DNA of 64,000 nt from Stutzerimonas stutzeri. Lineage in GTDB: Bacteria > Pseudomonadota > Gammaproteobacteria > Pseudomonadales > Pseudomonadaceae. The stretch is taken from positions 1 to 64,000 of the forward strand of contig NZ_JAMOII010000011.1 in assembly GCF_024448985.1 (NCBI RefSeq), given 5' to 3'. The notes under the pieces were generated by a model. It worked only from the letters and a program-made list of their open reading frames with translations. It made no database searches and was not told the DNA's origin. Positions within the stretch are counted from its first letter, which is position 1; each line of letters starts with the position of its first letter. Shown one piece after another: positions 1 through 64,000 of this stretch. Both the position numbers and the translations under genes were made by a program.

Positions 1-28
1 ACCTCGGGGCGAAACTCTTCTGCTCCAG

Positions 29-45
29 GCGGACCTACGGTCCGC
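29..45. other. Small hairpin downstream of liuE
   Basis: GCGGACC and GGTCCGC form a perfect 7-bp stem with a 3-nt loop just beyond the end of the minus-strand liu operon. There is no clear T tract on the minus strand, so it may be part of a dispersed repeat rather than a terminator. Confidence 0.3.
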
Positions 46-82
46 ATCGCCGCGAGGGTGCGCCTCCTACACAAGTGCGGCG

Positions 83-982
83 TCAGGTGCCGCTGCGAGC
101 CCGTGCGACCCGCGAACCGTTGGGTCGCCCCAAGATGTCACTGATGCGTTGCCCCGCGGCGACCAGCGCATCCAGATCGATCCCCGTCTCGATGCCCAGG
201 CCGTTAAGCATGTAGAGCACATCCTCGCTGGCAACGTTGCCACTGGCGCCCTTGGCATAAGGACAGCCGCCGAGCCCGGCGACCGAGCTGTCGAACACGC
301 AGATGCCTTCCAGCAGACTGGCATAGATATTAGCCAGTGCCTGGCCGTAGGTATCGTGGAAATGCCCGGCGAGCTTGTCACGCGGCACTTCGCGGCTGAC
401 GGCCTCGATCAGCTGACGGGTTTTGCCCGGCGTGCCGGTGCCGATGGTGTCACCTAGCGAGACCTCGTAGCAGCCCATGGCGAATAATTCGCGAGCCACA
501 TGGGCGACGCGCTTCGGATCGATCTCGCCTTCGTAGGGGCAGCCCAGCACGCAGGACACATAACCGCGCACCTGAATGCCGTTTTCGCGCGCCGCCTCCA
601 TCAGCGGGACAAAGCGCGCCAAGCTCTCGTCGATGGAGCAATTAATGTTCTTTTGCGAAAACGCCTCGGACGCGGCGCCGAACACCGCGACTTCACGGAC
701 GCCAGCTTCGATGGCCGCTTCGAGGCCTTTGAGGTTCGGTGTCAGGGCCGCATAGGTCACGCCCGGACTCTGCCTGATCTGCGCAAAGACATCGGTCGAG
801 CCGGCCATCTGCGGCACCCATTTGGGCGACACGAAACTGCCGACCTCGATGTAGTGCAGGCCAGCCGCGCTGAGATCGTCTACCAGCCGCACCTTGTCGG
901 CGATGCTGATCGGCTGCTTCTCGTTCTGCAGGCCGTCGCGCGGGCCGACTTCGACTAGACGGACGTTTTTGGGCAGGGTCAT
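83..982 (-). CDS. liuE: Hydroxymethylglutaryl-CoA lyase (LiuE/MvaB)
   Basis: Last step of leucine/isovalerate breakdown: it cleaves 3-hydroxy-3-methylglutaryl-CoA to acetoacetate and acetyl-CoA in the cytoplasm. The 299-aa product is a TIM-barrel HMGL-like protein. Visible family motifs are EVGPRDGLQ (residues 11-19, with the catalytic Arg and a metal-binding Asp), the metal-binding HFH motif (207-209) and GGCPYAKGASGN (238-249, catalytic Cys240). Length is normal. It is the last gene of the minus-strand liuABCDE operon, separated from liuD by 126 bp that carry a dispersed repeat. The ATG start is followed directly by the conserved VRLVEVGPRDG segment, so the start is secure. Confidence 0.95.
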   Translation of the reverse strand: MTLPKNVRLVEVGPRDGLQNEKQPISIADKVRLVDDLSAAGLHYIEVGSFVSPKWVPQMAGSTDVFAQIRQSPGVTYAALTPNLKGLEAAIEAGVREVAVFGAASEAFSQKNINCSIDESLARFVPLMEAARENGIQVRGYVSCVLGCPYEGEIDPKRVAHVARELFAMGCYEVSLGDTIGTGTPGKTRQLIEAVSREVPRDKLAGHFHDTYGQALANIYASLLEGICVFDSSVAGLGGCPYAKGASGNVASEDVLYMLNGLGIETGIDLDALVAAGQRISDILGRPNGSRVARARSGT

Positions 983-1021
983 AAAAGCTCCATTGGCGAT
1001 GTCGCGTCTTGTTAGTTTTCT

Positions 1022-1096
1022 GGTGGGCTGAAGCCCACCCTACGCAGCTCCCATGTCCCGTAGGGTGGGCCGGGCGGCGCTCCGCTTCAGCTCACC
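1022..1096. repeat. Dispersed GGTGGGC/GCCCACC repeat, copy 1
   Basis: The liuE-liuD gap holds GGTGGGCTGAAGCCCACC (1022-1039) followed by a GTAGGGTGGGCCGGGCGGCG-type module (1060-1096) with CGCTTCAG in it. The same pair of modules, in the opposite order, recurs between liuB and liuA (6149-6220). The inverted arrangement can fold into hairpins. It looks like a REP-class intergenic element of Pseudomonas; no coding function is seen. Confidence 0.7.
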
Positions 1097-1108
1097 GATT
1101 CGAATACG

Positions 1109-3109
1109 TCATGCGTCCTCCATCTCCAGCAATACCGTACCCTCGTTGACCATATCGCCTTCGGCACAGAACAGACTTTTGACCACGCCGGCCTGTTGGC
1201 TTCTGATGCTGTGCTCCATTTTCATCGCTTCCAGCACAATCAGCGCGGTGCCGGCCTCGACGTTTTGGCCCGGCTCGACCAGCACGCGCACGATGCTGCC
1301 GTTCATGGGCGCGGCCAGACCGCCGTGGTGCTGATGACTCGCCTCTGCTTCGGCGATGGGATCAAAGGCGGTCACGGCTTGCAGTTCACCGTTCCACTCC
1401 AGATACAACGTTTTGCCCTGGCGAATCGCTTTCGGACGACGCATGACCCCTGTAGGAGCGAGCTCGCTCGCGAAAGCAGATTCGGCGGACCTCGCGGTAT
1501 CGGCTTCGCGAGCAAGGACTGAGGCGTCCCCCTCGCTCCTACGCAAAGCGGCTTGCGCCTCGCTCCCGACACGCACGGTCCGGCTCTCGCCATTGCACAT
1601 CAGGTGCACACCGATTTGCGCCGGCATGCCGAAGCGCAGGCCGGTGCGGCCGGTCCATGGTGAATGTGCGTCATCGGCCCGGGCCCGGGCCGGCTCGGTC
1701 TGCACGAAGAGTTCGCCTGCCAGTTGCCAGAACTCATCGGCCAGCTCACCAGGTTTGCGCATCAGCTCGGTTTCGTGGCGCGGGATGAAACCGGTGTCCA
1801 GCTCGGCCGCCGCGAACGCGGGGTGGCTGATTACGCGACGTAGGAAGGCGAGGTTGGTACGCACGCCACCCACACAGGTTTCATCGAGCATGGCCAACAG
1901 GCGCAGGCGTGCTTCCTCGCGGTTTTCGCCCCAGGCGATCAGCTTGCCGAGCATCGGATCGTAGAAGGGTGAAACCGTATCGCCTTCGGCCACACCGCTG
2001 TCGACGCGACGGCCCGGGCCTGGTGCAGATTCACGGTACAGGTCGAGCGTGCCAGTGGCCGGAAGGAAGTCGTTATCCGGGTCTTCGGCATACAGCCGCA
2101 CTTCGATGGCATGGCCGTTGAGCGGCACTTGATCTTGGGTAATCGGCAGCGGTTCGCCACGGGCGACGCGGATCTGCCAGGCCACCAGATCGAGACCGGT
2201 AATGGCTTCGGTGACAGGATGCTCAACCTGCAGACGGGTATTCATTTCCATGAAGAAGAACTCGCCCCGGGCGTCGAGCAGAAACTCCACCGTTCCGGCA
2301 CCAACATAACCGATAGCTTGCGCGGCCTTGACTGCCGCTTCGCCCATGGCACGGCGCAATTCGGGAGAGAGGCCCGGTGCCGGCGCTTCCTCGACGACCT
2401 TCTGGTGGCGGCGCTGGATCGAACAGTCGCGCTCGTTGAGGTACAGGCAGTTGCCGTGCCTGTCGGCGAACACTTGGATTTCCACGTGGCGCGGCTTGAG
2501 CACGTACTTCTCGACCAGCATGCGCGAGTCGCCGAACGAGGACTGCGCCTCGCGCTGGGCCGATTGCAGCGCTTCGGCGAGATCCGCTTCACGCTCGACG
2601 ACCTTCATGCCTTTGCCGCCGCCCCCCGCAGTGGCCTTGAGCAGAACCGGATAGCCGATCTGCTCTGCGGCGACGCGAAAAGTTTCCACATCCTGGGCTT
2701 CGCCGTGATAGCCGGGTACCAGCGGCACGCCAGCCTTATCCATCAGTGCCTTGGCGGCGGACTTGCTGCCCATGGCGTCAATGGCCGAGGCGGGCGGGCC
2801 GAGGAAGATCAGCCCGGCGTCTTCGATAGCGCGGGCGAAATCGGCGTTTTCGGAGAGGAAGCCATAGCCGGGATGAATCGCCTGAGCGCCGCTGGTCTTT
2901 GCTGCGGCGATCAGTTTGTCGATCTGAAGGTAGCTTTCCGCTGGCTTGGCGCCGCCGAGGTCAACGCGGATGTCGGCTTCACGGGCATGGCGTGCGTCGC
3001 GGTCGATGGCGCTGTGCACGGCGACGGTGGTCAGGCCCATGGCTTTGGCGGTGCGCATCACGCGGCAGGCTATTTCGCCGCGGTTGGCGACCAGGAGGGT
3101 GGTAATCAT
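1109..3109 (-). CDS. liuD: Methylcrotonyl-CoA carboxylase, biotin-carrying alpha subunit (LiuD)
   Basis: Biotin carboxylase plus biotin carrier subunit of 3-methylcrotonyl-CoA carboxylase. It charges biotin with CO2 for LiuB, which makes 3-methylglutaconyl-CoA. The 666-aa product has a biotin carboxylase domain (about 1-450) with the glycine-rich ATP loop KATAGGGGKGMK near 158-169, and a C-terminal biotinyl domain with EAMKMEH (Lys630 biotinylated). Residues about 523-553, in the linker before the biotinyl domain, are encoded by an inverted pair of REP sequences that keeps the frame open. I recall the P. aeruginosa protein as about 655 aa, so a slightly longer linker fits. It is separated from liuC by 505 bp holding repeats and a decayed liuC fragment. 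Confidence 0.95.
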   Translation of the reverse strand: MITTLLVANRGEIACRVMRTAKAMGLTTVAVHSAIDRDARHAREADIRVDLGGAKPAESYLQIDKLIAAAKTSGAQAIHPGYGFLSENADFARAIEDAGLIFLGPPASAIDAMGSKSAAKALMDKAGVPLVPGYHGEAQDVETFRVAAEQIGYPVLLKATAGGGGKGMKVVEREADLAEALQSAQREAQSSFGDSRMLVEKYVLKPRHVEIQVFADRHGNCLYLNERDCSIQRRHQKVVEEAPAPGLSPELRRAMGEAAVKAAQAIGYVGAGTVEFLLDARGEFFFMEMNTRLQVEHPVTEAITGLDLVAWQIRVARGEPLPITQDQVPLNGHAIEVRLYAEDPDNDFLPATGTLDLYRESAPGPGRRVDSGVAEGDTVSPFYDPMLGKLIAWGENREEARLRLLAMLDETCVGGVRTNLAFLRRVISHPAFAAAELDTGFIPRHETELMRKPGELADEFWQLAGELFVQTEPARARADDAHSPWTGRTGLRFGMPAQIGVHLMCNGESRTVRVGSEAQAALRRSEGDASVLAREADTARSAESAFASELAPTGVMRRPKAIRQGKTLYLEWNGELQAVTAFDPIAEAEASHQHHGGLAAPMNGSIVRVLVEPGQNVEAGTALIVLEAMKMEHSIRSQQAGVVKSLFCAEGDMVNEGTVLLEMEDA
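1451..1541. repeat. REP pair (REPIN-like) inside liuD
   Basis: TGTAGGAGCGAGCTCGCTCG begins at 1451 and continues with CGAA. The inverted counterpart runs from TTCGCGAGCAAGG (1505) to CTCGCTCCTA (ending 1541). TAGGAGCGAG...GCTCGCGAA is a classic Pseudomonas REP core. Two inverted REPs about 90 bp apart form a REPIN-like unit, here lying wholly within an open reading frame and translated as an Ala/Ser/Arg/Glu-rich stretch. REPs are normally intergenic. Confidence 0.85.
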
Positions 3110-3142
3110 TGTTGTGGCTCCTGCGTGGCCTTGAGTACGTTT

Positions 3143-3180
3143 CCCCTCACCCTAGCCCTCTCCCCAAAGGGGCGAGGGGA
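3143..3180. repeat. Dispersed CCCTCTCCCC/GGGGAGAGGG-family repeat
   Basis: CCCCTCACC..GCCCTCTCCCC followed by AAAGGGGCGAGGGGA. This is the inverse orientation of the elements at 3315 and 3552. It lies just upstream of the liuD start, inside the liuC-liuD gap, and can form a G/C-rich hairpin. Confidence 0.65.
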
Positions 3181-3314
3181 TGACGGAGTGAGGCGGGGCA
3201 ATGGTGTGGTGTGACAGCCGTCAGCGCGTCTGGTTAATGTCCAAAAGCGGGTTCGGTCGATGGGCGTATCGGTGCTGCGGGCTGGTGCTGCAGCCCAATC
3301 GCTGCACGAAACAA

Positions 3315-3353
3315 CCCCCTCGCCCCTTTGGGGAGAGGGCTGGGGAGAGGGGG
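3315..3353. repeat. Dispersed GGGGAGAGGGCTGGGGAGAGG repeat, copy in duplication unit 1
   Basis: CCCCCTCGCCCC followed by TTTGGGGAGAGGGCTGGGGA and a G tract. It is nearly identical to 3552-3590. It sits inside the proximal copy of the roughly 200-bp tandem duplication, with the flanking CCCAATCGCTGCACGAAACA shared by both copies. Confidence 0.7.
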
Positions 3354-3377
3354 TGGAGTCCCAGACGAACCCGAACA

Positions 3378-3494
3378 CCAAGCATCCCTTAATCAGGCCG
3401 GTTTGCGCTTTTCCAAAAAGGCATTCAACCCTTATTGGCCTTCCAAGCTGAAGCGGATACGCGCAATAGCGTTTTCGGTGTAACGGCGCAGCGC
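3378..3494 (-). pseudogene. Decayed duplicate of the liuC 3' end
   Basis: Aligned by eye to the true liuC 3' end (3615-3731), 98 of 117 positions match without gaps. Read in the liuC frame it gives ALRRYTENAIARIR..LEGQ, then a TAA in place of a Glu codon, then GLNAFLEKRKPA, then a TGA in place of the Trp codon; the original stop has become TGG. It is therefore a non-functional fragment of about 39 codons. The flanking 84 bp containing the G-rich repeat are duplicated with it (3294-3377 versus 3531-3614), so the unit arose as one tandem duplication about 237 bp apart. Confidence 0.85.
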
Positions 3495-3551
3495 TGCCAT
3501 CGTTGCCGTCGCTGCGAGCTGACGTCACGGCCCAATCGCTGCACGAAACAA

Positions 3552-3590
3552 CCCCCTCGCCCCCGTGGGGAGAGGGCTGGGGAGAGGGGG
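3552..3590. repeat. Dispersed GGGGAGAGGGCTGGGGAGAGG repeat, copy in duplication unit 2
   Basis: Second copy of the G-rich module, directly downstream of the intact liuC stop. It pairs with the copy at 3315-3353 as part of the same tandem duplication. Confidence 0.7.
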
Positions 3591-3614
3591 CAGACTTCCA
3601 GACGAGCCCGGACA

Positions 3615-4418
3615 TCAAGCGTCCCCTAACCAGGCCGGTTTGCGCTTTTCGAGAAAGGCATTCAGCCCTTCCTGTCCTTCGGGGCTGACGCGGATGCGTG
3701 CAATGGCGTTTTCGGTATAACGACGCAGCGCCGGACTCAACGAAGCGCTGCTGGCCTCACGCATCAGGTCCTTGCTGGCGCGCATGGCCTGTGGACTATT
3801 GAGCAGCAGATTGCCGATCCAGCTATCAAGACCATCATCCAGTTCCGCCGTTGCATAGGTTTCGGACAACAAACCGAGCTCGCATGCGCGCTCGCCGCTG
3901 AAGCGCTCGCCGGTCATGGCATAACGGCGCGTGGCGCGTTCACCGATGGCCTTGACCACGAAGGGGCTGATCACTGCTGGTGCTAGGCCGATGCGCACTT
4001 CCGAAAGCGACAGCTGCGCGTCGTGAGCGCCGATGGCCATGTCGCAACAGGCGATCAAGCCGACTGCGCCGCCGAATGCTGCGCCTTGCACCACCGCCAG
4101 GGTCGGCAGTTTGAGGTGGTAGAGGCTGTACATCAGCTCGGCCAGTTCGCGGGCGTCGTTGAGGTTGGTCTGGAAATCCAGCTTGGCTGACTGCTGCATC
4201 CAGGCGAGGTCGGCGCCCGCCGAGAAATGCTTGCCGCGACCACGCAACAGCAGGAAGCGCAGGTCCTTGTTCGCCTGCACCTGATCAATGGCCAGCACTA
4301 GCTCGCGGATCATCTCGGCGTTGAAAGCGTTGTTCTTTTCCGGGCGATTCAGCCAGAGGGTGGCGAAACCCTTGGTGGAGTATTCGAGTTCAATGGTTTG
4401 AAAGGAAGACGTGTTCAT
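3615..4418 (-). CDS. liuC: Methylglutaconyl-CoA hydratase, enoyl-CoA hydratase family (LiuC)
   Basis: Hydrates 3-methylglutaconyl-CoA to HMG-CoA, linking LiuB/D to LiuE. The 267-aa product has the crotonase fold: FSAGADLAWM (65-74) and GGAVGLIACCD (116-126) for the oxyanion hole, and LSEVRIGLAP (138-147) with the catalytic Glu140. The first Glu position of bifunctional hydratases is Gly120 here, as I recall for LiuC-type proteins. It lies 79 bp downstream of liuB. Its 3' end is duplicated downstream as a degenerate fragment. Other crotonases are possible by sequence alone, but the operon fixes the role. Confidence 0.92.
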   Translation of the reverse strand: MNTSSFQTIELEYSTKGFATLWLNRPEKNNAFNAEMIRELVLAIDQVQANKDLRFLLLRGRGKHFSAGADLAWMQQSAKLDFQTNLNDARELAELMYSLYHLKLPTLAVVQGAAFGGAVGLIACCDMAIGAHDAQLSLSEVRIGLAPAVISPFVVKAIGERATRRYAMTGERFSGERACELGLLSETYATAELDDGLDSWIGNLLLNSPQAMRASKDLMREASSASLSPALRRYTENAIARIRVSPEGQEGLNAFLEKRKPAWLGDA

Positions 4419-4497
4419 ATCAGGTTCCTGCAGCGAGGCCTACGGCCCTTTGCTGAAGGCGGGACGTCACGCCTCCAGCGTCGTTATCGGCTTTTTT

Positions 4498-6105
<1,608 letters not shown>

Positions 6106-6148
6106 GTTCGGCTCCGGTTCAATCCGTGGGGTGGATGCGCTCGGTCCC

Positions 6149-6220
6149 GTAGGGTAGGCCGGGCGGCGTTCCGCTTCAGCCCACCGCCGTGCCGGAGGAA
6201 GGTGGGCTAAAGCCCACCTA
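6149..6220. repeat. Dispersed GGTGGGC/GCCCACC repeat, copy 2
   Basis: GTAGGGTAGGCCGGGCGGCG.. (6149-6185), then GGTGGGCTAAAGCCCACC (6201-6218). Same two modules as 1022-1096, order reversed. It fills the liuA-liuB gap inside the operon, so it is transcribed and can fold as RNA. Confidence 0.7.
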
Positions 6221-6242
6221 CCGAGTTCGCCTTCAGCGCCTT

Positions 6243-7406
6243 TTATTTGCTTTCGTTAAACAACTCACGCCCAATCAGCATGCGGCGGATTTCGCTGGTG
6301 CCAGCGCCGATTTCGTAGAGCTTGGCGTCGCGCAGCAAACGGCCGGTCGGAAACTCGTTGATGTAGCCGTTGCCGCCCAAAATCTGGATCGCCTGCAGCG
6401 CCATTTGAGTCGCCGCTTCGGCGGTGTAGAGGATGACGCCGGCGGCATCCTTGCGCGTGGTCTCACCGCGGTCGCAGGCCTGGGCCACGGTATAGAGGTA
6501 GGCGCGGCTGGCGTTGAGCTGGGTGTACATGTCGGCCACCTTGCCCTGGATGAACTGGAACTCGCCGATGCTCTGGCCAAACTGCTTGCGGTCATGGATG
6601 TAGGGCACCACCACGTCGAGGCAGGCCTGCATGATTCCGACAGGGCCACCGGCGAGTACCACGCGCTCATAATCCAGGCCGCTCATCAGCACCTTGACGC
6701 CGCCGTTCTCGACGCCCAGCACGTTCTCTTCCGGCACCTCGACGTCATCGAAGAACAGCTCACAGGTATTGGAGCCGCGCATGCCGAGCTTGTCGAACTT
6801 GTTGCCACGCGAGAAACCCTTCCAGTCGCGCTCGACGATGAAGGCGGTAATGCCGTGCGGACCCTTGTCCAGGTCAGTCTTGGCGTAGATCACATAGGTG
6901 TTGGCATCCGGGCCGTTGGTAATCCAGGTCTTGCTGCCGTTGAGCACGAAGCGGTCGCCTTTACGATCGGCGCGCAGCTTCATCGAAACCACGTCGGAGC
7001 CGGCGTTCGGCTCGCTCATGGCTAGTGCGCCGATATGCTCGCCTGAGACCAGTTTGGGCAGGTACTTCGCCTTCTGTTCCGGCGTGCCATTGCGGTTGAT
7101 CTGGTTGACGCAGAGGTTGGAGTGCGCGCCGTATGACAGGCCGACCGAAGCCGAGCCACGGCTGATTTCCTCGAGCGCGATGACGTGCGCCAGATAACCC
7201 ATTCCTGCGCCGCCGTATTCCTCGTCTATGGTGATACCGAGCAGGCCCATGTCGCCGAACTTGCGCCACATGTCGTCGGGGAACAGGTTGTCGCGGTCGA
7301 TGGACTCGGCGCGCGGCGCCACTTCGTCGGCAACGAATCCGCGTACCTGATCGCGCAGCATGTCGACGGTTTCGCCAAGGGCAAAGTTGAGTCCGGAATA
7401 GTTCAT
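6243..7406 (-). CDS. liuA: Isovaleryl-CoA dehydrogenase (LiuA)
   Basis: FAD enzyme oxidising isovaleryl-CoA to 3-methylcrotonyl-CoA, the first committed step of the operon. With the ATG at 7406 the product is 387 aa, the length I recall for P. aeruginosa LiuA; AGGTGG lies 6 nt upstream. A longer frame to 7472 lacks family sequence. The isovaleryl-specific signature is present: the base sits in [11 protein letters not shown], and the position used by other acyl-CoA dehydrogenases is Gly ([12 protein letters not shown]). FAD/ETF contacts include [10 protein letters not shown]-like [10 protein letters not shown] and QILGGNGY. It is the first gene of liuABCDE. A perfect palindrome upstream suggests LiuR-type control. 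Confidence 0.95.
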
Positions 7407-7550
7407 GTCGCCACCTGCTGTCTTGTAATTGTTCGGGTCGATGGTGCCGCGCGCCGGGAGGAATGGGTTCACCGGACATTCGGCCCCGCTCTTACTGCTT
7501 CCGACACCCGTTTTAGCTGTAGGGTGCGGTGGGTTGTCACGCTGTTACCT

Positions 7551-7564
7551 TTACGTTAACGTAA
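7551..7564. promoter_or_regulatory. Palindromic operator between liuA and the acyl-CoA ligase gene (LiuR-type candidate)
   Basis: TTACGTTAACGTAA is a perfect 14-bp palindrome midway between the divergent starts at 7406 and 7647. The MerR-family regulator LiuR is known to control liu operons through an ACGT-containing palindrome of this kind; I do not recall the exact consensus. On the minus strand it lies between TTGG-like and GGTAAC-like elements, as a MerR spacer site would. No liuR gene is present in the window. A related site lies at 11508-11523. Confidence 0.6.
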
Positions 7565-7646
7565 CCAATGCCCGGAATGACTGTCAACACTCCAGCCTCC
7601 GGGAAGGCAAGGCCTCATAACAAACATAAGACTGAGGAGTTCCGAC

Positions 7647-9326
7647 ATGAGTCTTCCGAGCTACACCTGCGGACCGCAGACCAAACCCCTATTGGCGATG
7701 ACCATTGGTGCGGCGTTCGACCGGGCGGTCGAGCGGTTCTCCGACCGTGAGGCCTTGGTCGTGCGTCATCAGAACCTACGCTACACCTGGGCGCAGCTGG
7801 CCGAAGAGGTGGATCGCTGTGCTCGCGGTTTGCTGGCGCTCGGCCTTCAGCCTGGTGATCGGCTGGGCATCTGGTCGCCGAACAACGCACAGTGGTGCAT
7901 CACCCAGTTCGCAACGGCCAAAGTGGGCGTGGTGCTGGTGAACATAAACCCGGCCTATCGCCTCAACGAACTCGAATACGCGCTCAAGCAATCCGGCTGC
8001 CGCTGGCTGATTTGCGCCGATGCCTTCAAGACGTCCGACTACCACGCGATGCTTCATGAGCTTCTACCTGAGCTCGAGCGCTCCGCGGTGGGCGCCTTGC
8101 AGAGCCATATGTTGCCGGAGCTGCGCGGCGTGATCAGCCTGTGCGACAAACCGGTGGATGGCATGCTGCTTTGGCAAAGCCTGATGGAGATGGCCGAAGG
8201 CGTCGGCCCCGACCAGCTGCGTCAATGCGGCGAGCAGCTGCAGTTCGATGATCCAATCAACATCCAGTACACCTCCGGCACCACGGGTTTTCCCAAAGGC
8301 GCCACGCTCAGCCACTACAACATTCTCAACAACGGCTACATGGTCGGTGAAAGCCTGAAGCTCACCGAGCACGACCGGCTGGTGATCCCGGTGCCGCTGT
8401 ATCACTGCTTCGGCATGGTCATGGGCAACCTCGGCTGCGTGACCCACGGCACCACGATGATTTACCCGAGCGCGGCCTTTGAACCGCTCGCCGCCCTTCA
8501 AGCCGCAGCTGAAGAGAAAGCCACGGGCATGTACGGCGTGCCGACCATGTTCATCGCCATGCTCGATCATCCGGAGCGCCAATCGCTGGATCTGAGTCAT
8601 CTGCGTACCGGGATCATGGCCGGCTCCACCTGCCCGATCGAGGTGATGAAGCGTGTCATCGACGACATGCACCTTAACGAAATGCAGATTGCCTACGGCA
8701 TGACCGAGACCAGTCCGGTCTCGACCCAGACCGCGGCCGACGACGACCTGGAGCGTCGCGTCACCAGCGTTGGACGCACCCAGCCGCATCTGGAGAGCAA
8801 GGTGGTGGACGAGCACAACCGCATCGTCCCGCGCGGACAGATCGGCGAGCTTTGCACCCGCGGTTACAGCGTAATGCTGGGCTACTGGAACAACCCAGAA
8901 GCAACGGCTGGTGCCATCGACGGAGCGCGTTGGATGCATACCGGCGACCTGGCAATCATGGACGACGAGGGCTATCTCAAGATCGTCGGGCGCAACAAGG
9001 ACATGATCATTCGTGGCGGTGAGAACGTGTACCCGCGCGAGGTCGAGGAGTTTCTCTTCACTCATCCGGCCGTCGCGGACGTTCAGGTGATCGGGGTACC
9101 GGACAAGACCTACGGCGAAGAGATCGTCGCCTGGGTCAAGCTGCATCCGGGGCATGAAGCCAGCCCGGATGATCTTCGCGATTTCTGCAAAGGCAAGATC
9201 GCGCATTTCAAGACTCCACGGCACTTCAAGTTCGTCGATGACTTCCCCATGACCATCAGCGGCAAGGTGCAGAAATTCCGTATGCGTGAAGTGAGCGTGG
9301 CCGAGCTCGGGCTCGCTGAACAATAA
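7647..9326 (+). CDS. AMP-forming acyl-CoA ligase (FadD-like)
   Basis: Activates a carboxylic acid to its CoA thioester via an acyl-adenylate. The 559-aa product has the P-loop [12 protein letters not shown] (208-219), the [10 protein letters not shown] motif, the [20 protein letters not shown] hinge and a C-terminal catalytic Lys in ISGKVQKF (about 540). GAGGAG lies upstream of the ATG. It diverges from liuA across the palindrome, and I recall a similar ligase beside liu genes in P. putida. That suggests a branched or medium-chain substrate such as isovalerate or an acyclic terpenoid acid, but the substrate cannot be read from sequence. Confidence 0.9.
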
Positions 9327-9375
9327 GAACTGCTGGCAGGCCCAGCCGCTGCATTTCCGGATAAGGAGTTAGCCG

Positions 9376-9969
9376 ATGACTCAAGCTATCAGTCGCTTCC
9401 CGCTGGTCGACGACCTGGATGCACTGCCTGCCGATGTGCATGAGCGCATTCTGGCGGTGCAGGAAAAAGCAGGCTTCGTACCCAACGTCTTCGTGATGTT
9501 GGCCCATCGACCCGATGAATTTCGGGCGTTCTTCAGCTATCACGATGCATTGATGGAAAGGGAGTCCGACAGCCTGACCAAGGCGGAAAAGGAAATGATC
9601 GTGGTGGCCGTGAGCGCCGATCACGGCTGCCTGTATTGCGTGGTGGCCCATGGCGCGATCTTGCGCATCCTGGCGAAGGACGCGCTGATCGCCGATCAGG
9701 TTGCGGTCAACTATCGCACTGCGCCAATCAGTGAGCGTCAGCGGGTGATGCTCGACTTCGCGTTGCATCTGGCTGCGCATCGCGGCGTGCTGGATGACAT
9801 TTGGCAGGCGCGTCTGGAAGAACTGGGCTTCACTCTGGATGACATTTGGGACATCGGTGCGATTGCCGCGCTGTTCGGTCTATCCAACCGCCTGGTGTCG
9901 ATGGCGCGTACGCCGCCCAATGATGAATTCTATTTACTGGGCCGGGTGCCCAGAGCTGCCGCGGGCTGA
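9376..9969 (+). CDS. AhpD/carboxymuconolactone-decarboxylase-fold peroxidase-related protein
   Basis: The 197-aa product has the CxxC..H redox motif of the AhpD fold (Cys85, Cys88, His92 in GCLYCVVAH), typical of uncharacterised peroxidase-related enzymes. AAGGAG lies 8 nt upstream of the ATG. It follows the acyl-CoA ligase by 49 bp and precedes the porin, so it is probably co-transcribed with the ligase. It may handle peroxides or a thiol-disulfide exchange during acid catabolism; the actual substrate is unknown. Confidence 0.8.
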   Translation: MTQAISRFPLVDDLDALPADVHERILAVQEKAGFVPNVFVMLAHRPDEFRAFFSYHDALMERESDSLTKAEKEMIVVAVSADHGCLYCVVAHGAILRILAKDALIADQVAVNYRTAPISERQRVMLDFALHLAAHRGVLDDIWQARLEELGFTLDDIWDIGAIAALFGLSNRLVSMARTPPNDEFYLLGRVPRAAAG

Positions 9970-9982
9970 GCGGCAGCATCGA

Positions 9983-10029
9983 TTTACCGCAACGCGGTAA
10001 AGCCCGACCGGTCGGAGCGAGGCCGGTCG
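9983..10029. other. Two consecutive hairpins before the porin gene
   Basis: TTTACCGC-aac-GCGGTAAA (9983-10001), then CGACCGG..CCGGTCG (10005-10029). They lie between the AhpD-like gene and the porin. No T tract follows. They could attenuate read-through or stabilise the porin mRNA 5' end. Confidence 0.5.
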
Positions 10030-10064
10030 TAACAGCTGCATCAACCAAGACAATAACAAGAGAG

Positions 10065-11333
10065 ATGACTATGCACCTGAAACCCCTAAGCCGTTTCTTC
10101 GTCTTCAGTAGCCTGGCGGCCACCGCGTTGGGCATGTCGACGACGGCATCAGCCGCGTTTTTCGACGACAGCAAAGCGGCTATCGAGCTGCGCAACTTCT
10201 ACATGAACCGCGATTTTCGCACCGGCGCTGCGCCATCTAAGGCCGAGGAATGGGCCCAGGGCTTCATTCTGAAGTTCGAGTCCGGCTACACCGAGGGCCC
10301 TGTTGGGTTTGGCGTCGACGCTGTCGGCCTGCTGGGCGTCAAGCTCGATTCCAGCCCGGATCGCAGCAATACCGGTATTTTGTTACGGGATTCGTCTAAT
10401 CAGCCTCAGGACGACTACGGGACCGCAGGTCTGACCGCCAAGGCGAAGATGTCCAGTACGACGCTACATGTTGGGACACTGCAACCGATCATTCCGGTAG
10501 TGATGCGCAACGACAGCCGCCTGTTGCCTAACATCTACCGTGGCGCCTGGCTGCAGAGCAGGGAAATCGATGGCCTTACTCTCGACCTGGGTATGCTCGA
10601 CCGCACTAGCTATCGCGATTCTTCGAATTACGAAGAAATGACTGCGCTCACCAGCGGTGCGAGAAATATCGTTTTGGGCAGCACGGCGACCAGCGACGAA
10701 TTCGTCTTTGCTGGTGGCCGTTACCAGTTCACTCCTGAGCTGACCGGCAGCTACTACTACGGCGGGCTGGATGGCATTTACGACCAGCACAACTTCAACG
10801 TCGTGCATGTATTGCCAATCGGTGAAAACCAGAGCTTCAAGACCGATCTGCGCTACGTTCGCTCCACCGACGACGGCGGCAGCAACGTCGACAATAATGC
10901 GTTCGGGGCGCTCTTCACCTACAAGATCGGTGGCCATGGCTTCACTGGCGGCTACCAGAAGATGAGTGGCGATACCGGTTTCGCCTACATCAGTGGTGGC
11001 GATAACTCGCTGATCAATCTTTTGCAGATCAATGACTTCGGTAACGAAGATGAGAAGTCATGGCAAGTCCGTTATGACTATGACTTCGCTGCCATGGGCA
11101 TTCCCGGTTTGAGTCTGATGACCCGCTACGTGACCGGCGACAACGTCAATGTTGTCGACCGCGCCAGCGAAGGCAAGGAATGGGAACGCGACACTGACAT
11201 CGCCTATGTGATTCAGAGCGGACCGATGAAGAACCTTGGCCTGAAAGTGCGCAACGCGACCGTACGCAGTAATTTCGGCAGCGATATAGACGAAACCCGG
11301 TTGATCCTGAGCTACACCATGGCGCTGTGGTAA
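10065..11333 (+). CDS. OprD-family outer-membrane porin
   Basis: Substrate-specific uptake channel of the outer membrane. The 422-aa product starts with a signal peptide (hydrophobic stretch about 11-28 ending near STTASA) and continues with the OprD N-terminus FFDDSKAAIELRNFYMNRDF. It then has alternating beta strands and ends in an aromatic-rich strand with terminal Trp (SYTMALW). AAGAGAG lies upstream of the ATG at 10065; an in-frame ATG two codons later (10071) is also possible. A strong terminator follows. The neighbours suggest it imports organic acids used by the adjacent CoA ligase; the substrate is not provable here. Confidence 0.88.
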   Translation: MTMHLKPLSRFFVFSSLAATALGMSTTASAAFFDDSKAAIELRNFYMNRDFRTGAAPSKAEEWAQGFILKFESGYTEGPVGFGVDAVGLLGVKLDSSPDRSNTGILLRDSSNQPQDDYGTAGLTAKAKMSSTTLHVGTLQPIIPVVMRNDSRLLPNIYRGAWLQSREIDGLTLDLGMLDRTSYRDSSNYEEMTALTSGARNIVLGSTATSDEFVFAGGRYQFTPELTGSYYYGGLDGIYDQHNFNVVHVLPIGENQSFKTDLRYVRSTDDGGSNVDNNAFGALFTYKIGGHGFTGGYQKMSGDTGFAYISGGDNSLINLLQINDFGNEDEKSWQVRYDYDFAAMGIPGLSLMTRYVTGDNVNVVDRASEGKEWERDTDIAYVIQSGPMKNLGLKVRNATVRSNFGSDIDETRLILSYTMALW

Positions 11334-11376
11334 TAGCCCTGCGGTTGATTCAAATACCTCCTCGTTGATCGTTTTT

Positions 11377-11403
11377 ACCGGGCTGTTGTGGCCCGGTTTT
11401 TTT
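11377..11403 (+). terminator. Rho-independent terminator after the porin gene
   Basis: ACCGGGC-tgttgtg-GCCCGGT stem (7 bp) followed directly by a run of seven T. It ends the ligase/porin unit 44 bp after the porin stop. Confidence 0.9.
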
Positions 11404-11507
11404 CGGCTAACTTCAATGAGGATTCGCCGATGACGGGCAAAAAAAATCGGTTGTTCCGATCAATCGATCGTTTGAAATTGGAGCTTGCCTGCTGATCGAA
11501 TCGATTG

Positions 11508-11523
11508 TTATCGTTTACGTAAA
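11508..11523. promoter_or_regulatory. Second ACGT palindrome, upstream of the ABC importer
   Basis: TTATCGTTTACGTAAA contains the perfect 10-bp palindrome TTTACGTAAA and matches the liuA-side sequence TTTACGTTAACGTAAC at 12 of 16 positions. It lies about 60 bp upstream of the first importer gene. It is a candidate site for the same regulator as liuA, weaker than the 7551 site. Confidence 0.4.
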
Positions 11524-11581
11524 GGTCATCCAGCGACCTGCGCCATAACCAACAACAATAATCAAGGTTAGAGGGCATCTC

Positions 11582-12355
11582 ATGGCACCAGAGTTCGTGC
11601 TGGAAACGCGCGGCTTAACCAAGGAATTTCGCGGTTTCACCGCAGTGGATTCCGTTGATCTTCGCGTTCAGAAGGGTCACATCCACGCGCTGATCGGCCC
11701 GAACGGCGCCGGCAAGACCACCGTCTTCAATCTCCTCACCAAATTCCTGAAGCCCACTCGCGGCGACATTCTCTATCGCGGCAAATCCATTACTGCCATG
11801 AAGGCCAACGAGATTGCCCGGCTCGGACTGGTGCGTTCGTTCCAGATTTCCGCGGTGTTCGGTCACATGACGGTGCTGGAGAACGTGCGAGTAGCGCTGC
11901 AGCAGAAGCTGGGCAACTCGTACCACTTCTGGAAATCCGAGCGAACGCTGCGCGATCTGGATGAGCGGGCCATGCAGCTACTGGCTGACGTGGATCTTCA
12001 ATCCTTTGCCCAGACGCTCGCCATCGAGTTGCCCTACGGTCGCAAGCGCGCACTCGAACTGGCAACCACCTTGGCTCTGGACCCGGTCGTCCTGCTCCTT
12101 GATGAACCCACCCAGGGCATGGGTGGTGAGGACGTCGACATGGTCGTCGCGCTGGTGCGCCGCGCAGCCCAAAACCGCACTGTGCTGATGGTCGAACACA
12201 ATCTCAGCGTGGTTAGCCGTCTTTGCGACCGCATCACGGTTTTGGCTCGTGGCGCCGTGCTGGCCGAGGGCGACTATGAAACCGTGTCGGCCAACCCTCT
12301 GGTACGCGAGGCTTACATGGGCAGCGAAGCCGCTGCAGAGGAGGCTCACGCATGA
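11582..12355 (+). CDS. Liv-type ABC importer, ATP-binding protein 1 (LivG-like)
   Basis: Cytoplasmic ATPase of a branched-chain amino-acid/amide-type importer. The 257-aa product has Walker A GPNGAGKTT (about 39-47), the LivG-type signature ELPYGRKRALELA in place of LSGGQ, Walker B VVLLLDEPTQG, and the switch His in MVEHNLSVV. AGAGGG lies 9 nt upstream of the ATG. It is the first gene of the five-gene importer and overlaps the next ATPase by 4 nt (ATGA). The adjacent liu genes suggest a branched acid or amino acid as substrate; this is inferred only. Confidence 0.9.
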   Translation: MAPEFVLETRGLTKEFRGFTAVDSVDLRVQKGHIHALIGPNGAGKTTVFNLLTKFLKPTRGDILYRGKSITAMKANEIARLGLVRSFQISAVFGHMTVLENVRVALQQKLGNSYHFWKSERTLRDLDERAMQLLADVDLQSFAQTLAIELPYGRKRALELATTLALDPVVLLLDEPTQGMGGEDVDMVVALVRRAAQNRTVLMVEHNLSVVSRLCDRITVLARGAVLAEGDYETVSANPLVREAYMGSEAAAEEAHA

Positions 12356-13068
12356 CGCCTCTGGCCGATCGCGACCAGCTGCGGCTGGATGACCTGCATG
12401 CGTTTTATGGCGAGTCCCACATCCTTCATGGCGTCGACATGGTGGTCGGGCGGGGCGAGCTGGTCACATTGCTCGGGCGCAACGGTTCCGGTCGCAGCAC
12501 CACCTTGCGCGCCATCATGAACATGGTCGGACGCCGCACCGGCTCGATCGTGGTCAACGGGAACGAAACCATCGGCATCCCCGCCCACCAGATTCCCCGG
12601 CTGGGTGTTGGCTATTGCCCGGAAGAGCGGGGCATCTTTTCCAGCCTGAGCGTCGAGGAAAACCTGTTGTTGCCGCCAACGGTACGCAGTGGCGGCATGG
12701 GACTGGACGAGCTGTACGAAATGTTCCCCAACCTCTATGAGCGCCGCTTCAGCCAGGGTACGCGATTGTCCGGTGGTGAACAGCAGATGCTGGCCATGGC
12801 GCGCATCCTGCGTACCGGCGCCAATCTGCTGTTGCTGGATGAAATCACCGAAGGCCTCGCGCCGGTGATCGTGCAGAAACTCGGCGAGGTGCTGATCAAG
12901 TTGAAGAAACGCGGGTTGACCATCGTTCTGGTGGAGCAGAATTTCCGTTTCGCGGCGCCACTGGCGGACCGTCATTACGTGATGGAACACGGTCAGATCA
13001 TCGAAGAAATCAGCGCTGCCGAACTGGATTCGAAAAAGGAGTTTTTGAATAGCTGTCTGGGGGTCTGA
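12352..13068 (+). CDS. Liv-type ABC importer, ATP-binding protein 2 (LivF-like) with Arg in Walker A
   Basis: Second ATPase of the importer, 238 aa, translationally coupled to the first by ATGA. The signature RLSGGEQQMLAMAR and Walker B LLLLDEITEG (catalytic Glu) are intact. The Walker A motif reads GRNGSGRSTT: the invariant Lys is Arg (codon CGC at the GSG-R-ST position). I believe such Arg variants occur in some LivF-like proteins, so this is not proof of inactivity, but it implies asymmetric ATP sites with the LivG-like partner. Confidence 0.9.
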   Translation: MTPLADRDQLRLDDLHAFYGESHILHGVDMVVGRGELVTLLGRNGSGRSTTLRAIMNMVGRRTGSIVVNGNETIGIPAHQIPRLGVGYCPEERGIFSSLSVEENLLLPPTVRSGGMGLDELYEMFPNLYERRFSQGTRLSGGEQQMLAMARILRTGANLLLLDEITEGLAPVIVQKLGEVLIKLKKRGLTIVLVEQNFRFAAPLADRHYVMEHGQIIEEISAAELDSKKEFLNSCLGV

Positions 13069-13162
13069 CGACCCTTTGTCAGGAGGTATGCCGGATTGAA
13101 GTGCGCGCCGGCGAGCTCATCAACGAAAGGCAAAACAACAAAAACAATCACAGTGAGTGACT

Positions 13163-14377
13163 ATGAAAATCATCAAGAAAACCGCAGCCACCGTTCTGGT
13201 TTCGAGCATGATCACCGGTGCCGCCCAGGCGGAAATCAGCAACGACGAAATTCGCATCGGCTACCTTGCCGACATGTCCGGCACCTACCGCGACCTGTCC
13301 GGCCCGGGCGGTCTCGAAGCGCTGAAGATGGCCATCGAGGACTTCGGGGGCAGTGTCGATGGCAAGAAGATCGTTACCTTCAACGCCGATGATTTGAACA
13401 AGCCTGACGTGGGCGCCAACACCGTGCGCCAGTGGATCGATGAGCGCAACGTCGACATGGTGACCGGCATGGTGGCCAGCTCCGTGGTGCTGGCAGCCAG
13501 CAAGGTGGTGGAGCAGGGCGGCAAGCTCGCGCTGATCTCGGGGGCCGCCGCATCGAGCATCACCAACGAGTTCTGCTCGCCCAACCACATTCACTGGACC
13601 TACGACACCTTCGCGCTGGCAAACGGCACCGCCAACGCAGTACTCAAGGATGGCGGCAAGAGCTGGTTCATCCTGACCGCCGACTATGCGTTCGGTCATG
13701 CCATGGAAGCCGACATCAAGAAAGTCGTCGAGGCTGAGGGCGGCAGCGTGGTCGGCGCCGTTCGCCATCCGTTCCCGAGCAGCGATTTCTCGTCCTACAT
13801 TCTGCAGGCACAGGGTTCCGGCGCCGATGTGGTCGCGCTGGCCAACGCAGGCGCTGATACCGTCAACTCGCTGAAAACCGCCAGCGAATTCGGCGTGACC
13901 CAATCCGGGCAGCGTCTGGCCGGCATGGTAGTGTTTCTCAACGACATTCACGCCATGGGGCTCGAAGTGACGCAGGGCCTGATGCTGACAACCGGCTGGT
14001 ACTGGGACATGAACGAGGAGACCCGCGCCTGGGCCAAGCGCTACGAAGAGCGCATGGGCAGCATGCCGACCATGGTGCATGCCGGCATCTACTCGGCGAC
14101 CACCCATTACCTGAACGCAGTGAAAGAGACGGGCAGCGACGACACCGAAACCGTTCGCGCGCAGATGGCCAAGACGCCGGTCAACGACATGTTCGCCAAG
14201 AACGGCACCATCCGCGAGGACGGTCGCATGGTCCACGACATGTACCTGGTAAAGGTCAAGACACCGGCCGAATCCAAGGGCGAATGGGACCTCTACGAGA
14301 TCGTTAGCACCATCCCAGGCGACGTCGCATTCCGCCCGCTCTCCGAAAGTCAGTGCAAGCTGGTTACCAAGAACTGA
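13163..14377 (+). CDS. Periplasmic substrate-binding protein of the Liv-type importer
   Basis: About 404 aa from the ATG at 13163; an in-frame GTG two codons earlier (13157) is an alternative. An N-terminal signal peptide (KKTAATVLVSS.., cleavage near AQA-EI) is followed by a type I periplasmic binding fold: RIGYLADMSGTYRDLSGPGG near the start and an SGAAAS hinge segment. This is the Peripla_BP_6 group, which binds amino acids, amides or aromatic/organic acids. It lies between the ATPases and the permeases. A strong hairpin after the stop probably lets this subunit accumulate more than the permeases. Confidence 0.88.
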   Translation: MKIIKKTAATVLVSSMITGAAQAEISNDEIRIGYLADMSGTYRDLSGPGGLEALKMAIEDFGGSVDGKKIVTFNADDLNKPDVGANTVRQWIDERNVDMVTGMVASSVVLAASKVVEQGGKLALISGAAASSITNEFCSPNHIHWTYDTFALANGTANAVLKDGGKSWFILTADYAFGHAMEADIKKVVEAEGGSVVGAVRHPFPSSDFSSYILQAQGSGADVVALANAGADTVNSLKTASEFGVTQSGQRLAGMVVFLNDIHAMGLEVTQGLMLTTGWYWDMNEETRAWAKRYEERMGSMPTMVHAGIYSATTHYLNAVKETGSDDTETVRAQMAKTPVNDMFAKNGTIREDGRMVHDMYLVKVKTPAESKGEWDLYEIVSTIPGDVAFRPLSESQCKLVTKN

Positions 14378-14396
14378 CCGGCCTGACCCGAGCCAT

Positions 14397-14418
14397 CCCC
14401 GGCCGCTGATGGCCGGGG
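14397..14418 (+). other. Hairpin between binding protein and permease genes
   Basis: CCCCGGCC-gctgat-GGCCGGGG, a perfect 8-bp G/C stem 20 bp after the binding-protein stop, without a T run. Such intra-operon hairpins commonly stabilise the upstream mRNA end or cause partial termination. Confidence 0.6.
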
Positions 14419-14446
14419 CGTCACGGACTTTTCTGGGTAGTGAATC

Positions 14447-15334
14447 ATGACTCTCGTTTTCGGCGTTCCCCTGAGTGTGTTGTTCGGGCAGTTGCTGCTC
14501 GGCCTGATCAACGGGTCGTTCTATGCGCTGCTGAGCCTTGGTCTGGCGATCATCTTCGGCTTGCTGCGCATCATCAACTTCGCTCACGGCGCGCAATACA
14601 TGCTGGGCGCCTTCGCGGCATTCCTCGGGCTGAACTACCTGGGCATCAATTATTGGGCAGCGCTGCTGCTGGCGCCGCTACTGATCGGTTTGCTGGGAAT
14701 GGGGATCGAGCGCGGCCTGCTACGGCGCATCGCCGGTGAAGATCACTTGTATGGCCTGTTGCTGACGTTCGGCCTGGCGCTGATCGTCGAAGGCAGCTTC
14801 GTCAAACTTTTCGGCGTGTCGGGTTCGTCATATCCGATGCCTGAAATGCTCAAGGGCGGACATAACCTGGGCTTCATGTTCCTGCCGACCTACCGCGGCT
14901 GGGTCATCGTCGCCGCGCTGACGGTGTGCTTCGCCACCTGGTACATGATCGAACGGACCCGCCTGGGCTCCTATCTGCGCGCCGGTACGGAAAACCCAAA
15001 GTTGATGCAGGCGTTCGGCATCAACGTGCCGTTGCTGGTAACCCTGACCTACGGCTACGGCGTGGCGCTGGCGGCCTTCGCCGGCGTGCTGGCCGCGCCG
15101 ATCTATGCGGTCACGCCTGGTATGGGCTCGAACCTGCTGATCGTGGTGTTCGCGGTGGTAGTGATTGGTGGCATGGGCTCGATCATGGGCGCAATCATTA
15201 CCGGCCTCGCGATGGGGCTGATCGAGGGCTTGACCAAGGTGTTCTACCCAGAGGCGGCAAACACGGTGATCTTCGTGATCATGGTTCTGGTCCTGCTTGT
15301 TCGTCCGGCAGGCCTGTTTGGTAAGGAGGCATGA
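14447..15334 (+). CDS. Liv-type ABC importer permease 1 (LivH-like)
   Basis: Inner-membrane permease of 295 aa with multiple hydrophobic segments and the LivH-type N-terminus LLLGLINGSFYALLSLGLAI. The cytoplasmic loop carries RAGTENPKLMQAFGINV, a LivH EAA-like coupling segment. It ends with the ATG of the next permease (4-nt overlap). It partners the LivM-like protein below to form the channel. Confidence 0.9.
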   Translation: MTLVFGVPLSVLFGQLLLGLINGSFYALLSLGLAIIFGLLRIINFAHGAQYMLGAFAAFLGLNYLGINYWAALLLAPLLIGLLGMGIERGLLRRIAGEDHLYGLLLTFGLALIVEGSFVKLFGVSGSSYPMPEMLKGGHNLGFMFLPTYRGWVIVAALTVCFATWYMIERTRLGSYLRAGTENPKLMQAFGINVPLLVTLTYGYGVALAAFAGVLAAPIYAVTPGMGSNLLIVVFAVVVIGGMGSIMGAIITGLAMGLIEGLTKVFYPEAANTVIFVIMVLVLLVRPAGLFGKEA

Positions 15335-16347
15335 ACATGTCGACTCAGGAAAGCGTTCAAGCGTCTCCGATGACCATCCGGGCAAATGCCGAACGCGAGC
15401 GTCGCCGTGCTGCCCGGCGGCGCCAGAACATTTTCTATCTGGTCCTGCTGGGGGTGGCGCTGGTCGCGCCGATGATGGTCTACCCCGTGTTTCTGATGAA
15501 GTTCTTGTGCTTCGCACTGTTTGCCTGTGCCTTCAACCTGCTGCTGGGGTATGCCGGGTTGCTGTCCTTTGGCCACGCGGCCTTTTTCGCATGTGGCGGT
15601 TATATCACCGGCTACATGCTCAGCACCTACAGCGGCCTTAGCACGGAACTCGGCATCCTGGTCGGAACTCTGGCGTCTACGGTGCTAGGCGTGATCTTCG
15701 GGCTGCTGGCGATTCGCAGACAGGGCATCTATTTCGCAATGATCACTCTGGCGCTGGCGCAGATGGTCTTCTTCGTCTTCGTCCAGGCGCCGTTCACCGG
15801 CGGTGAAAACGGTATGCAGGGGGTTCCGCGTGGACATCTGTTTGGGCTGTTCGATATGCAAAACAACATGTCCCTGTATTACTTCGTGCTGGCGGTGTTC
15901 GTACTTGGCTTCGCGATCATCCAACGCACCATTCATTCGCCCTATGGACAGGTGCTTAAGGCGATCCGCGAGAACGAGCCGCGGGCGGTGTCGTTGGGCT
16001 ACAACGTCGACGCGCACAAGCTACTCGCGTTCGTTATCTCCGCTGCGCTGACTGGGCTCGCCGGATCGACCAAGACGGTGGTGTTCCAGCTCGCCTCCTT
16101 GACCGATGCGCACTGGCACATGTCTGGCGAAGTGATCCTGATGACGCTGCTGGGCGGGGTTGGCACGCTACTCGGGCCGATAGTCGGAGCGACCGTTGTG
16201 GTGACGCTGCAAAGCTCGCTATCCAGCGGCCCGCTGGGCGAGTGGGTGCATGTGATTCTGGGCGTGATCTTCGTACTGTGCGTGCTGCTGTTCCGCTCCG
16301 GCATCGTGGGCTGGTTGGAAAAGCTGATCAAGCGCAACTTCAAATAG
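15331..16347 (+). CDS. Liv-type ABC importer permease 2 (LivM-like)
   Basis: 338-aa inner-membrane permease. A polar N-terminus of about 45 residues precedes several membrane spans. The coupling segment AIRENEPRAVSLGYNVDAHK (about 212-231) is typical of LivM. Two starts are possible: ATG at 15331 (ATGA overlap) or ATG at 15337. AAGGAGG ends one base before 15331 and seven before 15337, so initiation at 15337 (336 aa) is quite likely. Last gene of the importer; the repeat array follows. Confidence 0.9.
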   Translation: MNMSTQESVQASPMTIRANAERERRRAARRRQNIFYLVLLGVALVAPMMVYPVFLMKFLCFALFACAFNLLLGYAGLLSFGHAAFFACGGYITGYMLSTYSGLSTELGILVGTLASTVLGVIFGLLAIRRQGIYFAMITLALAQMVFFVFVQAPFTGGENGMQGVPRGHLFGLFDMQNNMSLYYFVLAVFVLGFAIIQRTIHSPYGQVLKAIRENEPRAVSLGYNVDAHKLLAFVISAALTGLAGSTKTVVFQLASLTDAHWHMSGEVILMTLLGGVGTLLGPIVGATVVVTLQSSLSSGPLGEWVHVILGVIFVLCVLLFRSGIVGWLEKLIKRNFK

Positions 16348-16392
16348 CGGACACAGAACGTCGCGCTTGCATTTCGACGGGGACGACCACCT

Positions 16393-16970
16393 GTATGGCC
16401 GAACTTGTTCGGCCGCGTTGGCGCTTGCGGGGTCATCGGCCGAATAAATTCGGCCCTACGGATGGGTTTGGGATGCGATGTCGGTGTTGCTGAACGGTTG
16501 GTTCCGCTCTACGTGAGAACCCAGCCTGGACACGCAGGAAACCATCACCTGTAGGGCCGAACTTGTTCGGCCGTGTTGGGCTGTTGCGGGGTCATCGGCC
16601 GAATAAATTCGGCCCTACGGATGGGTTTGGGATGCGATGTCGGTGTTGCTGAACGGTTGGTTCCGCTCTGCGTGGGAACCCTGCCTGGACGCGCAGGAAA
16701 TCATCACCCGTAGGGCCGAACTTGTTCGGCCGCGTTGGCGCTTGCGGGGCCATCGGCCGAATAAATTCGGCCCTACGGATGGGTTTGGGATGCGATGTCG
16801 GTGTTGCTGAACGGTTGGTTCCGCTCTGCGTGGGAACCCTGCCTGGACGCGCAGGAAATCACCACCCGTAGGGCCGAACTTGTTCGGCCGTGTTAGGCGG
16901 TTGCAGGGCATTGGCCGAATAAATTCGGCCCTACAGAATGGTTTGAGACGCGATGTTGGGCGTTGATGAA
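16393..16970. repeat. Four tandem copies of a 158-bp palindrome-containing repeat
   Basis: Units begin at 16393, 16551, 16710 and 16868 (spacing 158, 159, 158). Each has GGCCGAACTTGTTCGGCC (8-bp stem), about 30 bp of spacer, GGCCGAATAAATTCGGCC (8-bp stem) and a roughly 90-bp conserved tail containing GGATGCGATGTCGGTGTTGC and a GGTTCCGCTCT segment. TAGGGCCGAA at the left and TTCGGCCCTA at the right make an outer inverted pair. The last unit degenerates after about 16940. The 680-bp gap between the importer and the next gene holds nothing else; a 98-codon frame across it is a by-product of the repeats. Confidence 0.9.
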
Positions 16971-17031
16971 TGCCAGCACTCGGCGCGAAGCTGTTGTCAG
17001 CTCGAAGCCCATATCCGCGAGTCCGAGTTAC

Positions 17032-17808
17032 TTAGGCGTTCTGCCATTTGGCGCTGCGCTTTTCCAGGAAGGCATTGACGCCTTCCTTCTGGTCCTGCGT
17101 ATCGAACAGCTCGGCAAACAACTCGCGCTCAGCGGGCCAGCCGGCGGATTGCGGCGCCTGCCGTGCGTTCATCACCAAACGCTTGCAGCGGCTGACTGAG
17201 GAGGGGCTTTGTGCGCTGACGCCTTCGGCAAGCTTGAGCGCGACCTCCAGCGACTGTCCACGCGGCACCACTTCTTCGACCAGACCGATCTTTTCTGCCT
17301 TCTGAGCGCCGATGCGCTCACCACAGAGGATCATCCGCTTGGCCCAACCTTCACCAACCAGCCAGGGCAGGTTCTGCGTCCCGCCGGCGCAGGGCAGCAG
17401 TCCTACTTTGGCTTCCGGTAGCGCCATTTGCGCGTGTTCCTCGGCGATACGGATATCGCACGCCAGCGCACATTCCAGCCCACCGCCCATGGCATAGCCA
17501 TTGATGGCGGCGATGGAAACACCACGAAAATGGCTCAGCGCTTCGAAGGCGCGCCCGAACAGCGCGGCGACTTCTTGAGCACTCTGCTTGTCCCCATCCG
17601 CAAACTGGTTGAGATCGGCACCCGCAGAAAAGAACTTCTCGCCCTGGCCGGTAATCACCAGCGCGTACACGTTCGGATCATCGTTGAGTTGTCCGATCAT
17701 CTGTTCCAGAGCGGCCAGCGATTCCCGATCCCAGGTATTCGCCGGTGGGTTGGCAATGGTTAACAAGGCCGTGTGGTCGCGCATTTCGAGCTGAATCTTC
17801 TGGCTCAT
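17032..17808 (-). CDS. Enoyl-CoA hydratase
   Basis: 258-aa crotonase-fold enzyme with both catalytic glutamates (Glu112 in GGGLECALACD, Glu132 in LPEAKVGLLP) and the FSAGADLNQF oxyanion segment. It hydrates 2-enoyl-CoA to 3-hydroxyacyl-CoA. It lies across a regulator pair from an SDR dehydrogenase, thiolase and acyl-CoA dehydrogenase; together they make one beta-oxidation round suited to tiglyl-CoA in isoleucine breakdown. I recall a similar set (PP_2214-2217 region) in P. putida. The substrate assignment is inferred from context. Confidence 0.9.
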   Translation of the reverse strand: MSQKIQLEMRDHTALLTIANPPANTWDRESLAALEQMIGQLNDDPNVYALVITGQGEKFFSAGADLNQFADGDKQSAQEVAALFGRAFEALSHFRGVSIAAINGYAMGGGLECALACDIRIAEEHAQMALPEAKVGLLPCAGGTQNLPWLVGEGWAKRMILCGERIGAQKAEKIGLVEEVVPRGQSLEVALKLAEGVSAQSPSSVSRCKRLVMNARQAPQSAGWPAERELFAELFDTQDQKEGVNAFLEKRSAKWQNA

Positions 17809-17951
17809 GTCGGTTCCTTCTTGTCGGAATTGTCGTTAGGCGAAACAGCGTTCGATGAACGAGCCTAGCAGCGTAAAAATAGTAAACCCATGGTGCGAAA
17901 TGCAGAGGTATTCTGTGTTTTTGCACAAGTTGGCACGCTCAAGCCAAATGG

Positions 17952-18854
17952 ATGGAGCCTGAAGTGGATTGGGACAACCTGCGTTTCTTTCTCGAACTCT
18001 CCCGGGCGGGCAAGCTGACCGTCGCCGCGCGACGCCTGGCAGTCGATCACACGACGGTGGCGCGACGCGTGCAGGCACTGGAGAAAACCCTGGACCGGCA
18101 ACTGTTCATTCGCGCCAAGGCGGGCTATCGCCTGTCCGAAGCCGGTCGCGAATTGTTGGTGCAAGCCGAGGCCATGGAAAGCGCCATTACCTCGATCGAA
18201 CAACCGAGCCTGAGCGCCGACAAGCTCTCCGGCCAGGTGCGCATCGGCGCCACCGAAGGCTACGGCACTGTGATGCTGGCCGGTCAGCTGGCCAATCTGA
18301 CCCGCGACTATCCGCACCTTGGCGTGGACTTGCTGGCGGTTCCGCGTTCGGTGCGATTGGCGCGGCATGAGGCGGATATCGTCGTCACGCTGGAGCGCCC
18401 GGAGCGCGGCCCCTATGTGATCACCAAACTGACCGATTACGTGTTGCGGCTCTACGCTTCGGAGACTTATCTTGCGCAGCACCCACCGATCCGCAATCGG
18501 GATGATCTGAGCAACCACGTTTTCGTCAGCTATATCGAGGACCTGCTCTATAGCAAAGAGCTGAACTTTCTCGATGAGATCATGCGGCCGCGCCAGCACT
18601 CGCTGCGCAGCACCAGCATTCTTGCGCAGCAGGAAGCCGTTGCTGCCGGCGCTGGGCTGGCGATCCTGCCGGCGTTTGCCGCCCGCAAGGAACCCTTGTT
18701 GAAAGAGGTTCTGGTCGAGGAGATCGAGTTCACCCGCACCTTCTGGATGCTGATGCCGGTTGAAAACAAGGACCTGGCGCGGATGCGCGTGTGCTGGGAT
18801 TTCCTTCGTGAGGTCGCCGCCAGCAGCCAGGATCAGATGATGGGGCGAGCATGA
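17952..18854 (+). CDS. LysR-family transcriptional regulator
   Basis: 300 aa with an N-terminal winged HTH: DWDNLRFFLELSRAGKLTVA.., then RRLAVDHTTVARRVQALEKT. A LysR substrate-binding domain follows. It diverges from the enoyl-CoA hydratase gene with a 143-bp gap, the usual place for a LysR target promoter, and its stop overlaps the AraC gene start (ATGA). It probably controls the hydratase and/or the SDR-thiolase-dehydrogenase genes; the ligand is unknown. An upstream ATG at 17948 is out of frame. Confidence 0.88.
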   Translation: MEPEVDWDNLRFFLELSRAGKLTVAARRLAVDHTTVARRVQALEKTLDRQLFIRAKAGYRLSEAGRELLVQAEAMESAITSIEQPSLSADKLSGQVRIGATEGYGTVMLAGQLANLTRDYPHLGVDLLAVPRSVRLARHEADIVVTLERPERGPYVITKLTDYVLRLYASETYLAQHPPIRNRDDLSNHVFVSYIEDLLYSKELNFLDEIMRPRQHSLRSTSILAQQEAVAAGAGLAILPAFAARKEPLLKEVLVEEIEFTRTFWMLMPVENKDLARMRVCWDFLREVAASSQDQMMGRA

Positions 18855-19876
18855 TGCGCGAGGACAAGGGCACCATTTCCGTACGGCTGGTGGAAGAAGC
18901 GCTGCAGGCCTTCATGACGCCAACGCAGACGGCCACTGTGCTGCTGCAAGCTCTGGATGTTTCACCGATCGACCTCGATGACCCGGCGGCGCGGATCGAT
19001 GTGGTCGAGTACAGCAAGCTATGGCGCCGTCTGGCGCGGCGTTTCGATGACGAGTTCTTCGGCATGGATTCACGGCGGATGCGTACGGGCAGCTTTGCCT
19101 TCGTTGCACGTGCGGCCATGGCACAGCCGACGCTCGACGGTGCGCTGCGGCTGGCGCTGGATTTTTTCGGCCTGACCTTCGAACATTTTCACGGCAAGCT
19201 GCACCGCAGCGAGAGCCTGGCTGAAGTCGTACTGCTGGAGCATGCGGATTCACCGCCACCAAGGGCGTTCACTTACTTCACGTTCTGGATGTTGGTGCAC
19301 GGCCTGGCGTGCTGGCTGATCGGGCGGCGCATCCCGCTGTTGGCCGTGGAACTGCGCTGCGCCGAACCAGCCTATACCGATGATTATCGGGTGATGTTCT
19401 CAGACAACCTGCGCTTCGCCCGACCCAGCACTCGGATCATTTTTGCCGCCGAGATGCTGGACCTGCCAGTGCGACGCAGCGAGCAGGAACTGCACGACTT
19501 TCTGACTCATGTCCCGGCCAACATTCTGGTCAAATACCGCGACACCACCAGCCTCGCCAGCCGCATCAAGGCACAGCTGCGCGAGCTGCCGGCGGATCGA
19601 TGGCCGACCAGCGAACTGCTCGCGCAAACGCTGTGCGTCTCACCCTCGACGTTGCGTCGGCGACTGGCCGAAGCCGGAATGCCCTACCAGGCGATCAAGG
19701 ATCTGGTACGTCAGGAGATGGCCACGCTGTGGTTGGCAGACGCCGGTATCACCTACGCCGAAATCGCCGAGCGCCTCGGTTTCGCCGATGTCAGCTCCTT
19801 CTACAAGGCGTTCCGCAAGTGGACCGGCACCAATCCGGGCCAGTATCGTGGATTGATCCTCAGCGCCGATGAATAG
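18851..19876 (+). CDS. AraC-family transcriptional regulator
   Basis: 341 aa: an N-terminal arabinose-binding-like domain of the OruR/ArgR type (HFHGKLHRSE.. and YTDDYRVMFSDNLRF segments) and a C-terminal double HTH (TLCVSPSTLRRRLAEAGM and YAEIAERLGFADVSSFYKAF, about 262-330). It overlaps the LysR gene by 4 nt, so two unrelated regulators are co-translated. It likely activates the downstream genes from 20326. MmsR of valine catabolism is also AraC-type, but this one is not next to mmsA, so I do not give that name. Confidence 0.88.
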   Translation: MMREDKGTISVRLVEEALQAFMTPTQTATVLLQALDVSPIDLDDPAARIDVVEYSKLWRRLARRFDDEFFGMDSRRMRTGSFAFVARAAMAQPTLDGALRLALDFFGLTFEHFHGKLHRSESLAEVVLLEHADSPPPRAFTYFTFWMLVHGLACWLIGRRIPLLAVELRCAEPAYTDDYRVMFSDNLRFARPSTRIIFAAEMLDLPVRRSEQELHDFLTHVPANILVKYRDTTSLASRIKAQLRELPADRWPTSELLAQTLCVSPSTLRRRLAEAGMPYQAIKDLVRQEMATLWLADAGITYAEIAERLGFADVSSFYKAFRKWTGTNPGQYRGLILSADE

Positions 19877-20325
19877 GCCAAGCGTGTTCCTTCAAAAGCG
19901 AGGAGCGCCGCGCTCCAGACGCATAAGCTGCAGGCCCAGCCAAGCGAGATCGGCAAGTTCGTCGGATTAGATCTGATGGCGCTCCAACCACCCTTGTTTT
20001 GAGGCAACCAGCGCTGCCGCTGCCCTCGGTCTCGTCGTCAAAGCCTGCTCGATACGTCCGGCTACTGGCTTCCTCGCCCCGTTGGGGAGAGTGCTGGGGT
20101 GAGGCGAACAAGGCTGAGCCATCTAGCGGCCCAAACTGATAGTACGGAAGCGTAGCCTTGCTATGGATGTCGGCTACGCCGCGCCGTGCAGGTTATTTGG
20201 CCAAAACAGTCATCGCGATTGCGTGCAACGACCATTGTCCGGGTAAACCGGTCTGAAGAAGATGGAACCAGCGAGATCCGGCAGCGCGTCTGCAGCGATC
20301 CCTAACATTTTCGTGAGGTCATGCT
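19877..20325. other. 449-bp non-coding gap before the isoleucine-type operon
   Basis: No credible gene. It holds a CCTCGCCCCGTTGGGGAGAG-type repeat at 20072-20104 (relative of those near liuC) and a GCGTAGCC..GGCTACGC inverted pair around 20150-20177. The promoter of the SDR operon should lie in its last 200 bp; I could not pick out clear -35/-10 boxes. Confidence 0.5.
20072..20104. repeat. Dispersed CTCGCCCC/GGGGAGAG repeat
   Basis: CCTCGCCCCGTTGGGGAGAG followed by TGCTGGGGTGAGG; same family as 3143, 3315 and 3552. Confidence 0.65.
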
Positions 20326-21093
20326 GTGAACATTCAAGACAAGGTTTTTCTGATCACCGGCGGCGCTTCCGGTCTGGGTGCGGCAGCTGCCGAAGCGCTG
20401 ATCGCCGCGGGCGCGAAGGTCGTGCTGGCGGATATCAACGCCGAGCTGTTGAACGAGCGCAGCGAAGCGCTGGGCGCAAGCGCTCACGGTGTGGTCACCA
20501 ACGTGTGTGACGAGGCCGCGGCGCAGGCGGCAGTGAATGCGGCGGTAGAACATTTCGGCGGCCTGCATGGGTTGGTCAACTGCGCCGGCGTTGCAAGCGG
20601 CGAAAAGGTTCTCGGTCGCCAGGGCCCGCACGGGCTGGAGAGTTTCAGCCGGGTCATCGGCCTCAACCTGATCGGCAGTTTCAACATGCTGCGCCTGGCC
20701 GCTGAGGCAATGTCGCGCGGTGAGCCGGATGTGCAAGGCAATCGAGGTGTGATCATTAACACGGCTTCCATTGCCGCCTACGACGGACAGATCGGCCAAG
20801 CCGCTTATGCCGCATCCAAGGGCGGCGTAGTCGCCATGACGCTGCCGGCCGCACGCGAACTGGCGCGTCACGGCATTCGCGTGATGACCATCGCACCGGG
20901 CGTGTTCGAGACGCCGATGATGGCCGCCATGACCCAGGAAGTACGCGACTCGTTGGCAGCCGGAGTGCCGTTCCCGCCGCGTCTGGGGCGAGCGAATGAG
21001 TACGCGGCGCTGGTGCGCCACATCATCGAGAACGACATGCTCAACGGCGAAGTGATCCGCCTCGACGGCGCGCTGCGCATGGCCGCCAAATAA
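20326..21093 (+). CDS. SDR-family 3-hydroxyacyl-CoA dehydrogenase (HSD10-like)
   Basis: 255-aa short-chain dehydrogenase: NAD motif [10 protein letters not shown] (11-20), NCAG (87-90), catalytic Ser149-Tyr162-Lys166 (YAASK). The HSD17B10-like C-terminus [20 protein letters not shown] is typical of 2-methyl-3-hydroxybutyryl-CoA dehydrogenases. GTG start, with GAGGT upstream; a nearby ATG at 20321 is out of frame. First of three closely spaced plus-strand genes. Predicted role: 2-methyl-3-hydroxybutyryl-CoA to 2-methylacetoacetyl-CoA in isoleucine breakdown. Confidence 0.9.
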
Positions 21094-21104
21094 TCGGGAG
21101 ATAC

Positions 21105-22295
21105 ATGATGAACAACGATCCAATCGTGATTTTGGGCAGCGCCCGTACGCCCATGGGCGGTTTTCAGGGTGATCTGAAAAGCCTCAGCGCGCCGGAGCTG
21201 GGCGCGGCTGCGATTCGCGCGGCGGTTGAGCGCAGCGGTGTTGTCGCCGAACAGGTGCAGGAAGTGCTGATGGGTTGTGTGCTGCCGGCCGGCCTCGGCC
21301 AGGCGCCGGCCCGTCAGGCGGCGCTCGGCGCCGGGTTGGGTAAAGCGACCGCATCCACGACGCTGAACAAAATGTGCGGTTCGGGCATGCAGGCGGCCAT
21401 CCTTGCGCACGATGCATTGCGCGCTGGCAGTGTCGATCTGATCGTCGCGGGCGGCATGGAGAGCATGTCCAACGCGCCGTACCTGCTGGAAAAGGCACGC
21501 AGCGGCTATCGCATGGGACATGGCAAGGTGCTCGACCACATGTTTCTCGATGGTCTAGAAGATGCCTACGACAAGGGCCGGCTGATGGGCACCTTTGCCG
21601 AAGATTGCGCGCAGAACCATGGCTTCAGCCGTGAAGAGCAGGACGCGTACGCGCTGACATCGTTGCAGCGCGCTCGCGACGCGATCACCAGTGGCCGCTT
21701 CGCCAGTGAAATCGTCCCGCTGGACGTTACCCAGGGGCGCGAGCAGCGCACCATTCGTGACGACGAGCAACCGCCCAAAGCGATGCCGGACAAGATCCCA
21801 TCACTCAAACCGGCGTTCCGCGAAGGGGGCACCGTCACTGCAGCCAACTCAAGTTCGATCTCTGACGGTGCCGCCGCTTTGCTGCTGACCCGCCGCTCCG
21901 AAGCCGAGCGTCGAGGCTTGAAGGCTCAGGCAGTGATTCATGGGCATGCCGTTTTCGCCGATGCGCCTAATCTTTTCCCGACGGCCCCGATCGGAGCCAT
22001 CCACAAGCTGCTGGAACGCACTGGCTGGCGTCTTGATGAAGTGGACCTGTTCGAGATCAACGAAGCGTTCGCAGTGGTCAGCATGGTCACCATGCGCGAG
22101 CTGGGCCTTGATCACGCCAAGGTCAACGTCAACGGCGGCGCCTGTGCGCTAGGCCACCCAATCGGTGCATCCGGTGCGCGCATTCTCGTGACCCTGATCG
22201 CGGCATTGCGCGACCGTGGCCTGCGTAAAGGCATTGCTGCCATCTGCATCGGCGGTGGCGAAGCGACAGCCATGGCTATCGAATTGCTCGACTGA
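21105..22295 (+). CDS. Acetyl-CoA C-acyltransferase (thiolase)
   Basis: 396-aa thiolase with the nucleophile Cys91 ([10 protein letters not shown]), NEAFAV, and the C-terminal [14 protein letters not shown] (His) and [12 protein letters not shown] (second Cys). It starts 11 bp after the SDR stop behind GGGAGA; ATG at 21105 or 21108. It would cleave 2-methylacetoacetyl-CoA to acetyl-CoA and propionyl-CoA if the pathway assignment is right. By sequence alone it is a degradative or biosynthetic class II thiolase. Confidence 0.92.
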
Positions 22296-22304
22296 GGACC
22301 TGTC

Positions 22305-23438
22305 ATGTTGCTCAACGACGACCAAATCAGCATCCGCGATATGGCCCGGCAGTTTGCTCAGGAGCGGCTCAAGCCCTTCGCTGCGGACTGGGACCGTGAA
22401 CATCGCTACCCGGCCGAGGCAATCAAGGAAATGGCCGAGCTCGGTTTCTTCGGCATGCTTTGCCCCGAGCAATGGGGCGGTAGCGAGACCGGCTATATCG
22501 CCTATGCGCTGGCACTGGAAGAGATCGCAGCCGGCGACGGTGCCTGCTCGACCATCATGAGCGTGCACAACTCGGTTGGATGCGTCCCGATTTTGCGCTT
22601 CGGCACTGAAGAACAGAAGGAGCGATACCTGGCGCCATTGGCGAGCGGCGCGCAGATCGGTGCTTTCGCCCTGACCGAGCCCCATGCTGGCTCCGACGCC
22701 AGCAGCCTGCGCACCCGCGCGCGGCGTGATGGCGAAGGCTACGTGATCAACGGCGCCAAGCAATTCATAACCTCGGGCCAGCACGCCGGCACGGTAATCG
22801 TTTTCGCCGTGACCGACCCTGACGCCGGCAAGCGCGGCATCAGCGCCTTCATCGTGCCAACGGACACGCCTGGTTATCAGGTAGTACGTGTCGAGGACAA
22901 GCTAGGCCAGCACGCGTCAGACACTTGCCAGCTGGCCTTCGAAGACATGCGGGTGCACGAATCCCAGCGTCTGGGCGAGGAGGGTGAGGGGTATCGCATC
23001 GCCTTAGCCAACCTTGAAGGCGGGCGCATCGGCATCGCGGCGCAGGCCGTGGGCATGGCCCGCGCGGCATTCGAAGCGGCACGCGACTATGCCCGTGAGC
23101 GCGAGGCATTTGGCAAGGCGATCAGCGAGCACCAGGCCGTCGCCTTCCGTCTGGCTGACATGGCGACCCAGATTGCGGTCGCCCGGCAGATGGTTTTGCA
23201 TGCCGCCGCACTGCGCGAGGCCGGACAGCCTGCACTCGTCGAAGCCTCGATGGCCAAGCTGTTCGCCTCCGAGATGGCCGAGACGGTTTGCTCGGCGGCG
23301 ATCCAGACGCTTGGTGGATATGGCTACCTGCAGGACTTCCCGGTGGAGCGCATCTACCGCGATGTTCGGGTCTGCCAGATTTACGAAGGGACCAGTGACA
23401 TTCAGCGGTTGGTGATTGCGCGCAATTTGGGGGAGTGA
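22305..23438 (+). CDS. Acyl-CoA dehydrogenase, short/branched-chain type
   Basis: 377-aa FAD enzyme of the acyl-CoA dehydrogenase family with the catalytic Glu in [21 protein letters not shown], and the [19 protein letters not shown] segment. It lies 9 bp after the thiolase. Predicted to oxidise 2-methylbutyryl-CoA to tiglyl-CoA. Last gene before the accessory block, whose first gene faces it on the opposite strand 84 bp on. Confidence 0.9.
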
Positions 23439-23522
23439 ATTCGGCTGCGTATCGCACTTCGATCCCCAGACATGACTCGGTGGTGATGATTACTGCATGG
23501 GATGGATGCAGCGATATTCACC

Positions 23523-24770
23523 CTACCGGCTTTCCGCTGGGGCGGTCTCAAACTCAGAGACTTCCGCCTTTAACATCGACCGAATTCCTCGCAACGCCTG
23601 ACGAATGCGACTCTTGTTCTCTATAAGCGCAAAGCGGACATGGTCATCTCCATACTCGCCAAAACCGATACCGGGAGATACCGCAACCTTGGCCTCTGCC
23701 AGTAGTTTTTTTGCAAACTCAAGCGAGCCTAGTTGCTGATACCGCTCGGGTATCTTTGCCCAGACATACATGGTTGCCTTTGGCTGCTCCACCGCCCAGC
23801 CAATGGCTCGCAATCCCGAGACCAAGACATCTCTGCGGGCTTGGTAGGTCTGAGCGATATGCTTCACGCAGTTCTGGTCGCCCTCCAATGCAGCGATTGC
23901 GGCGACTTGTAGTGGGGTAAACATGCCGTAGTCGTGATAGCTCTTGATGCGTGCCAGGGCGTTTACGAGCTCAGCATTTCCAACCATAAAGCCAACGCGC
24001 CATCCGGCCATGTTGTAGCTTTTCGACAATGTGAAAAATTCGACTGCAACATCCTTGGCCCCAGGCACCTGCAGGATCGAAGGGGCTTGCCAGCCATCGA
24101 ACACAATGTCTGCGTAAGCGAGGTCATGCACGACCAGAATTCCGTATTGCTTGGCGAGAGCAATCACCCGTTCGAAGAAATTGAGATCGACACACTGCGC
24201 GGTGGGGTTCGATGGGAAGCCAAGAATCATCATTTTCGGCGTTGGGATGGATTCGCGTATGGCCCGCTCCAGTTCGATAAAAAAATCCACACCTGAAACA
24301 AGTGGTACGGAGCGGACTTGAGCGCCAGCGATCACAGCGCCATAAATATGGATCGGATAGCTTGGGTTGGGCACTAGCACCGTGTCCCCGGCATCCAGTG
24401 TCGCTAGCATCAAGTGCGCAAGCCCTTCCTTTGAACCGATCGTGACGATTGCCTCCGTTTCGGGATCAATCTCGACGTCGTATCTGCTCTGGTACCACTG
24501 TGTGATTGTGCGACGTAGCCGAGGGATACCTTTTGAGCTCGAATATCCGTGAGTGTCGTCCCGCTGGGCGACCTCACAAAGCTTCGCCACGATGTGTGGG
24601 GGAGTCGCACCGTCCGGGTTACCCATGCTGAGGTCGACAATGTCCTCTCCTCTGCGTCTGGCGTCGAGTTTCAATTCTGCCGTTACATTGAAAACATACG
24701 CAGGAAGGCGATCGATTCGACTGAAAGCCATTTTGGTTGGCACAGGGGCGTAATGACTGCGATTGGACAT
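23523..24770 (-). CDS. Class I/II aminotransferase, AlaC-like
   Basis: 415-aa PLP-dependent aminotransferase of the AlaC group (alanine/glutamate transamination). Asn188 (FPSNPTAQ), Asp216, Tyr219, the PLP Lys250 in [12 protein letters not shown], and the substrate Arg near the C-terminus (VRFALIEN) are visible. Start at 24770; an internal Met14 ([10 protein letters not shown]) is an alternative. It lies downstream of the orphan ccoN unit with an 84-bp gap, on the same strand. Codons look less GC-rich than in the catabolic neighbours. It could regenerate alanine, or tune 2-oxoacid pools that trap cyanide; the latter is speculation. Confidence 0.88.
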
Positions 24771-24854
24771 TAGAATCTCGAGAGTGAAGACGGATTATCT
24801 GAACGAGTGGAGTTGCTTCGTAATCAACAAAGCTAGACTTGAAGATCGCTTGGC

Positions 24855-25010
24855 CTACGCCTTGAATAATGCCTGCGGTTTGTAATCTGGCTCATCAGCA
24901 AATGGGAGATGAGAAGCATCAAGGACATCCTGTTCTGTTAGCCTCAATATCGAATAAGCGAAGAGCCCAGCACCAGCTATCGTCCCGATTAGCATCAATA
25001 ACAAGCTCAT
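24855..25010 (-). CDS. 51-aa single-span membrane protein coupled to orphan ccoN
   Basis: The ATG overlaps the ccoN stop by one base (TGATG), a strong sign of translational coupling. The product has one N-terminal membrane span ([20 protein letters not shown]) and an acidic tail (LTEQDVLDASHLPFADEPDY). A longer upstream frame to 25082 lies inside ccoN and is not credible. By size it resembles cbb3 accessory proteins (CcoQ, CcoS, CcoM), but I do not recognise their motifs. I recall a small gene beside the orphan ccoN4 of P. aeruginosa (PA4133-4134), which it may match. Confidence 0.75.
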   Translation of the reverse strand: MSLLLMLIGTIAGAGLFAYSILRLTEQDVLDASHLPFADEPDYKPQALFKA

Positions 25011-26443
25011 CAAACAACCTCGGCAGTAGAAGGGCGTCGAGCAGTGGTGAATCGTTCCGCCGGAATAACTAACGTGCACCAAGCGTTGTAAGCCATTAAA
25101 ACCATTCCGATCACGAAGAGCGATCCACCCAGGAGGCGCACCACATAACCTGGGTGACTTGCTTCCAGGGTTTCGACGAAGGAGTAAGTAAGGGTGCCGT
25201 CGTCATTGACTGCCCGCCACATCAAGCCCTGCGTGATACCGTTTACCCACATCGAGGCGATGTAGAGAACGGTCCCGGCTGTTGCGAGCCAGAAGTGCAC
25301 GTCGATGAGCTTGATGCTGTACATCCGGCTCTTGCCCCATAGCTCGGGAATCATGTTGTACAGCGTGCCGATCGAGATCATCGCAACCCAACCCAGCGCG
25401 CCTGCATGAACATGGCCGATGGTCCAGTCGGTGTAGTGAGATAGCGCATTGACTGTCTTGATCGCCATCATTGGACCTTCAAAGGTCGACATCCCGTAAA
25501 AGGCAAGAGATACCACCAGGAAACGAAGGATTGGATCGGTGCGCAATTTGTGCCACGCACCTGACAGCGTCATTACACCATTGATCATCCCGCCCCAACT
25601 TGGCGCCAGTAAAATTATCGACATGGCCATGCCCAGGCTCTGCGCCCAATCGGGCAAAGCGGTGTAGTGCAGATGGTGAGGACCAGCCCAGATATATAAG
25701 CTGATGATTGCCCAGAAATGTACGATCGAAAGCCGGTACGAATAGACGGGGCGGTCAGCTTGTTTGGGTACGAAGTAATACATCATCCCCAAAAAACCGA
25801 TCGACAATATAAATCCGACGACGCTATGTCCGTACCACCACTGGATCATCGCATCGGTGGCTCCCGAATACATTGAATATGATTTGAGCACACTGACCGG
25901 TACGGCGACATGGTTAATAACGTGGACCATTGCGGTCACGATGATGAATGCTCCGAAGAACCAATTGGCCACATAGATGTGCTGGGTTGTCCGCTTGGCT
26001 ATTGTCCCGAAAAACAAGTAGATATAGACGGCCCAAACAACCGTGACCCAGACAGCGATCGGCCATTCCATCTCTGCATACTCTTTCGAAGTGGTATAGC
26101 CCAGCGCGTAGCTTATGATCATCGCAAGGATCGCTAGCTGCCATCCCCAGAATACGAACTTTGCAGCGACAGGAGAGATAAGCGGTGTTCTACATGTCCG
26201 CTGCACTACGAATAGCGACGTGGCGAACAGAACGCTGCCACCGAATGCGAAGATGACGAGGTTCGTATGGATAGGGCGGATTCGTCCGAAACTAGTCCAC
26301 GGCAAGTCGAAGTTCAGTGCTGGCCAAACGAGTTGAGCTGCAATGAATGCGCCCATTCCCATGCCCAGTACGCCCCAGACTAGTGCAGCCAACGTGAACT
26401 GGCGAACCACTTCATAATTAAGTGTCTCGTTGATGCTTTTCAC
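25010..26443 (-). CDS. ccoN: Orphan cbb3-type cytochrome c oxidase catalytic subunit (CcoN, CcoN4-like)
   Basis: 477-aa haem-copper oxidase subunit with about 12 membrane spans. It has the low-spin haem His in [15 protein letters not shown], the CuB/Tyr segment [20 protein letters not shown], the [15 protein letters not shown] double His, and [20 protein letters not shown] start at 26443 inside the end of the MOSC gene; the longer ATG frame to 26611 lacks family sequence. No ccoO, ccoP or ccoQ lies nearby, so it must borrow subunits from a cbb3 operon elsewhere, as P. aeruginosa CcoN3/CcoN4 do. CcoN4-containing oxidase is known for greater cyanide tolerance. Its neighbours here (MocR, MOSC, PLP genes) support a stress role. 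Confidence 0.92.
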
Positions 26444-27230
26444 TTTGCATCTCGGCTGTGACTGGGGCATTGGGGATCTGGGCATCGCGCACAAGCCGGC
26501 GCGCTTTAGGGGAAAACGCGTCGTCATGTGATTCGCTTGCATCGGGTTCTGGCCCGCCCAGTCGCTTGTCCCATGATTCAACAGTGCTGGTCCTGATTCG
26601 ATTTGCCACAAGCTTCTGCCAGGAGGGCGGCAACCGAAGCGACTGGAGGCGCGTCAATGCGTCCAAGTTCATGGTGTTTACATAAAGGAGCTGAAGCACT
26701 TTGCGCAGAGGCCACTCGGGGTTCGGTCGTTCGAGCAAGTCCAGCGCAGCGCCGGCTTCGATTGTCCCTGGTTCCAATACCCGGTAGTACCAACCAACTT
26801 TGCCGCTGCGCTGCATTTCGAATGCAGCGCCTTTTATTCCGAGGCGATCATCAAGTTTCCAGCAAGGCTGTCGGGTTTGTGAAACCTCTAGCACTGTGGA
26901 ACCGCACGAGATGATGTCTCCCATGCAAATATTTTCTTCGGTGACCCCAACGGTCGATATGTTTTCACCGAAGGCCCCAGGGGCAGCGAGTAATTCTCGA
27001 TGCCCAAACGCTTCTCTCCAGTGCCGATAGTGGTCGTACGGGTAGTGATGAATGGCCTTGTCGGGTCCTCCATGCACGCGCCGATCTCCTTGCTCGTCAC
27101 CCTCGAATCCCTCAATCCCGACGCTAACCGAGCCCAGGCGTGGTCTTTTATTGATTCCGCTGAAAGTCCCAGGCCGAGTGAATGGCACCGCTCTTCCAGT
27201 CATGATGGTTTGAATCGTCCCGAGTAACAT
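26418..27230 (-). CDS. MOSC-domain protein (YiiM-like)
   Basis: 270-aa MOSC-domain protein like E. coli YiiM. Visible: [41 protein letters not shown], and the conserved Cys in [11 protein letters not shown], the expected sulfur/molybdenum-cofactor-binding Cys. A C-terminal 3-alpha-type region and a charged tail of about 40 residues follow. Start at ATG 27230 with GGAG 9 nt upstream; the longer frame to 27269 runs into the upstream gene. YiiM-type proteins protect against N-hydroxylated bases. It overlaps ccoN by 26 nt and lies 13 bp from the amidotransferase-like gene, so the three genes form one transcript. Confidence 0.82.
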
Positions 27231-27243
27231 TTGCGCGGCTCCG

Positions 27244-27939
27244 TCAGTTCCTATCCAACCAGGATGCAAAAATCATCTGAGCGGCGGTGAGCAGTTCCTC
27301 CCCGCATGCCTGCGCCTGGTCTCTTATGACGCGCGGATCGAGCTTGATGCTATCGAGCTCACCTGCGTGGCCGACGAGCCAGGGCTCGATATGATGCGGG
27401 TTCGCCTCAAGGTGGAACTGAAGGGCTAAAACCGAGTTGCCTATAGCGAACGCTTGGTTCGGGCAAATTTCGGTGGCGGCGAGATGCGTCGCACCAGCGG
27501 GGATTTCGAATTGATCCCCATGCCAGTGCAGTACCGGTACGCCGCTACTTAGCGGCTCCAGGCAGGACTGCAGGCCCGCATCCGTGAGAGATACCGGCGC
27601 AAAGCCGATCTCCTTTTGGTCCATTGGACCTACGTTGCTGCCCAGTGCCCGTGCTATCAGCTGAGCACCAAGGCAAACTCCCAATATTCTCTTACCGCAC
27701 TGGAGACGTTGTTCTACGAACGACAGAACGGCCTTCAGGAGCGGGTACTTCGCTTCGTCGAAAGCACCGATTGGTCCGCCTAGAACAACGACCAGATCGG
27801 GGGCTGACGGATCGTGACTCGCGAGCGATTCGAGGTTCGCGTCCAATGTTTCGATTTGGTATCCGCGGCCAACAAGAATTTGCTGCAGCGAGCCGAGATC
27901 TTCGAAAGCTAGAAAACGAATGACAAGGACGGTTTGCAT
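27244..27939 (-). CDS. Class I glutamine amidotransferase-like protein
   Basis: 231 aa with the class I GATase triad: nucleophile Cys in GVCLGAQLIARALG, and His/Glu in ALQFHLEANP. It resembles stand-alone GMP-synthase-like amidotransferases; no synthetase partner is nearby, so its acceptor is unknown (glutamine or gamma-glutamyl hydrolysis are options). First gene of the leftward GATase-MOSC-ccoN-small-protein unit, divergent from the MocR gene with only 28 bp between the two start codons. Expression probably depends on that MocR. Confidence 0.82.
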   Translation of the reverse strand: MQTVLVIRFLAFEDLGSLQQILVGRGYQIETLDANLESLASHDPSAPDLVVVLGGPIGAFDEAKYPLLKAVLSFVEQRLQCGKRILGVCLGAQLIARALGSNVGPMDQKEIGFAPVSLTDAGLQSCLEPLSSGVPVLHWHGDQFEIPAGATHLAATEICPNQAFAIGNSVLALQFHLEANPHHIEPWLVGHAGELDSIKLDPRVIRDQAQACGEELLTAAQMIFASWLDRN

Positions 27940-27942
27940 TTA

Positions 27943-27978
27943 TGTACCAATACAATAGAATGAATGTATGAATACAAT
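27943..27978. promoter_or_regulatory. Direct-repeat operator candidate for the first MocR regulator
   Basis: TGTACCAATACAAT (27943-27956) and TGTATGAATACAAT (27965-27978) match at 12 of 14 positions and are spaced exactly 22 bp, two DNA turns. They span the 28-bp gap between two divergent genes and the regulator's own start codon. MocR regulators are known to bind direct repeats, so this suggests control of the ccoN unit plus autoregulation. Confidence 0.7.
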
Positions 27979-29266
27979 ATCTAACGGATCGACCGCTGTC
28001 GAGATTGCCGAATCGATCGAGCAGCAAATTCGTTCGGGTTTTTACCAAGACGGCGCCATGTTGCCTGCCGTCAGATCACTCGCGGAGCAGCGCCAAGTCA
28101 GCCCAAACACAGTGGCTGCGGCCTATAAGCTGCTGCGTGATGCAGGCCTGATAGTTACTGACGGACGGCGCGGAACGCGCGTTGCGAGCGAGATGCCGAG
28201 GGCCGAGACCCAAACCACTATTCCGGACGGTTTGCGAGACATGGCCTCCGGAAATATTGACGGGGCGACCTTGCCTGCCATCGAAGCTGGCTGGCTCACG
28301 GAGAGTCAATCCGGCTATGACGTCCAAAGTAACGATCCGCAGCTGCTCGAGGTTGCCGGCCATTGGCTGTCTCAGCAAAGAATTCCTTGCCAGGAGCTGG
28401 GCGTTTACTCCGGAGCGCTCGATGCGGTGGAGCGCGCGCTTCGTCTACGCTGCCGGCCGGGCAGCAAAGTGGTCGTGGAAGATCCATGCTGGCCGCCAGC
28501 GCTTGCCCTATTGGCAAGCTTGCGGCTTAAGGCTGTTCCTGTCCCGGTAGATGCAGAAGGCGCCATGGTTCCATCTGCTGAAGTTCTTCGTTCTGCGGCG
28601 GCGGTCATCCTGACGCCGCGCGCCCACAACCCCACCGGCTTTTGCCTTAGCCGAGGCCGTTGGAAGGCGTGGGTCGATACGCTTGCAGGCGCGCCCGATA
28701 CGCTACTCATTCTCGACGATCATTGGGGACCGCTCAGCGCAGCCAAACCCTTGGATTTCAACCGCGAGCCGGTTAGCTGGCTCTACGTCGTATCGGTAAG
28801 CAAGTTCCTAGGACCAGATCTGCGCGTTTCGGTGGTCACAGGAAGCCCCAATGTGATCAAGAGCATGCACCGTCAGCAGGCGCTCGGCCCTCGATGGGTC
28901 AGCCTGTTGTTGCAAAGACTCGCAGGACACCTTTGGCAGAAGATGCTCGATAGCAGTCGTCTGGCAAGGGTAGGAACAGAGTACTTGGAACGGCGTTCGG
29001 CCTTAATTCGTGGCCTAAACGACCTGGGAGTGGTTGTGCCTGCTCAGGGGGAGGGGCTGCACGTATGGTTGCCCGTCTCGGACGAGACCTCGGTTGTACA
29101 GACGCTGGCATCGTTGGGCTGGGCTATCCAGGCGGGGTCACCGTTCAGGCTGGAAAGCCCAGCGGCCGTGCGGATCAGTATCGGAAACCTGAACCCTATT
29201 AGCGTGCCGGCATTGGCTCGCGACGTTGCGCACGCATTGAAGCAGCGGCGCCGGACGGTGAATTGA
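27968..29266 (+). CDS. MocR-type regulator 1 (GntR HTH fused to aminotransferase-fold domain)
   Basis: 432 aa: GntR-type winged HTH (about 5-75: SLAEQRQVSPNTVAAAYKLL) joined to a fold-type I aminotransferase domain (about 90-430) with LTPRAHNPTG (215-224), the Asp-containing LILDDHWG, and the PLP-lysine motif SVSKFLGPDLR (Lys279). MocR proteins sense PLP or a PLP-ligand adduct. It diverges from the GATase-MOSC-ccoN unit. I recall a MocR gene (PA4132) beside the orphan ccoN4 in P. aeruginosa and another linked to cyanide-insensitive oxidase genes in P. pseudoalcaligenes, which favours a role in oxidase control. Confidence 0.9.
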   Translation: MNTISNGSTAVEIAESIEQQIRSGFYQDGAMLPAVRSLAEQRQVSPNTVAAAYKLLRDAGLIVTDGRRGTRVASEMPRAETQTTIPDGLRDMASGNIDGATLPAIEAGWLTESQSGYDVQSNDPQLLEVAGHWLSQQRIPCQELGVYSGALDAVERALRLRCRPGSKVVVEDPCWPPALALLASLRLKAVPVPVDAEGAMVPSAEVLRSAAAVILTPRAHNPTGFCLSRGRWKAWVDTLAGAPDTLLILDDHWGPLSAAKPLDFNREPVSWLYVVSVSKFLGPDLRVSVVTGSPNVIKSMHRQQALGPRWVSLLLQRLAGHLWQKMLDSSRLARVGTEYLERRSALIRGLNDLGVVVPAQGEGLHVWLPVSDETSVVQTLASLGWAIQAGSPFRLESPAAVRISIGNLNPISVPALARDVAHALKQRRRTVN

Positions 29267-29303
29267 ACAGGAGCCCGCCAAATCCGGCCGGTTCGCTGTG
29301 CAA

Positions 29304-30596
29304 TCAGAAACAACTACCTAGATCTTCGGCGAAGCGGGCAGCCTGGTCAGCATCAAGCATCGAAGTGGTGATGCGAATGCCGCGTATCGGCTCCTGAACG
29401 GTGAACCCCGTACCGCTGCGAACGACCCAGCCTCGCTGGGCCAGACGCAAAATGATCGGCTCGACGTCTTCTCTGAGCGGTACCCAGACGTTGAGCCCAT
29501 CGCACGGACGTTGGGCCTGTATCCCTTGAGCACTGAGCGCATCAATCAGAACGTCTCTGCGATTTTTGTAGTCGGCACGGGCGTGCTCGATTTGCTCTGC
29601 GAACAGGGGCGATGTCAGACAGGTATGAGCGATATCCTGCAGCAGATGGCTCACCCAGGTGGTGCCTGGCGCCAGTCGCAGCCGCAACCGCTGCGATGTC
29701 TCGCGATCGCTGCCGACAGCAGCGAGCCGAAGGTCCGGCCCGAACGCTTTGGATACTGATCTGATCAACGCCCAGCGTCTGGTGGAAGAGGGAATGACTT
29801 GGTGAAACTGCGAGTCGGACAGCAATGCGAAGTGATCATCTATTAGTACGAAAACGTGCGGGTACCGCTCAAGCACTACCCGCAATTCCTCAGCCCGCTC
29901 GGCGCTGACGCTCGATCCGGTGGGATTGTGCGCACGAGGCGTGATCAGGACTGCCAGTACTCCCTTCGCTAAAGCGTCCGCGAGCGCGCCTGCTTGCATT
30001 CCTTGCTCGTCTACCGGAATGCCGACAGCCTGTAAGCCGGCGATACGCAGCGTGTTGATGCTACTGATGAAGCATGGGCTCTCGACCGCAACCTTGTCCC
30101 CCGCAGCAAGGTAGGTGGCCAGCAGCCGTTCAACGGCGTCCACTGCGCCATGGCTCAGGTCGATTTCTGGAGGCGAGGGGCAGTCGTCGACTAGCCACCG
30201 ATAGGCTGCGTCCTGAAAGACCGGATCAACAGGTGCGTCGCCGTAAAGCCGCAGATGGGATTTACGCTGAGACAGTGCAAGAACCGGATCGGGTAACCAC
30301 GTCGGGTTCGGGTTGCCGCTCGACAAATCGGTCAGCCGAGTGTGACCGATCCGACCTTCCTGCTCGCCGGGACTAGCCGTTTCACAGATCACGGTTCCGA
30401 GCCGCCCCCGGGTCTCGGCGATACCTGCCGTTACCAGACGTCTGTATGCAGCGGCAACTGTGTTGCGGTTGACCCCAAGCTCGGAAGCTAGCTGCCTTAC
30501 GGGCGGTAGCGTCTGACCCGGGTTCAACTGATGCGTCTGAACCTGGCTTCGTATCGTTTCGAAGATATCGGCTGCGGTTTTGCTTATAATTTCCAT
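29304..30596 (-). CDS. MocR-type regulator 2 (PtsJ-like arrangement)
   Basis: 430 aa with an N-terminal GntR HTH (LASELGVNRNTVAAAYRRLV, 37-56) and an aminotransferase-like domain with ITPRAHNPTGS (218-228), LIDDHF and the PLP Lys283 in SVSKAFGPDLR. It is a diverged paralogue of MocR 1, convergent with it (37-bp gap) and divergent from a pyridoxal-kinase-like gene. The MocR protein PtsJ is known to sit divergent from pdxK in enterobacteria and repress it; the layout here is the same. Confidence 0.9.
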   Translation of the reverse strand: MEIISKTAADIFETIRSQVQTHQLNPGQTLPPVRQLASELGVNRNTVAAAYRRLVTAGIAETRGRLGTVICETASPGEQEGRIGHTRLTDLSSGNPNPTWLPDPVLALSQRKSHLRLYGDAPVDPVFQDAAYRWLVDDCPSPPEIDLSHGAVDAVERLLATYLAAGDKVAVESPCFISSINTLRIAGLQAVGIPVDEQGMQAGALADALAKGVLAVLITPRAHNPTGSSVSAERAEELRVVLERYPHVFVLIDDHFALLSDSQFHQVIPSSTRRWALIRSVSKAFGPDLRLAAVGSDRETSQRLRLRLAPGTTWVSHLLQDIAHTCLTSPLFAEQIEHARADYKNRRDVLIDALSAQGIQAQRPCDGLNVWVPLREDVEPIILRLAQRGWVVRSGTGFTVQEPIRGIRITTSMLDADQAARFAEDLGSCF

Positions 30597-30640
30597 ATTG
30601 TCCTATGACAATGTTTACTTGATCACAGGACAATCTTACA
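30597..30640. promoter_or_regulatory. Operator candidate between MocR 2 and the pyridoxal-kinase-like gene
   Basis: ATTGTCCTATGACAAT (30597-30612) is an interrupted palindrome touching the MocR 2 start codon. GACAAT recurs as a direct repeat at 30607 and 30629, spaced 22 bp, each followed by a TTAC stretch. The 22-bp spacing equals that at MocR 1 although the sequence differs, which fits two related regulators with separate specificities. Confidence 0.6.
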
Positions 30641-30746
30641 CTCCAGATCAAAGGTTGCTACCCAGGCAATCGAATCAACGCCAGCTTAGGCTGTGGTCTC
30701 TACAGCCGCGGATCATCGGCAGGCTGCAAATTTGGAGCATGCATTG

Positions 30747-31619
30747 ATGGCTGCCAGCAGGGATTTCGCCGATATGTCAGGTACAGAGCCGCTTTCACTC
30801 GACGTGATTTCAATTCAATCGCAGGTGGTCTACGGATGCGTTGGTAACAGCGTCGCCGTGCCTGTGCTCCATGCGAGCGGACTTGCTGTAGGGGCCATAC
30901 CCACCGTAGTGCTCAGCAATACCCCTCACTACCCAACCGTACATGGCGGTGCGCTTCCGACCAGCTGGTTCGCCGGCTATCTGAAAGACTTGGAGGCCCG
31001 GGATGCCTTGCGCTCGGTTAAAACCATCCTGGTGGGCTACCTCGGAAACACAACCCAGGCAGCGGTTTTAGCGCGCTGGCTGGGTACCGTATTAGGGAAG
31101 TTTTCCGACATATGCGTTCAGCTGGACCCTGTGCTCGGTGACGATGACTGCGGGATGTACGTAGACCCCTCGATGGTGCGTGCCTTTCAGGATCATCTGC
31201 TCCGGTTTGCTCATGGCCTTACACCCAATGCTTTCGAACTGGCGCGCCTGTGCGGTCGCCAGGCTGAAACGCTCGAAGAGGTTATCGATGCCGCACGCAG
31301 CCTACTGATTGGGCGCACCCAGTGGGTCGTGGTTACCAGCGCAGCTAAACGCGATTGGCCTATGGGTCGCATGTACGTAGTGGTGGTGACGAAAACATAC
31401 GCCGAGGTGATCGAGCATGAGCGAGTCAACGTATCGCCTAAGGGAACCGGTGACCTCTTCAGTGCCGCACTTGCCGCAGCGCTGCTGACCGGCATGAATC
31501 TCACCGACGCCGTTCAGTCTGCCAGCCGCAAAGTGGTCGAGTCTCTTGCGCTAACTCTTCAAAGCGACTCGGTCGAGCTGCGCCTTTCGACTCGGTTCCC
31601 TCTCTTCGCTAAGGAATGA
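30747..31619 (+). CDS. Pyridoxal/pyridoxine kinase-like protein (PdxK/PdxY family)
   Basis: 290 aa of ribokinase-like fold. Motifs: SIQSQVVYGCVGN (substrate region), LDPVLGDD, TPNAFELARLCG, and the ATP/anion-hole GTGDLFSAALAA with the catalytic Asp. These are the vitamin B6 kinase signatures. Start chosen at ATG 30747, which has GGAG 9 nt upstream; a GTG at 30693 in the same frame adds non-family residues, and ATG 30774 is also possible. It would phosphorylate pyridoxal or pyridoxine to PLP/PNP. It is first in a plus-strand unit with a small protein and an aminotransferase, divergent from MocR 2. Confidence 0.85.
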   Translation: MAASRDFADMSGTEPLSLDVISIQSQVVYGCVGNSVAVPVLHASGLAVGAIPTVVLSNTPHYPTVHGGALPTSWFAGYLKDLEARDALRSVKTILVGYLGNTTQAAVLARWLGTVLGKFSDICVQLDPVLGDDDCGMYVDPSMVRAFQDHLLRFAHGLTPNAFELARLCGRQAETLEEVIDAARSLLIGRTQWVVVTSAAKRDWPMGRMYVVVVTKTYAEVIEHERVNVSPKGTGDLFSAALAAALLTGMNLTDAVQSASRKVVESLALTLQSDSVELRLSTRFPLFAKE

Positions 31620-31885
31620 TTGCCATGCCTGTCTACCGCCTGAACATTGGCCGCTACCAAAAGCATCTTGGCCATTTCGAATCTGATGCGCCATGGGCGT
31701 TGGAGGCGATGCAAGACATCGCTCAGCGTCTTCCGGCAGACGAGGGCTATCGTGTCGAGATGCAGGTGTCTGATGGCGAGCGGCGCTATCTCGAAGTCGG
31801 CCCAAGCGGAATCCGGGTACTGGGCACGGAGCATAGCTTTCGGCCGTTAACACAGAGCGCAACACTGCTTTCATTAATGGAGTAA
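31616..31885 (+). CDS. Small uncharacterised protein, 86-89 aa
   Basis: The ATG at 31616 overlaps the kinase stop (ATGA); ATG 31625 (MPVYRLNIGRY) is an alternative giving 86 aa. No signal peptide or membrane span is seen; the composition is soluble, with alternating hydrophobic strands (YRVEMQVSDGERRYLEVG). I do not recognise a family. Tight packing between the kinase and a class III aminotransferase (5 bp to the next start) implies it works with PLP metabolism or with that aminotransferase, but no function can be assigned. Confidence 0.7.
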   Translation: MIAMPVYRLNIGRYQKHLGHFESDAPWALEAMQDIAQRLPADEGYRVEMQVSDGERRYLEVGPSGIRVLGTEHSFRPLTQSATLLSLME

Positions 31886-31890
31886 CAGTT

Positions 31891-33108
31891 GTGGATGATC
31901 AGGGCTCTCATCTGATGCATGCCTATGCCAGGCAGTCGGTCTACTTCTCCCGTGGCCAGGGTATCCGCCTGTGGGATACCCACGGTAGGGAGTATCTCGA
32001 TGCCATATCAGGGGTTGCGGTGACCAACCTCGGTCACTCGCACCCTGAGATAACCGCAGCCATTGCCGATCAGGCGGGCCGGTTGATGCATACCTCGAAC
32101 ATGTTCGGGATCGAGTGGCAGGACTCGCTCGGTTCGAGACTTTGTGCGATCTCAGGGATGCGGCGAGCGTTTTTCTGCAATTCTGGAGCGGAAGCAAACG
32201 AGACGGCGCTAAAACTGGCTCGCTTGCACGCGACCCGCAGGAAAGTAGCTCAACCAGTCGTTCTGGTGATGGAGAACAGTTTTCACGGCCGCACACTCGC
32301 AACGTTGGCCGCAACCGGCAACCCAAGCGTCCATCGGGGCTTCGAGCCGCTTATGCCAGGTTTCATGCGGGCGCCGTATGCCGACATCGACGCAGTCATG
32401 GAACTTGCATCGCAATGTTCCAATATCGTTGCGGTACTGGTCGAGTCAGTGCAAGGCGAGGGCGGTGTACGCATTGCGCCTATTGCCTATATGCAGGCGC
32501 TGCGAGACCTCTGTACTGCAAATGACTGGCTGTTCATGGTCGATGAGGTGCAGACGGGATTCGGGCGCACTGGTGCATGGTTCGGGTACCAGCATGCAGG
32601 TGTTTTGCCGGACGTAATCACTTTGGCCAAAGGCCTCGGCAACGGATTTCCAATCGGCGCATGCCTGGCCAGAGGTGCTGCGGCGGACCTTTTTTCACCC
32701 GGCCACCACGGCTCAACTTTTGGCGGCAATCCAATGGCCTGTCGAATAGGCTGCACTGTCGTCGATGTGATGGAGCGTGATCGCGTACCGCAACATGCGA
32801 AAGCCATGGGGCAGCGCTTTGAGGGCGCGCTGCGCCAGGGGCTCGGGGGATGTGATGGCGTGGTAGCGATTCGCGCGTTCGGTCTGATGGTCGGTATCGA
32901 AATGAATCGTCCGTGCGGCGAGCTCGTAGCCTATGCATTGGAGCATGAAGCGCTGTTGATCAGCGTCACGCGTGGGCAAACGATTCGTCTGCTGCCGGCT
33001 TTGATCTGCACCGAAGAAGAAATTGATGAAATTGCGGCGCGCCTGTCCCGACTCGTTTGGCAATGGTCGCGACGGTGCGCGAAATTAGGCATGCGGGAGA
33101 CTGCCTGA
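31891..33108 (+). CDS. Class III aminotransferase (acetylornithine/succinylornithine type)
   Basis: 405 aa, PLP-dependent. Visible: NSGAEANETALKLAR (97-111, cofactor phosphate site), ENSFHGRT, MVDEVQTGFGRTG with Asp218, and the Schiff-base Lys247 in TLAKGLGNGFPIGA. Closest by eye to ArgD/AstC-type omega-aminotransferases. GTG start at 31891; the upstream stop and GGAG overlap (GGAGTAA), so translation is probably coupled to the small gene. An omega-amino acid or acetylornithine would be the amino donor; the true substrate is unknown. Last gene of the accessory block. Confidence 0.88.
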   Translation: MDDQGSHLMHAYARQSVYFSRGQGIRLWDTHGREYLDAISGVAVTNLGHSHPEITAAIADQAGRLMHTSNMFGIEWQDSLGSRLCAISGMRRAFFCNSGAEANETALKLARLHATRRKVAQPVVLVMENSFHGRTLATLAATGNPSVHRGFEPLMPGFMRAPYADIDAVMELASQCSNIVAVLVESVQGEGGVRIAPIAYMQALRDLCTANDWLFMVDEVQTGFGRTGAWFGYQHAGVLPDVITLAKGLGNGFPIGACLARGAAADLFSPGHHGSTFGGNPMACRIGCTVVDVMERDRVPQHAKAMGQRFEGALRQGLGGCDGVVAIRAFGLMVGIEMNRPCGELVAYALEHEALLISVTRGQTIRLLPALICTEEEIDEIAARLSRLVWQWSRRCAKLGMRETA

Positions 33109-33237
33109 TTGGGCTGGCCCTTGTTGCTCGCGATTATGGTGTTCGGAGTCAGTTAGAGCGCTTTTCCGATCTGCTGTGGTGTTGGTGCATGTCGGAGTTG
33201 ATGGTGGTTGAACTAAGCGCCGTTCTATCTAAGCTAC

Positions 33238-34304
33238 TCAATCCCAACCTGCTGCATCTACCGAGTCCCGTATCGCCCCCGGCGTCCGCGAGAAGCGCGG
33301 CGCCGGCGCGGCGTGCAGCGCGCCGTCAATGCTGCGATAGACGCCGCGCTGGTGCATGTGCGGATGTTGCACGGCTTCTTCCAGGGTGAGCACCGGCGCG
33401 AAGCAAGCGTCGCTACCTTCGAGTAGGGCGCACCAGTCGGCTTGGGTTCGGCTGGCGAACAGGGCGGCGAGCTGTTCGCTCTGTTCTTCCCAACGGTCCG
33501 GGTCGGCACAGCCTTGTCGCAGGTTTTCCGGCGCATCGATTCGCTGCATCAGCTCTGCAAAAAACTGCGGTTCCAACGGACCAACGGCGATCTCGCGACC
33601 ATCGGCGCAGGTATAGCAGCGGTAATGCGGTGCCGCGCCTGAGAGCAGGTTGCGCTCGCGTTCGAGGGAGATTGCACCGCGGGGCAAGAGGCCGGCGAAG
33701 AAGGTCATCATGGAGGACACACCGTCGACGATCGCAGCATCGATCACTTGCCCCTTGCCCGATCGTTCTCGCTCCCACAGCGCGGCCATGATGCCGAACG
33801 CCAGATACAGCGAGCCGCCGCCAAAATCGCCTACCAGATTGAGCGGCGGAATCGCCGGGCCTTCGCGGCCACCTATCGCTGCCAGTGCGCCGGTGATCGC
33901 TAGGTAATTGATGTCATGTCCCGCAGCCTGGGCGAGTGGACCGCTCTGGCCCCAGCCGGTCATGCGGCCGTAAACCAACCGCGAGTTGCGCGCATGGACG
34001 TGTTCTGGCCCAAGGCCCAGCCGCTCCATCACACCGGGACGAAAGCCTTCGATCAGCACATCGGCGCTCTCCAAAAGCGTCAGGCATTGCTCGCGCCCGG
34101 CTTCGGTGCGGATGTCCAACGTCAACCGTTTGCGGCCACGATCAGCCACTGGGTTGGGCCACCCGTTGCCGCCCTCGCGCTCGATGCGGATCACCTCGGC
34201 GCCGAGGTCGGCCAGCAACATTGCGCAATGTGGGCCGGGGCCGATACTGGCGAACTCCAGCACACGCAGGCCGAGTAGAGGACCTTGGCGGGGTTATTTT
34301 TCAT
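33238..34304 (-). pseudogene. Alpha-methylacyl-CoA racemase (CaiB/BaiF family), apparent frameshift at the start
   Basis: The long frame (33238-34263, 341 aa from a GTG) carries the racemase catalytic residues: His in GHDINYLAITGAL and Asp in NLVGDFGGGSLYLAFG. It lacks the usual first residues (GPLLGLRVLEF). Those are encoded just upstream, and an ATG at 34304 (MKNNPAK) runs toward them but is one base out of register. Adding one G at about 34283-34284 (AAGG to AAGGG) would give MKNNPAKGPLLGLRVLEF, matching the family. So it is either a real 1-bp deletion, an assembly error, or use of the GTG start. It epimerises 2-methylacyl-CoA, useful for (R)-2-methylbutyryl-CoA. Last gene of the mms operon. 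Confidence 0.8.
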
Positions 34305-34553
34305 CGTTCGACATCGTTAGCCCCCGAGGCGTAGCGGCCAGACGCATAGCGCCTCTATCCGGCGCTCGCGTATCGAAATGACAGCGTCATCATCAGTCCG
34401 GACGCTAACCTGTCGTCGCAGCCGTCATAAAGCCGCTCAGTGGCGCCAAGTAACGGAGATCGCTTCCTGCACTTGCCGCCAGCATCTATCGGTGGATCGG
34501 GAAAGCGCGATCTACCTACGCCCTTTGTTCAATCGTAGGGTGGACGGCACGGC

Positions 34554-36197
34554 CTAAGTGCTTGCCGCGCTCGTGCTCATCTCCAGCAGATGGTTGCGAT
34601 AACGGTCGCGCAGAGTCTTCTTATCGATCTTGCCGGTAGCGGTCAGCGGAACGCTGTCGATGATGACGGCATCGGGCATCCACCATTTGACGATCTGCGG
34701 CTCCAGGAAGGCGAGCACGGTTTCGACGCAGATCTCGACATCGTCGTGGGGCTCAATGATCAGGACGGGACGTTCTTCCCATTTCTCGTGAGTCACGCCG
34801 ACGACCGCGGCAACGCGTACACCGGGGCAGCCCACGGCGATGTTCTCTATATCGATGGAGCTGATCCACTCACCGCCGGACTTGATCACATCCTTACTGC
34901 GATCGGTGATGCGCATATAGCCGTTGGGGTCGAGTGTGGCGATGTCGCCGGTGTCGAACCAACCGTCAGCATCCAGGGCGCTGGCATCGCTGCGGAAGTA
35001 GCGTTCGACGGTCCAGGGCCCGCGGACCAGCAGCGCGCCGGAGGTGGTGCCGTCATGCGGCAGCTCGTTGCCAGCTTCGTCGACGATCTTCAATTCGATG
35101 CCGAATTGAAGCCGGCCCTGACGGGTCCAGATAGCCTCGTTGGTTGCGGCTTCGCCCATGGCGGCGAGCTTGGGCGTCGGGGTGGCAACTACGCCGAGTG
35201 GGCTGGTTTCGGTCATGCCCCACAGCTGGCGAACGCTGACGCCATATTTGGTTTCGAATTTCTCTGCCAATGCGCGGGGCACGGCGGAGCCGGCAATCAC
35301 CAGACATTTGAGCTCGCCGGTGGACTCCCCGGTGCGCTCCAGATAATTGAGGTACATGTTCCAAATCGTTGGTACGCCCCCGGAGAAGGTCACGCCTTCT
35401 GCCTGGATCAGCTCTTGCAGGCTCGCGCCGTCCATCTTGTCGCAGGGCAGGACGAATTTGCAGCCGTTGATTGCGGCAGTAAACGGCACGCCCCAGGCGG
35501 TGGCGTGATAGAGCGAGGAGCAGGGCATGATGCAGTCGAAGGCCGAGAAGCCGAAGGCGCCGGTCAGGCCTGCGGCCATGGCATGCAACACCACGGAGCG
35601 ATGGCTGTAGACCACGCCCTTCGGGTTGCCGGTAGTGCCGGAGGTGTAGCAGAGCATGGCCCCCGCATTTTCGTCGAACTGCGGCCAGTCGCTGACAGGT
35701 TGCTCGTCGGCGATGAGCGTTTCGTAACTCAGTGCACCGATATTGCCGGGGTCCGTGCGCTGGGCATCCGAGAGCATGATGAAGGTGCGGACGTGTTCCA
35801 GGCGTGGCCGCACACGCTCGACTACAGCAAGAAAGCTGCGGTCGAATAGCAGCACAGCGCTTCCTGCGTGGTTGAGGGTGTAAATGATCTGGTCATCGGA
35901 TAGCCGAGGATTAGCAGTGTGCAAGACAGCGCCGATGCCAGGCACAGCGAAGAACAGCTCGAAGTGACGATGGGTATTCCAGGCCATGGAGGACACCAGG
36001 TCGCCAGGCTTGACCCCAAGCTTCTGCAACATTGCGGAAGCTTGGCCAGCGCGTTTTGCCAGGCCTGCGTAGTCATAACGCCATTGAGGCTCGTCGACCA
36101 GTCGCGAAACGATTTCCCGGTCGCCATGGGCAACGGCCGCGTGGGTCAGAATGCCGCTGATCATGAGCGGGGTCTGCTGCATCGTACCTTTGAGCAT
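34554..36197 (-). CDS. AMP-forming acyl-CoA ligase (fatty-acid/branched-acid type)
   Basis: 547 aa from the ATG at 36197, preceded by AAGGA 8 nt upstream; a frame to 36269 adds non-family residues. P-loop [45 protein letters not shown] and the C-terminal Lys in [12 protein letters not shown] are present. It activates a carboxylic acid to acyl-CoA. It lies between the acyl-CoA dehydrogenase and the racemase genes, so isobutyrate or a 2-methyl-branched acid is plausible. The 246-bp gap upstream and the 249-bp gap downstream show no genes. Confidence 0.9.
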
Positions 36198-36443
36198 CTT
36201 CGTATCCTTCTTATTGTTGTTTGGGATGTCGGACGACGAAAACGGCGCGGCGCCCGTGCTTGCTGACATCCGTTACTCGGAATACTGCTTTCGAGGTGTT
36301 TCATCTAACGGCCAAGCGTTGGATGGCTTTTGTCGCGCCACGCCGAGTTGCTGTCCGTTGCGTTATGCCTTGCATCAATGATTACAAGTAAGTGCCTGGC
36401 GCCCCCTTGCTACTACCCGGCCGTCACACTTCGGGCGCTGCCG

Positions 36444-37595
36444 TCACAGCCCATAGTTATTGAGTTCACGCGCGATCAGCAGGCGCTGTATCTCGGAGGA
36501 GCCTTCGTAGATCTGGGTAATCCGAGCGTCGCGGTAGTAGCGCTCCACCGGATAGTCCTCGAGATAGCCGTAGCCGCCATGAATCTGCATGGCTTTGGAG
36601 CAGACGTACTCCGCGACCTCGGAAGCAAACAGCTTGGCCTGGGACGCTTCGGACAGGCATGGCAGGTTCGCGCTGCGCAGGCGGGCGGCGTGCAGAATCA
36701 GAAGACGCGCTGCGTTGAGCCGGGTATGCATGTCTGCCAGCATATTCGCCACGCTTTGGTGCTCGATGATCGGTTTGTCGAACTGGATACGGTCACGGGC
36801 GTAACCCAGCGCGGCTTCGAATGCTGCGCGGGCGATACCCAAGGCTTGGGCGCTGATACCGATCCGGCCACCTTCGAGGTTGGACAAAGCAATGGCCAGT
36901 CCTTTGCCACGCGGGCCTAGTAAGTTGGCTTCCGGGATGCGGCAATCGCGAAGGGTCACGCCGCAGGTGTCCGAGGCGCGGATACCCATCTTGCTTTCCA
37001 TGCGGTCAACGATGAAACTGGGATTGTCGGTAGGCACCAGGAACGCCGACAGTCCTTTCTTGCCTAGCTCCGGATCGGTGACGGCGAAGACGATTGCGAT
37101 CTTGGCGCGCTTGCCGTTGCTGACGAACTGCTTGGCGCCGTTGATCACCCATTCACCGTTATCCAACACGGCACGCGTGCGCAAGTTGTGCGCCTCGGAA
37201 CCTGCCTGGGGTTCTGTGAGGGCAAAGCAGCCGATGGCGCGACCGGTCGCCAAGTCCGGCAGCCATTCGTCTTGCTGCACCGGCGTGCCGTATTTCAGGA
37301 TGGGGCCACAGCCGACCGAGCTGTGAATGGACATCAATGCGCCAATGGCACCGTCACCGGCGGAGATTTCCTCGACAGCCAGCGCGTACGCAACGTAGTC
37401 GATATAGGTGCCACCCCATTGCTCGGGCACGATCATGCCCAGCAGCCCGAGTTCACCCAACTGCGTCACGGTGTCGTCGTCGATCCAGCCGGCTTTTTCC
37501 CACGCCTGCGCCTTCGGCGCGATTTCGGCGCGGGCGAAGTCGCGCGCCATGTCGCGGATCATCCGCTGTTCTTCGCTCAGTTCGATGTCTTGCAT
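36444..37595 (-). CDS. Acyl-CoA dehydrogenase, probably isobutyryl-CoA dehydrogenase
   Basis: 383-aa FAD enzyme. [16 protein letters not shown], the FAD segment [19 protein letters not shown] and the catalytic Glu in [17 protein letters not shown] are visible. It lies 15 bp downstream of the 3-hydroxyisobutyryl-CoA hydrolase gene in the mmsAB operon, so oxidation of isobutyryl-CoA to methacrylyl-CoA is the likely role. I recall a similar gene (PA0746) near mmsAB in P. aeruginosa. Sequence alone cannot fix chain specificity. Confidence 0.9.
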
Positions 37596-37610
37596 GTGAA
37601 GCCCCTTGGG

Positions 37611-38666
37611 TCAGACGCCAGCAAAGAAGGCTGCCACGCGTTCTGGCGTTACTTCTTCCAGCGTAGGCGGGTTCCAGCGCGGATTCTTGTCCTTGTCGAC
37701 TATCAATGCACGAACGCCTTCGATGATGTCGCCCTGGTCGAACCATTGGCGGTCGAGGTGCAGCTCCATGCGGAAGCACTCCGCGAGCGATAGCGTGCGC
37801 CCGCGACGGAGCATTTCCAGCGTGACGCTGAGTGACAACGGCGAACGGCTGTCGATGATCTTGAGGGTTTCGGCTGCCCAGTCGCGATACTCGGGACGGT
37901 TTTCTTCGGCAAGTGACTGGCGGATGTCGGCGATGCTGTCGTAGGCGAAATGCTTTTCGATGGCAGGGAAGAGCGCCTTGAATGGCGCATCCGGCAGCTC
38001 GGTGCGGCCCATGGAACTGACCAGATTCGTCATAGTTTCCTGGGCTGGCGCGCGCCAGTCCTGCTGATCCAGGCGTTGTTCCAGTTCAGCGAACCGCTCG
38101 TAGCGGACGCAGTAATCAGCCAGGCCGGCGTACAGCGCATCGGCCGAGCTTACATGGTTACCTGTAATGCCCATGTAAATGCCGAGATTGCCTGGCAGGC
38201 GGGGAAGAAAATAGCTGCCGCCGACATCCGGGAAATAGCCGATGCCGACCTCCGGCATGCCCATGCGCGTACGCTCGGAAATCACCCGCAGCGACGCGCC
38301 CTGGACCAGCCCCATGCCACCGCCAAGGACGAACCCATTCATCAGTGCCAACAGCGGTTTGCGGTAGGCGTGGATGTATTGATCCAGTGCATATTCTTCC
38401 TCGAAGAAGACGCGGTGCAGGTTTTCACCATTCTGATAACTGTCGTACAGCGAGCGAATGTCGCCGCCAGCGCAGAAGGCCTTTTCGCCAGCGGCCCGCA
38501 ATACCACGGCAACCACATCCTGATCGTCAGCCCAGTCCCGCAGCTGCCGATGAAGGTTGCGGACCATTAGCAGCGTTACAGCATTCAGCCCGGCTGGGCG
38601 GTTAAGGGTGAGATAGCCGACGCGATTACGAACCTCGATCAATACCGGCGCTTCTGCCTGGGTCAT
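37611..38666 (-). CDS. 3-Hydroxyisobutyryl-CoA hydrolase (crotonase family)
   Basis: 351 aa, longer than simple enoyl-CoA hydratases, as HIBCH proteins are. AFCAGGDIRSLYD, GGGMGLVQGASLRV and MPEVGIGYFPDVGGSYFLPR (with Glu) are HIBCH-type; the C-terminal segment after 220 is the family extension. It releases 3-hydroxyisobutyrate for MmsB. Its ATG overlaps the mmsB stop by 4 nt. A separate methacrylyl-CoA hydratase is not in this operon; the hydratase at 17032 could serve. Confidence 0.88.
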   Translation of the reverse strand: MTQAEAPVLIEVRNRVGYLTLNRPAGLNAVTLLMVRNLHRQLRDWADDQDVVAVVLRAAGEKAFCAGGDIRSLYDSYQNGENLHRVFFEEEYALDQYIHAYRKPLLALMNGFVLGGGMGLVQGASLRVISERTRMGMPEVGIGYFPDVGGSYFLPRLPGNLGIYMGITGNHVSSADALYAGLADYCVRYERFAELEQRLDQQDWRAPAQETMTNLVSSMGRTELPDAPFKALFPAIEKHFAYDSIADIRQSLAEENRPEYRDWAAETLKIIDSRSPLSLSVTLEMLRRGRTLSLAECFRMELHLDRQWFDQGDIIEGVRALIVDKDKNPRWNPPTLEEVTPERVAAFFAGV

Positions 38667-39559
38667 GTTCGATCCTCCTGGCGGTAGAGTTTGATGATCG
38701 CGGAGAAATCCAGCGTACCGTTGCCCTGCATGCTGAAGGCCTGGTACAGCTGCTGCGCGAGACCACCGAGGATAACCGGCTGGCGTACTTGTTTGGCCGC
38801 TTCGCTGGCCAGCCCAAGGTCCTTGAGCATCAGGTCGGTGCCGAAGCCGCCGCTGTAGTCGCGCGAGGCCGGGCTGTTTTCAACCACGCCGGGGAAAGGG
38901 TTGTAGATCTCGGAGCTCCAGCAGCGCCCGCTGGACGAGTTGATTACGCCGGCAAGGACCTTGGCATCCATGCCCAGCGCGACGCCCAGGGACATGGCTT
39001 CGGCAGCGCCGATCATGGAGATGCCGAGCAACAGGTTGTTGGCGACCTTGGCCACTTGGCCGTTGCCGCTGCCGCCACAATGGACGATGTTCTTGCCCAT
39101 CGTCGCGAGAATAGGCTGCGCTTTCTGAAAGTCCGCGTCAGTACCTCCTACCATGAACGTCAGGGTGCCGGCAGCCGCACCGCCCGTGCCGCCGGACACG
39201 GGTGCGTCGAGCATCGGGTTACCTTTTGCTGATGCGGCGGCGGCGACTTCGCGTGCGCTCATCGGATCGATTGTCGACGAGTCGATTAACAACACGCCGG
39301 CGGGTACATGGGCGAGCAAGCCGTCCTCGCCGAGATAAACCTGCTTCACGTGGGTGGCAGCCGGCAGCATGGTGATGATCATTTCAATCCCTGCCTGGGC
39401 AACTGCAGCAGGCGAGGTGGCTTCCTTTGCGCCGGCCGTCACCAGCCCGGAAACCGCCGTGGGGGACAGGTCATAGACACTGACCTGATGGCCTGCTTTC
39501 AGCAGGTTGTGGGCCATGGGCCCGCCCATGTTGCCGAGTCCGAGAAATCCGATATGCAT
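38663..39559 (-). CDS. mmsB: 3-Hydroxyisobutyrate dehydrogenase (MmsB)
   Basis: 298 aa from ATG 39559, the length I recall for P. aeruginosa MmsB; AAGGA is 8 nt upstream, whereas the frame to 39628 lacks family sequence. NAD motif GFLGLGNMGGPMA (4-16), substrate motif DAPVSGGTGGAAAGTL (118-133) and catalytic Lys171 in GNGQVAKVANN. It oxidises 3-hydroxyisobutyrate to methylmalonate semialdehyde, the MmsA substrate. It is 65 bp downstream of mmsA. Confidence 0.94.
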   Translation of the reverse strand: MHIGFLGLGNMGGPMAHNLLKAGHQVSVYDLSPTAVSGLVTAGAKEATSPAAVAQAGIEMIITMLPAATHVKQVYLGEDGLLAHVPAGVLLIDSSTIDPMSAREVAAAASAKGNPMLDAPVSGGTGGAAAGTLTFMVGGTDADFQKAQPILATMGKNIVHCGGSGNGQVAKVANNLLLGISMIGAAEAMSLGVALGMDAKVLAGVINSSSGRCWSSEIYNPFPGVVENSPASRDYSGGFGTDLMLKDLGLASEAAKQVRQPVILGGLAQQLYQAFSMQGNGTLDFSAIIKLYRQEDRT

Positions 39560-39624
39560 GGCCATTTCCTTCTTCTTATTAGGGGCAGCTGTCGGCGCCG
39601 TGATAGACACGGCGCGGACGGTGG

Positions 39625-41136
39625 TCATTTCAAATTGATTGTAGTGTTCACGGGCCCGCCAACCTCGTTCTCGTCAAACCAGCGTTGAATGACGGTCTTG
39701 GTCTGGGTATAGAACTGCACAACCTGTTTGCCATAGGGGCCGAGATCACCGAGTTTGGAGGCGCGCGAACCTGTGAATGAGAACATCGGCACCGGCACTG
39801 GAATCGGCACGTTAATGCCCACCTGACCCACATCGATCTCTTCCTGGAAGTGCCGGGCCGCAGCGCCGGAACGGGTGAAGAGGGCGGTACCGTTGCCATT
39901 GGGGTTGGCATTGATCAGCTCGATCGCCTGGTCGAGGGTATCGACCTGCATCACGCAGAGCACTGGTCCGAAGATCTCTTCGCGGTAGATGCTCATCTCC
40001 GGCTTTACCCCGGAGAAGATCGTCGGCGCGACGAAATTGCCTTTGTCGTAACCGGCAATGTTTGGGTTGCGTCCATCGAGTACCAATTCGGCGCCTTCCG
40101 AAACGCCGCGTTCGATCAGTGAGCTGATGCGATCAAGCGCTGCGCAAGAGACCACCGGACCGAGGTCGGTACCGTCTTCAGCGCCCGCGTTGACCTTTAG
40201 GGTCTTGGCCTTAGCTACCAAGTCGGGCAACCAGCTCTGTGCTTCACCGACCAGAATCAGCACCGACAACGCCATGCAGCGCTGCCCCGCAGCGCCAAAC
40301 GCAGCACCGAGCAGGTTGTTAAGCGTCTGCTCCTTGTGTGCGTCGGGCATGATGATGCCGTGGTTTTTCGCGCCCATCATGCATTGCACGCGCTTACCGG
40401 CCTGGCTGGCCCGGTTGTAGACGTGGGTACCGACCTTGGTGGAGCCCACGAAGGAAACAGCCTTGATGTCCGGATGATCGCAGATCATGTTTACCGCATC
40501 GGCCCCGCCATGGATGACGTTGAGCACGCCTGGGGGTACGCCGGCCTCCATCGCCAGTTCGGCGAGACGCATCGTTACCATCGGGTCCTGTTCGGATGGT
40601 TTCAGCACGAAGGTATTACCGGTGGCGATGGCCATCGGGAACATCCACAACGGAATCATCGCTGGGAAGTTGAACGGCGTGATGCCGGCGCAGACGCCCA
40701 GTGGCTGCAGCAGCGTATAAGTATCAACGCCTGTAGCGACGTTATTAGCCAGCTCGCCCAGCTGCAAATTACCGATGCCTGCGGCGTGCTCGACAACTTC
40801 CAGACCGCGGAACACATCTCCTTCAGCATCCGGTAGGGTCTTACCTTGTTCGGCGGTTAGGATCGCCGCCAGCTCTTTCATGTTTTCTCGAATCAACTGC
40901 TGGTACTTGAGGAATATTCGCGAACGAGTGCCGATGGGCGTCTTGCGCCACGTTTTGAATGCTTCTTTTGCACTCGCGACTGCCGCATCCATTTCAGCCT
41001 CGGTGGCGAACGGCACACGGGCCAGTACGTCCTGGGTTGCCGGATTGACAATGTCCCGCCACTCGCTAGTGTCCGATTCGACCAGCTCACCGCCGATCAG
41101 GAGTTTGACTGTGGGGATGGCACTTGACTGGGTCAT
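39625..41136 (-). CDS. mmsA: Methylmalonate-semialdehyde dehydrogenase, acylating (MmsA)
   Basis: 503-aa CoA-dependent aldehyde dehydrogenase: oxyanion Asn156 in TPFNFPAM, catalytic Cys287 in [20 protein letters not shown], and the MmsA C-terminal [19 protein letters not shown]. It converts methylmalonate semialdehyde to propionyl-CoA. First gene of the minus-strand valine operon. No mmsR lies next to it. Its promoter should be in 41137-41300, where an inverted repeat is seen. Confidence 0.95.
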
Positions 41137-41223
41137 GGTGGGTCCTAGCGGTTGTTGTTATTGGATACGGCTGTCCTGATCCTAGAGTGCAAATTTCTCT
41201 GCATCAATGAGGCTTGCCGCATA

Positions 41224-41243
41224 GTGCATCTGCAAAAATGCAC
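41224..41243. promoter_or_regulatory. Inverted repeat upstream of mmsA
   Basis: GTGCAT-ctgcaaaa-ATGCAC, 88 bp upstream of the mmsA start, in a stretch also rich in GTGC/GCAC (CGTTGTGCTTGCGCACG follows). Candidate operator for the valine-operon regulator; which regulator binds is unknown. Confidence 0.4.
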
Positions 41244-41512
41244 GTTGTGCTTGCGCACGTTGACGGGCGCCGATTCTTTGCGGCTTGAATGACTATAGAT
41301 GTTGAGGCTGGATAACCCTGGCGAAGCGGCAGTCGATAGGCGTGATGGGCTTCGATGAAGCGTTATCGGATGCGCTGGCGATCGACATGCCTGCTTGACG
41401 CGATGATGCCGTGCGAGTCGCCGGTCAGGCAGATGGGAGCGGATCGGGGCCTGCGCAACTTAGGTACGCAAGCCCAACTGAAGTGCAGTGGGTGTCGTTG
41501 CCGGTCCCAACG

Positions 41513-41548
41513 TTGCCGTCTTGCACGCTCTATCGAGCAAGACGGCAA
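41513..41548 (-). terminator. Long hairpin after the TRAP operon
   Basis: TTGCCGTCTTGC..GCAAGACGGCAA, a perfect 12-bp stem with a 12-nt loop, 14 bp past the end of dctM on the minus strand. There is no T run, so termination may be incomplete or Rho-assisted. Confidence 0.5.
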
Positions 41549-41561
41549 TAGTGACGTACCG

Positions 41562-42857
41562 CTAGACCGCGTACCCCAGCACGCGCGGAAGCCACAGCGC
41601 GATTTCCGGGAAGATCGCCACCAGCCCGAGTGCGCTTCCCATCACCAGTACGAACAGCATGGCCCAGCCAACCGTTTGTTCCAGCCGAATCTTGGCGACT
41701 TCGGCCGTAACCATCAGGTTGATTGCAACCGGTGGCGTGAACTGGCCGATGGCGATGTTCATTGCCAGCAGAATGCCGAACCACACCGGATTCCAGCCGA
41801 AGTGCTGCATCACCGGAATCAGAATGGGCATTAGGATCAGGTAGATGGAGATGGCGTCTAGCAACATGCCGGCCAGCAGCACGGCGATCATCACCAGGAT
41901 GAGCAGTACCGTGCCGTTGTTTGATAGCGAGATCAGCCACTCGGCCAGATGACGGAACGTGCCGAGCATGGTTCCGGCCCAGGCGAAGATGCCGGCCAGA
42001 GCGATGATCAGCATGACCACGCCAGAAATCACCGCAGCCTCGCCGCACAGTCGCCAGAGGTTGCGCCAATCCAGTTCGCGAGTGACGAACAGGCCGATCA
42101 GTACGCCGTAAGTCACGCCGGCCACGGCCGCTTCGGTGGGCGTGAACAAGCCGCTGCGCAGGCCGCCGAGAATCAGCACCGGCGCAAAGAGCGCGGGTAA
42201 CGCCTGGCGAAAGCTTTCACCCAACGGCGGCCGTTCGGCGCTTTCAGGGTTTTCCCAACCATAACGCCGTGAAAGTAACCATGCGGGCAGCAACAACACC
42301 AGACCGGCAAGGATTCCCGGGAACAGACCCGCGGCGAATAGTGCACGTAGATCGACGCCCGGCACGACGATCGAATAGAGGATCAGCGCGATCGAAGGTG
42401 GAATGAGGATAGCGGTGGAAGCCGAGGCGGCAATCAGCGTGGCGGAGAACGGCTTGGGATAGCCCGCGCGAGTCATGCTCGGCAGCATCACCATGGCTAC
42501 CGCCGCGGCATCGGCTGGACCCGAACCGCTCATTCCGCCCATGATCAAGCACACCAGGATCGCAACCATCGCCAGGCCGCCATGACGTGGGCCGATCACT
42601 GCCTGGGCGAAGCGCACTAGACGCAGCGCGACCCCGGATTTCTCGAATACCAGGCCGGTGAGTATGAATAATGGAATGGCAATCAGCGGATACTTGGCGA
42701 CGCCGTTGTAGGTATTGGTGCCGAGCGTTGCCAACATGTCCGGCGAGAGCCCAGCGAGAATGCCGATCGCGCCCGACAGCGCCAGAGAAAATGCCACCGG
42801 CACGCCGATCAGCAGCAACAGCAGGAAGCTTGCGAGCATCCAGAAATCAGGGCTCAT
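41562..42857 (-). CDS. TRAP transporter large permease (DctM-like)
   Basis: 431-aa inner-membrane protein with about 12 hydrophobic spans, N-terminus FLLLLLIGVPVAFSLALSGA and the MGGMSGSGPADAAAVAMVML segment typical of DctM. It forms the sodium-coupled channel for the binding protein at 43369. It overlaps dctQ by 11 nt. The substrate class is an organic acid; the specific ligand is unknown. Confidence 0.93.
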   Translation of the reverse strand: MSPDFWMLASFLLLLLIGVPVAFSLALSGAIGILAGLSPDMLATLGTNTYNGVAKYPLIAIPLFILTGLVFEKSGVALRLVRFAQAVIGPRHGGLAMVAILVCLIMGGMSGSGPADAAAVAMVMLPSMTRAGYPKPFSATLIAASASTAILIPPSIALILYSIVVPGVDLRALFAAGLFPGILAGLVLLLPAWLLSRRYGWENPESAERPPLGESFRQALPALFAPVLILGGLRSGLFTPTEAAVAGVTYGVLIGLFVTRELDWRNLWRLCGEAAVISGVVMLIIALAGIFAWAGTMLGTFRHLAEWLISLSNNGTVLLILVMIAVLLAGMLLDAISIYLILMPILIPVMQHFGWNPVWFGILLAMNIAIGQFTPPVAINLMVTAEVAKIRLEQTVGWAMLFVLVMGSALGLVAIFPEIALWLPRVLGYAV

Positions 42858-43323
42858 CAGAGAGCCTCCCGCGCAGTCGGTCGACGGTCATTTGAGTCAG
42901 TCGCACCGACATCGACAGAGCCAGCAATGGTAGCCAGATCACATACCACCAGTTCGGCAGGCCAAGGCCGGGAGACTCCGATTCCCATTGGAATTCTTCC
43001 AGCGCGAACTGGCCGCCGAACCAGACCACGAGGCCAAGCACCAATATGCTGGCGAGCCATTGCAGAAGAATCAGCGGCGTGCGCAGGCGTGGAAAAAGGC
43101 GCTCGATCAAACCTATGCGAATGTGACGGTTACTGCGCATCGCCACCGAGGCACCGGCAAAGGTCAGGATCACCAGCAGAAAGACGGAAAGCTCTTCAGT
43201 GAAGGCAAAGGAAGCATCGGTGAAATAACGCACCACTACGTTGGCCAGGCTGATCAGGCTGATGAAAACCAGCGCCAGTGTGGCTAGCACGCGCTCCAAG
43301 CGCGCGTCCTTTCGATTGTTCAT
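42847..43323 (-). CDS. TRAP transporter small permease (DctQ-like)
   Basis: 158 aa with four hydrophobic spans and the DctQ motif FTEELSVFLLVILTFAGASV. It pairs with DctM in the membrane. 45 bp separate it from the binding-protein gene. Confidence 0.9.
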   Translation of the reverse strand: MNNRKDARLERVLATLALVFISLISLANVVVRYFTDASFAFTEELSVFLLVILTFAGASVAMRSNRHIRIGLIERLFPRLRTPLILLQWLASILVLGLVVWFGGQFALEEFQWESESPGLGLPNWWYVIWLPLLALSMSVRLTQMTVDRLRGRLSDEP

Positions 43324-43368
43324 GGATTCCCTCGAATCCCGGCGGCACGAGGCCGCCGGGCAGAACGT

Positions 43369-44364
43369 TTACTCAGCGATGGCCGCGCGTGCCGCTTCGA
43401 TCAGATCTGCACCGATCTTCTGCGTCCACTTCTCGTGTACGCTGCGGGTCGCGTCGACGAATGCCTGGTGCTCGGCGTCGCTCAGTTCGGTCACTTCGAC
43501 GCCGCGGGCGCGGATGTCTTCCAGGCGCTTGGCCTCGCCACTGCGCGACAGTTCGATCTCCCACTTGCCTGCGTCGATGGCGGCCTGACGTAGCAGTTCG
43601 CGATCGGCTTCCGGCAGTTGTTTCCAGACGCGTTGGTTGACCGCAAAGATCAGCGGGTCGGCCATGTAGTGCCAGAGCGTGAGGTATTTCTGGCCAACCT
43701 GATCAACGCGCGCCACGTCGAACACCGCCAGCGGATTTTCCTGGCCATCTACCGCGCCGGTAGTGAGCGCCGGCTTGGCATCGGCCCAGCTCATCTGGGT
43801 CGGGTTGGCACCCAAGGCGGTTAAGGTATCCTGGAATAGCGGGGAACCGACCACACGGATCTTCAGACCGGCAAGATCGGCTGGGGTCTTCACCGGCTTG
43901 GATGAGTTGGATATTTCGCGAAAACCGTTCTCACCCCAGGCCAGTGGAACGATGCCGCGTTTCTCAATGGCAGCGAAAGCCTGTTTACCGGCTTCGCCTT
44001 GAGTGATGGCGTCGAGGTCAGCGCTATCGGCCATCAAGAAGGGCAGGGAGAACAGGTTCAGCTCCGGCACTTGGGGCGACCAATTAATAGTCGAGCCGAC
44101 CGCCATATCGATCAACCCGGAGCGCATGGCGGAGAATTCCTTGGTCTGATCCCCTGCGACTAACTGAGCGTTGGGGTAAACACGCAGGGTGATTTCACCT
44201 CCGGAGCGTTCCTCGACCAGGTCGGCCCATTTCTGCGCGGCCTGGCCCCACGGAAAGGCATCGGACAGCACGGTGGAAACGGAATATTCGCGGGCCGAAG
44301 CGGCAAAGGTTGCAGACAGGGCGACAGCGGCAGCCAGCGCGGTAAAGCAACGGGTCAGTTTCAT
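43369..44364 (-). CDS. TRAP transporter periplasmic binding protein (DctP-like)
   Basis: 331 aa with a signal peptide (LAAAVALSATFAASA, cleavage near residue 23) and DctP features: ERSGGEITLRVYPNAQL near the N-terminus, the carboxylate-binding Arg in LKIRVVGSPLF, and ALTTGAVDGQENP. First gene of the minus-strand TRAP operon. It lies near but not within the valine operon; a branched hydroxy or oxo acid would be a reasonable but unproven ligand. The 288-bp upstream gap shows no gene. Confidence 0.9.
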   Translation of the reverse strand: MKLTRCFTALAAAVALSATFAASAREYSVSTVLSDAFPWGQAAQKWADLVEERSGGEITLRVYPNAQLVAGDQTKEFSAMRSGLIDMAVGSTINWSPQVPELNLFSLPFLMADSADLDAITQGEAGKQAFAAIEKRGIVPLAWGENGFREISNSSKPVKTPADLAGLKIRVVGSPLFQDTLTALGANPTQMSWADAKPALTTGAVDGQENPLAVFDVARVDQVGQKYLTLWHYMADPLIFAVNQRVWKQLPEADRELLRQAAIDAGKWEIELSRSGEAKRLEDIRARGVEVTELSDAEHQAFVDATRSVHEKWTQKIGADLIEAARAAIAE

Positions 44365-44652
44365 GAGGCGTCCTTGTTCGGATCGGTCTTGGTTTTATTT
44401 GGCGAACGGCCAGGCGCTGGCGAGCAGCGACAGGTGCAAAGGATAGCGGGTCGGCCATCGGGGCGCGCGGGTTGCGCGAAAGGACGCGGCGAGCTGCGCA
44501 AGGTGGGCGCAGCGAATATCGAAGGGCGTCGCGAGCGCCGAGCGCCTTGTGAGCGAACGGCATGCCAGCCGCAGTGCGACTGGCCGAGCAACTATCGCAG
44601 AAGGTGTCATGGAGTGCTATTACCGGTTCTGGTTAGACGCAATGGCGGCTCA

Positions 44653-45054
44653 TCAGGTATCGCGCAGCAAGTCCTGGGCGTTGAGCAGGCTGAAGGCGAT
44701 TTCCGGCCGCTTCTGCAATGCCCGTCGAATCGCGGCGGGAATCGACTGGCGCGTTTTACGACACAGCCCAGGCAGCTCGGCTATCTCAACGCGGATGCCG
44801 CGCATGCTGCGCACTTCGTTGTGTCCCGGCGCGATCTCCACGCGAATGCCCAATTGCTGGTACATCCGCTGCTGCATGCGCTCGAGGTCGCCCAGGCTAG
44901 TCAGGTTCTCCAGCCGTTCCAGCAGCCGATTCTCTTCATGGAGGGTCAGGCGCAGGATGCGGGCATCGCTGTTGGGCGTGCCCAATAACTGCTCGCGGCC
45001 GCAAATGCAGGCGGCGGGCGGGCAGGATTGGCGAATCGGAACCGAGGCTGTCAT
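44653..45054 (-). CDS. Conserved hypothetical protein with an N-terminal Cys cluster
   Basis: 133 aa from the chosen ATG at 45054; the frame continues to 45231, and ATG 45066 is another option, with no clear ribosome site for any. Near the start it has CPPAACICG (three Cys), then a helical segment EENRLLERLENLTSLGDLER and a basic region LCRKTRQSIPAAIRRAL. I believe similar proteins occur next to tig in other Pseudomonas, but no function is known to me. The Cys cluster could bind metal. Divergent from tig with 239 bp between starts. Confidence 0.65.
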   Translation of the reverse strand: MTASVPIRQSCPPAACICGREQLLGTPNSDARILRLTLHEENRLLERLENLTSLGDLERMQQRMYQQLGIRVEIAPGHNEVRSMRGIRVEIAELPGLCRKTRQSIPAAIRRALQKRPEIAFSLLNAQDLLRDT

Positions 45055-45293
45055 TGCGCTGATCATAGTGAGCGTCGCATGGCGTTGCCTATCATTTTTA
45101 TTGACCGTCGAGATGCCTGCGCCGCCGGGGCTTTGCCTGCATTTTTTCACTAACGGCGTCTTCGAACCTCCGGTCGAGGCTCCGTTCGGTTGACCGCTGA
45201 CGATCGGGGTGACTTCTATGATTCGAGCCACTAGAATGCTTGCCCATTCTGGGGCCGGAACGCCGGCTTATGTCTGTGCAACGAGGAAAATCC

Positions 45294-46604
45294 ATGCAAG
45301 TTTCTGTTGAAAGCACCTCCGCTCTTGAGCGCCGCATGACCATTGGCGTGCCGGTCGAGCGCATCGAGAACGAAGTCAACAAGCGTCTGCAACAGACCGC
45401 CAGCCGTGCAAAGATCCCAGGTTTCCGTCCCGGCAAGGTGCCGATGAGCGTCATTCGTCAGCGTTATGAGGCTGCCGCACGCCAGGAAGCGCTGGGCGAT
45501 CTGATCCAGGCCACCTTTTACGAAGCCGTGGTGGCCGAGAAGCTGAATCCCGCCGGCGCGCCTGCCGTCGAGCCGAAAGTGTTCGAGAAGGGCAAGGATC
45601 TGGAATACGTCGCGACTTTCGAAGTTTTTCCCGAATTCAAGGTTGCCAGCTTCGAAGGCGTCGAGATCGAGCGCCTGCAAGCCGAAGTGGCAGATGCCGA
45701 CGTCGACAACATGCTCGACATCTTGCGCAAGCAGAACACTCGTTTTGAAAAGGCCGACCGTGCTGCCGAAGACGGCGATCAGCTGAACATCGATTTCGTC
45801 GGCAAGATCGACGGTGAAGCCTTCGCCGGTGGTTCGGCGCAAGGCACCCAGCTCGTTCTGGGATCCGGTCGCATGATTCCGGGCTTCGAATCCGCGCTGG
45901 TTGGCGCCAAGGCCGGGGAAGAGCGGGTCATCACCCCGACTTTCCCGGAGGACTACCAGAATCTCGACCTCGCCGGTAAAACTGCTGAGTTCACCGTTAC
46001 CGTCAACAGCGTCGAGGCTCCTCAGTTGCCGGAGCTGAACGAAGAGTTCTTCGCCCAGTTCGGTGTACAAGAAGGCGGCCTCGAAGGCTTCCGGGCCGAA
46101 GTGAAAAAGAACATGGAGCGCGAGCTGCGCCAAGCCATCAAGACCAAGGTCAAGAACCAGGTCATGGAAGGGCTGGTCAGTGCCAATCCGATCGAAGTCC
46201 CGAAAGCACTGATCGACAACGAAGTGAACCGTTTGCGCGTTCAGGCTGTTCAGCAATTCGGTGGCAACATCAAACCTGACCAACTGCCGGCCGAGCTGTT
46301 CGAAGAGCAGGCTAAGCGCCGCGTCGTGCTGGGTCTGATCGTTGCCGAAGTAGTCAAGCAGTACGAGCTCAAGCCTGATGATGCTCGCGTTCGCGAGCTG
46401 ATCGAAGAAATGGCTTCCGCTTATCAAGAGCCGGAGCAGGTCGTGTCCTGGTACTACAAGAACGACGAGCAATTGAACGAAGTCCGTTCTGTTGTGCTCG
46501 AAGAACAAGTTGTAGATACTGTCCTGCAGCAGGCTAAAGTGACCGACAAATCGGTCTCCTACGAAGAAGCAGTGAAGCCTGCGGAAGCTCCGCAAGCTGC
46601 CTGA
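45294..46604 (+). CDS. tig: Trigger factor
   Basis: Ribosome-associated chaperone and prolyl isomerase. 436 aa from ATG 45294 (GAGG 7 nt upstream), the length I recall in P. aeruginosa; a frame to 45240 adds 18 non-family residues. Ribosome-binding signature [14 protein letters not shown] (about 42-55), FKBP-type domain ([20 protein letters not shown], about 160-245), and a helical C-terminal chaperone domain. It precedes clpP, clpX and lon as in most gammaproteobacteria; a terminator lies before clpP. Confidence 0.96.
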
Positions 46605-46629
46605 GTCTCTTCACCGTTTATATGCATTC

Positions 46630-46660
46630 ATAAGCCAGCCTCGCGCTGGCTTATGTCTTT
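46630..46660 (+). terminator. Terminator between tig and clpP
   Basis: ATAAGCCAGC-ctcgc-GCTGGCTTAT, a perfect 10-bp stem followed by GTCTTT, 25 bp after the tig stop. The short T tract suggests partial read-through to clpP. Confidence 0.75.
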
Positions 46661-46689
46661 GCGGCATGACATAGGGAGTTTCGTTGGAA

Positions 46690-47328
46690 ATGTCCGGCAA
46701 TTCGTTTATGCAAGCACCAGATATCCAGGCGGCTGGCGGCCTGGTGCCGATGGTCATCGAGCAGTCAGCTCGTGGTGAGCGTGCGTATGACATCTATTCC
46801 CGTCTCCTGAAGGAGCGGGTGATTTTCATGGTCGGCCAAGTGGAAGATTACATGGCCAACCTGATCGTTGCGCAGATGCTGTTCCTCGAGGCGGAAAACC
46901 CCGAGAAGGATATTCACCTGTACATCAACTCCCCCGGTGGTTCGGTTACTGCAGGTATGTCGATCTACGACACAATGCAGTTCATCAAACCCGACGTTTC
47001 CACGATTTGCATCGGTCAGGCTTGCAGCATGGGCGCCCTGTTGCTGACGGGCGGCGCAGCGGGCAAGCGTTACTGCTTGCCGCATTCACGAATGATGATT
47101 CACCAGCCGCTGGGTGGTTTCCAGGGGCAGGCGTCTGACATTGAGATTCACGCCCGCGAAATTCTCACGATTCGCGAGCGATTGAACAAGGTAATGGCTG
47201 CGCACACTGGCCAGCCGATGGAAGTGATTGCGCGCGACACCGACCGTGACAACTTCATGAGTGGCGAAGAAGCAGTCAAGTACGGCCTGATTGACCAGGT
47301 CTTGGCCCAGCGGCAGATGGCAGTCTGA
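46690..47328 (+). CDS. clpP: ATP-dependent Clp protease proteolytic subunit
   Basis: 212 aa from ATG 46690; a TTG at 46684, with AGGGAG 5 nt upstream, is an equally placed alternative (214 aa). I prefer the ATG because homologues begin MSxNS. Catalytic Ser113 (GQACSMGA), His138 (MMIHQPLGG) and a downstream Asp (DTDRDNF). It forms the 14-mer peptidase chamber that works with ClpX, encoded next. Confidence 0.96.
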
Positions 47329-47358
47329 TCACACCGCCCGGCGATATCCGGCTGTAGT

Positions 47359-47392
47359 GTGGGCTTGAAAAAGCCCACGATTGCCTTCATCT
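47359..47392 (+). promoter_or_regulatory. Hairpin with embedded sigma32-like promoter before clpX
   Basis: GTGGGCTT-gaaa-AAGCCCAC (47359-47378) is an 8-bp stem with a GAAA loop between clpP and clpX. CTTGAAA (47364-47370), inside it, matches the heat-shock -35 box, and CTTCATCT (47385-47392) matches the CCCCATNT -10 box at 6 of 8 positions with 14-bp spacing. It may give separate heat-shock expression of clpX. Confidence 0.5.
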
Positions 47393-47426
47393 TGTGTTTC
47401 AAGCCTTCCCCGATTGGATCGATCGA

Positions 47427-48707
47427 ATGACTGACACCCGCAACGGCGAGGATTCCGGCAAGCTGCTCTATTGCTCTTTCTGCGGCAAAAGCCAGCATGA
47501 AGTACGCAAGTTGATTGCCGGGCCCTCGGTCTTTATCTGCGACGAGTGCGTCGACCTGTGCAATGACATCATCCGTGAGGAGGTGCAAGAGGCACAGGCT
47601 GAAAGCAGCGCGCAAAAACTGCCTGCACCCAAAGAGATCAGCGGCATTCTCGACCAGTACGTCATTGGTCAGGAGCGCGCCAAGAAGATCTTGGCAGTGG
47701 CTGTGTACAACCATTACAAGCGACTCAATCAGCGCGACAAGAAAGAAGAAGTCGAACTGGGCAAAAGCAACATTTTGCTGATCGGGCCGACCGGTTCGGG
47801 CAAGACGCTGCTCGCCGAGACGCTTGCACGGCTGTTGAATGTGCCGTTCACCATTGCCGACGCCACCACCCTCACCGAGGCGGGTTACGTAGGCGAAGAC
47901 GTTGAAAACATCATTCAGAAACTGTTGCAGAAATGCGATTACGATGTTGAGAAGGCTCAAATGGGCATTGTCTACATCGATGAGATCGACAAGATTTCCC
48001 GCAAGTCGGATAACCCTTCGATTACCCGTGATGTGTCGGGCGAAGGTGTACAGCAGGCACTGCTCAAACTGATCGAGGGTACGGTCGCTTCGGTACCGCC
48101 GCAGGGTGGTCGCAAGCATCCGCAGCAGGAGTTCCTGCAGGTAGATACGCGCAACATCCTGTTCATCTGTGGCGGTGCGTTCGCTGGTCTGGAGAAGGTT
48201 ATCCAGGGCCGCTCGACCCAGGGCGGTATCGGCTTCAATGCCGAGGTTCGCAGCAAGGATCCTGGCAAGAAGATCGGTGAGTCGCTGCGTGCCGTGGAAC
48301 CTGACGATTTGGTCAAGTTCGGCCTGATTCCAGAGTTCGTTGGTCGTCTGCCTGTCATCGCGACTCTCGATGAGCTGGACGAGGCGGCGCTGATTCAGAT
48401 CCTGACCGAACCCAAGAATGCGCTGACCAAACAGTATGGGAAGTTGTTCGAACTCGAAGGCGTAGATCTCGAGTTCCGTACCGACGCACTCAAGGCCGTG
48501 GCTAGCCGTGCCTTGGAGCGCAAGACCGGAGCGCGCGGTCTGCGTTCGATCCTGGAGGGCGTGCTGCTCGATACCATGTATGAGATTCCTTCGCAGAAGG
48601 ATGTCAGCAAGGTGGTCATCGACGAAAGCGTCATCGAAGGGACCTCCCAGCCGCTGCTTATTTACGAGAGCAGTGAGCCGCCTGCGAAGGCTGCGCCGGA
48701 CGCGTAA
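47427..48707 (+). CDS. clpX: ATP-dependent unfoldase ClpX
   Basis: 426 aa from ATG 47427, matching family length; the frame to 47394 is not supported. C4 zinc-binding domain (Cys16, Cys19, Cys38, Cys41), Walker [13 protein letters not shown], pore loop AGYVGEDVE, Walker [11 protein letters not shown] and the IGF-type ClpP-docking region are in order. It unfolds substrates for ClpP. A strong terminator follows. Confidence 0.96.
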
Positions 48708-48713
48708 CGTAAC

Positions 48714-48741
48714 AAGGGGCCTCCGGGCCCCTTTGCTTTTC
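48714..48741 (+). terminator. Terminator after clpX
   Basis: AAGGGGCC-tccg-GGCCCCTT, an 8-bp stem followed by GCTTTT, 6 bp after the clpX stop. Confidence 0.85.
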
Positions 48742-48777
48742 TGCCGCCTCCTTGTTTTTTGCCCTGCGCGCCCTCAT

Positions 48778-48804
48778 CTTGATTGCCAGGGTGTTTCCCC
48801 GTTC
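48778..48804 (+). promoter_or_regulatory. Heat-shock (sigma32-like) promoter of lon
   Basis: CTTGATT (48778-48784), a 12-bp spacer and CCCCGTTC (48797-48804) fit the CTTGAAA / CCCCATNT consensus well, ending 31 bp before the lon start. Lon is a classic heat-shock gene, which supports the call. Confidence 0.65.
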
Positions 48805-48835
48805 ACCGCCGTATGGCCGTCGTAGAGCTGAATTT

Positions 48836-51232
48836 ATGAAGACAACCATCGAATTGCCCCTTTTGCCGCTGCGCGACGTCGTGGTTTACCCGCACATGGT
48901 GATTCCGCTGTTCGTTGGCCGGGAAAAGTCCATCGAGGCGCTCGAGTCCGCCATGGCGGGTGACAAGCAGATCCTGCTGCTGGCCCAGAAGAACCCGGCT
49001 GATGACGATCCTGCTGAAGACGGGCTTTACCGTGTGGGCACGGTTGCGACCGTTCTGCAGTTGCTCAAGCTGCCGGACGGCACCGTCAAGGTTCTCGTCG
49101 AAGGCGAGCAGCGTGGTGTCATAGACCGCTTTTACGATGTGGACGACCATTGTCGTGCCGAGGTGTCGTTGATCGACGAGACCGGCATCGAAGAGCGCGA
49201 AGCGGAAGTTTTCACTCGCAGTCTGCTGAGTCAGTTCGAGCAGTACGTTCAGCTTGGCAAGAAGGTCCCTACCGAGGTGCTTTCATCACTTGCCAGCATT
49301 GATGAGCCGGCGCGTCTGGTCGATACCATGGCAGCGCACATGGCGCTCAAGATCGAGCAGAAACAGGCGATTCTCGAAATCATCGATTTACCGGCCCGGG
49401 TCGAGCACGTATTGGCGCTGCTTGATGCCGAAATCGATCTGCTTCAAGTAGAAAAGCGCATTCGTGGGCGCGTGAAGAAGCAGATGGAGCGTAGCCAGCG
49501 TGAGTACTATCTGAACGAGCAGATGAAGGCCATCCAGAAAGAGCTGGGCGATATCGACGAAGGTCATAACGAAATCGATGATCTGAAGAAGCGCATCGAG
49601 AACGCTGGCCTGAGCAAGGACGCCCACGCCAAGGCGACGGCCGAGCTGAATAAGCTCAAGCAGATGTCGCCGATGTCTGCCGAGGCGACTGTAGTTCGGA
49701 CCTATATCGACTGGCTGATAAATGTGCCTTGGAAGGCTGCGAGCAAGGTGCGTCTGGATTTGACCAAGGCTGAGGAAGTGCTCGATGCCGACCACTACGG
49801 CCTCGAGGAAGTTAAAGATCGCATTCTTGAATACCTTGCGGTCCAGAAACGCGTGAAAAAGCTCAAGGGACCGGTGCTCTGCCTGGTCGGCCCGCCGGGC
49901 GTGGGTAAAACTTCGCTGGCGGAGTCCATTGCGCGCTCCACCAACCGTAAGTTCGTGCGGATGGCGCTGGGTGGGGTGCGGGACGAAGCCGAGATCAGAG
50001 GCCATCGGCGGACCTATATCGGTTCGATGCCTGGCCGGTTGATCCAGAAGATGAGCAAGGTCGGCGTGCGCAATCCGCTATTCCTGCTCGATGAGATCGA
50101 CAAGATGGGCAACGACATGCGTGGCGATCCGGCGTCGGCGTTGCTTGAAGTGCTCGACCCAGAGCAGAACCATAATTTCAACGACCATTACCTCGAGGTC
50201 GACTATGACCTATCCGACGTAATGTTCCTGTGTACTGCGAATTCCATGAATATCCCGGCTCCCTTGCTGGATCGTATGGAGATAATCCGTCTTCCGGGGT
50301 ACACCGAAGACGAGAAAATCAACATCGCGATTCGTTACTTGGTCCCGAAGCAGATACAGGCCAACGGACTGAAAAAGACCGAGCTGCTGTTCGAGGAAGA
50401 GGCGATCCGCGACATCATCCGTTATTACACCCGCGAGGCTGGCGTTCGCAGCCTGGAGCGTCAGGTGGCGAAGGTCTGCCGGAAAGTGGTCAAGGAACAT
50501 GCTGCGGAGAAGAGCTTCGAGGTGAAGGTTACCGCCGAATCACTCGAGCACTTCCTTGGCGTTCGCAAGTTCCGCTACGGGCTTGCCGAGCAGCAGGATC
50601 AGGTGGGCCAGGTGACGGGCTTGGCCTGGACCCAGGTTGGCGGCGAGCTGCTGACGATTGAGGCCGCTGTGGTGCCCGGCAAGGGCCGGTTGACCAAGAC
50701 GGGTTCGCTCGGTGATGTAATGGGCGAGTCGATCACCGCGGCGCTTACGGTCGTGCGTAGCCGAGCCAAAAGCCTGGGGATTCCGGTAGATTTTCATGAG
50801 AAGCAGGATATCCATATCCACGTGCCGGAAGGTGCAACACCCAAGGATGGACCTAGCGCGGGAATTGGAATGTGCACGGCGCTCGTGTCAGCGCTTACGC
50901 AGATTCCGGTTCGCGCCGAAGTTGCGATGACCGGAGAAATCACGTTGCGTGGTCAGGTATTGGCTATCGGTGGATTGAAAGAGAAACTGCTCGCTGCGCA
51001 TCGGGGTGGAATCAAGACTGTGATCATTCCCGAAGAAAATCAGCGTGATCTGAAAGAGATTCCTGAGAATATTAAGCAGGACCTGCAGATTAAACCGGTG
51101 AAGTGGATTGACGAAGTCCTCCAAATTGCGCTGCAATACGCGCCGGAGCCCTTGCCCGATGCGGCTTCCGAGATTGTTGCAAAGGACGATAAGCGCGAGC
51201 CTGATTCCAAGGAGCGAATCAGCACGCATTAG
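48836..51232 (+). CDS. lon: ATP-dependent protease Lon
   Basis: 798 aa from ATG 48836, the normal length for Pseudomonas Lon; the frame to 48752 reads through the promoter. N-terminal substrate domain [20 protein letters not shown], Walker [14 protein letters not shown] (about 355-367), Walker [12 protein letters not shown], and the proteolytic Ser in [19 protein letters not shown] with its Lys partner downstream. It degrades misfolded and regulatory proteins. Flanked by its own promoter and by the hupB promoter. Confidence 0.97.
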
Positions 51233-51246
51233 TCTGAAAGGCTTTG

Positions 51247-51276
51247 TTGACACATTTTCGCCGGCCTTGATATAAG
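51247..51276 (+). promoter_or_regulatory. Sigma70 promoter of hupB
   Basis: TTGACA (51247-51252), an 18-bp spacer and TATAAG (51271-51276), about 90 bp before hupB. A GCCGGC..GCCGGC inverted pair overlaps the -10 region and might serve as the weak end of lon transcription. Confidence 0.7.
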
Positions 51277-51366
51277 CCGGCCCCTTGTGTCGTCGCTATT
51301 TCGGCACCGCTTTGCTTACACCCAAAAAATTAAAGATACGACTCAACAGAAATAAGGGGACTTAGA

Positions 51367-51639
51367 GTGAACAAGTCGGAACTGATCGATGCCATCGCTG
51401 CATCTGCTGATATCCCGAAAGCTGTTGCTGGCCGCGCGCTGGATGCAGTGATTGAATCCGTCACTGGTGCTCTGAAGGCTGGTGATTCCGTGGTACTGGT
51501 TGGTTTCGGTACTTTCGCTGTCAAGGAGCGCGCCGCCCGCACTGGCCGTAACCCTCAGACCGGCAAGCCAATCAACATCGCCGCCGCCAAGATCCCAGGT
51601 TTCAAAGCCGGCAAAGCTCTGAAAGACGCTGTCAACTAA
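51367..51639 (+). CDS. hupB: DNA-binding protein HU-beta
   Basis: 90 aa histone-like protein: [19 protein letters not shown] start, [20 protein letters not shown] beta arm with NPQTGKPI, and C-terminal [15 protein letters not shown]. It bends and compacts the nucleoid as a homo- or heterodimer. AAGGGG lies 8 nt upstream. It sits between lon and ppiD as in other gammaproteobacteria. Confidence 0.96.
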
Positions 51640-51682
51640 GCGTTTTCGATCCGGCCAGTTGTCAGTTAGCGCTGGCCCTGGC

Positions 51683-51752
51683 TTGGAGCGGTTAACCGAA
51701 CAGGCTCGGCCTGTTGCGTTCGGGCCTGGGGGATAAGGTCCAACCGCTCCAA
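51683..51752 (+). ncRNA. Structured intergenic RNA candidate between hupB and ppiD
   Basis: TTGGAGCGGTT (51683-51693) pairs with AACCGCTCCAA (51742-51752), an 11-bp closing stem around a 48-nt interior. Inside, AACAGGC-tcg-GCCTGTT forms a 7-bp hairpin, with CCG/CGG able to stack on it. It lies 44 bp after the hupB stop and ends 9 bp before a strong terminator, so a processed or independent short RNA is possible. It is not tRNA-like. No known family was recognised. Confidence 0.4.
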
Positions 51753-51761
51753 AGCTCCGAG

Positions 51762-51790
51762 AGGCGCATCCCTGGATGCGCCTTTCTTTT
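51762..51790 (+). terminator. Terminator between hupB and ppiD
   Basis: AGGCGCATCC-ct-GGATGCGCCT, a perfect 10-bp stem followed by TTCTTTT. Confidence 0.9.
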
Positions 51791-51846
51791 ATTCGGATTC
51801 CACCCGCGCTGCAACGATCATTGCGCAGCTGACTCCTGGGGGACGC

Positions 51847-53703
51847 ATGCTTCAGAACATCAGGGACAATTCACAAGGTTGGATTGCCAAAACCATCATC
51901 GGCATCATCGTTGTGCTGTTGGCGCTTACAGGCTTCGAGGCCATATTCAATAGTGCGGGCAACAGCCGAACTGCCGCCGAGGTCAATGGCGAAGAAATAT
52001 CGCAGGATGAGCTCAACCAGGCAATGAACATGCAGCGCCGACAGCTGACCCAGCAGTTGGGAGGTGATTTCGACCCCTCACTTCTGGATGACAGGTTAGT
52101 TCGCGAATCATCTCTGCGAGCGCTGATTGATCGTGCGCTTTTGCTACAAGGCACTCGTGAAGCCGATTTCGCTTTCTCGGAGGCTGCGCTCGATCAGCTG
52201 ATACTGCAGACGCCTGAATTTCTAGTCGACGGCGCTTTCAGCGCGTCACGGTTCGATCAGGTCATCCAGCAGATGGGCTATACCCGATTCCAGTTTCGTA
52301 AGCTGTTGAAGCAGGAAATGCTCATTGGGCAGCTGCGTGCCGGTATTTCTGGTTCCGGTTTCGTCACGGATGATCAGATTGAAGCCTTTGCTCGACTGGA
52401 ACAGCAAACTCGCGATTTCGCCACCATTACCGTGCCGGCAGATACGACTGTGGTTGAAGTCAGTGACGATGAGGCGCGCGAGTACTACGAACAGAACACT
52501 GATCGTTTCCGCTCACCTGAGCAGGTTGTTCTTCAGTACGTTGAGCTGAAGAAGGAGTCGTTCTTCGATCAGGTTGATGTCTCGGACGAGCAAGTGACTA
52601 ACCTCTATCAACAGCGCATCGCCAATCTTGCCGAGCAGCGCCGTGCCGCGCATATTCTGATCGAGGCAGATGGTTCCAGCGACGCTGAGGCCAAAGCGAA
52701 GATCGACGAAATTGCCAAGCGCTTGTCTGCTGGTGAGGATTTCGCGGCATTGGCCAAAGAAACCTCCGACGACCCGGGTTCGGCCAACGAAGGGGGCGAT
52801 CTGGGCTTTGCCGGTCAGGGGGTCTATGACCCGGCGTTCGAAGAAGCGCTGTATGCGCTCGAAGAAGGACAGGTATCGGCTCCTGTCCGGTCTGACTTTG
52901 GTTGGCATCTGATCAAGCTGTTGGGTGTGCAATCGCCTGAAGTTCCTACGCTGGAAAGCATGCAACCGGAGCTGGTTCGTGAGCTCAAGGTGCAACAGGT
53001 CGAGCAGCGTTTCGTCGAAGCAACCAAGTTGTTGGAAGATACCGCGTTCGAATCCTCCGACCTCGCCCAGCCGGCTCAGGAGCTAGGCTTGTCCGTGCAT
53101 ACGACCGAGGCGTTCGGACGTGAGGGCGGTGGCAGCGGTGTTGCAGCCAATAGGCAGGTTATCCAGGCGGCGTTCAGCGAAGAAGTTCTCATAGATGGCG
53201 CCAACAGCAGTGTCATCGAACTGGATCCGGACACCGTTGTTGCGGTGCGTGTGAAGGAGCACCTACAACCGGAAGTGAAGCCGTTCGATGCAGTGAAAGA
53301 CGACATCGTCGCTCAACTGCAGCGCAGCAAAGCGGCTGACCAGGCGCGTGAGGCAGGCGAGGCGCTAGTTGCCAGACTGCGCGAAGGCGTGCAGGCTGAG
53401 CAGCAATGGCAGGTGGTAGAGGCCGCTTCGCGCAACCATGAAGGCGTTGATCCGGCAGTGCTTCAGCAGGTGTTCCGGATGCCGAAGCCGGAGACGAATG
53501 AAACGCCGACTTACGGCAGCGTCCGGCTTTCCGGTGGGGACTTCGTAGTCGTTCGCCTAAGTGGAGTTAGCGAGCCGGAAGCCGAGCTGTCTGAAGAGGA
53601 CAAGCAAAGCTATCGCCGCTTCCTGGCCTCGCGTAGTGGGCAGCAGGATTTCGCTGCCTACCGGCAGATGCTTCACGCCAACGCTGACATCGAAACCTTC
53701 TGA
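51847..53703 (+). CDS. ppiD: Periplasmic folding factor PpiD
   Basis: 618 aa, membrane-anchored SurA/parvulin-type chaperone near the SecYEG exit. One N-terminal span (TIIGIIVVLLALTGFEAIFN, about 16-35), SurA_N-like region (36-200), a parvulin domain (RRAAHILIEADGSSD.., about 262-360, with GDLGFAGQG) and a C-terminal segment. The prolyl-isomerase domain is degenerate in the family. Own transcription unit between two terminators. Confidence 0.94.
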   Translation: MLQNIRDNSQGWIAKTIIGIIVVLLALTGFEAIFNSAGNSRTAAEVNGEEISQDELNQAMNMQRRQLTQQLGGDFDPSLLDDRLVRESSLRALIDRALLLQGTREADFAFSEAALDQLILQTPEFLVDGAFSASRFDQVIQQMGYTRFQFRKLLKQEMLIGQLRAGISGSGFVTDDQIEAFARLEQQTRDFATITVPADTTVVEVSDDEAREYYEQNTDRFRSPEQVVLQYVELKKESFFDQVDVSDEQVTNLYQQRIANLAEQRRAAHILIEADGSSDAEAKAKIDEIAKRLSAGEDFAALAKETSDDPGSANEGGDLGFAGQGVYDPAFEEALYALEEGQVSAPVRSDFGWHLIKLLGVQSPEVPTLESMQPELVRELKVQQVEQRFVEATKLLEDTAFESSDLAQPAQELGLSVHTTEAFGREGGGSGVAANRQVIQAAFSEEVLIDGANSSVIELDPDTVVAVRVKEHLQPEVKPFDAVKDDIVAQLQRSKAADQAREAGEALVARLREGVQAEQQWQVVEAASRNHEGVDPAVLQQVFRMPKPETNETPTYGSVRLSGGDFVVVRLSGVSEPEAELSEEDKQSYRRFLASRSGQQDFAAYRQMLHANADIETF

Positions 53704-53721
53704 TTCGATTCGCTCAGATGC

Positions 53722-53750
53722 AAAAAACCCGCACCTAGTGCGGGTTTTTT
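53722..53750. terminator. Bidirectional terminator between ppiD and fabI
   Basis: AAAAAACCCGCAC-cta-GTGCGGGTTTTTT, a 13-bp stem with A and T arms on both sides. It serves the convergent ppiD (+) and fabI (-) genes. Confidence 0.93.
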
Positions 53751-53762
53751 GTGGGCGTTGGT

Positions 53763-54557
53763 TCAGTCTTCGATCGCACCCATTGCGGTGGTATTGAAGC
53801 CACCGTCGACGTAGAGAATTTCACCACTGATACCGGAAGCGAGATCTGAGCAGAGGAACGCGCCGGCGTTGCCGACTTCGTCGATGGTGACGTTGCGACG
53901 CAGCGGTGTCTGCTTCTCGTTAGCTGCCAGCATTTTGCGGAAGCTCTTGATTCCAGAAGCCGCCAATGTGCGGATCGGGCCCGCCGATACGGCGTTGACA
54001 CGGGTGCCTTCTGGCCCGAGGCTACCGGCCAGGTAGCGAACGCCTGCCTCAAGGCTGGCCTTGGCCATGCCCATCACGTTGTAGTTGGGCATGGTGCGCT
54101 CGGCGCCCAAATAGCTGAGGGTGAGGATGCTACCGTTGCGACCTTTCATCATCGGGCGACCGGCCTTGGCCAGCGCTACCAGACTGTAGGCACTGATATC
54201 GTGAGCGATCTTGAATCCCTCGCGAGTGGTGACGTCGGTGAAGTCACCGTCGAGCTGATCGCCCGGAGCGAAGCCGACCGAGTGAACGATACCGTCCAGG
54301 CCGTCCCATTTCTTGCCTAGCTCTTCAAAGACCCGGACGATCTCATCGTCGTTGGCAACGTCGCACGGGAAGCACAGCTCCGGACCTGAGCCCCAGCCGG
54401 CGGCGAACTCTTCGACGCGCCCCTTGAGCTTTTCGTTCTGATAGGTAAAAGCCAGCTCAGCGCCTTCGCGATGCATGGCGGCGGCGATACCCGAGGCGAT
54501 CGACAATTTGCTGGCGACGCCAACAATCAGTACGCGCTTACCGGTAAGAAAACCCAT
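53763..54557 (-). CDS. fabI: Enoyl-ACP reductase FabI (NADH)
   Basis: 264 aa from ATG 54557 (MGFLTGKR), the normal FabI length. It reduces trans-2-enoyl-ACP in fatty-acid elongation. FabI active site: Tyr149, Tyr159 and Lys166 in [18 protein letters not shown], and the C-terminal [12 protein letters not shown]. It is the target of triclosan-type inhibitors in the family. The start and its GAGG ribosome site lie inside the end of nppD (20-nt overlap), so it is the last gene of the importer operon, possibly with its own promoter. Confidence 0.96.
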
Positions 54558-56184
54558 GTGCTTGTCCCTCTTCTGGTTGTTCAGCCGCTGGCACCATGAA
54601 GGCGGATTCCAGCAACTGCTGTGTATATGGATGTTGGGGAGTGGTGAAGATAGCCTCGGCCACTCCCTGTTCAACGACCTTGCCTTGCTTGACGACCATC
54701 ATCTGGTGGCTCAGCGCCCGTACCACCGCCAGATCGTGGCTGATGAACAGGTAGGTCAGGTTGTACTTGGCCTGTAGCGAGCGTAGTAGCTCCACGACTT
54801 GCCGCTGTACGGTTCTATCCAGGGCTGAGGTTGGCTCATCCAGCAGGATCAGCTCCGGCTTGAGCACCAGAGCCCTGGCTATCGCGATACGCTGCCGCTG
54901 GCCCCCGGAAAATTCGTGGGGATAGCGGTGGCGGCTCTCCGGGTCGAGCCCAACCTCGACCAGTGCATCGATAATCGCCTGCGCCTGTTCCTCAGCACTG
55001 CCCATTCCATGGATGCTAAGCCCTTCGCCAACAATCTGGCCGACCGACATTCGGGGGCTGAGACTACCGAATGGGTCTTGAAACACGACCTGCATTTGAC
55101 GCCGCAACGGACGTACCGAACGTTGCGACATCTTCTCCAGTGCCTGACCCTGAAACCGGATCTCGCCATTGCTGGCTAATAGCCGCAGGATCGCAAGCCC
55201 CAACGTAGACTTCCCCGAGCCGCTTTCCCCGACGATGCCCAGCGTCTGGCCCTTAGGTAAGCTGAAGGTGACACCATCAACCGCTTTGATGTGATCGACG
55301 GTGTGCCTGAATAACCCTTTCTTGATAGGGAACCAGACGCGCAGATCATTCACTTCCAGCAACGTCGGAGACGATGCTTCAACGTTTACCGGATCGCCGC
55401 TAGGCTCCGCCGCAAGCAGCTCCCGGGTATAGGGGTGCTGGGGCGAACGAAACAATTCTTCGCAAGGCGCTTGTTCGACGACGCGACCGCTCTGCATGAC
55501 ACATACACGATGAGCGATTCGGCGAACGAGATTAAGATCATGGCTGATCAGCAACAGCGCCATGCCCAGGCGTGCCTGCAGATCCTTGAGCAGCTCCAGG
55601 ATTTTCAGCTGGACCGTTACGTCCAGCGCTGTGGTCGGTTCGTCGGCGATGAGCAGTTCGGGTTCGTTCGCCAGCGCCATGGCGATCACCACACGTTGAC
55701 GCTGACCGCCCGACAGTTCGTGCGGATAGGCCCGTATACGCTTGGCGGGTTCTGGAATGCCGACCAGTTCGAGAAGCTCGAGGGTGCGTGCCGTGGCGGC
55801 CTTGCCGTTGAGCCCCTTGTGAATCTGCAGCACTTCATTGATCTGTTTGCCAACGGTATGCAATGGGTTGAGCGACGTCATCGGCTCCTGGAACACCATC
55901 GCGATGCGGTCGCCACGTATGCCACGCATGCGTTTTTCGGTCGCTTTGAGCAGGTCTTCACCGGCGTAGCGGATTTCACCAGCTGGATGTTGGGCGAGCG
56001 GGTAGGGCAGCAGGCGCAGGATCGAATGAGCCGTGACGGACTTGCCGGAACCGCTTTCTCCCACCAGTGCCAGGGTCTCGCCCTTGCGGATATCGAAGCT
56101 AACACCTTCGACGACCCGCTGGACCCGGTCCCCGGTGACGAACTCGACGGCCAGATCGCGGACCTCTATCAGATTCTCAGCCAT
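54538..56184 (-). CDS. nppD: ABC importer ATP-binding protein with two ATPase domains (NppD/YejF-like)
   Basis: 548 aa from ATG 56184 ([15 protein letters not shown]), one base after the nppC stop. Two fused ATPase domains: Walker [14 protein letters not shown] and signature [15 protein letters not shown] in the first, [13 protein letters not shown] and [15 protein letters not shown] in the second. It matches YejF and P. aeruginosa PA1807. The P. aeruginosa Npp system is known for uptake of peptidyl nucleoside antibiotics and peptides. It overlaps fabI by 20 nt. Confidence 0.92.
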
Positions 56185-56185
56185 G

Positions 56186-57205
56186 CTATTTCCTTGGATC
56201 GAAGGCATCGCGAGCGGCCTCGCCGATGAATACCAGCAGAGTCAGCATGATGGCCAGCACCATGAATGCACTGATGCCAAGCCATGGCGCCTGCAGATTC
56301 GCTTTGCCTTGCGCCACCAGTTCACCCAGTGATGGGGCGCCAAGCGGCAGGCCGAAGCCAAGGAAGTCCAAAGCGGTTAGCGTGCCGATTGCTCCGGTCA
56401 GGATGAACGGCATGAAGGTCATGGTCGACACCATCGCATTCGGCAGGATGTGACGGAACATTATGACGCCGTTGCGCATGCCCAACGCCCGTGCAGCGCG
56501 GACGTATTCAAGGTTGCGTCCACGCAGGAACTCGGCCCGCACGACATCGACCAGGCTCATCCAGGAAAACAGCAGCATGATGCCGAGCAACCACCAGAAA
56601 TTTGGCTGCACGAAGCTTGCAAGAATGATGAGTAGATAGAGCACCGGCAGTCCGGACCAGATTTCTAGTACCCGCTGTCCGACGAGATCCACCCAGCCAC
56701 CGTAGAATCCCTGCAACGCGCCGGCGATCACGCCAATTATTGAGCTGATCAGCGTCAGGGTCAGGGCGAACAATACCGAGATGCGGAAACCGTAGATGAT
56801 CCGGGCCAACACGTCGCGGCCCTGATCATCGGTACCCAACCAGTTACTCCATGACGGCGGGGCGGGCGCAGGCACCTGAAGGTCGTAATTGATGCTGGAG
56901 TGATGGAATGGAATCGGTGGCCAGATCATCCAGCCGTCCTTCTTTTCGATCAGCTCCTGGATGTACGGCCCCTTGTAATCGGCCTGCAGCGGGAATTCGC
57001 CGCCGAACACCGTCTCCGGATAACGTTCGAATACGGGGAAATACCAGCCGCCGTCGAAGCGCACTACGATCGGCTTGTCGTTGGCAATCAGTTCGGCACC
57101 GAGACTCAGCACGAACAGGGTGAGAAATATCCAAAGCGACCACCAGCCGCGCTTGTGGGCTTTGAACAGGGCGAAGCGGCGCTGATTCAGCGGCGACAGC
57201 TGCAT
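56186..57205 (-). CDS. nppC: ABC importer permease 2 (NppC/YejE-like)
   Basis: 339-aa inner-membrane permease of the DppC/YejE type: a first span near the N-terminus, a long periplasmic loop (about 45-120), WLGTDDQGRDVLARIIYGFR, and the EAA coupling segment YVRAARALGMRNGVIMFRHI. It forms the channel with NppB. One base separates it from nppB and from nppD. Confidence 0.92.
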   Translation of the reverse strand: MQLSPLNQRRFALFKAHKRGWWSLWIFLTLFVLSLGAELIANDKPIVVRFDGGWYFPVFERYPETVFGGEFPLQADYKGPYIQELIEKKDGWMIWPPIPFHHSSINYDLQVPAPAPPSWSNWLGTDDQGRDVLARIIYGFRISVLFALTLTLISSIIGVIAGALQGFYGGWVDLVGQRVLEIWSGLPVLYLLIILASFVQPNFWWLLGIMLLFSWMSLVDVVRAEFLRGRNLEYVRAARALGMRNGVIMFRHILPNAMVSTMTFMPFILTGAIGTLTALDFLGFGLPLGAPSLGELVAQGKANLQAPWLGISAFMVLAIMLTLLVFIGEAARDAFDPRK

Positions 57206-57206
57206 C

Positions 57207-58280
57207 TCAGGCCTCCCTGCTTTCGAAGTCGATTCGTGGATCGACCAATGTATAGGTCAGATCACCGATCAGCTTGACCACCAAGCCGAGCAGGGTGAAC
57301 AGAAAGAGGGTGCCGAACACGACGGGATAGTCGCGGTTGATGGCAGCTTCGAAGCTGAGCAGGCCAAGGCCATCGAGGGAAAAGATCACTTCGATCAACA
57401 GCGAACCGGTGAAGAACATACCGATAAAGGCGGCAGGAAAACCCGCGATGATGATCAGCATTGCGTTGCGAAAGACATGACCGTAGAGCACGCGATTTTT
57501 GCTCAGGCCCTTGGCCCGCGCTGTGATCACGTACTGCTTGTTGATTTCGTCGAGAAAGCTGTTTTTCGTCAGCAGGGTCAGGGTCGCGAAGTTGCCGATG
57601 ACCAGAGCCGTGACCGGAAGCGCCAAGTGCCAGAAGTAGTCGAGAATCTTGCCGCCCAGCGTCAGCTCGTCGAAATTGCCCGAAGACAGTCCTCGCAACG
57701 GAAACCAGTTCCAGTAGCTGCCACCGGCAAACAGCACGATCAGCAGGATGGCGAACAGAAATGCCGGTATCGCATAGCCAATGATGATCGCCGAACTGGT
57801 CCAGACATCGAACGGGCTGCCATGACGAGTCGCCTTGGCGATACCCAGCGGTATCGACGCCAGATACATGATCAGCGTGCTCCATAGCCCCAGCGAGATC
57901 GACACCGGCATCTTTTCGATGATCAGATCGGTCACCTTGGCGTCACGGAAGAAGCTTTCGCCGAAATCCAGGCGCAGATAGTTGCTGAGCATGATCCAGA
58001 AACGTTCCGGTGCCGGTTTGTCGAAGCCGTACAGACGTTCGATCTCAGCGATCAGGTCGGGGTCCAGTCCTTGTGCACCCCGATAGCTATTGCTGCCGGT
58101 AGCCACTTCAGAGCCACCGCCTGCAATGCGGCTCGTCGCGCCTTCGAACCCTTCGAGTTTGGCGATCGCCTGCTCGACCGGCCCCCCAGGCGCAGCCTGG
58201 ATGATGATGAAGTTAATCAGCAGGATGCCGAACAGGGTGGGAATGATCAGCAGCAGACGCCGGAAAATGTACGCCAGCAT
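57207..58280 (-). CDS. nppB: ABC importer permease 1 (NppB/YejB-like)
   Basis: 357 aa from ATG 58280 ([19 protein letters not shown]); the frame to 58487 runs into nppA2 and is not supported. DppB/YejB-type permease: N-terminal span, a cytoplasm/periplasm loop with [15 protein letters not shown], and the EAA segment [20 protein letters not shown]. Two bases separate it from nppA2. Confidence 0.92.
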
Positions 58281-58282
58281 GC

Positions 58283-60151
58283 CTATCGCTCCGCCGCACG
58301 GGTGGAGTCGCTGGCGTCTGATTCTGTGATTGGCTCTTGCGGATCGGGACTGTCGACGTTGGGCTTGTGCCACCATGTCATCAGGCCGATATCGTAACGA
58401 GGTGTCGTTTCCGGGTGAGCCAGATGATTCCAGTACGCCACGCGCCAGGTCTTGATGTGCCAGTTCGGAATCACGTAGTGCCCCCAAAGCAGTACGCGAT
58501 CCAATGCGCGGGTGCGGGTGATCAGCTCTTCACGCGAGTCGGCGGCGATCAGCTTATCCACCAGAGTATCGATGGCTGGGTCCTTCAGCCCAATGAAGTT
58601 GCGGCTGCCGGGATTGTCCGCACTCGCTGAATGCCAATACTCGCGCTGTTCGTTACCCGGAGAGCTGGACTGGCCGAAACCGCTTACGATCATGTCGTAG
58701 TCGCGCGAGCGCAACCGGTTGATGTATTGCGATACGTCGACCCGGCGGATCTCTAGCTCGATCCCCAGACCGGCAAGGTTGCGCTTGTACGGAAGCAGCA
58801 CCCGTTCGAAGTCGGCCTGTACCAGCAGAAACTCCAGCTTTACCGGCTTGCCCTCGGCATCCACCATACGATCGTTTTCAATTTTCCAGCCTGCATCAGT
58901 GAGCAGCTCGTATGCGCGGCGCTGCTGCTCTCGGATCATGCCGTCGGCGTTGGTCTGGGGCAGCTCGAAGGGTTTTTCGAACACCTCTTCGGGTATCTGG
59001 CCACGCAGGGGTTCGAGAATGCTCAGCTCGTTCTCGCTCGGCATGCCCGAGGAGGCGAGCTCCGAATTGTCGAAGTAGCTGGTCGTGCGGGTATAGGCGC
59101 CGTTGAACAGCTGGCGATTGGTCCATTCAAAATCGAACAGCAGCGCCAGGGCTTCTCGAACCCTGATGTCCTGAAGGTGTTGTCGGCGGGTATTGAAGAT
59201 GAAGCCCTGCATGCCTTGCGGATTGTGATTGGCGATCTCGTCCTTGATGATCCGCCCGTCTCGGACTGCGTCGGTATCGTAGGCGGTCGCCCAGTTCTTC
59301 GCGCTGGTTTCCAGCCAGTAATCGAAATGTCCGGCCTTGAAGGCCTGCAGCGCTACGGTGTTGTCGCGGTAGTAATCGTGGTGCACATGGTCGAAGTTGT
59401 AGAGGCCGCGGTTGACGCCCAGGTCCTTGCCCCAATAGTCCTCGACACGGGCATAGCGCACCGAGCGCCCAGCTTCCGCGCGTTCGATTCGATAGGGGCC
59501 ACTGCCTAGCGGCGGCTCCATACTGCCGGAGGTGAAGTCCCGTTCGGCCCACCAGTGCTTCGGCAGGACCGGGAGTTGTCCGAGAATCAGCGGCAGTTCG
59601 CGGTTGCCGCCATGCTTGAAGTCGAAACGCACGCGACGTGGGCTTTCTACCACGGCTTTCTCAACGTCGGCGTAGTAGCCACGGTAGTGCGGCGCGCCCT
59701 GGCTGATCAGCGTCTCGAAGGTGAATACGACATCTTCCGCCTCAACCGGCTCGCCGTCGTGAAAGCGCGCTTCGGGCCGCAGATGGAAGCGAACCCACTC
59801 GTTGTTCGGACCCTTCTCGATCCTTTCGGCAAGCAGGCCATAAACCGTGAAGGGCTCATCCAGGCTGTTGGTCGTCAGAGTGTCGTAGATGAGCCCGATG
59901 TCGTCCGCGGCGACTCCTTTATTGATGAAGGGGTTGAGCGAGTCGAAGCCGCCGAAGCCGGCCTGCCGAAGGGTGCCGCCCTTGGGGGCGTCGGGATTGA
60001 CGTAGTCGAAATGGGAGAAGTCCGCAGGATACTTGGGCGGCTCATCATATAGCGTCAGCGCGTGTCGGGGCGCCGCTTGCGCAACGCCCAGAAGACATAG
60101 CGCGGCAAGGACTCCTGCATGCAGGATCGATAATCGCGTGTTTCTTGTCAT
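58283..60151 (-). CDS. nppA2: ABC importer periplasmic binding protein 2 (NppA2-like)
   Basis: 622 aa from ATG 60151; AAGG lies upstream and ATGA overlaps the nppA1 stop. Signal peptide ([17 protein letters not shown]) then an SBP_bac_5 (family 5) fold: [49 protein letters not shown]. Paralogue of NppA1, sharing the same motifs in order. Two binding proteins for one transporter is the arrangement I recall in P. aeruginosa (nppA1A2BCD). Confidence 0.92.
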
Positions 60152-61998
60152 TGAGCCTTCTCCAGATCCTTCAGCCACCAGGCACGCAACCCGAGAGTGT
60201 AGGGCGGGGTGGTGACATGGGCGAACCGATTGCGATACGCCAGGCGGTGGTAACTGATGTACCAGTTGGGGATGGTGTAGTGATTCCAGAGCAAAACGCG
60301 GTCGATGGCGCGCGCGGCGGCGATCTGCTCTTCCCGGGTTTTGGCCGTTAGCAATTTGGCGATCAGATCATCGACCATCGGGTTGGCGATGCCGGCGTAA
60401 TTGCGGCCTCCTTTGACGTTCATCTGGCTGGAATGGAAATACAGCCACTGCTCCAGCCCAGGGCTGAGGCTCTGGCCCAGCGTTGTCAAAATCATGTCGT
60501 AGTCGTACTGATCCAGGCGCTGCTTATACTGCGCGCTATCAACGGTACGCAAGCGAGCCTGTACGCCAATGCGAGCTAGATTTTCCACGTAGGGCTGAAG
60601 AATGCGCTCGAGTCGCGGATTGACGAGCAGAATCTCGAACCGGAAAGCGCGGCCTGAGTGGTCGTGAAGACCATCAGCCGTCAGTTTCCAGCCAGCTTGA
60701 TCGAGTAGGTTGAGCGCTTCGCGCAAGGTGTCGCGTGGAATACCGCGCCCGTCCGTTTTTGGCAGTTCGAAGGGTTCGGTGAATAGTTCGGCGGGCAACT
60801 GGTCGCGGAAAGGCGACAACAGCAACCATTCACCTCCTTTCGGTGTGCCGGTCGCCGCGAAGTCGCTGTTCGGATAGTAGCTCTCGCTGCGCTGATAAGC
60901 GCCATAGAACAGCGCGCGGTTGGTCCATTCAAAATCGAACATCATGCCCAAGGCCTGACGAACCCTGATGTCGGCAAAGCTCTGCCTGCGCCCGTTCATG
61001 AACAGCGCCTGCGTCTGGGTGGGGATCTGATGCGGGATTTCGGCGCGGATCACGTCACCGCGCAGAACAGCAGGAAACTGATAGCCGTTGGCCCAGTTCT
61101 TCGCCTGGTGTTCGATGTAGAAGTCGAATTCGCCGACCTTGAATGCTTCGAATGCCACCGTGCTGTCGCGATAGAACTCGATGTCGACCCGATCGAAATT
61201 GTACTTGCCGCGGTTGGCTGGAAGTTCTGCCCCCCACCAGTTCTTCACTCGCTCGAAGGTCACTCGGCGTCCCGGTTGCACGTCGCTGATGCGGTACGGG
61301 CCGCTACCCAGTGGTGGCTCGAATGTCGTGGCGCGGAAGTCGCGGTCTTTCCAATAATGTTGCGGCAGTATCGGTAATTCGCCGAGGCGCATGATCAGCA
61401 GCGGATTGCCGGGCCTGTCGAATACAAAGCGAATCCGGTGGCGGTTGAGTATGTCGACGCGCGCGATGCCTTGCAGATCGGTGCGAAAGCGCGGATGACC
61501 ATCCTTGATCAGCAAACGATAGGAAAAGGCTACGTCATAAGCTGTGATCGGTTGGCCATCATGAAAGCGAGCCGAGTCGCGCAGATTGAATACCACCCAG
61601 CTATGGTTGTCGCTGTACTCGATGGTTTCGGCGATAAGCCCGTAGGCCGAAGCAGACTCATCGCCGGAAGGATCATAAATGCCCGTTCCGACCATTAACG
61701 GTTCGTTCAGCTCACTAATGCCATATTGGAAGAACCCTGGCGTCGCGGTCGGGCTGGTCCCTTTGAAAGTGTAGGGGTTGAGCGTGTCGAACGTGCCCGA
61801 GGCCATCAAACGTACATGGCCCCCCTTAGGGGCATCGGGATTCACCCAGTCGAAGTGGGTGAAGTCTTTCGCATACTTGAGGGTGCCGAACTGGGCATAA
61901 CCGTGGCTTTCGCTGATGGTCGCGAACGACGGAAAGCTAAATCCCAGGCAGCTCAATAACAATAGGATGGGTCGCATCAAACGGTGAATCCGATCCAT
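60148..61998 (-). CDS. nppA1: ABC importer periplasmic binding protein 1 (NppA1-like)
   Basis: 616 aa from ATG 61998 (MDRIHRLMRPILLLL); ATG 61977 is an alternative and the frame to 62073 is not supported. Signal peptide with hydrophobic core ILLLLSCLGFSF, then family 5 motifs [46 protein letters not shown]. First gene of the minus-strand nppA1-A2-B-C-D-fabI unit. Its promoter region carries a MITE-like element. Confidence 0.92.
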   Translation of the reverse strand: MDRIHRLMRPILLLLSCLGFSFPSFATISESHGYAQFGTLKYAKDFTHFDWVNPDAPKGGHVRLMASGTFDTLNPYTFKGTSPTATPGFFQYGISELNEPLMVGTGIYDPSGDESASAYGLIAETIEYSDNHSWVVFNLRDSARFHDGQPITAYDVAFSYRLLIKDGHPRFRTDLQGIARVDILNRHRIRFVFDRPGNPLLIMRLGELPILPQHYWKDRDFRATTFEPPLGSGPYRISDVQPGRRVTFERVKNWWGAELPANRGKYNFDRVDIEFYRDSTVAFEAFKVGEFDFYIEHQAKNWANGYQFPAVLRGDVIRAEIPHQIPTQTQALFMNGRRQSFADIRVRQALGMMFDFEWTNRALFYGAYQRSESYYPNSDFAATGTPKGGEWLLLSPFRDQLPAELFTEPFELPKTDGRGIPRDTLREALNLLDQAGWKLTADGLHDHSGRAFRFEILLVNPRLERILQPYVENLARIGVQARLRTVDSAQYKQRLDQYDYDMILTTLGQSLSPGLEQWLYFHSSQMNVKGGRNYAGIANPMVDDLIAKLLTAKTREEQIAAARAIDRVLLWNHYTIPNWYISYHRLAYRNRFAHVTTPPYTLGLRAWWLKDLEKAQ

Positions 61999-62346
61999 GG
62001 CGCTTTCGGTCTTTTCGGCCGGGTACAGTAACAGCTTGTATCCGCTGGAAAAAGGCCGGCCATCTGGGCACACTGCCCGCTATTAGCTGCCGTGGCGTCA
62101 GGCGCTGTTGACGTTTCGTTCGCGGCCGCGCCGAAGCCAGTTTTTGCGCGAGGCAAGGCACGAGGAGTGAAGTTTGGTCGTTCCAAATAAGCGACGAGAA
62201 ACGCCGCAAATGGCGCCATGCGGCGTTGCGGGACTTGGAAAGGGAGCATCCATTACCTGCGTCCCGCGCCTGGCCTTGCGCCATTTGGCGCAGCAACGCG
62301 GCTCGCGACGAAACGTCAACAGACCCCTCGGTGAGGTCGCAAAATC
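61999..62346. other. 348-bp divergent promoter region between nppA1 and the HDOD gene
   Basis: No gene. About 218 of these bases (62105-62322) are a MITE-like element, leaving roughly 100 bp for the npp promoter on the left and only 24 bp between the element and the HDOD start codon on the right. Confidence 0.6.
62105..62322. mobile_element. MITE-like element with 26-bp terminal inverted repeats
   Basis: The left end CTGTTGACGTTTCGT.. (62105-62130) and the reverse complement of the right end (62297-62322) agree at the first 15 and last 6 of 26 positions. The 166-bp interior contains AACGCCGCA..TGCGGCGTT and TGCGCCA-tt-TGGCGCA hairpins and no open frame of interest. The small size, inverted ends and non-coding interior fit a miniature transposable element. 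No target duplication is clear. Confidence 0.6.
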
Positions 62347-63792
62347 TTGAGTGAAACTAGCTACGGTTTGCAGGCGTGGATAGACCGCTTGAACCAGTCC
62401 GAGTTACCGGCACTGGCGACGGTCGTGCAGGAGCTGCAGCGCCTCACGGGGCAGCAGCATGCCTCTGTGCAACAACTTGCCGACGTCCTGCTGCGCGACG
62501 CCGCGCTGACGGCCAAGGTGCTTCGGGTTGGCAATAGCAGCTATTACAACCCGTCCCAGGAAACCATCAAGACCATTTCTCGCGCGATCGTCATGATCGG
62601 CTTCGATAATGTCCGTTCGATCAGTCTTTCAGTCAGTCTCATCGATGGGCTAATGGATCGCGCGCCGCGCCAGCAGCTGAAGGAACTGTTGGCACGGTCG
62701 TTTCACGCTGCGGTGCAGGCGCGCAATATAGCCGGTTACGTACTGGCGAAACATGAGGAAGAAGTGTTCATCGCGGCGTTACTGCATGAGGTCGGCGAGC
62801 TTGCCTTTTGGGGTTGCGGTGGTGTGCAGGCCGATGAGCTCGCAGAGGCTCTGGCGGCCCGCGACACTGATCATGAGCAGGCGGTTGAAGGCGTGCTCGG
62901 CACCAGTTTCCGCCAGTTGAATCTCGGAATGATCAAAAGCTGGAATATCGGAGAGCTCGCCAGCCTGGCTCATGGTTCAACTAATCTGCGGGATCCAGCT
63001 GTGCATTCGATCAGCCTGGGGGTGCGCATTGGCGGGGCTGCGCTGGACGGATGGGGCAGTCCCAGAATGGATGAATTGGTCAGTGAGCTGGCCGAGTTTT
63101 GCGGCATATCCGAGGCGGATGCGATGCAGCAAATCTTTGCGAGCGCCGATGAAGCAGTCAAGATCGCGACGACTTTCGGCGCCAGTCGACTAAGCAAGCT
63201 GATCCCATCAACCGACCCCGAACAAGTGCGGCTGCAGCAGGCGCAGCGTAGAACGAGCCACTTGCAACCCAATCTGTTGTTGATGCAACAGACCATGCAG
63301 GATCTCGGAATGATGGCGTCCGGCCAGGGCGACGTCGCGTTGATCCTCGACGCTTTACTCAAAGGCTTGCATGAGGGCGCCGGGTTGGAGCGCGTGATGC
63401 TGACTGTTCTTGCGGATCGACAAACGACGTTTCGTGCCAAATGCGTCGTTGGGGAACAGACACAGCCTTGGCTCGAAACCTTCGTCCTGCCTATCGAGCC
63501 GTCGAGCCAGACGCACATATTCAGTTACGTGCTTCGCCAACGTCAGCCGCTATGGATGGGCGTGCCGGCAAGCTACAAACTCGATGAATTGGTCACATTG
63601 CCGCTTCGGCAGCAGTTGGGCAAAGGCATGTTCTTCATTGCACCGATCATGGCGGGTACGCGTGAAATCGGTGTGCTCTACGCTGATAGCCGGATAACCG
63701 GCCGAGCGTTGAAACATGAGCAGTTCGTGGCTTTTCAACGATTCGCCCAACTGGCCGGACGCTGTCTCGAGGCGCTGAGCAGGCGCGGCTGA
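62347..63792 (+). CDS. HDOD-domain protein with C-terminal GAF-like domain
   Basis: 481 aa, TTG start at 62347. HDOD domain about 18-215 (DVLLRDAALTAKVLRVGNSS, AIVMIGFDNVRSISLSVSLI, FIAALLHEVGELAFWG), a middle helical region, and a C-terminal GAF-like domain about 310-478 (GMFFIAPIMAGTREIGVLYA). HDOD proteins are signalling scaffolds lacking full HD phosphohydrolase residues; they act in motility, biofilm or stress signalling. No partner lies nearby. The start lies 24 bp from the MITE-like element, so the promoter is probably inside it. Confidence 0.85.
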   Translation: MSETSYGLQAWIDRLNQSELPALATVVQELQRLTGQQHASVQQLADVLLRDAALTAKVLRVGNSSYYNPSQETIKTISRAIVMIGFDNVRSISLSVSLIDGLMDRAPRQQLKELLARSFHAAVQARNIAGYVLAKHEEEVFIAALLHEVGELAFWGCGGVQADELAEALAARDTDHEQAVEGVLGTSFRQLNLGMIKSWNIGELASLAHGSTNLRDPAVHSISLGVRIGGAALDGWGSPRMDELVSELAEFCGISEADAMQQIFASADEAVKIATTFGASRLSKLIPSTDPEQVRLQQAQRRTSHLQPNLLLMQQTMQDLGMMASGQGDVALILDALLKGLHEGAGLERVMLTVLADRQTTFRAKCVVGEQTQPWLETFVLPIEPSSQTHIFSYVLRQRQPLWMGVPASYKLDELVTLPLRQQLGKGMFFIAPIMAGTREIGVLYADSRITGRALKHEQFVAFQRFAQLAGRCLEALSRRG

Positions 63793-63812
63793 AAAGGCGC
63801 GCCTGCCATGCC

Positions 63813-64000
63813 TTATTGAGAGAGGTACAAGGTCAGGGTTTGCCCCGGTTTGAGCATCGCGCTATCCCTGGGATTCCAAATCTTCAGATTATTGATCTGA
63901 ACGTTGAAACGCTTGGCAATCTCGTAAAGCGAATCACCTTTCTTGACTTTGTAATAAGTCGGTGCGGATTTAGCACGCTGATTGCTACCGGCTGCCTGAA
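63813..64000 (-). CDS. mltD: C-terminal end of a LysM-domain protein, probably lytic transglycosylase MltD (partial)
   Basis: A short frame running off the window end: YYKVKKGDSLYEIAKRFNVQ, then INNLKIWNPRDSAMLKPGQT, and TLTLYLSQ before the TAA at 63813-63815. This is a LysM peptidoglycan-binding repeat. MltD carries C-terminal LysM repeats and, as I recall, follows the npp genes in P. aeruginosa (PA1812). Only about 62 residues are present; the catalytic domain lies beyond the window. Convergent with the HDOD gene, 20 bp apart. Confidence 0.75.
   Translation of the reverse strand, partial: QAAGSNQRAKSAPTYYKVKKGDSLYEIAKRFNVQINNLKIWNPRDSAMLKPGQTLTLYLSQ

What the first reader, a model, noticed from the sequence alone, without database searches (positions are those of the whole stretch)
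23523..33108. Accessory block pairing an orphan cbb3 oxidase subunit with PLP supply, PLP enzymes and PLP-type regulators
Seen: AlaC-like aminotransferase, 51-aa membrane protein, orphan ccoN, MOSC protein, GATase-like protein, two MocR regulators, B6 kinase, 89-aa protein and class III aminotransferase, in four tight units around two divergent promoters. Known: CcoN4-type subunits raise cyanide tolerance; MocR genes lie beside ccoN4 in P. aeruginosa and beside cyanide-insensitive oxidase genes in P. pseudoalcaligenes; cyanide reacts with the PLP aldehyde and with 2-oxoacids. Inference: one system that senses loss or modification of PLP through MocR proteins and answers with a resistant oxidase isoform, new PLP and replacement aminotransferases, against cyanide or another carbonyl-reactive toxin.
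Basis: partly seen in the sequence, partly recalled or inferred. Interest (0 to 1): 0.82.

Follow-up and report, generated by a model that had tools for sequence, protein, structure and literature searches.

The report
Accessory vitamin B6 supply gene island
A ten-kilobase gene island found in a minority of Stutzerimonas bacteria supplies and probably protects the vitamin B6 cofactor under two B6-type regulators; the oxidase gene that drew attention is an optional passenger, while a small unnamed protein turns out to be a widespread neighbour of B6 genes.

Summary
The genes are as described and form one inserted island (about 23439-33237); three non-carrier genomes inspected show the empty site. 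The core is a B6/PLP module. PtsJ stands divergent to pdxK and p89 (the 89-aa protein), as at the Salmonella and Klebsiella ptsJ locus, with twin sites 22 bp apart. A second MocR protein (MocR1) stands divergent to GATase-MOSC, again with twin sites, conserved into other families. In the genus, 45 of 56 genomes show no recognisable B6 kinase; all 9 island carriers have the gene, broken in two. p89 belongs to no Pfam family, yet 27 of 28 p89 loci outside the genus hold MOSC, GATase, PdxK or YggS nearby, against 0 of 73 control loci. Two other Stutzerimonas genomes and a Pseudomonas plasmid carry parallel clusters of B6 kinase and further PLP enzymes. The oxidase claim fails: CcoN is in 3 of 9 islands and is not the CcoN4 orthologue, neither regulator is MpaR (22-24% identity), and the MpaR motif is absent from both promoters. 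Protection against carbonyl-trapping or N-hydroxylated PLP poisons is inference. Rating: new variant of a known kind.

The parts
23439..33237 (.). island inserted between ACAD1 (ends 23438) and CaiB (stop at 33238)
   Evidence: ACAD1 and CaiB adjacent in 3 of 3 non-carriers inspected; G+C drop
23523..24770 (-). AlaC-type alanine aminotransferase; island-specific cargo
   Evidence: NF006033; present at E <= 1e-80 in 9 of 56 genus genomes, the same nine that carry MocR1
24855..25010 (-). CcoQ-like 51-aa protein
   Evidence: LPFADEPD motif shared with CcoQ of the own genome
25010..26443 (-). orphan CcoN, 477 aa, optional cargo
   Evidence: TIGR00780; His at 60, 207, 257, 258, 345, 347 (numbering) kept in all 7 CcoN aligned there (their role as ligands is recalled); 3 of 9 islands
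26418..27230 (-). YiiM-type MOSC protein with the invariant Cys (probable N-oxide/N-hydroxy reductase)
   Evidence: Pfam MOSC and YiiM_3-alpha; alignment of 7; E. coli YiiM structures match
27244..27939 (-). class I glutamine amidotransferase-like protein
   Evidence: NF005458 over cut-off; Cys, His and Glu of the triad kept (alignment; triad recalled)
27943..27978 (.). MocR1 site pair: two TGTA-N4-TACA palindromes 22 bp apart, the second overlapping the MocR1 start
27968..29266 (+). MocR1, MocR-family regulator with PLP lysine K279
29304..30596 (-). PtsJ, MocR-family regulator of B6 salvage, PLP lysine K283
   Evidence: NF012025 over cut-off
30598..30633 (.). PtsJ site pair: TTGTCCTATGACAA and a weaker copy 22 bp on
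   Evidence: same layout in Salmonella
30693..31619 (+). PdxK-type B6 kinase (start uncertain: 30693, 30747 or 30774)
   Evidence: NF006034 over cut-off; only B6 kinase found in the genome
31616..31885 (+). p89, unannotated 86-89-aa protein; overlaps the pdxK end by 4 bp if it starts at 31616, 5-bp gap from the conserved start 31625
   Evidence: family assembled; model pLDDT 89
31891..33108 (+). ArgD-like class III aminotransferase, recurrent neighbour of pdxK, p89 or yggS
   Evidence: TIGR00707 over cut-off; neighbours

Best explanation
An accessory island that secures the PLP (vitamin B6) pool, built from two adjoining MocR regulons. PtsJ represses pdxK-p89-argD-like (and probably itself) through two sites 22 bp apart; when free PLP falls or is modified, repression is lifted, PdxK phosphorylates salvaged pyridoxal, pyridoxine or pyridoxamine and passes PLP on, and p89 assists in a way not yet known. 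MocR1 controls GATase-MOSC(-CcoN-CcoQ)-AlaC from a shared 28-bp divergent promoter; MOSC most likely reduces N-hydroxylated compounds (hydroxylamine type or oximes) that trap the PLP aldehyde, and AlaC and the ArgD-like enzyme are extra PLP aminotransferases. CcoN-CcoQ is optional cargo that would swap the catalytic subunit of the cbb3 oxidase. Shown by sequence: gene content, both site pairs, synteny, no second B6 kinase found, optional status of CcoN. Known from others: PtsJ represses pdxK and PLP is its effector in Salmonella; PdxK and YggS can hand PLP to an aminotransferase. Inferred: that the PLP-bound form of PtsJ is the repressing one, regulation by MocR1, the poison, the MOSC substrate, the roles of GATase and p89.
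For: PtsJ and PdxK over curated cut-offs; Salmonella and Klebsiella carry ptsJ | pdxK-p89, and Salmonella a GATase beside ptsJ; a site pair with the same 22-bp spacing in Salmonella. Clusters of PtsJ with YggS, GATase, PdxK and p89 in other families. 27 of 28 p89 loci with MOSC, GATase, PdxK or YggS against 0 of 73 controls. No B6 kinase signal above 38 bits in 45 of 56 genus genomes. Parallel clusters with further PLP enzymes: plasmid L179, G008 and G046. MOSC enzymes studied so far reduce N-oxygenated compounds, and mARC reduces oximes and hydroxylamines (PMC10637980, passages). PtsJ and PdxK biology: PMC12172467 and PMC13353753, passages.
Against: pdxK is broken in 2 of 9 carriers (G052 frameshift, G001 truncated) and in one of the parallel clusters (G046, two frames). 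10 of 21 loci with a MocR1 relative at 48% or more have no GATase or MOSC. AlaC was found in none of the 16 MocR1 loci other than L071-L075. By mere count the sites are not remarkable: at up to 3 mismatches 3 PtsJ-type matches in the window against 2.74 expected, 4 MocR1-type against 1.57 (8 of the shuffles reach 4), and in the whole genome the PtsJ pattern at up to 2 mismatches gives 8 matches against 14 for the reversed control; the case rests on position, spacing and conservation. AurF-type N-oxygenase genes in two islands would oxidise rather than reduce nitrogen and fit poorly. No expression or phenotype data exist here.
Confidence: 0.58

Rival explanations
1. Plain nutritional salvage: the island only lets the cell use external B6 vitamers, and the other genes are unrelated cargo.
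For: Only B6 kinase found in the genome, and none seen in 45 of 56 genus genomes; classic ptsJ-pdxK-p89 layout.
Against: MOSC, GATase and ArgD-like recur with p89 and the B6 genes in other families; sister clusters carry GlyA and TrpB genes, not needed for salvage. pdxK decay in 2 of 9 carriers while the MocR1 unit keeps its genes also speaks against salvage as the whole function.
Confidence: 0.22
2. One reading: a cyanide response in which MocR proteins sense PLP-cyanohydrin and induce a cyanide-tolerant oxidase isoform, new PLP and replacement aminotransferases.
For: In P. aeruginosa the MocR protein MpaR drives cyanide-dependent expression of orphan ccoN4 (PMC10790758: abstract, passages, section 8); window CcoN overlaps MOSC in the unit divergent to MocR1.
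Against: Regulators 22-24% identical to MpaR, CcoN not the CcoN4 orthologue, ATCTGAT absent from the promoters, CcoN in 3 of 9 islands only.
Confidence: 0.1
3. Self-protection or remnant of a biosynthetic cluster for an N-oxygenated, PLP-directed natural product (AurF-type oxygenase plus reductase in two islands).
For: AurF and FAD/Fer2 reductase between CcoQ and AlaC in G044 and G003, and next to MOSC-p89 in three Pseudomonas loci; homologous oxygenase and a neighbouring iron-sulfur reductase in a Pantoea plasmid gene group with ATP-grasp and MFS genes.
Against: No AurF match in the window or in the 20-kb loci of the six other carriers; no scaffold-forming enzyme among the island genes.
Confidence: 0.08

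Closest known systems
Salmonella/Klebsiella ptsJ-pdxK B6 salvage locus
   Same: PtsJ divergent to pdxK, p89 homologue directly after pdxK, site pair with 22-bp spacing (Salmonella), GATase beside ptsJ in Salmonella
   Different: Here joined to a class III aminotransferase and to a second MocR regulon with MOSC, AlaC and an optional CcoN-CcoQ; the GATases are of different NCBIfam families (NF005458 against NF006098)
MpaR-ccoN4Q4 cyanide cluster of P. aeruginosa
   Same: A MocR-family regulator near an orphan ccoN-ccoQ pair
   Different: No orthology of regulator or CcoN, other operator, no nirA or ccoG among the island genes
YggS-PdxK-ArgD-like clusters with GlyA or TrpBA (Pseudomonas BYT-1 plasmid; Stutzerimonas G008, G046)
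   Same: B6 kinase gene plus the same ArgD-like enzyme plus further PLP enzymes beside a MocR-type gene; GATase of the same kind in two of the three (no match in G046)
   Different: Another MocR protein (BYT-1: 22% to MocR1), PLP carrier YggS, GlyA or TrpB in place of AlaC, no MOSC match; the G046 kinase gene is split over two frames

Membership tests
PtsJ-pdxK B6 salvage locus | PtsJ equivalog score | tested here: met
   631 bits, cut-off 573
PtsJ-pdxK B6 salvage locus | pyridoxine/pyridoxal/pyridoxamine kinase divergent to ptsJ | tested here: met
   387 bits, cut-off 342; the TIGR00687 score, 141, is just under its cut-off 144.5
PtsJ-pdxK B6 salvage locus | twin site between ptsJ and pdxK | tested here: met
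   Salmonella and Klebsiella compared; binding itself not tested
PtsJ-pdxK B6 salvage locus | repression of pdxK with PLP as effector | not testable with these tools
   known for Salmonella (PMC12172467 passages)
MpaR-CcoN4 cyanide system | regulator orthologous to MpaR | tested here: not met
   22% (MocR1) and 24% (PtsJ); MpaR Lys314 aligned, Tyr284 without counterpart
MpaR-CcoN4 cyanide system | CcoN orthologous to CcoN4 | tested here: not met
   71% against 81% to own C6 orphan; tree of 9 places CcoN4 with the canonical CcoN, 100/100
MpaR-CcoN4 cyanide system | ATCTGAT motif in the promoter | tested here: not met
   none in 27940-27967 or 30597-30692
MpaR-CcoN4 cyanide system | induction by cyanide | not testable with these tools
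   needs expression data
orphan cbb3 ccoNQ pair | CcoN equivalog with CcoQ and without ccoO/ccoP | tested here: met
   697 bits, cut-off 583; CcoQ motif
YiiM MOSC subfamily | MOSC plus 3-alpha domain and invariant Cys | tested here: met
YiiM equivalog (6-hydroxyaminopurine reductase, NF008577) | score over curated cut-off | tested here: not met
   169 bits, cut-off 294

The most novel reading that the evidence does not exclude
p89 and the YiiM-type MOSC protein are dedicated parts of PLP homeostasis: MOSC releases PLP from oxime-type adducts or destroys the N-hydroxylated poison, p89 is a PLP-delivery factor that hands cofactor from PdxK or YggS to aminotransferases, and accessory islands bundle both with spare PLP enzymes as resistance to PLP-directed toxins.
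Probability: 0.25. Interest if true: 0.85.

Novelty: new variant of a known kind. Interest (0 to 1): 0.55.

Why it matters
It gives a genomic reason to place an unannotated protein family (p89), present at the Salmonella ptsJ locus too, and a YiiM-type MOSC protein in vitamin B6 homeostasis. How PLP is delivered to its enzymes is described as unclear (PMC13353753, start of abstract and passages), and compact gene sets with defined candidate operators make it directly testable. It also separates these PLP islands from the MpaR-CcoN4 cyanide system, which they resemble only on the surface.

Tried and rejected

Literature searches without a relevant hit: YfeJ with glutamine amidotransferase (0 papers), MOSC domain with MocR (1 irrelevant), MOSC with glutamine amidotransferase and pyridoxal kinase, pyridoxal kinase with self-resistance, aminotransferase and gene cluster, MOSC domain with pyridoxal kinase. 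ptsJ, pdxK, Pseudomonas and glyA together gave only the two Salmonella papers cited. The regulon paper PMC5320631 (term search of its main text) holds none of MOSC, ptsJ, glutamine amidotransferase, ccoN or cyanide.
Full report
What is there. The ten genes of the finding are real and in the stated order. CcoN is 477 aa from a GTG at 26443 and overlaps the end of MOSC; the 51-aa protein shares the LPFADEPD motif of CcoQ, so the pair is an orphan ccoN-ccoQ. The block is an insertion: in 3 of 3 non-carrier genomes inspected, the flanking genes ACAD1 and CaiB are direct neighbours (L195-L197), and one other carrier, G026, holds its island at the same place (L034). The other seven carriers show none of these flanking genes in the 20 kb fetched, apart from a 26% FadD match in one, so the island sits in more than one place. 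Its G+C is 0.563 against 0.615 and 0.606 in the flanks.

Distribution in the genus. MocR1 is in 9 of 56 genus genomes, own included, and an AlaC at E <= 1e-80 is in 9 of 56, the same nine. All eight other carriers keep AlaC-MOSC-GATase, divergent MocR1, convergent PtsJ and divergent pdxK; seven of the eight also keep p89 and ArgD-like. CcoN is in 3 of 9 (own, G044, G003); CcoQ is whole in own and G044, while in G003 only its second half aligns in frame. G044 and G003 carry in addition an AurF-type diiron oxygenase and a FAD/Fer2 reductase between CcoQ and AlaC. pdxK is frameshifted in G052 and truncated in G001.

The island brings the B6 kinase. A search of the own genome with PdxK finds no other kinase at E <= 1e-5. 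With the pyridoxal kinase model TIGR00687, 11 of 56 genus genomes give more than 49 bits (the nine carriers, G008 and G046; 7 pass the cut-off of 144.5, the window copy scores 141.1); the other 45 give at most 37.6 bits, which I read as other kinases of the superfamily. Whether such a kinase covers pyridoxal in those genomes is not known.

Two regulons, two site pairs. Between the GATase and MocR1 start codons there are 28 bp in the window and in 10 of the 11 loci L071-L081 (L080: 27 or 30, start uncertain); they and the first MocR1 codons hold two TGTA-N4-TACA sites 22 bp apart (27943 and 27965). The first site is kept through L081 and L080, where MocR1 identity is 56% and 53%; the second becomes imperfect there. 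Between ptsJ and pdxK stand TTGTCCTATGACAA (30598) and a weaker copy 22 bp on. The Salmonella ptsJ-pdxK region has TTGACCTATGACAA and TTAGCATATGACAA, again 22 bp apart; L053 and L167 have twin sites upstream of yggS, L038 and L168 show one. The exact PtsJ site occurs once in the own genome, but matches with up to 2 mismatches (8) do not exceed the reversed control (14), nor do matches with up to 3 mismatches in the window clearly exceed shuffles (3 against 2.74; MocR1 type 4 against 1.57). The case rests on place, spacing and conservation.

MocR1 in other bacteria. Five of the 11 are genus carriers already counted, and L077 is the same locus as L063.

Parallel clusters. A Pseudomonas plasmid carries YggS-GNAT-GATase-PdxK-ArgD-like-TrpB-TrpA-GlyA near a MocR-type gene. 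Stutzerimonas G008 carries YggS-GATase-PdxK-ArgD-like-GlyA, with a serine/threonine dehydratase-like gene beyond the MocR-type gene; G046 carries YggS-GNAT-PdxK-ArgD-like-TrpB-TrpA-GlyA, its pdxK split over two frames. GlyA has 3 copies in G008, 2 in G046 and 1 each in the own genome and G003, so the cluster GlyA of G008 and G046 is a spare; TrpB copy number was not tested. The ArgD-like enzyme is 63-67% identical in all three.

The oxidase and cyanide part. The P. aeruginosa cluster with nirA, ccoG, mpaR, ccoN4 and ccoQ4 was available in a public record (gene names after PMC10790758). MocR1 and PtsJ are 22% and 24% identical to MpaR; the PLP lysine aligns, MpaR Tyr284 does not. Window CcoN is 71% identical to CcoN4 and 81% to another orphan CcoN of the own genome (L151); a tree of nine CcoN proteins puts CcoN4 with the canonical subunits (100/100) and the window protein on the side of the other orphans. 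The motif ATCTGAT, required for ccoN4 expression (PMC10790758 section 8), is in neither promoter. P. aeruginosa ccoN3Q3 is tied to nitrite and ccoN4Q4 to cyanide (PMC5697931 passages); CcoN3 itself was not available, so whether the window protein is CcoN3-like was not tested.

Mechanism. In Salmonella PtsJ represses pdxK and binds PLP (PMC12172467 passages), and PdxK and YggS are proposed to pass PLP to TyrB (PMC13353753 passages). MOSC enzymes studied so far reduce N-oxygenated compounds, and the mammalian relative mARC reduces oximes and hydroxylamines (PMC10637980 passages); the window MOSC keeps the invariant Cys but is below the YiiM equivalog cut-off. From this I infer an island that senses loss of free PLP, restores it by salvage, removes N-hydroxylated or carbonyl-trapping poisons, and adds aminotransferase capacity. 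The toxin, the MOSC substrate and the roles of GATase and p89 are not shown. The AurF-type oxygenase in some relatives does not fit well and is left open.

Noticed in passing
L198 (G008), L199 (G046), L179 (Pseudomonas BYT-1 plasmid): Clusters of YggS, PdxK, an ArgD-like enzyme and GlyA or TrpBA near another MocR-type gene; the plasmid is typed as conjugative.
   Followed up: partly
L032:3640-5643 and L036:4397-6400: AurF-type diiron oxygenase and FAD/Fer2 reductase inside the island of two relatives; a homologous oxygenase sits in a Pantoea plasmid gene group (L201).
   Followed up: partly
27940-27967: Only 28 bp separate the divergent start codons of GATase and MocR1, with palindromes reaching into MocR1; transcripts may be leaderless. 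Same spacing in 10 of 11 related loci.
   Followed up: partly
L151 (own genome C6:36001-56000): A second orphan ccoN followed by a CcoQ-like frame, divergent to a small protein; a small gene beside ccoN in L202 is annotated DUF6306.
   Followed up: partly
L034:14025-14423: Remnant of a second caiB-like gene at the far end of the island in G026, possibly a trace of the insertion.
   Followed up: no
L064:5518-11004: Diverged MOSC-p89-ArgD-like-GATase genes beside genes that look like davA-davB of lysine breakdown (names recalled).
   Followed up: no
L178 (Tistrella plasmid pTM3): A 40% MocR1 relative divergent to a GATase with an AurF relative nearby, in Alphaproteobacteria.
   Followed up: no
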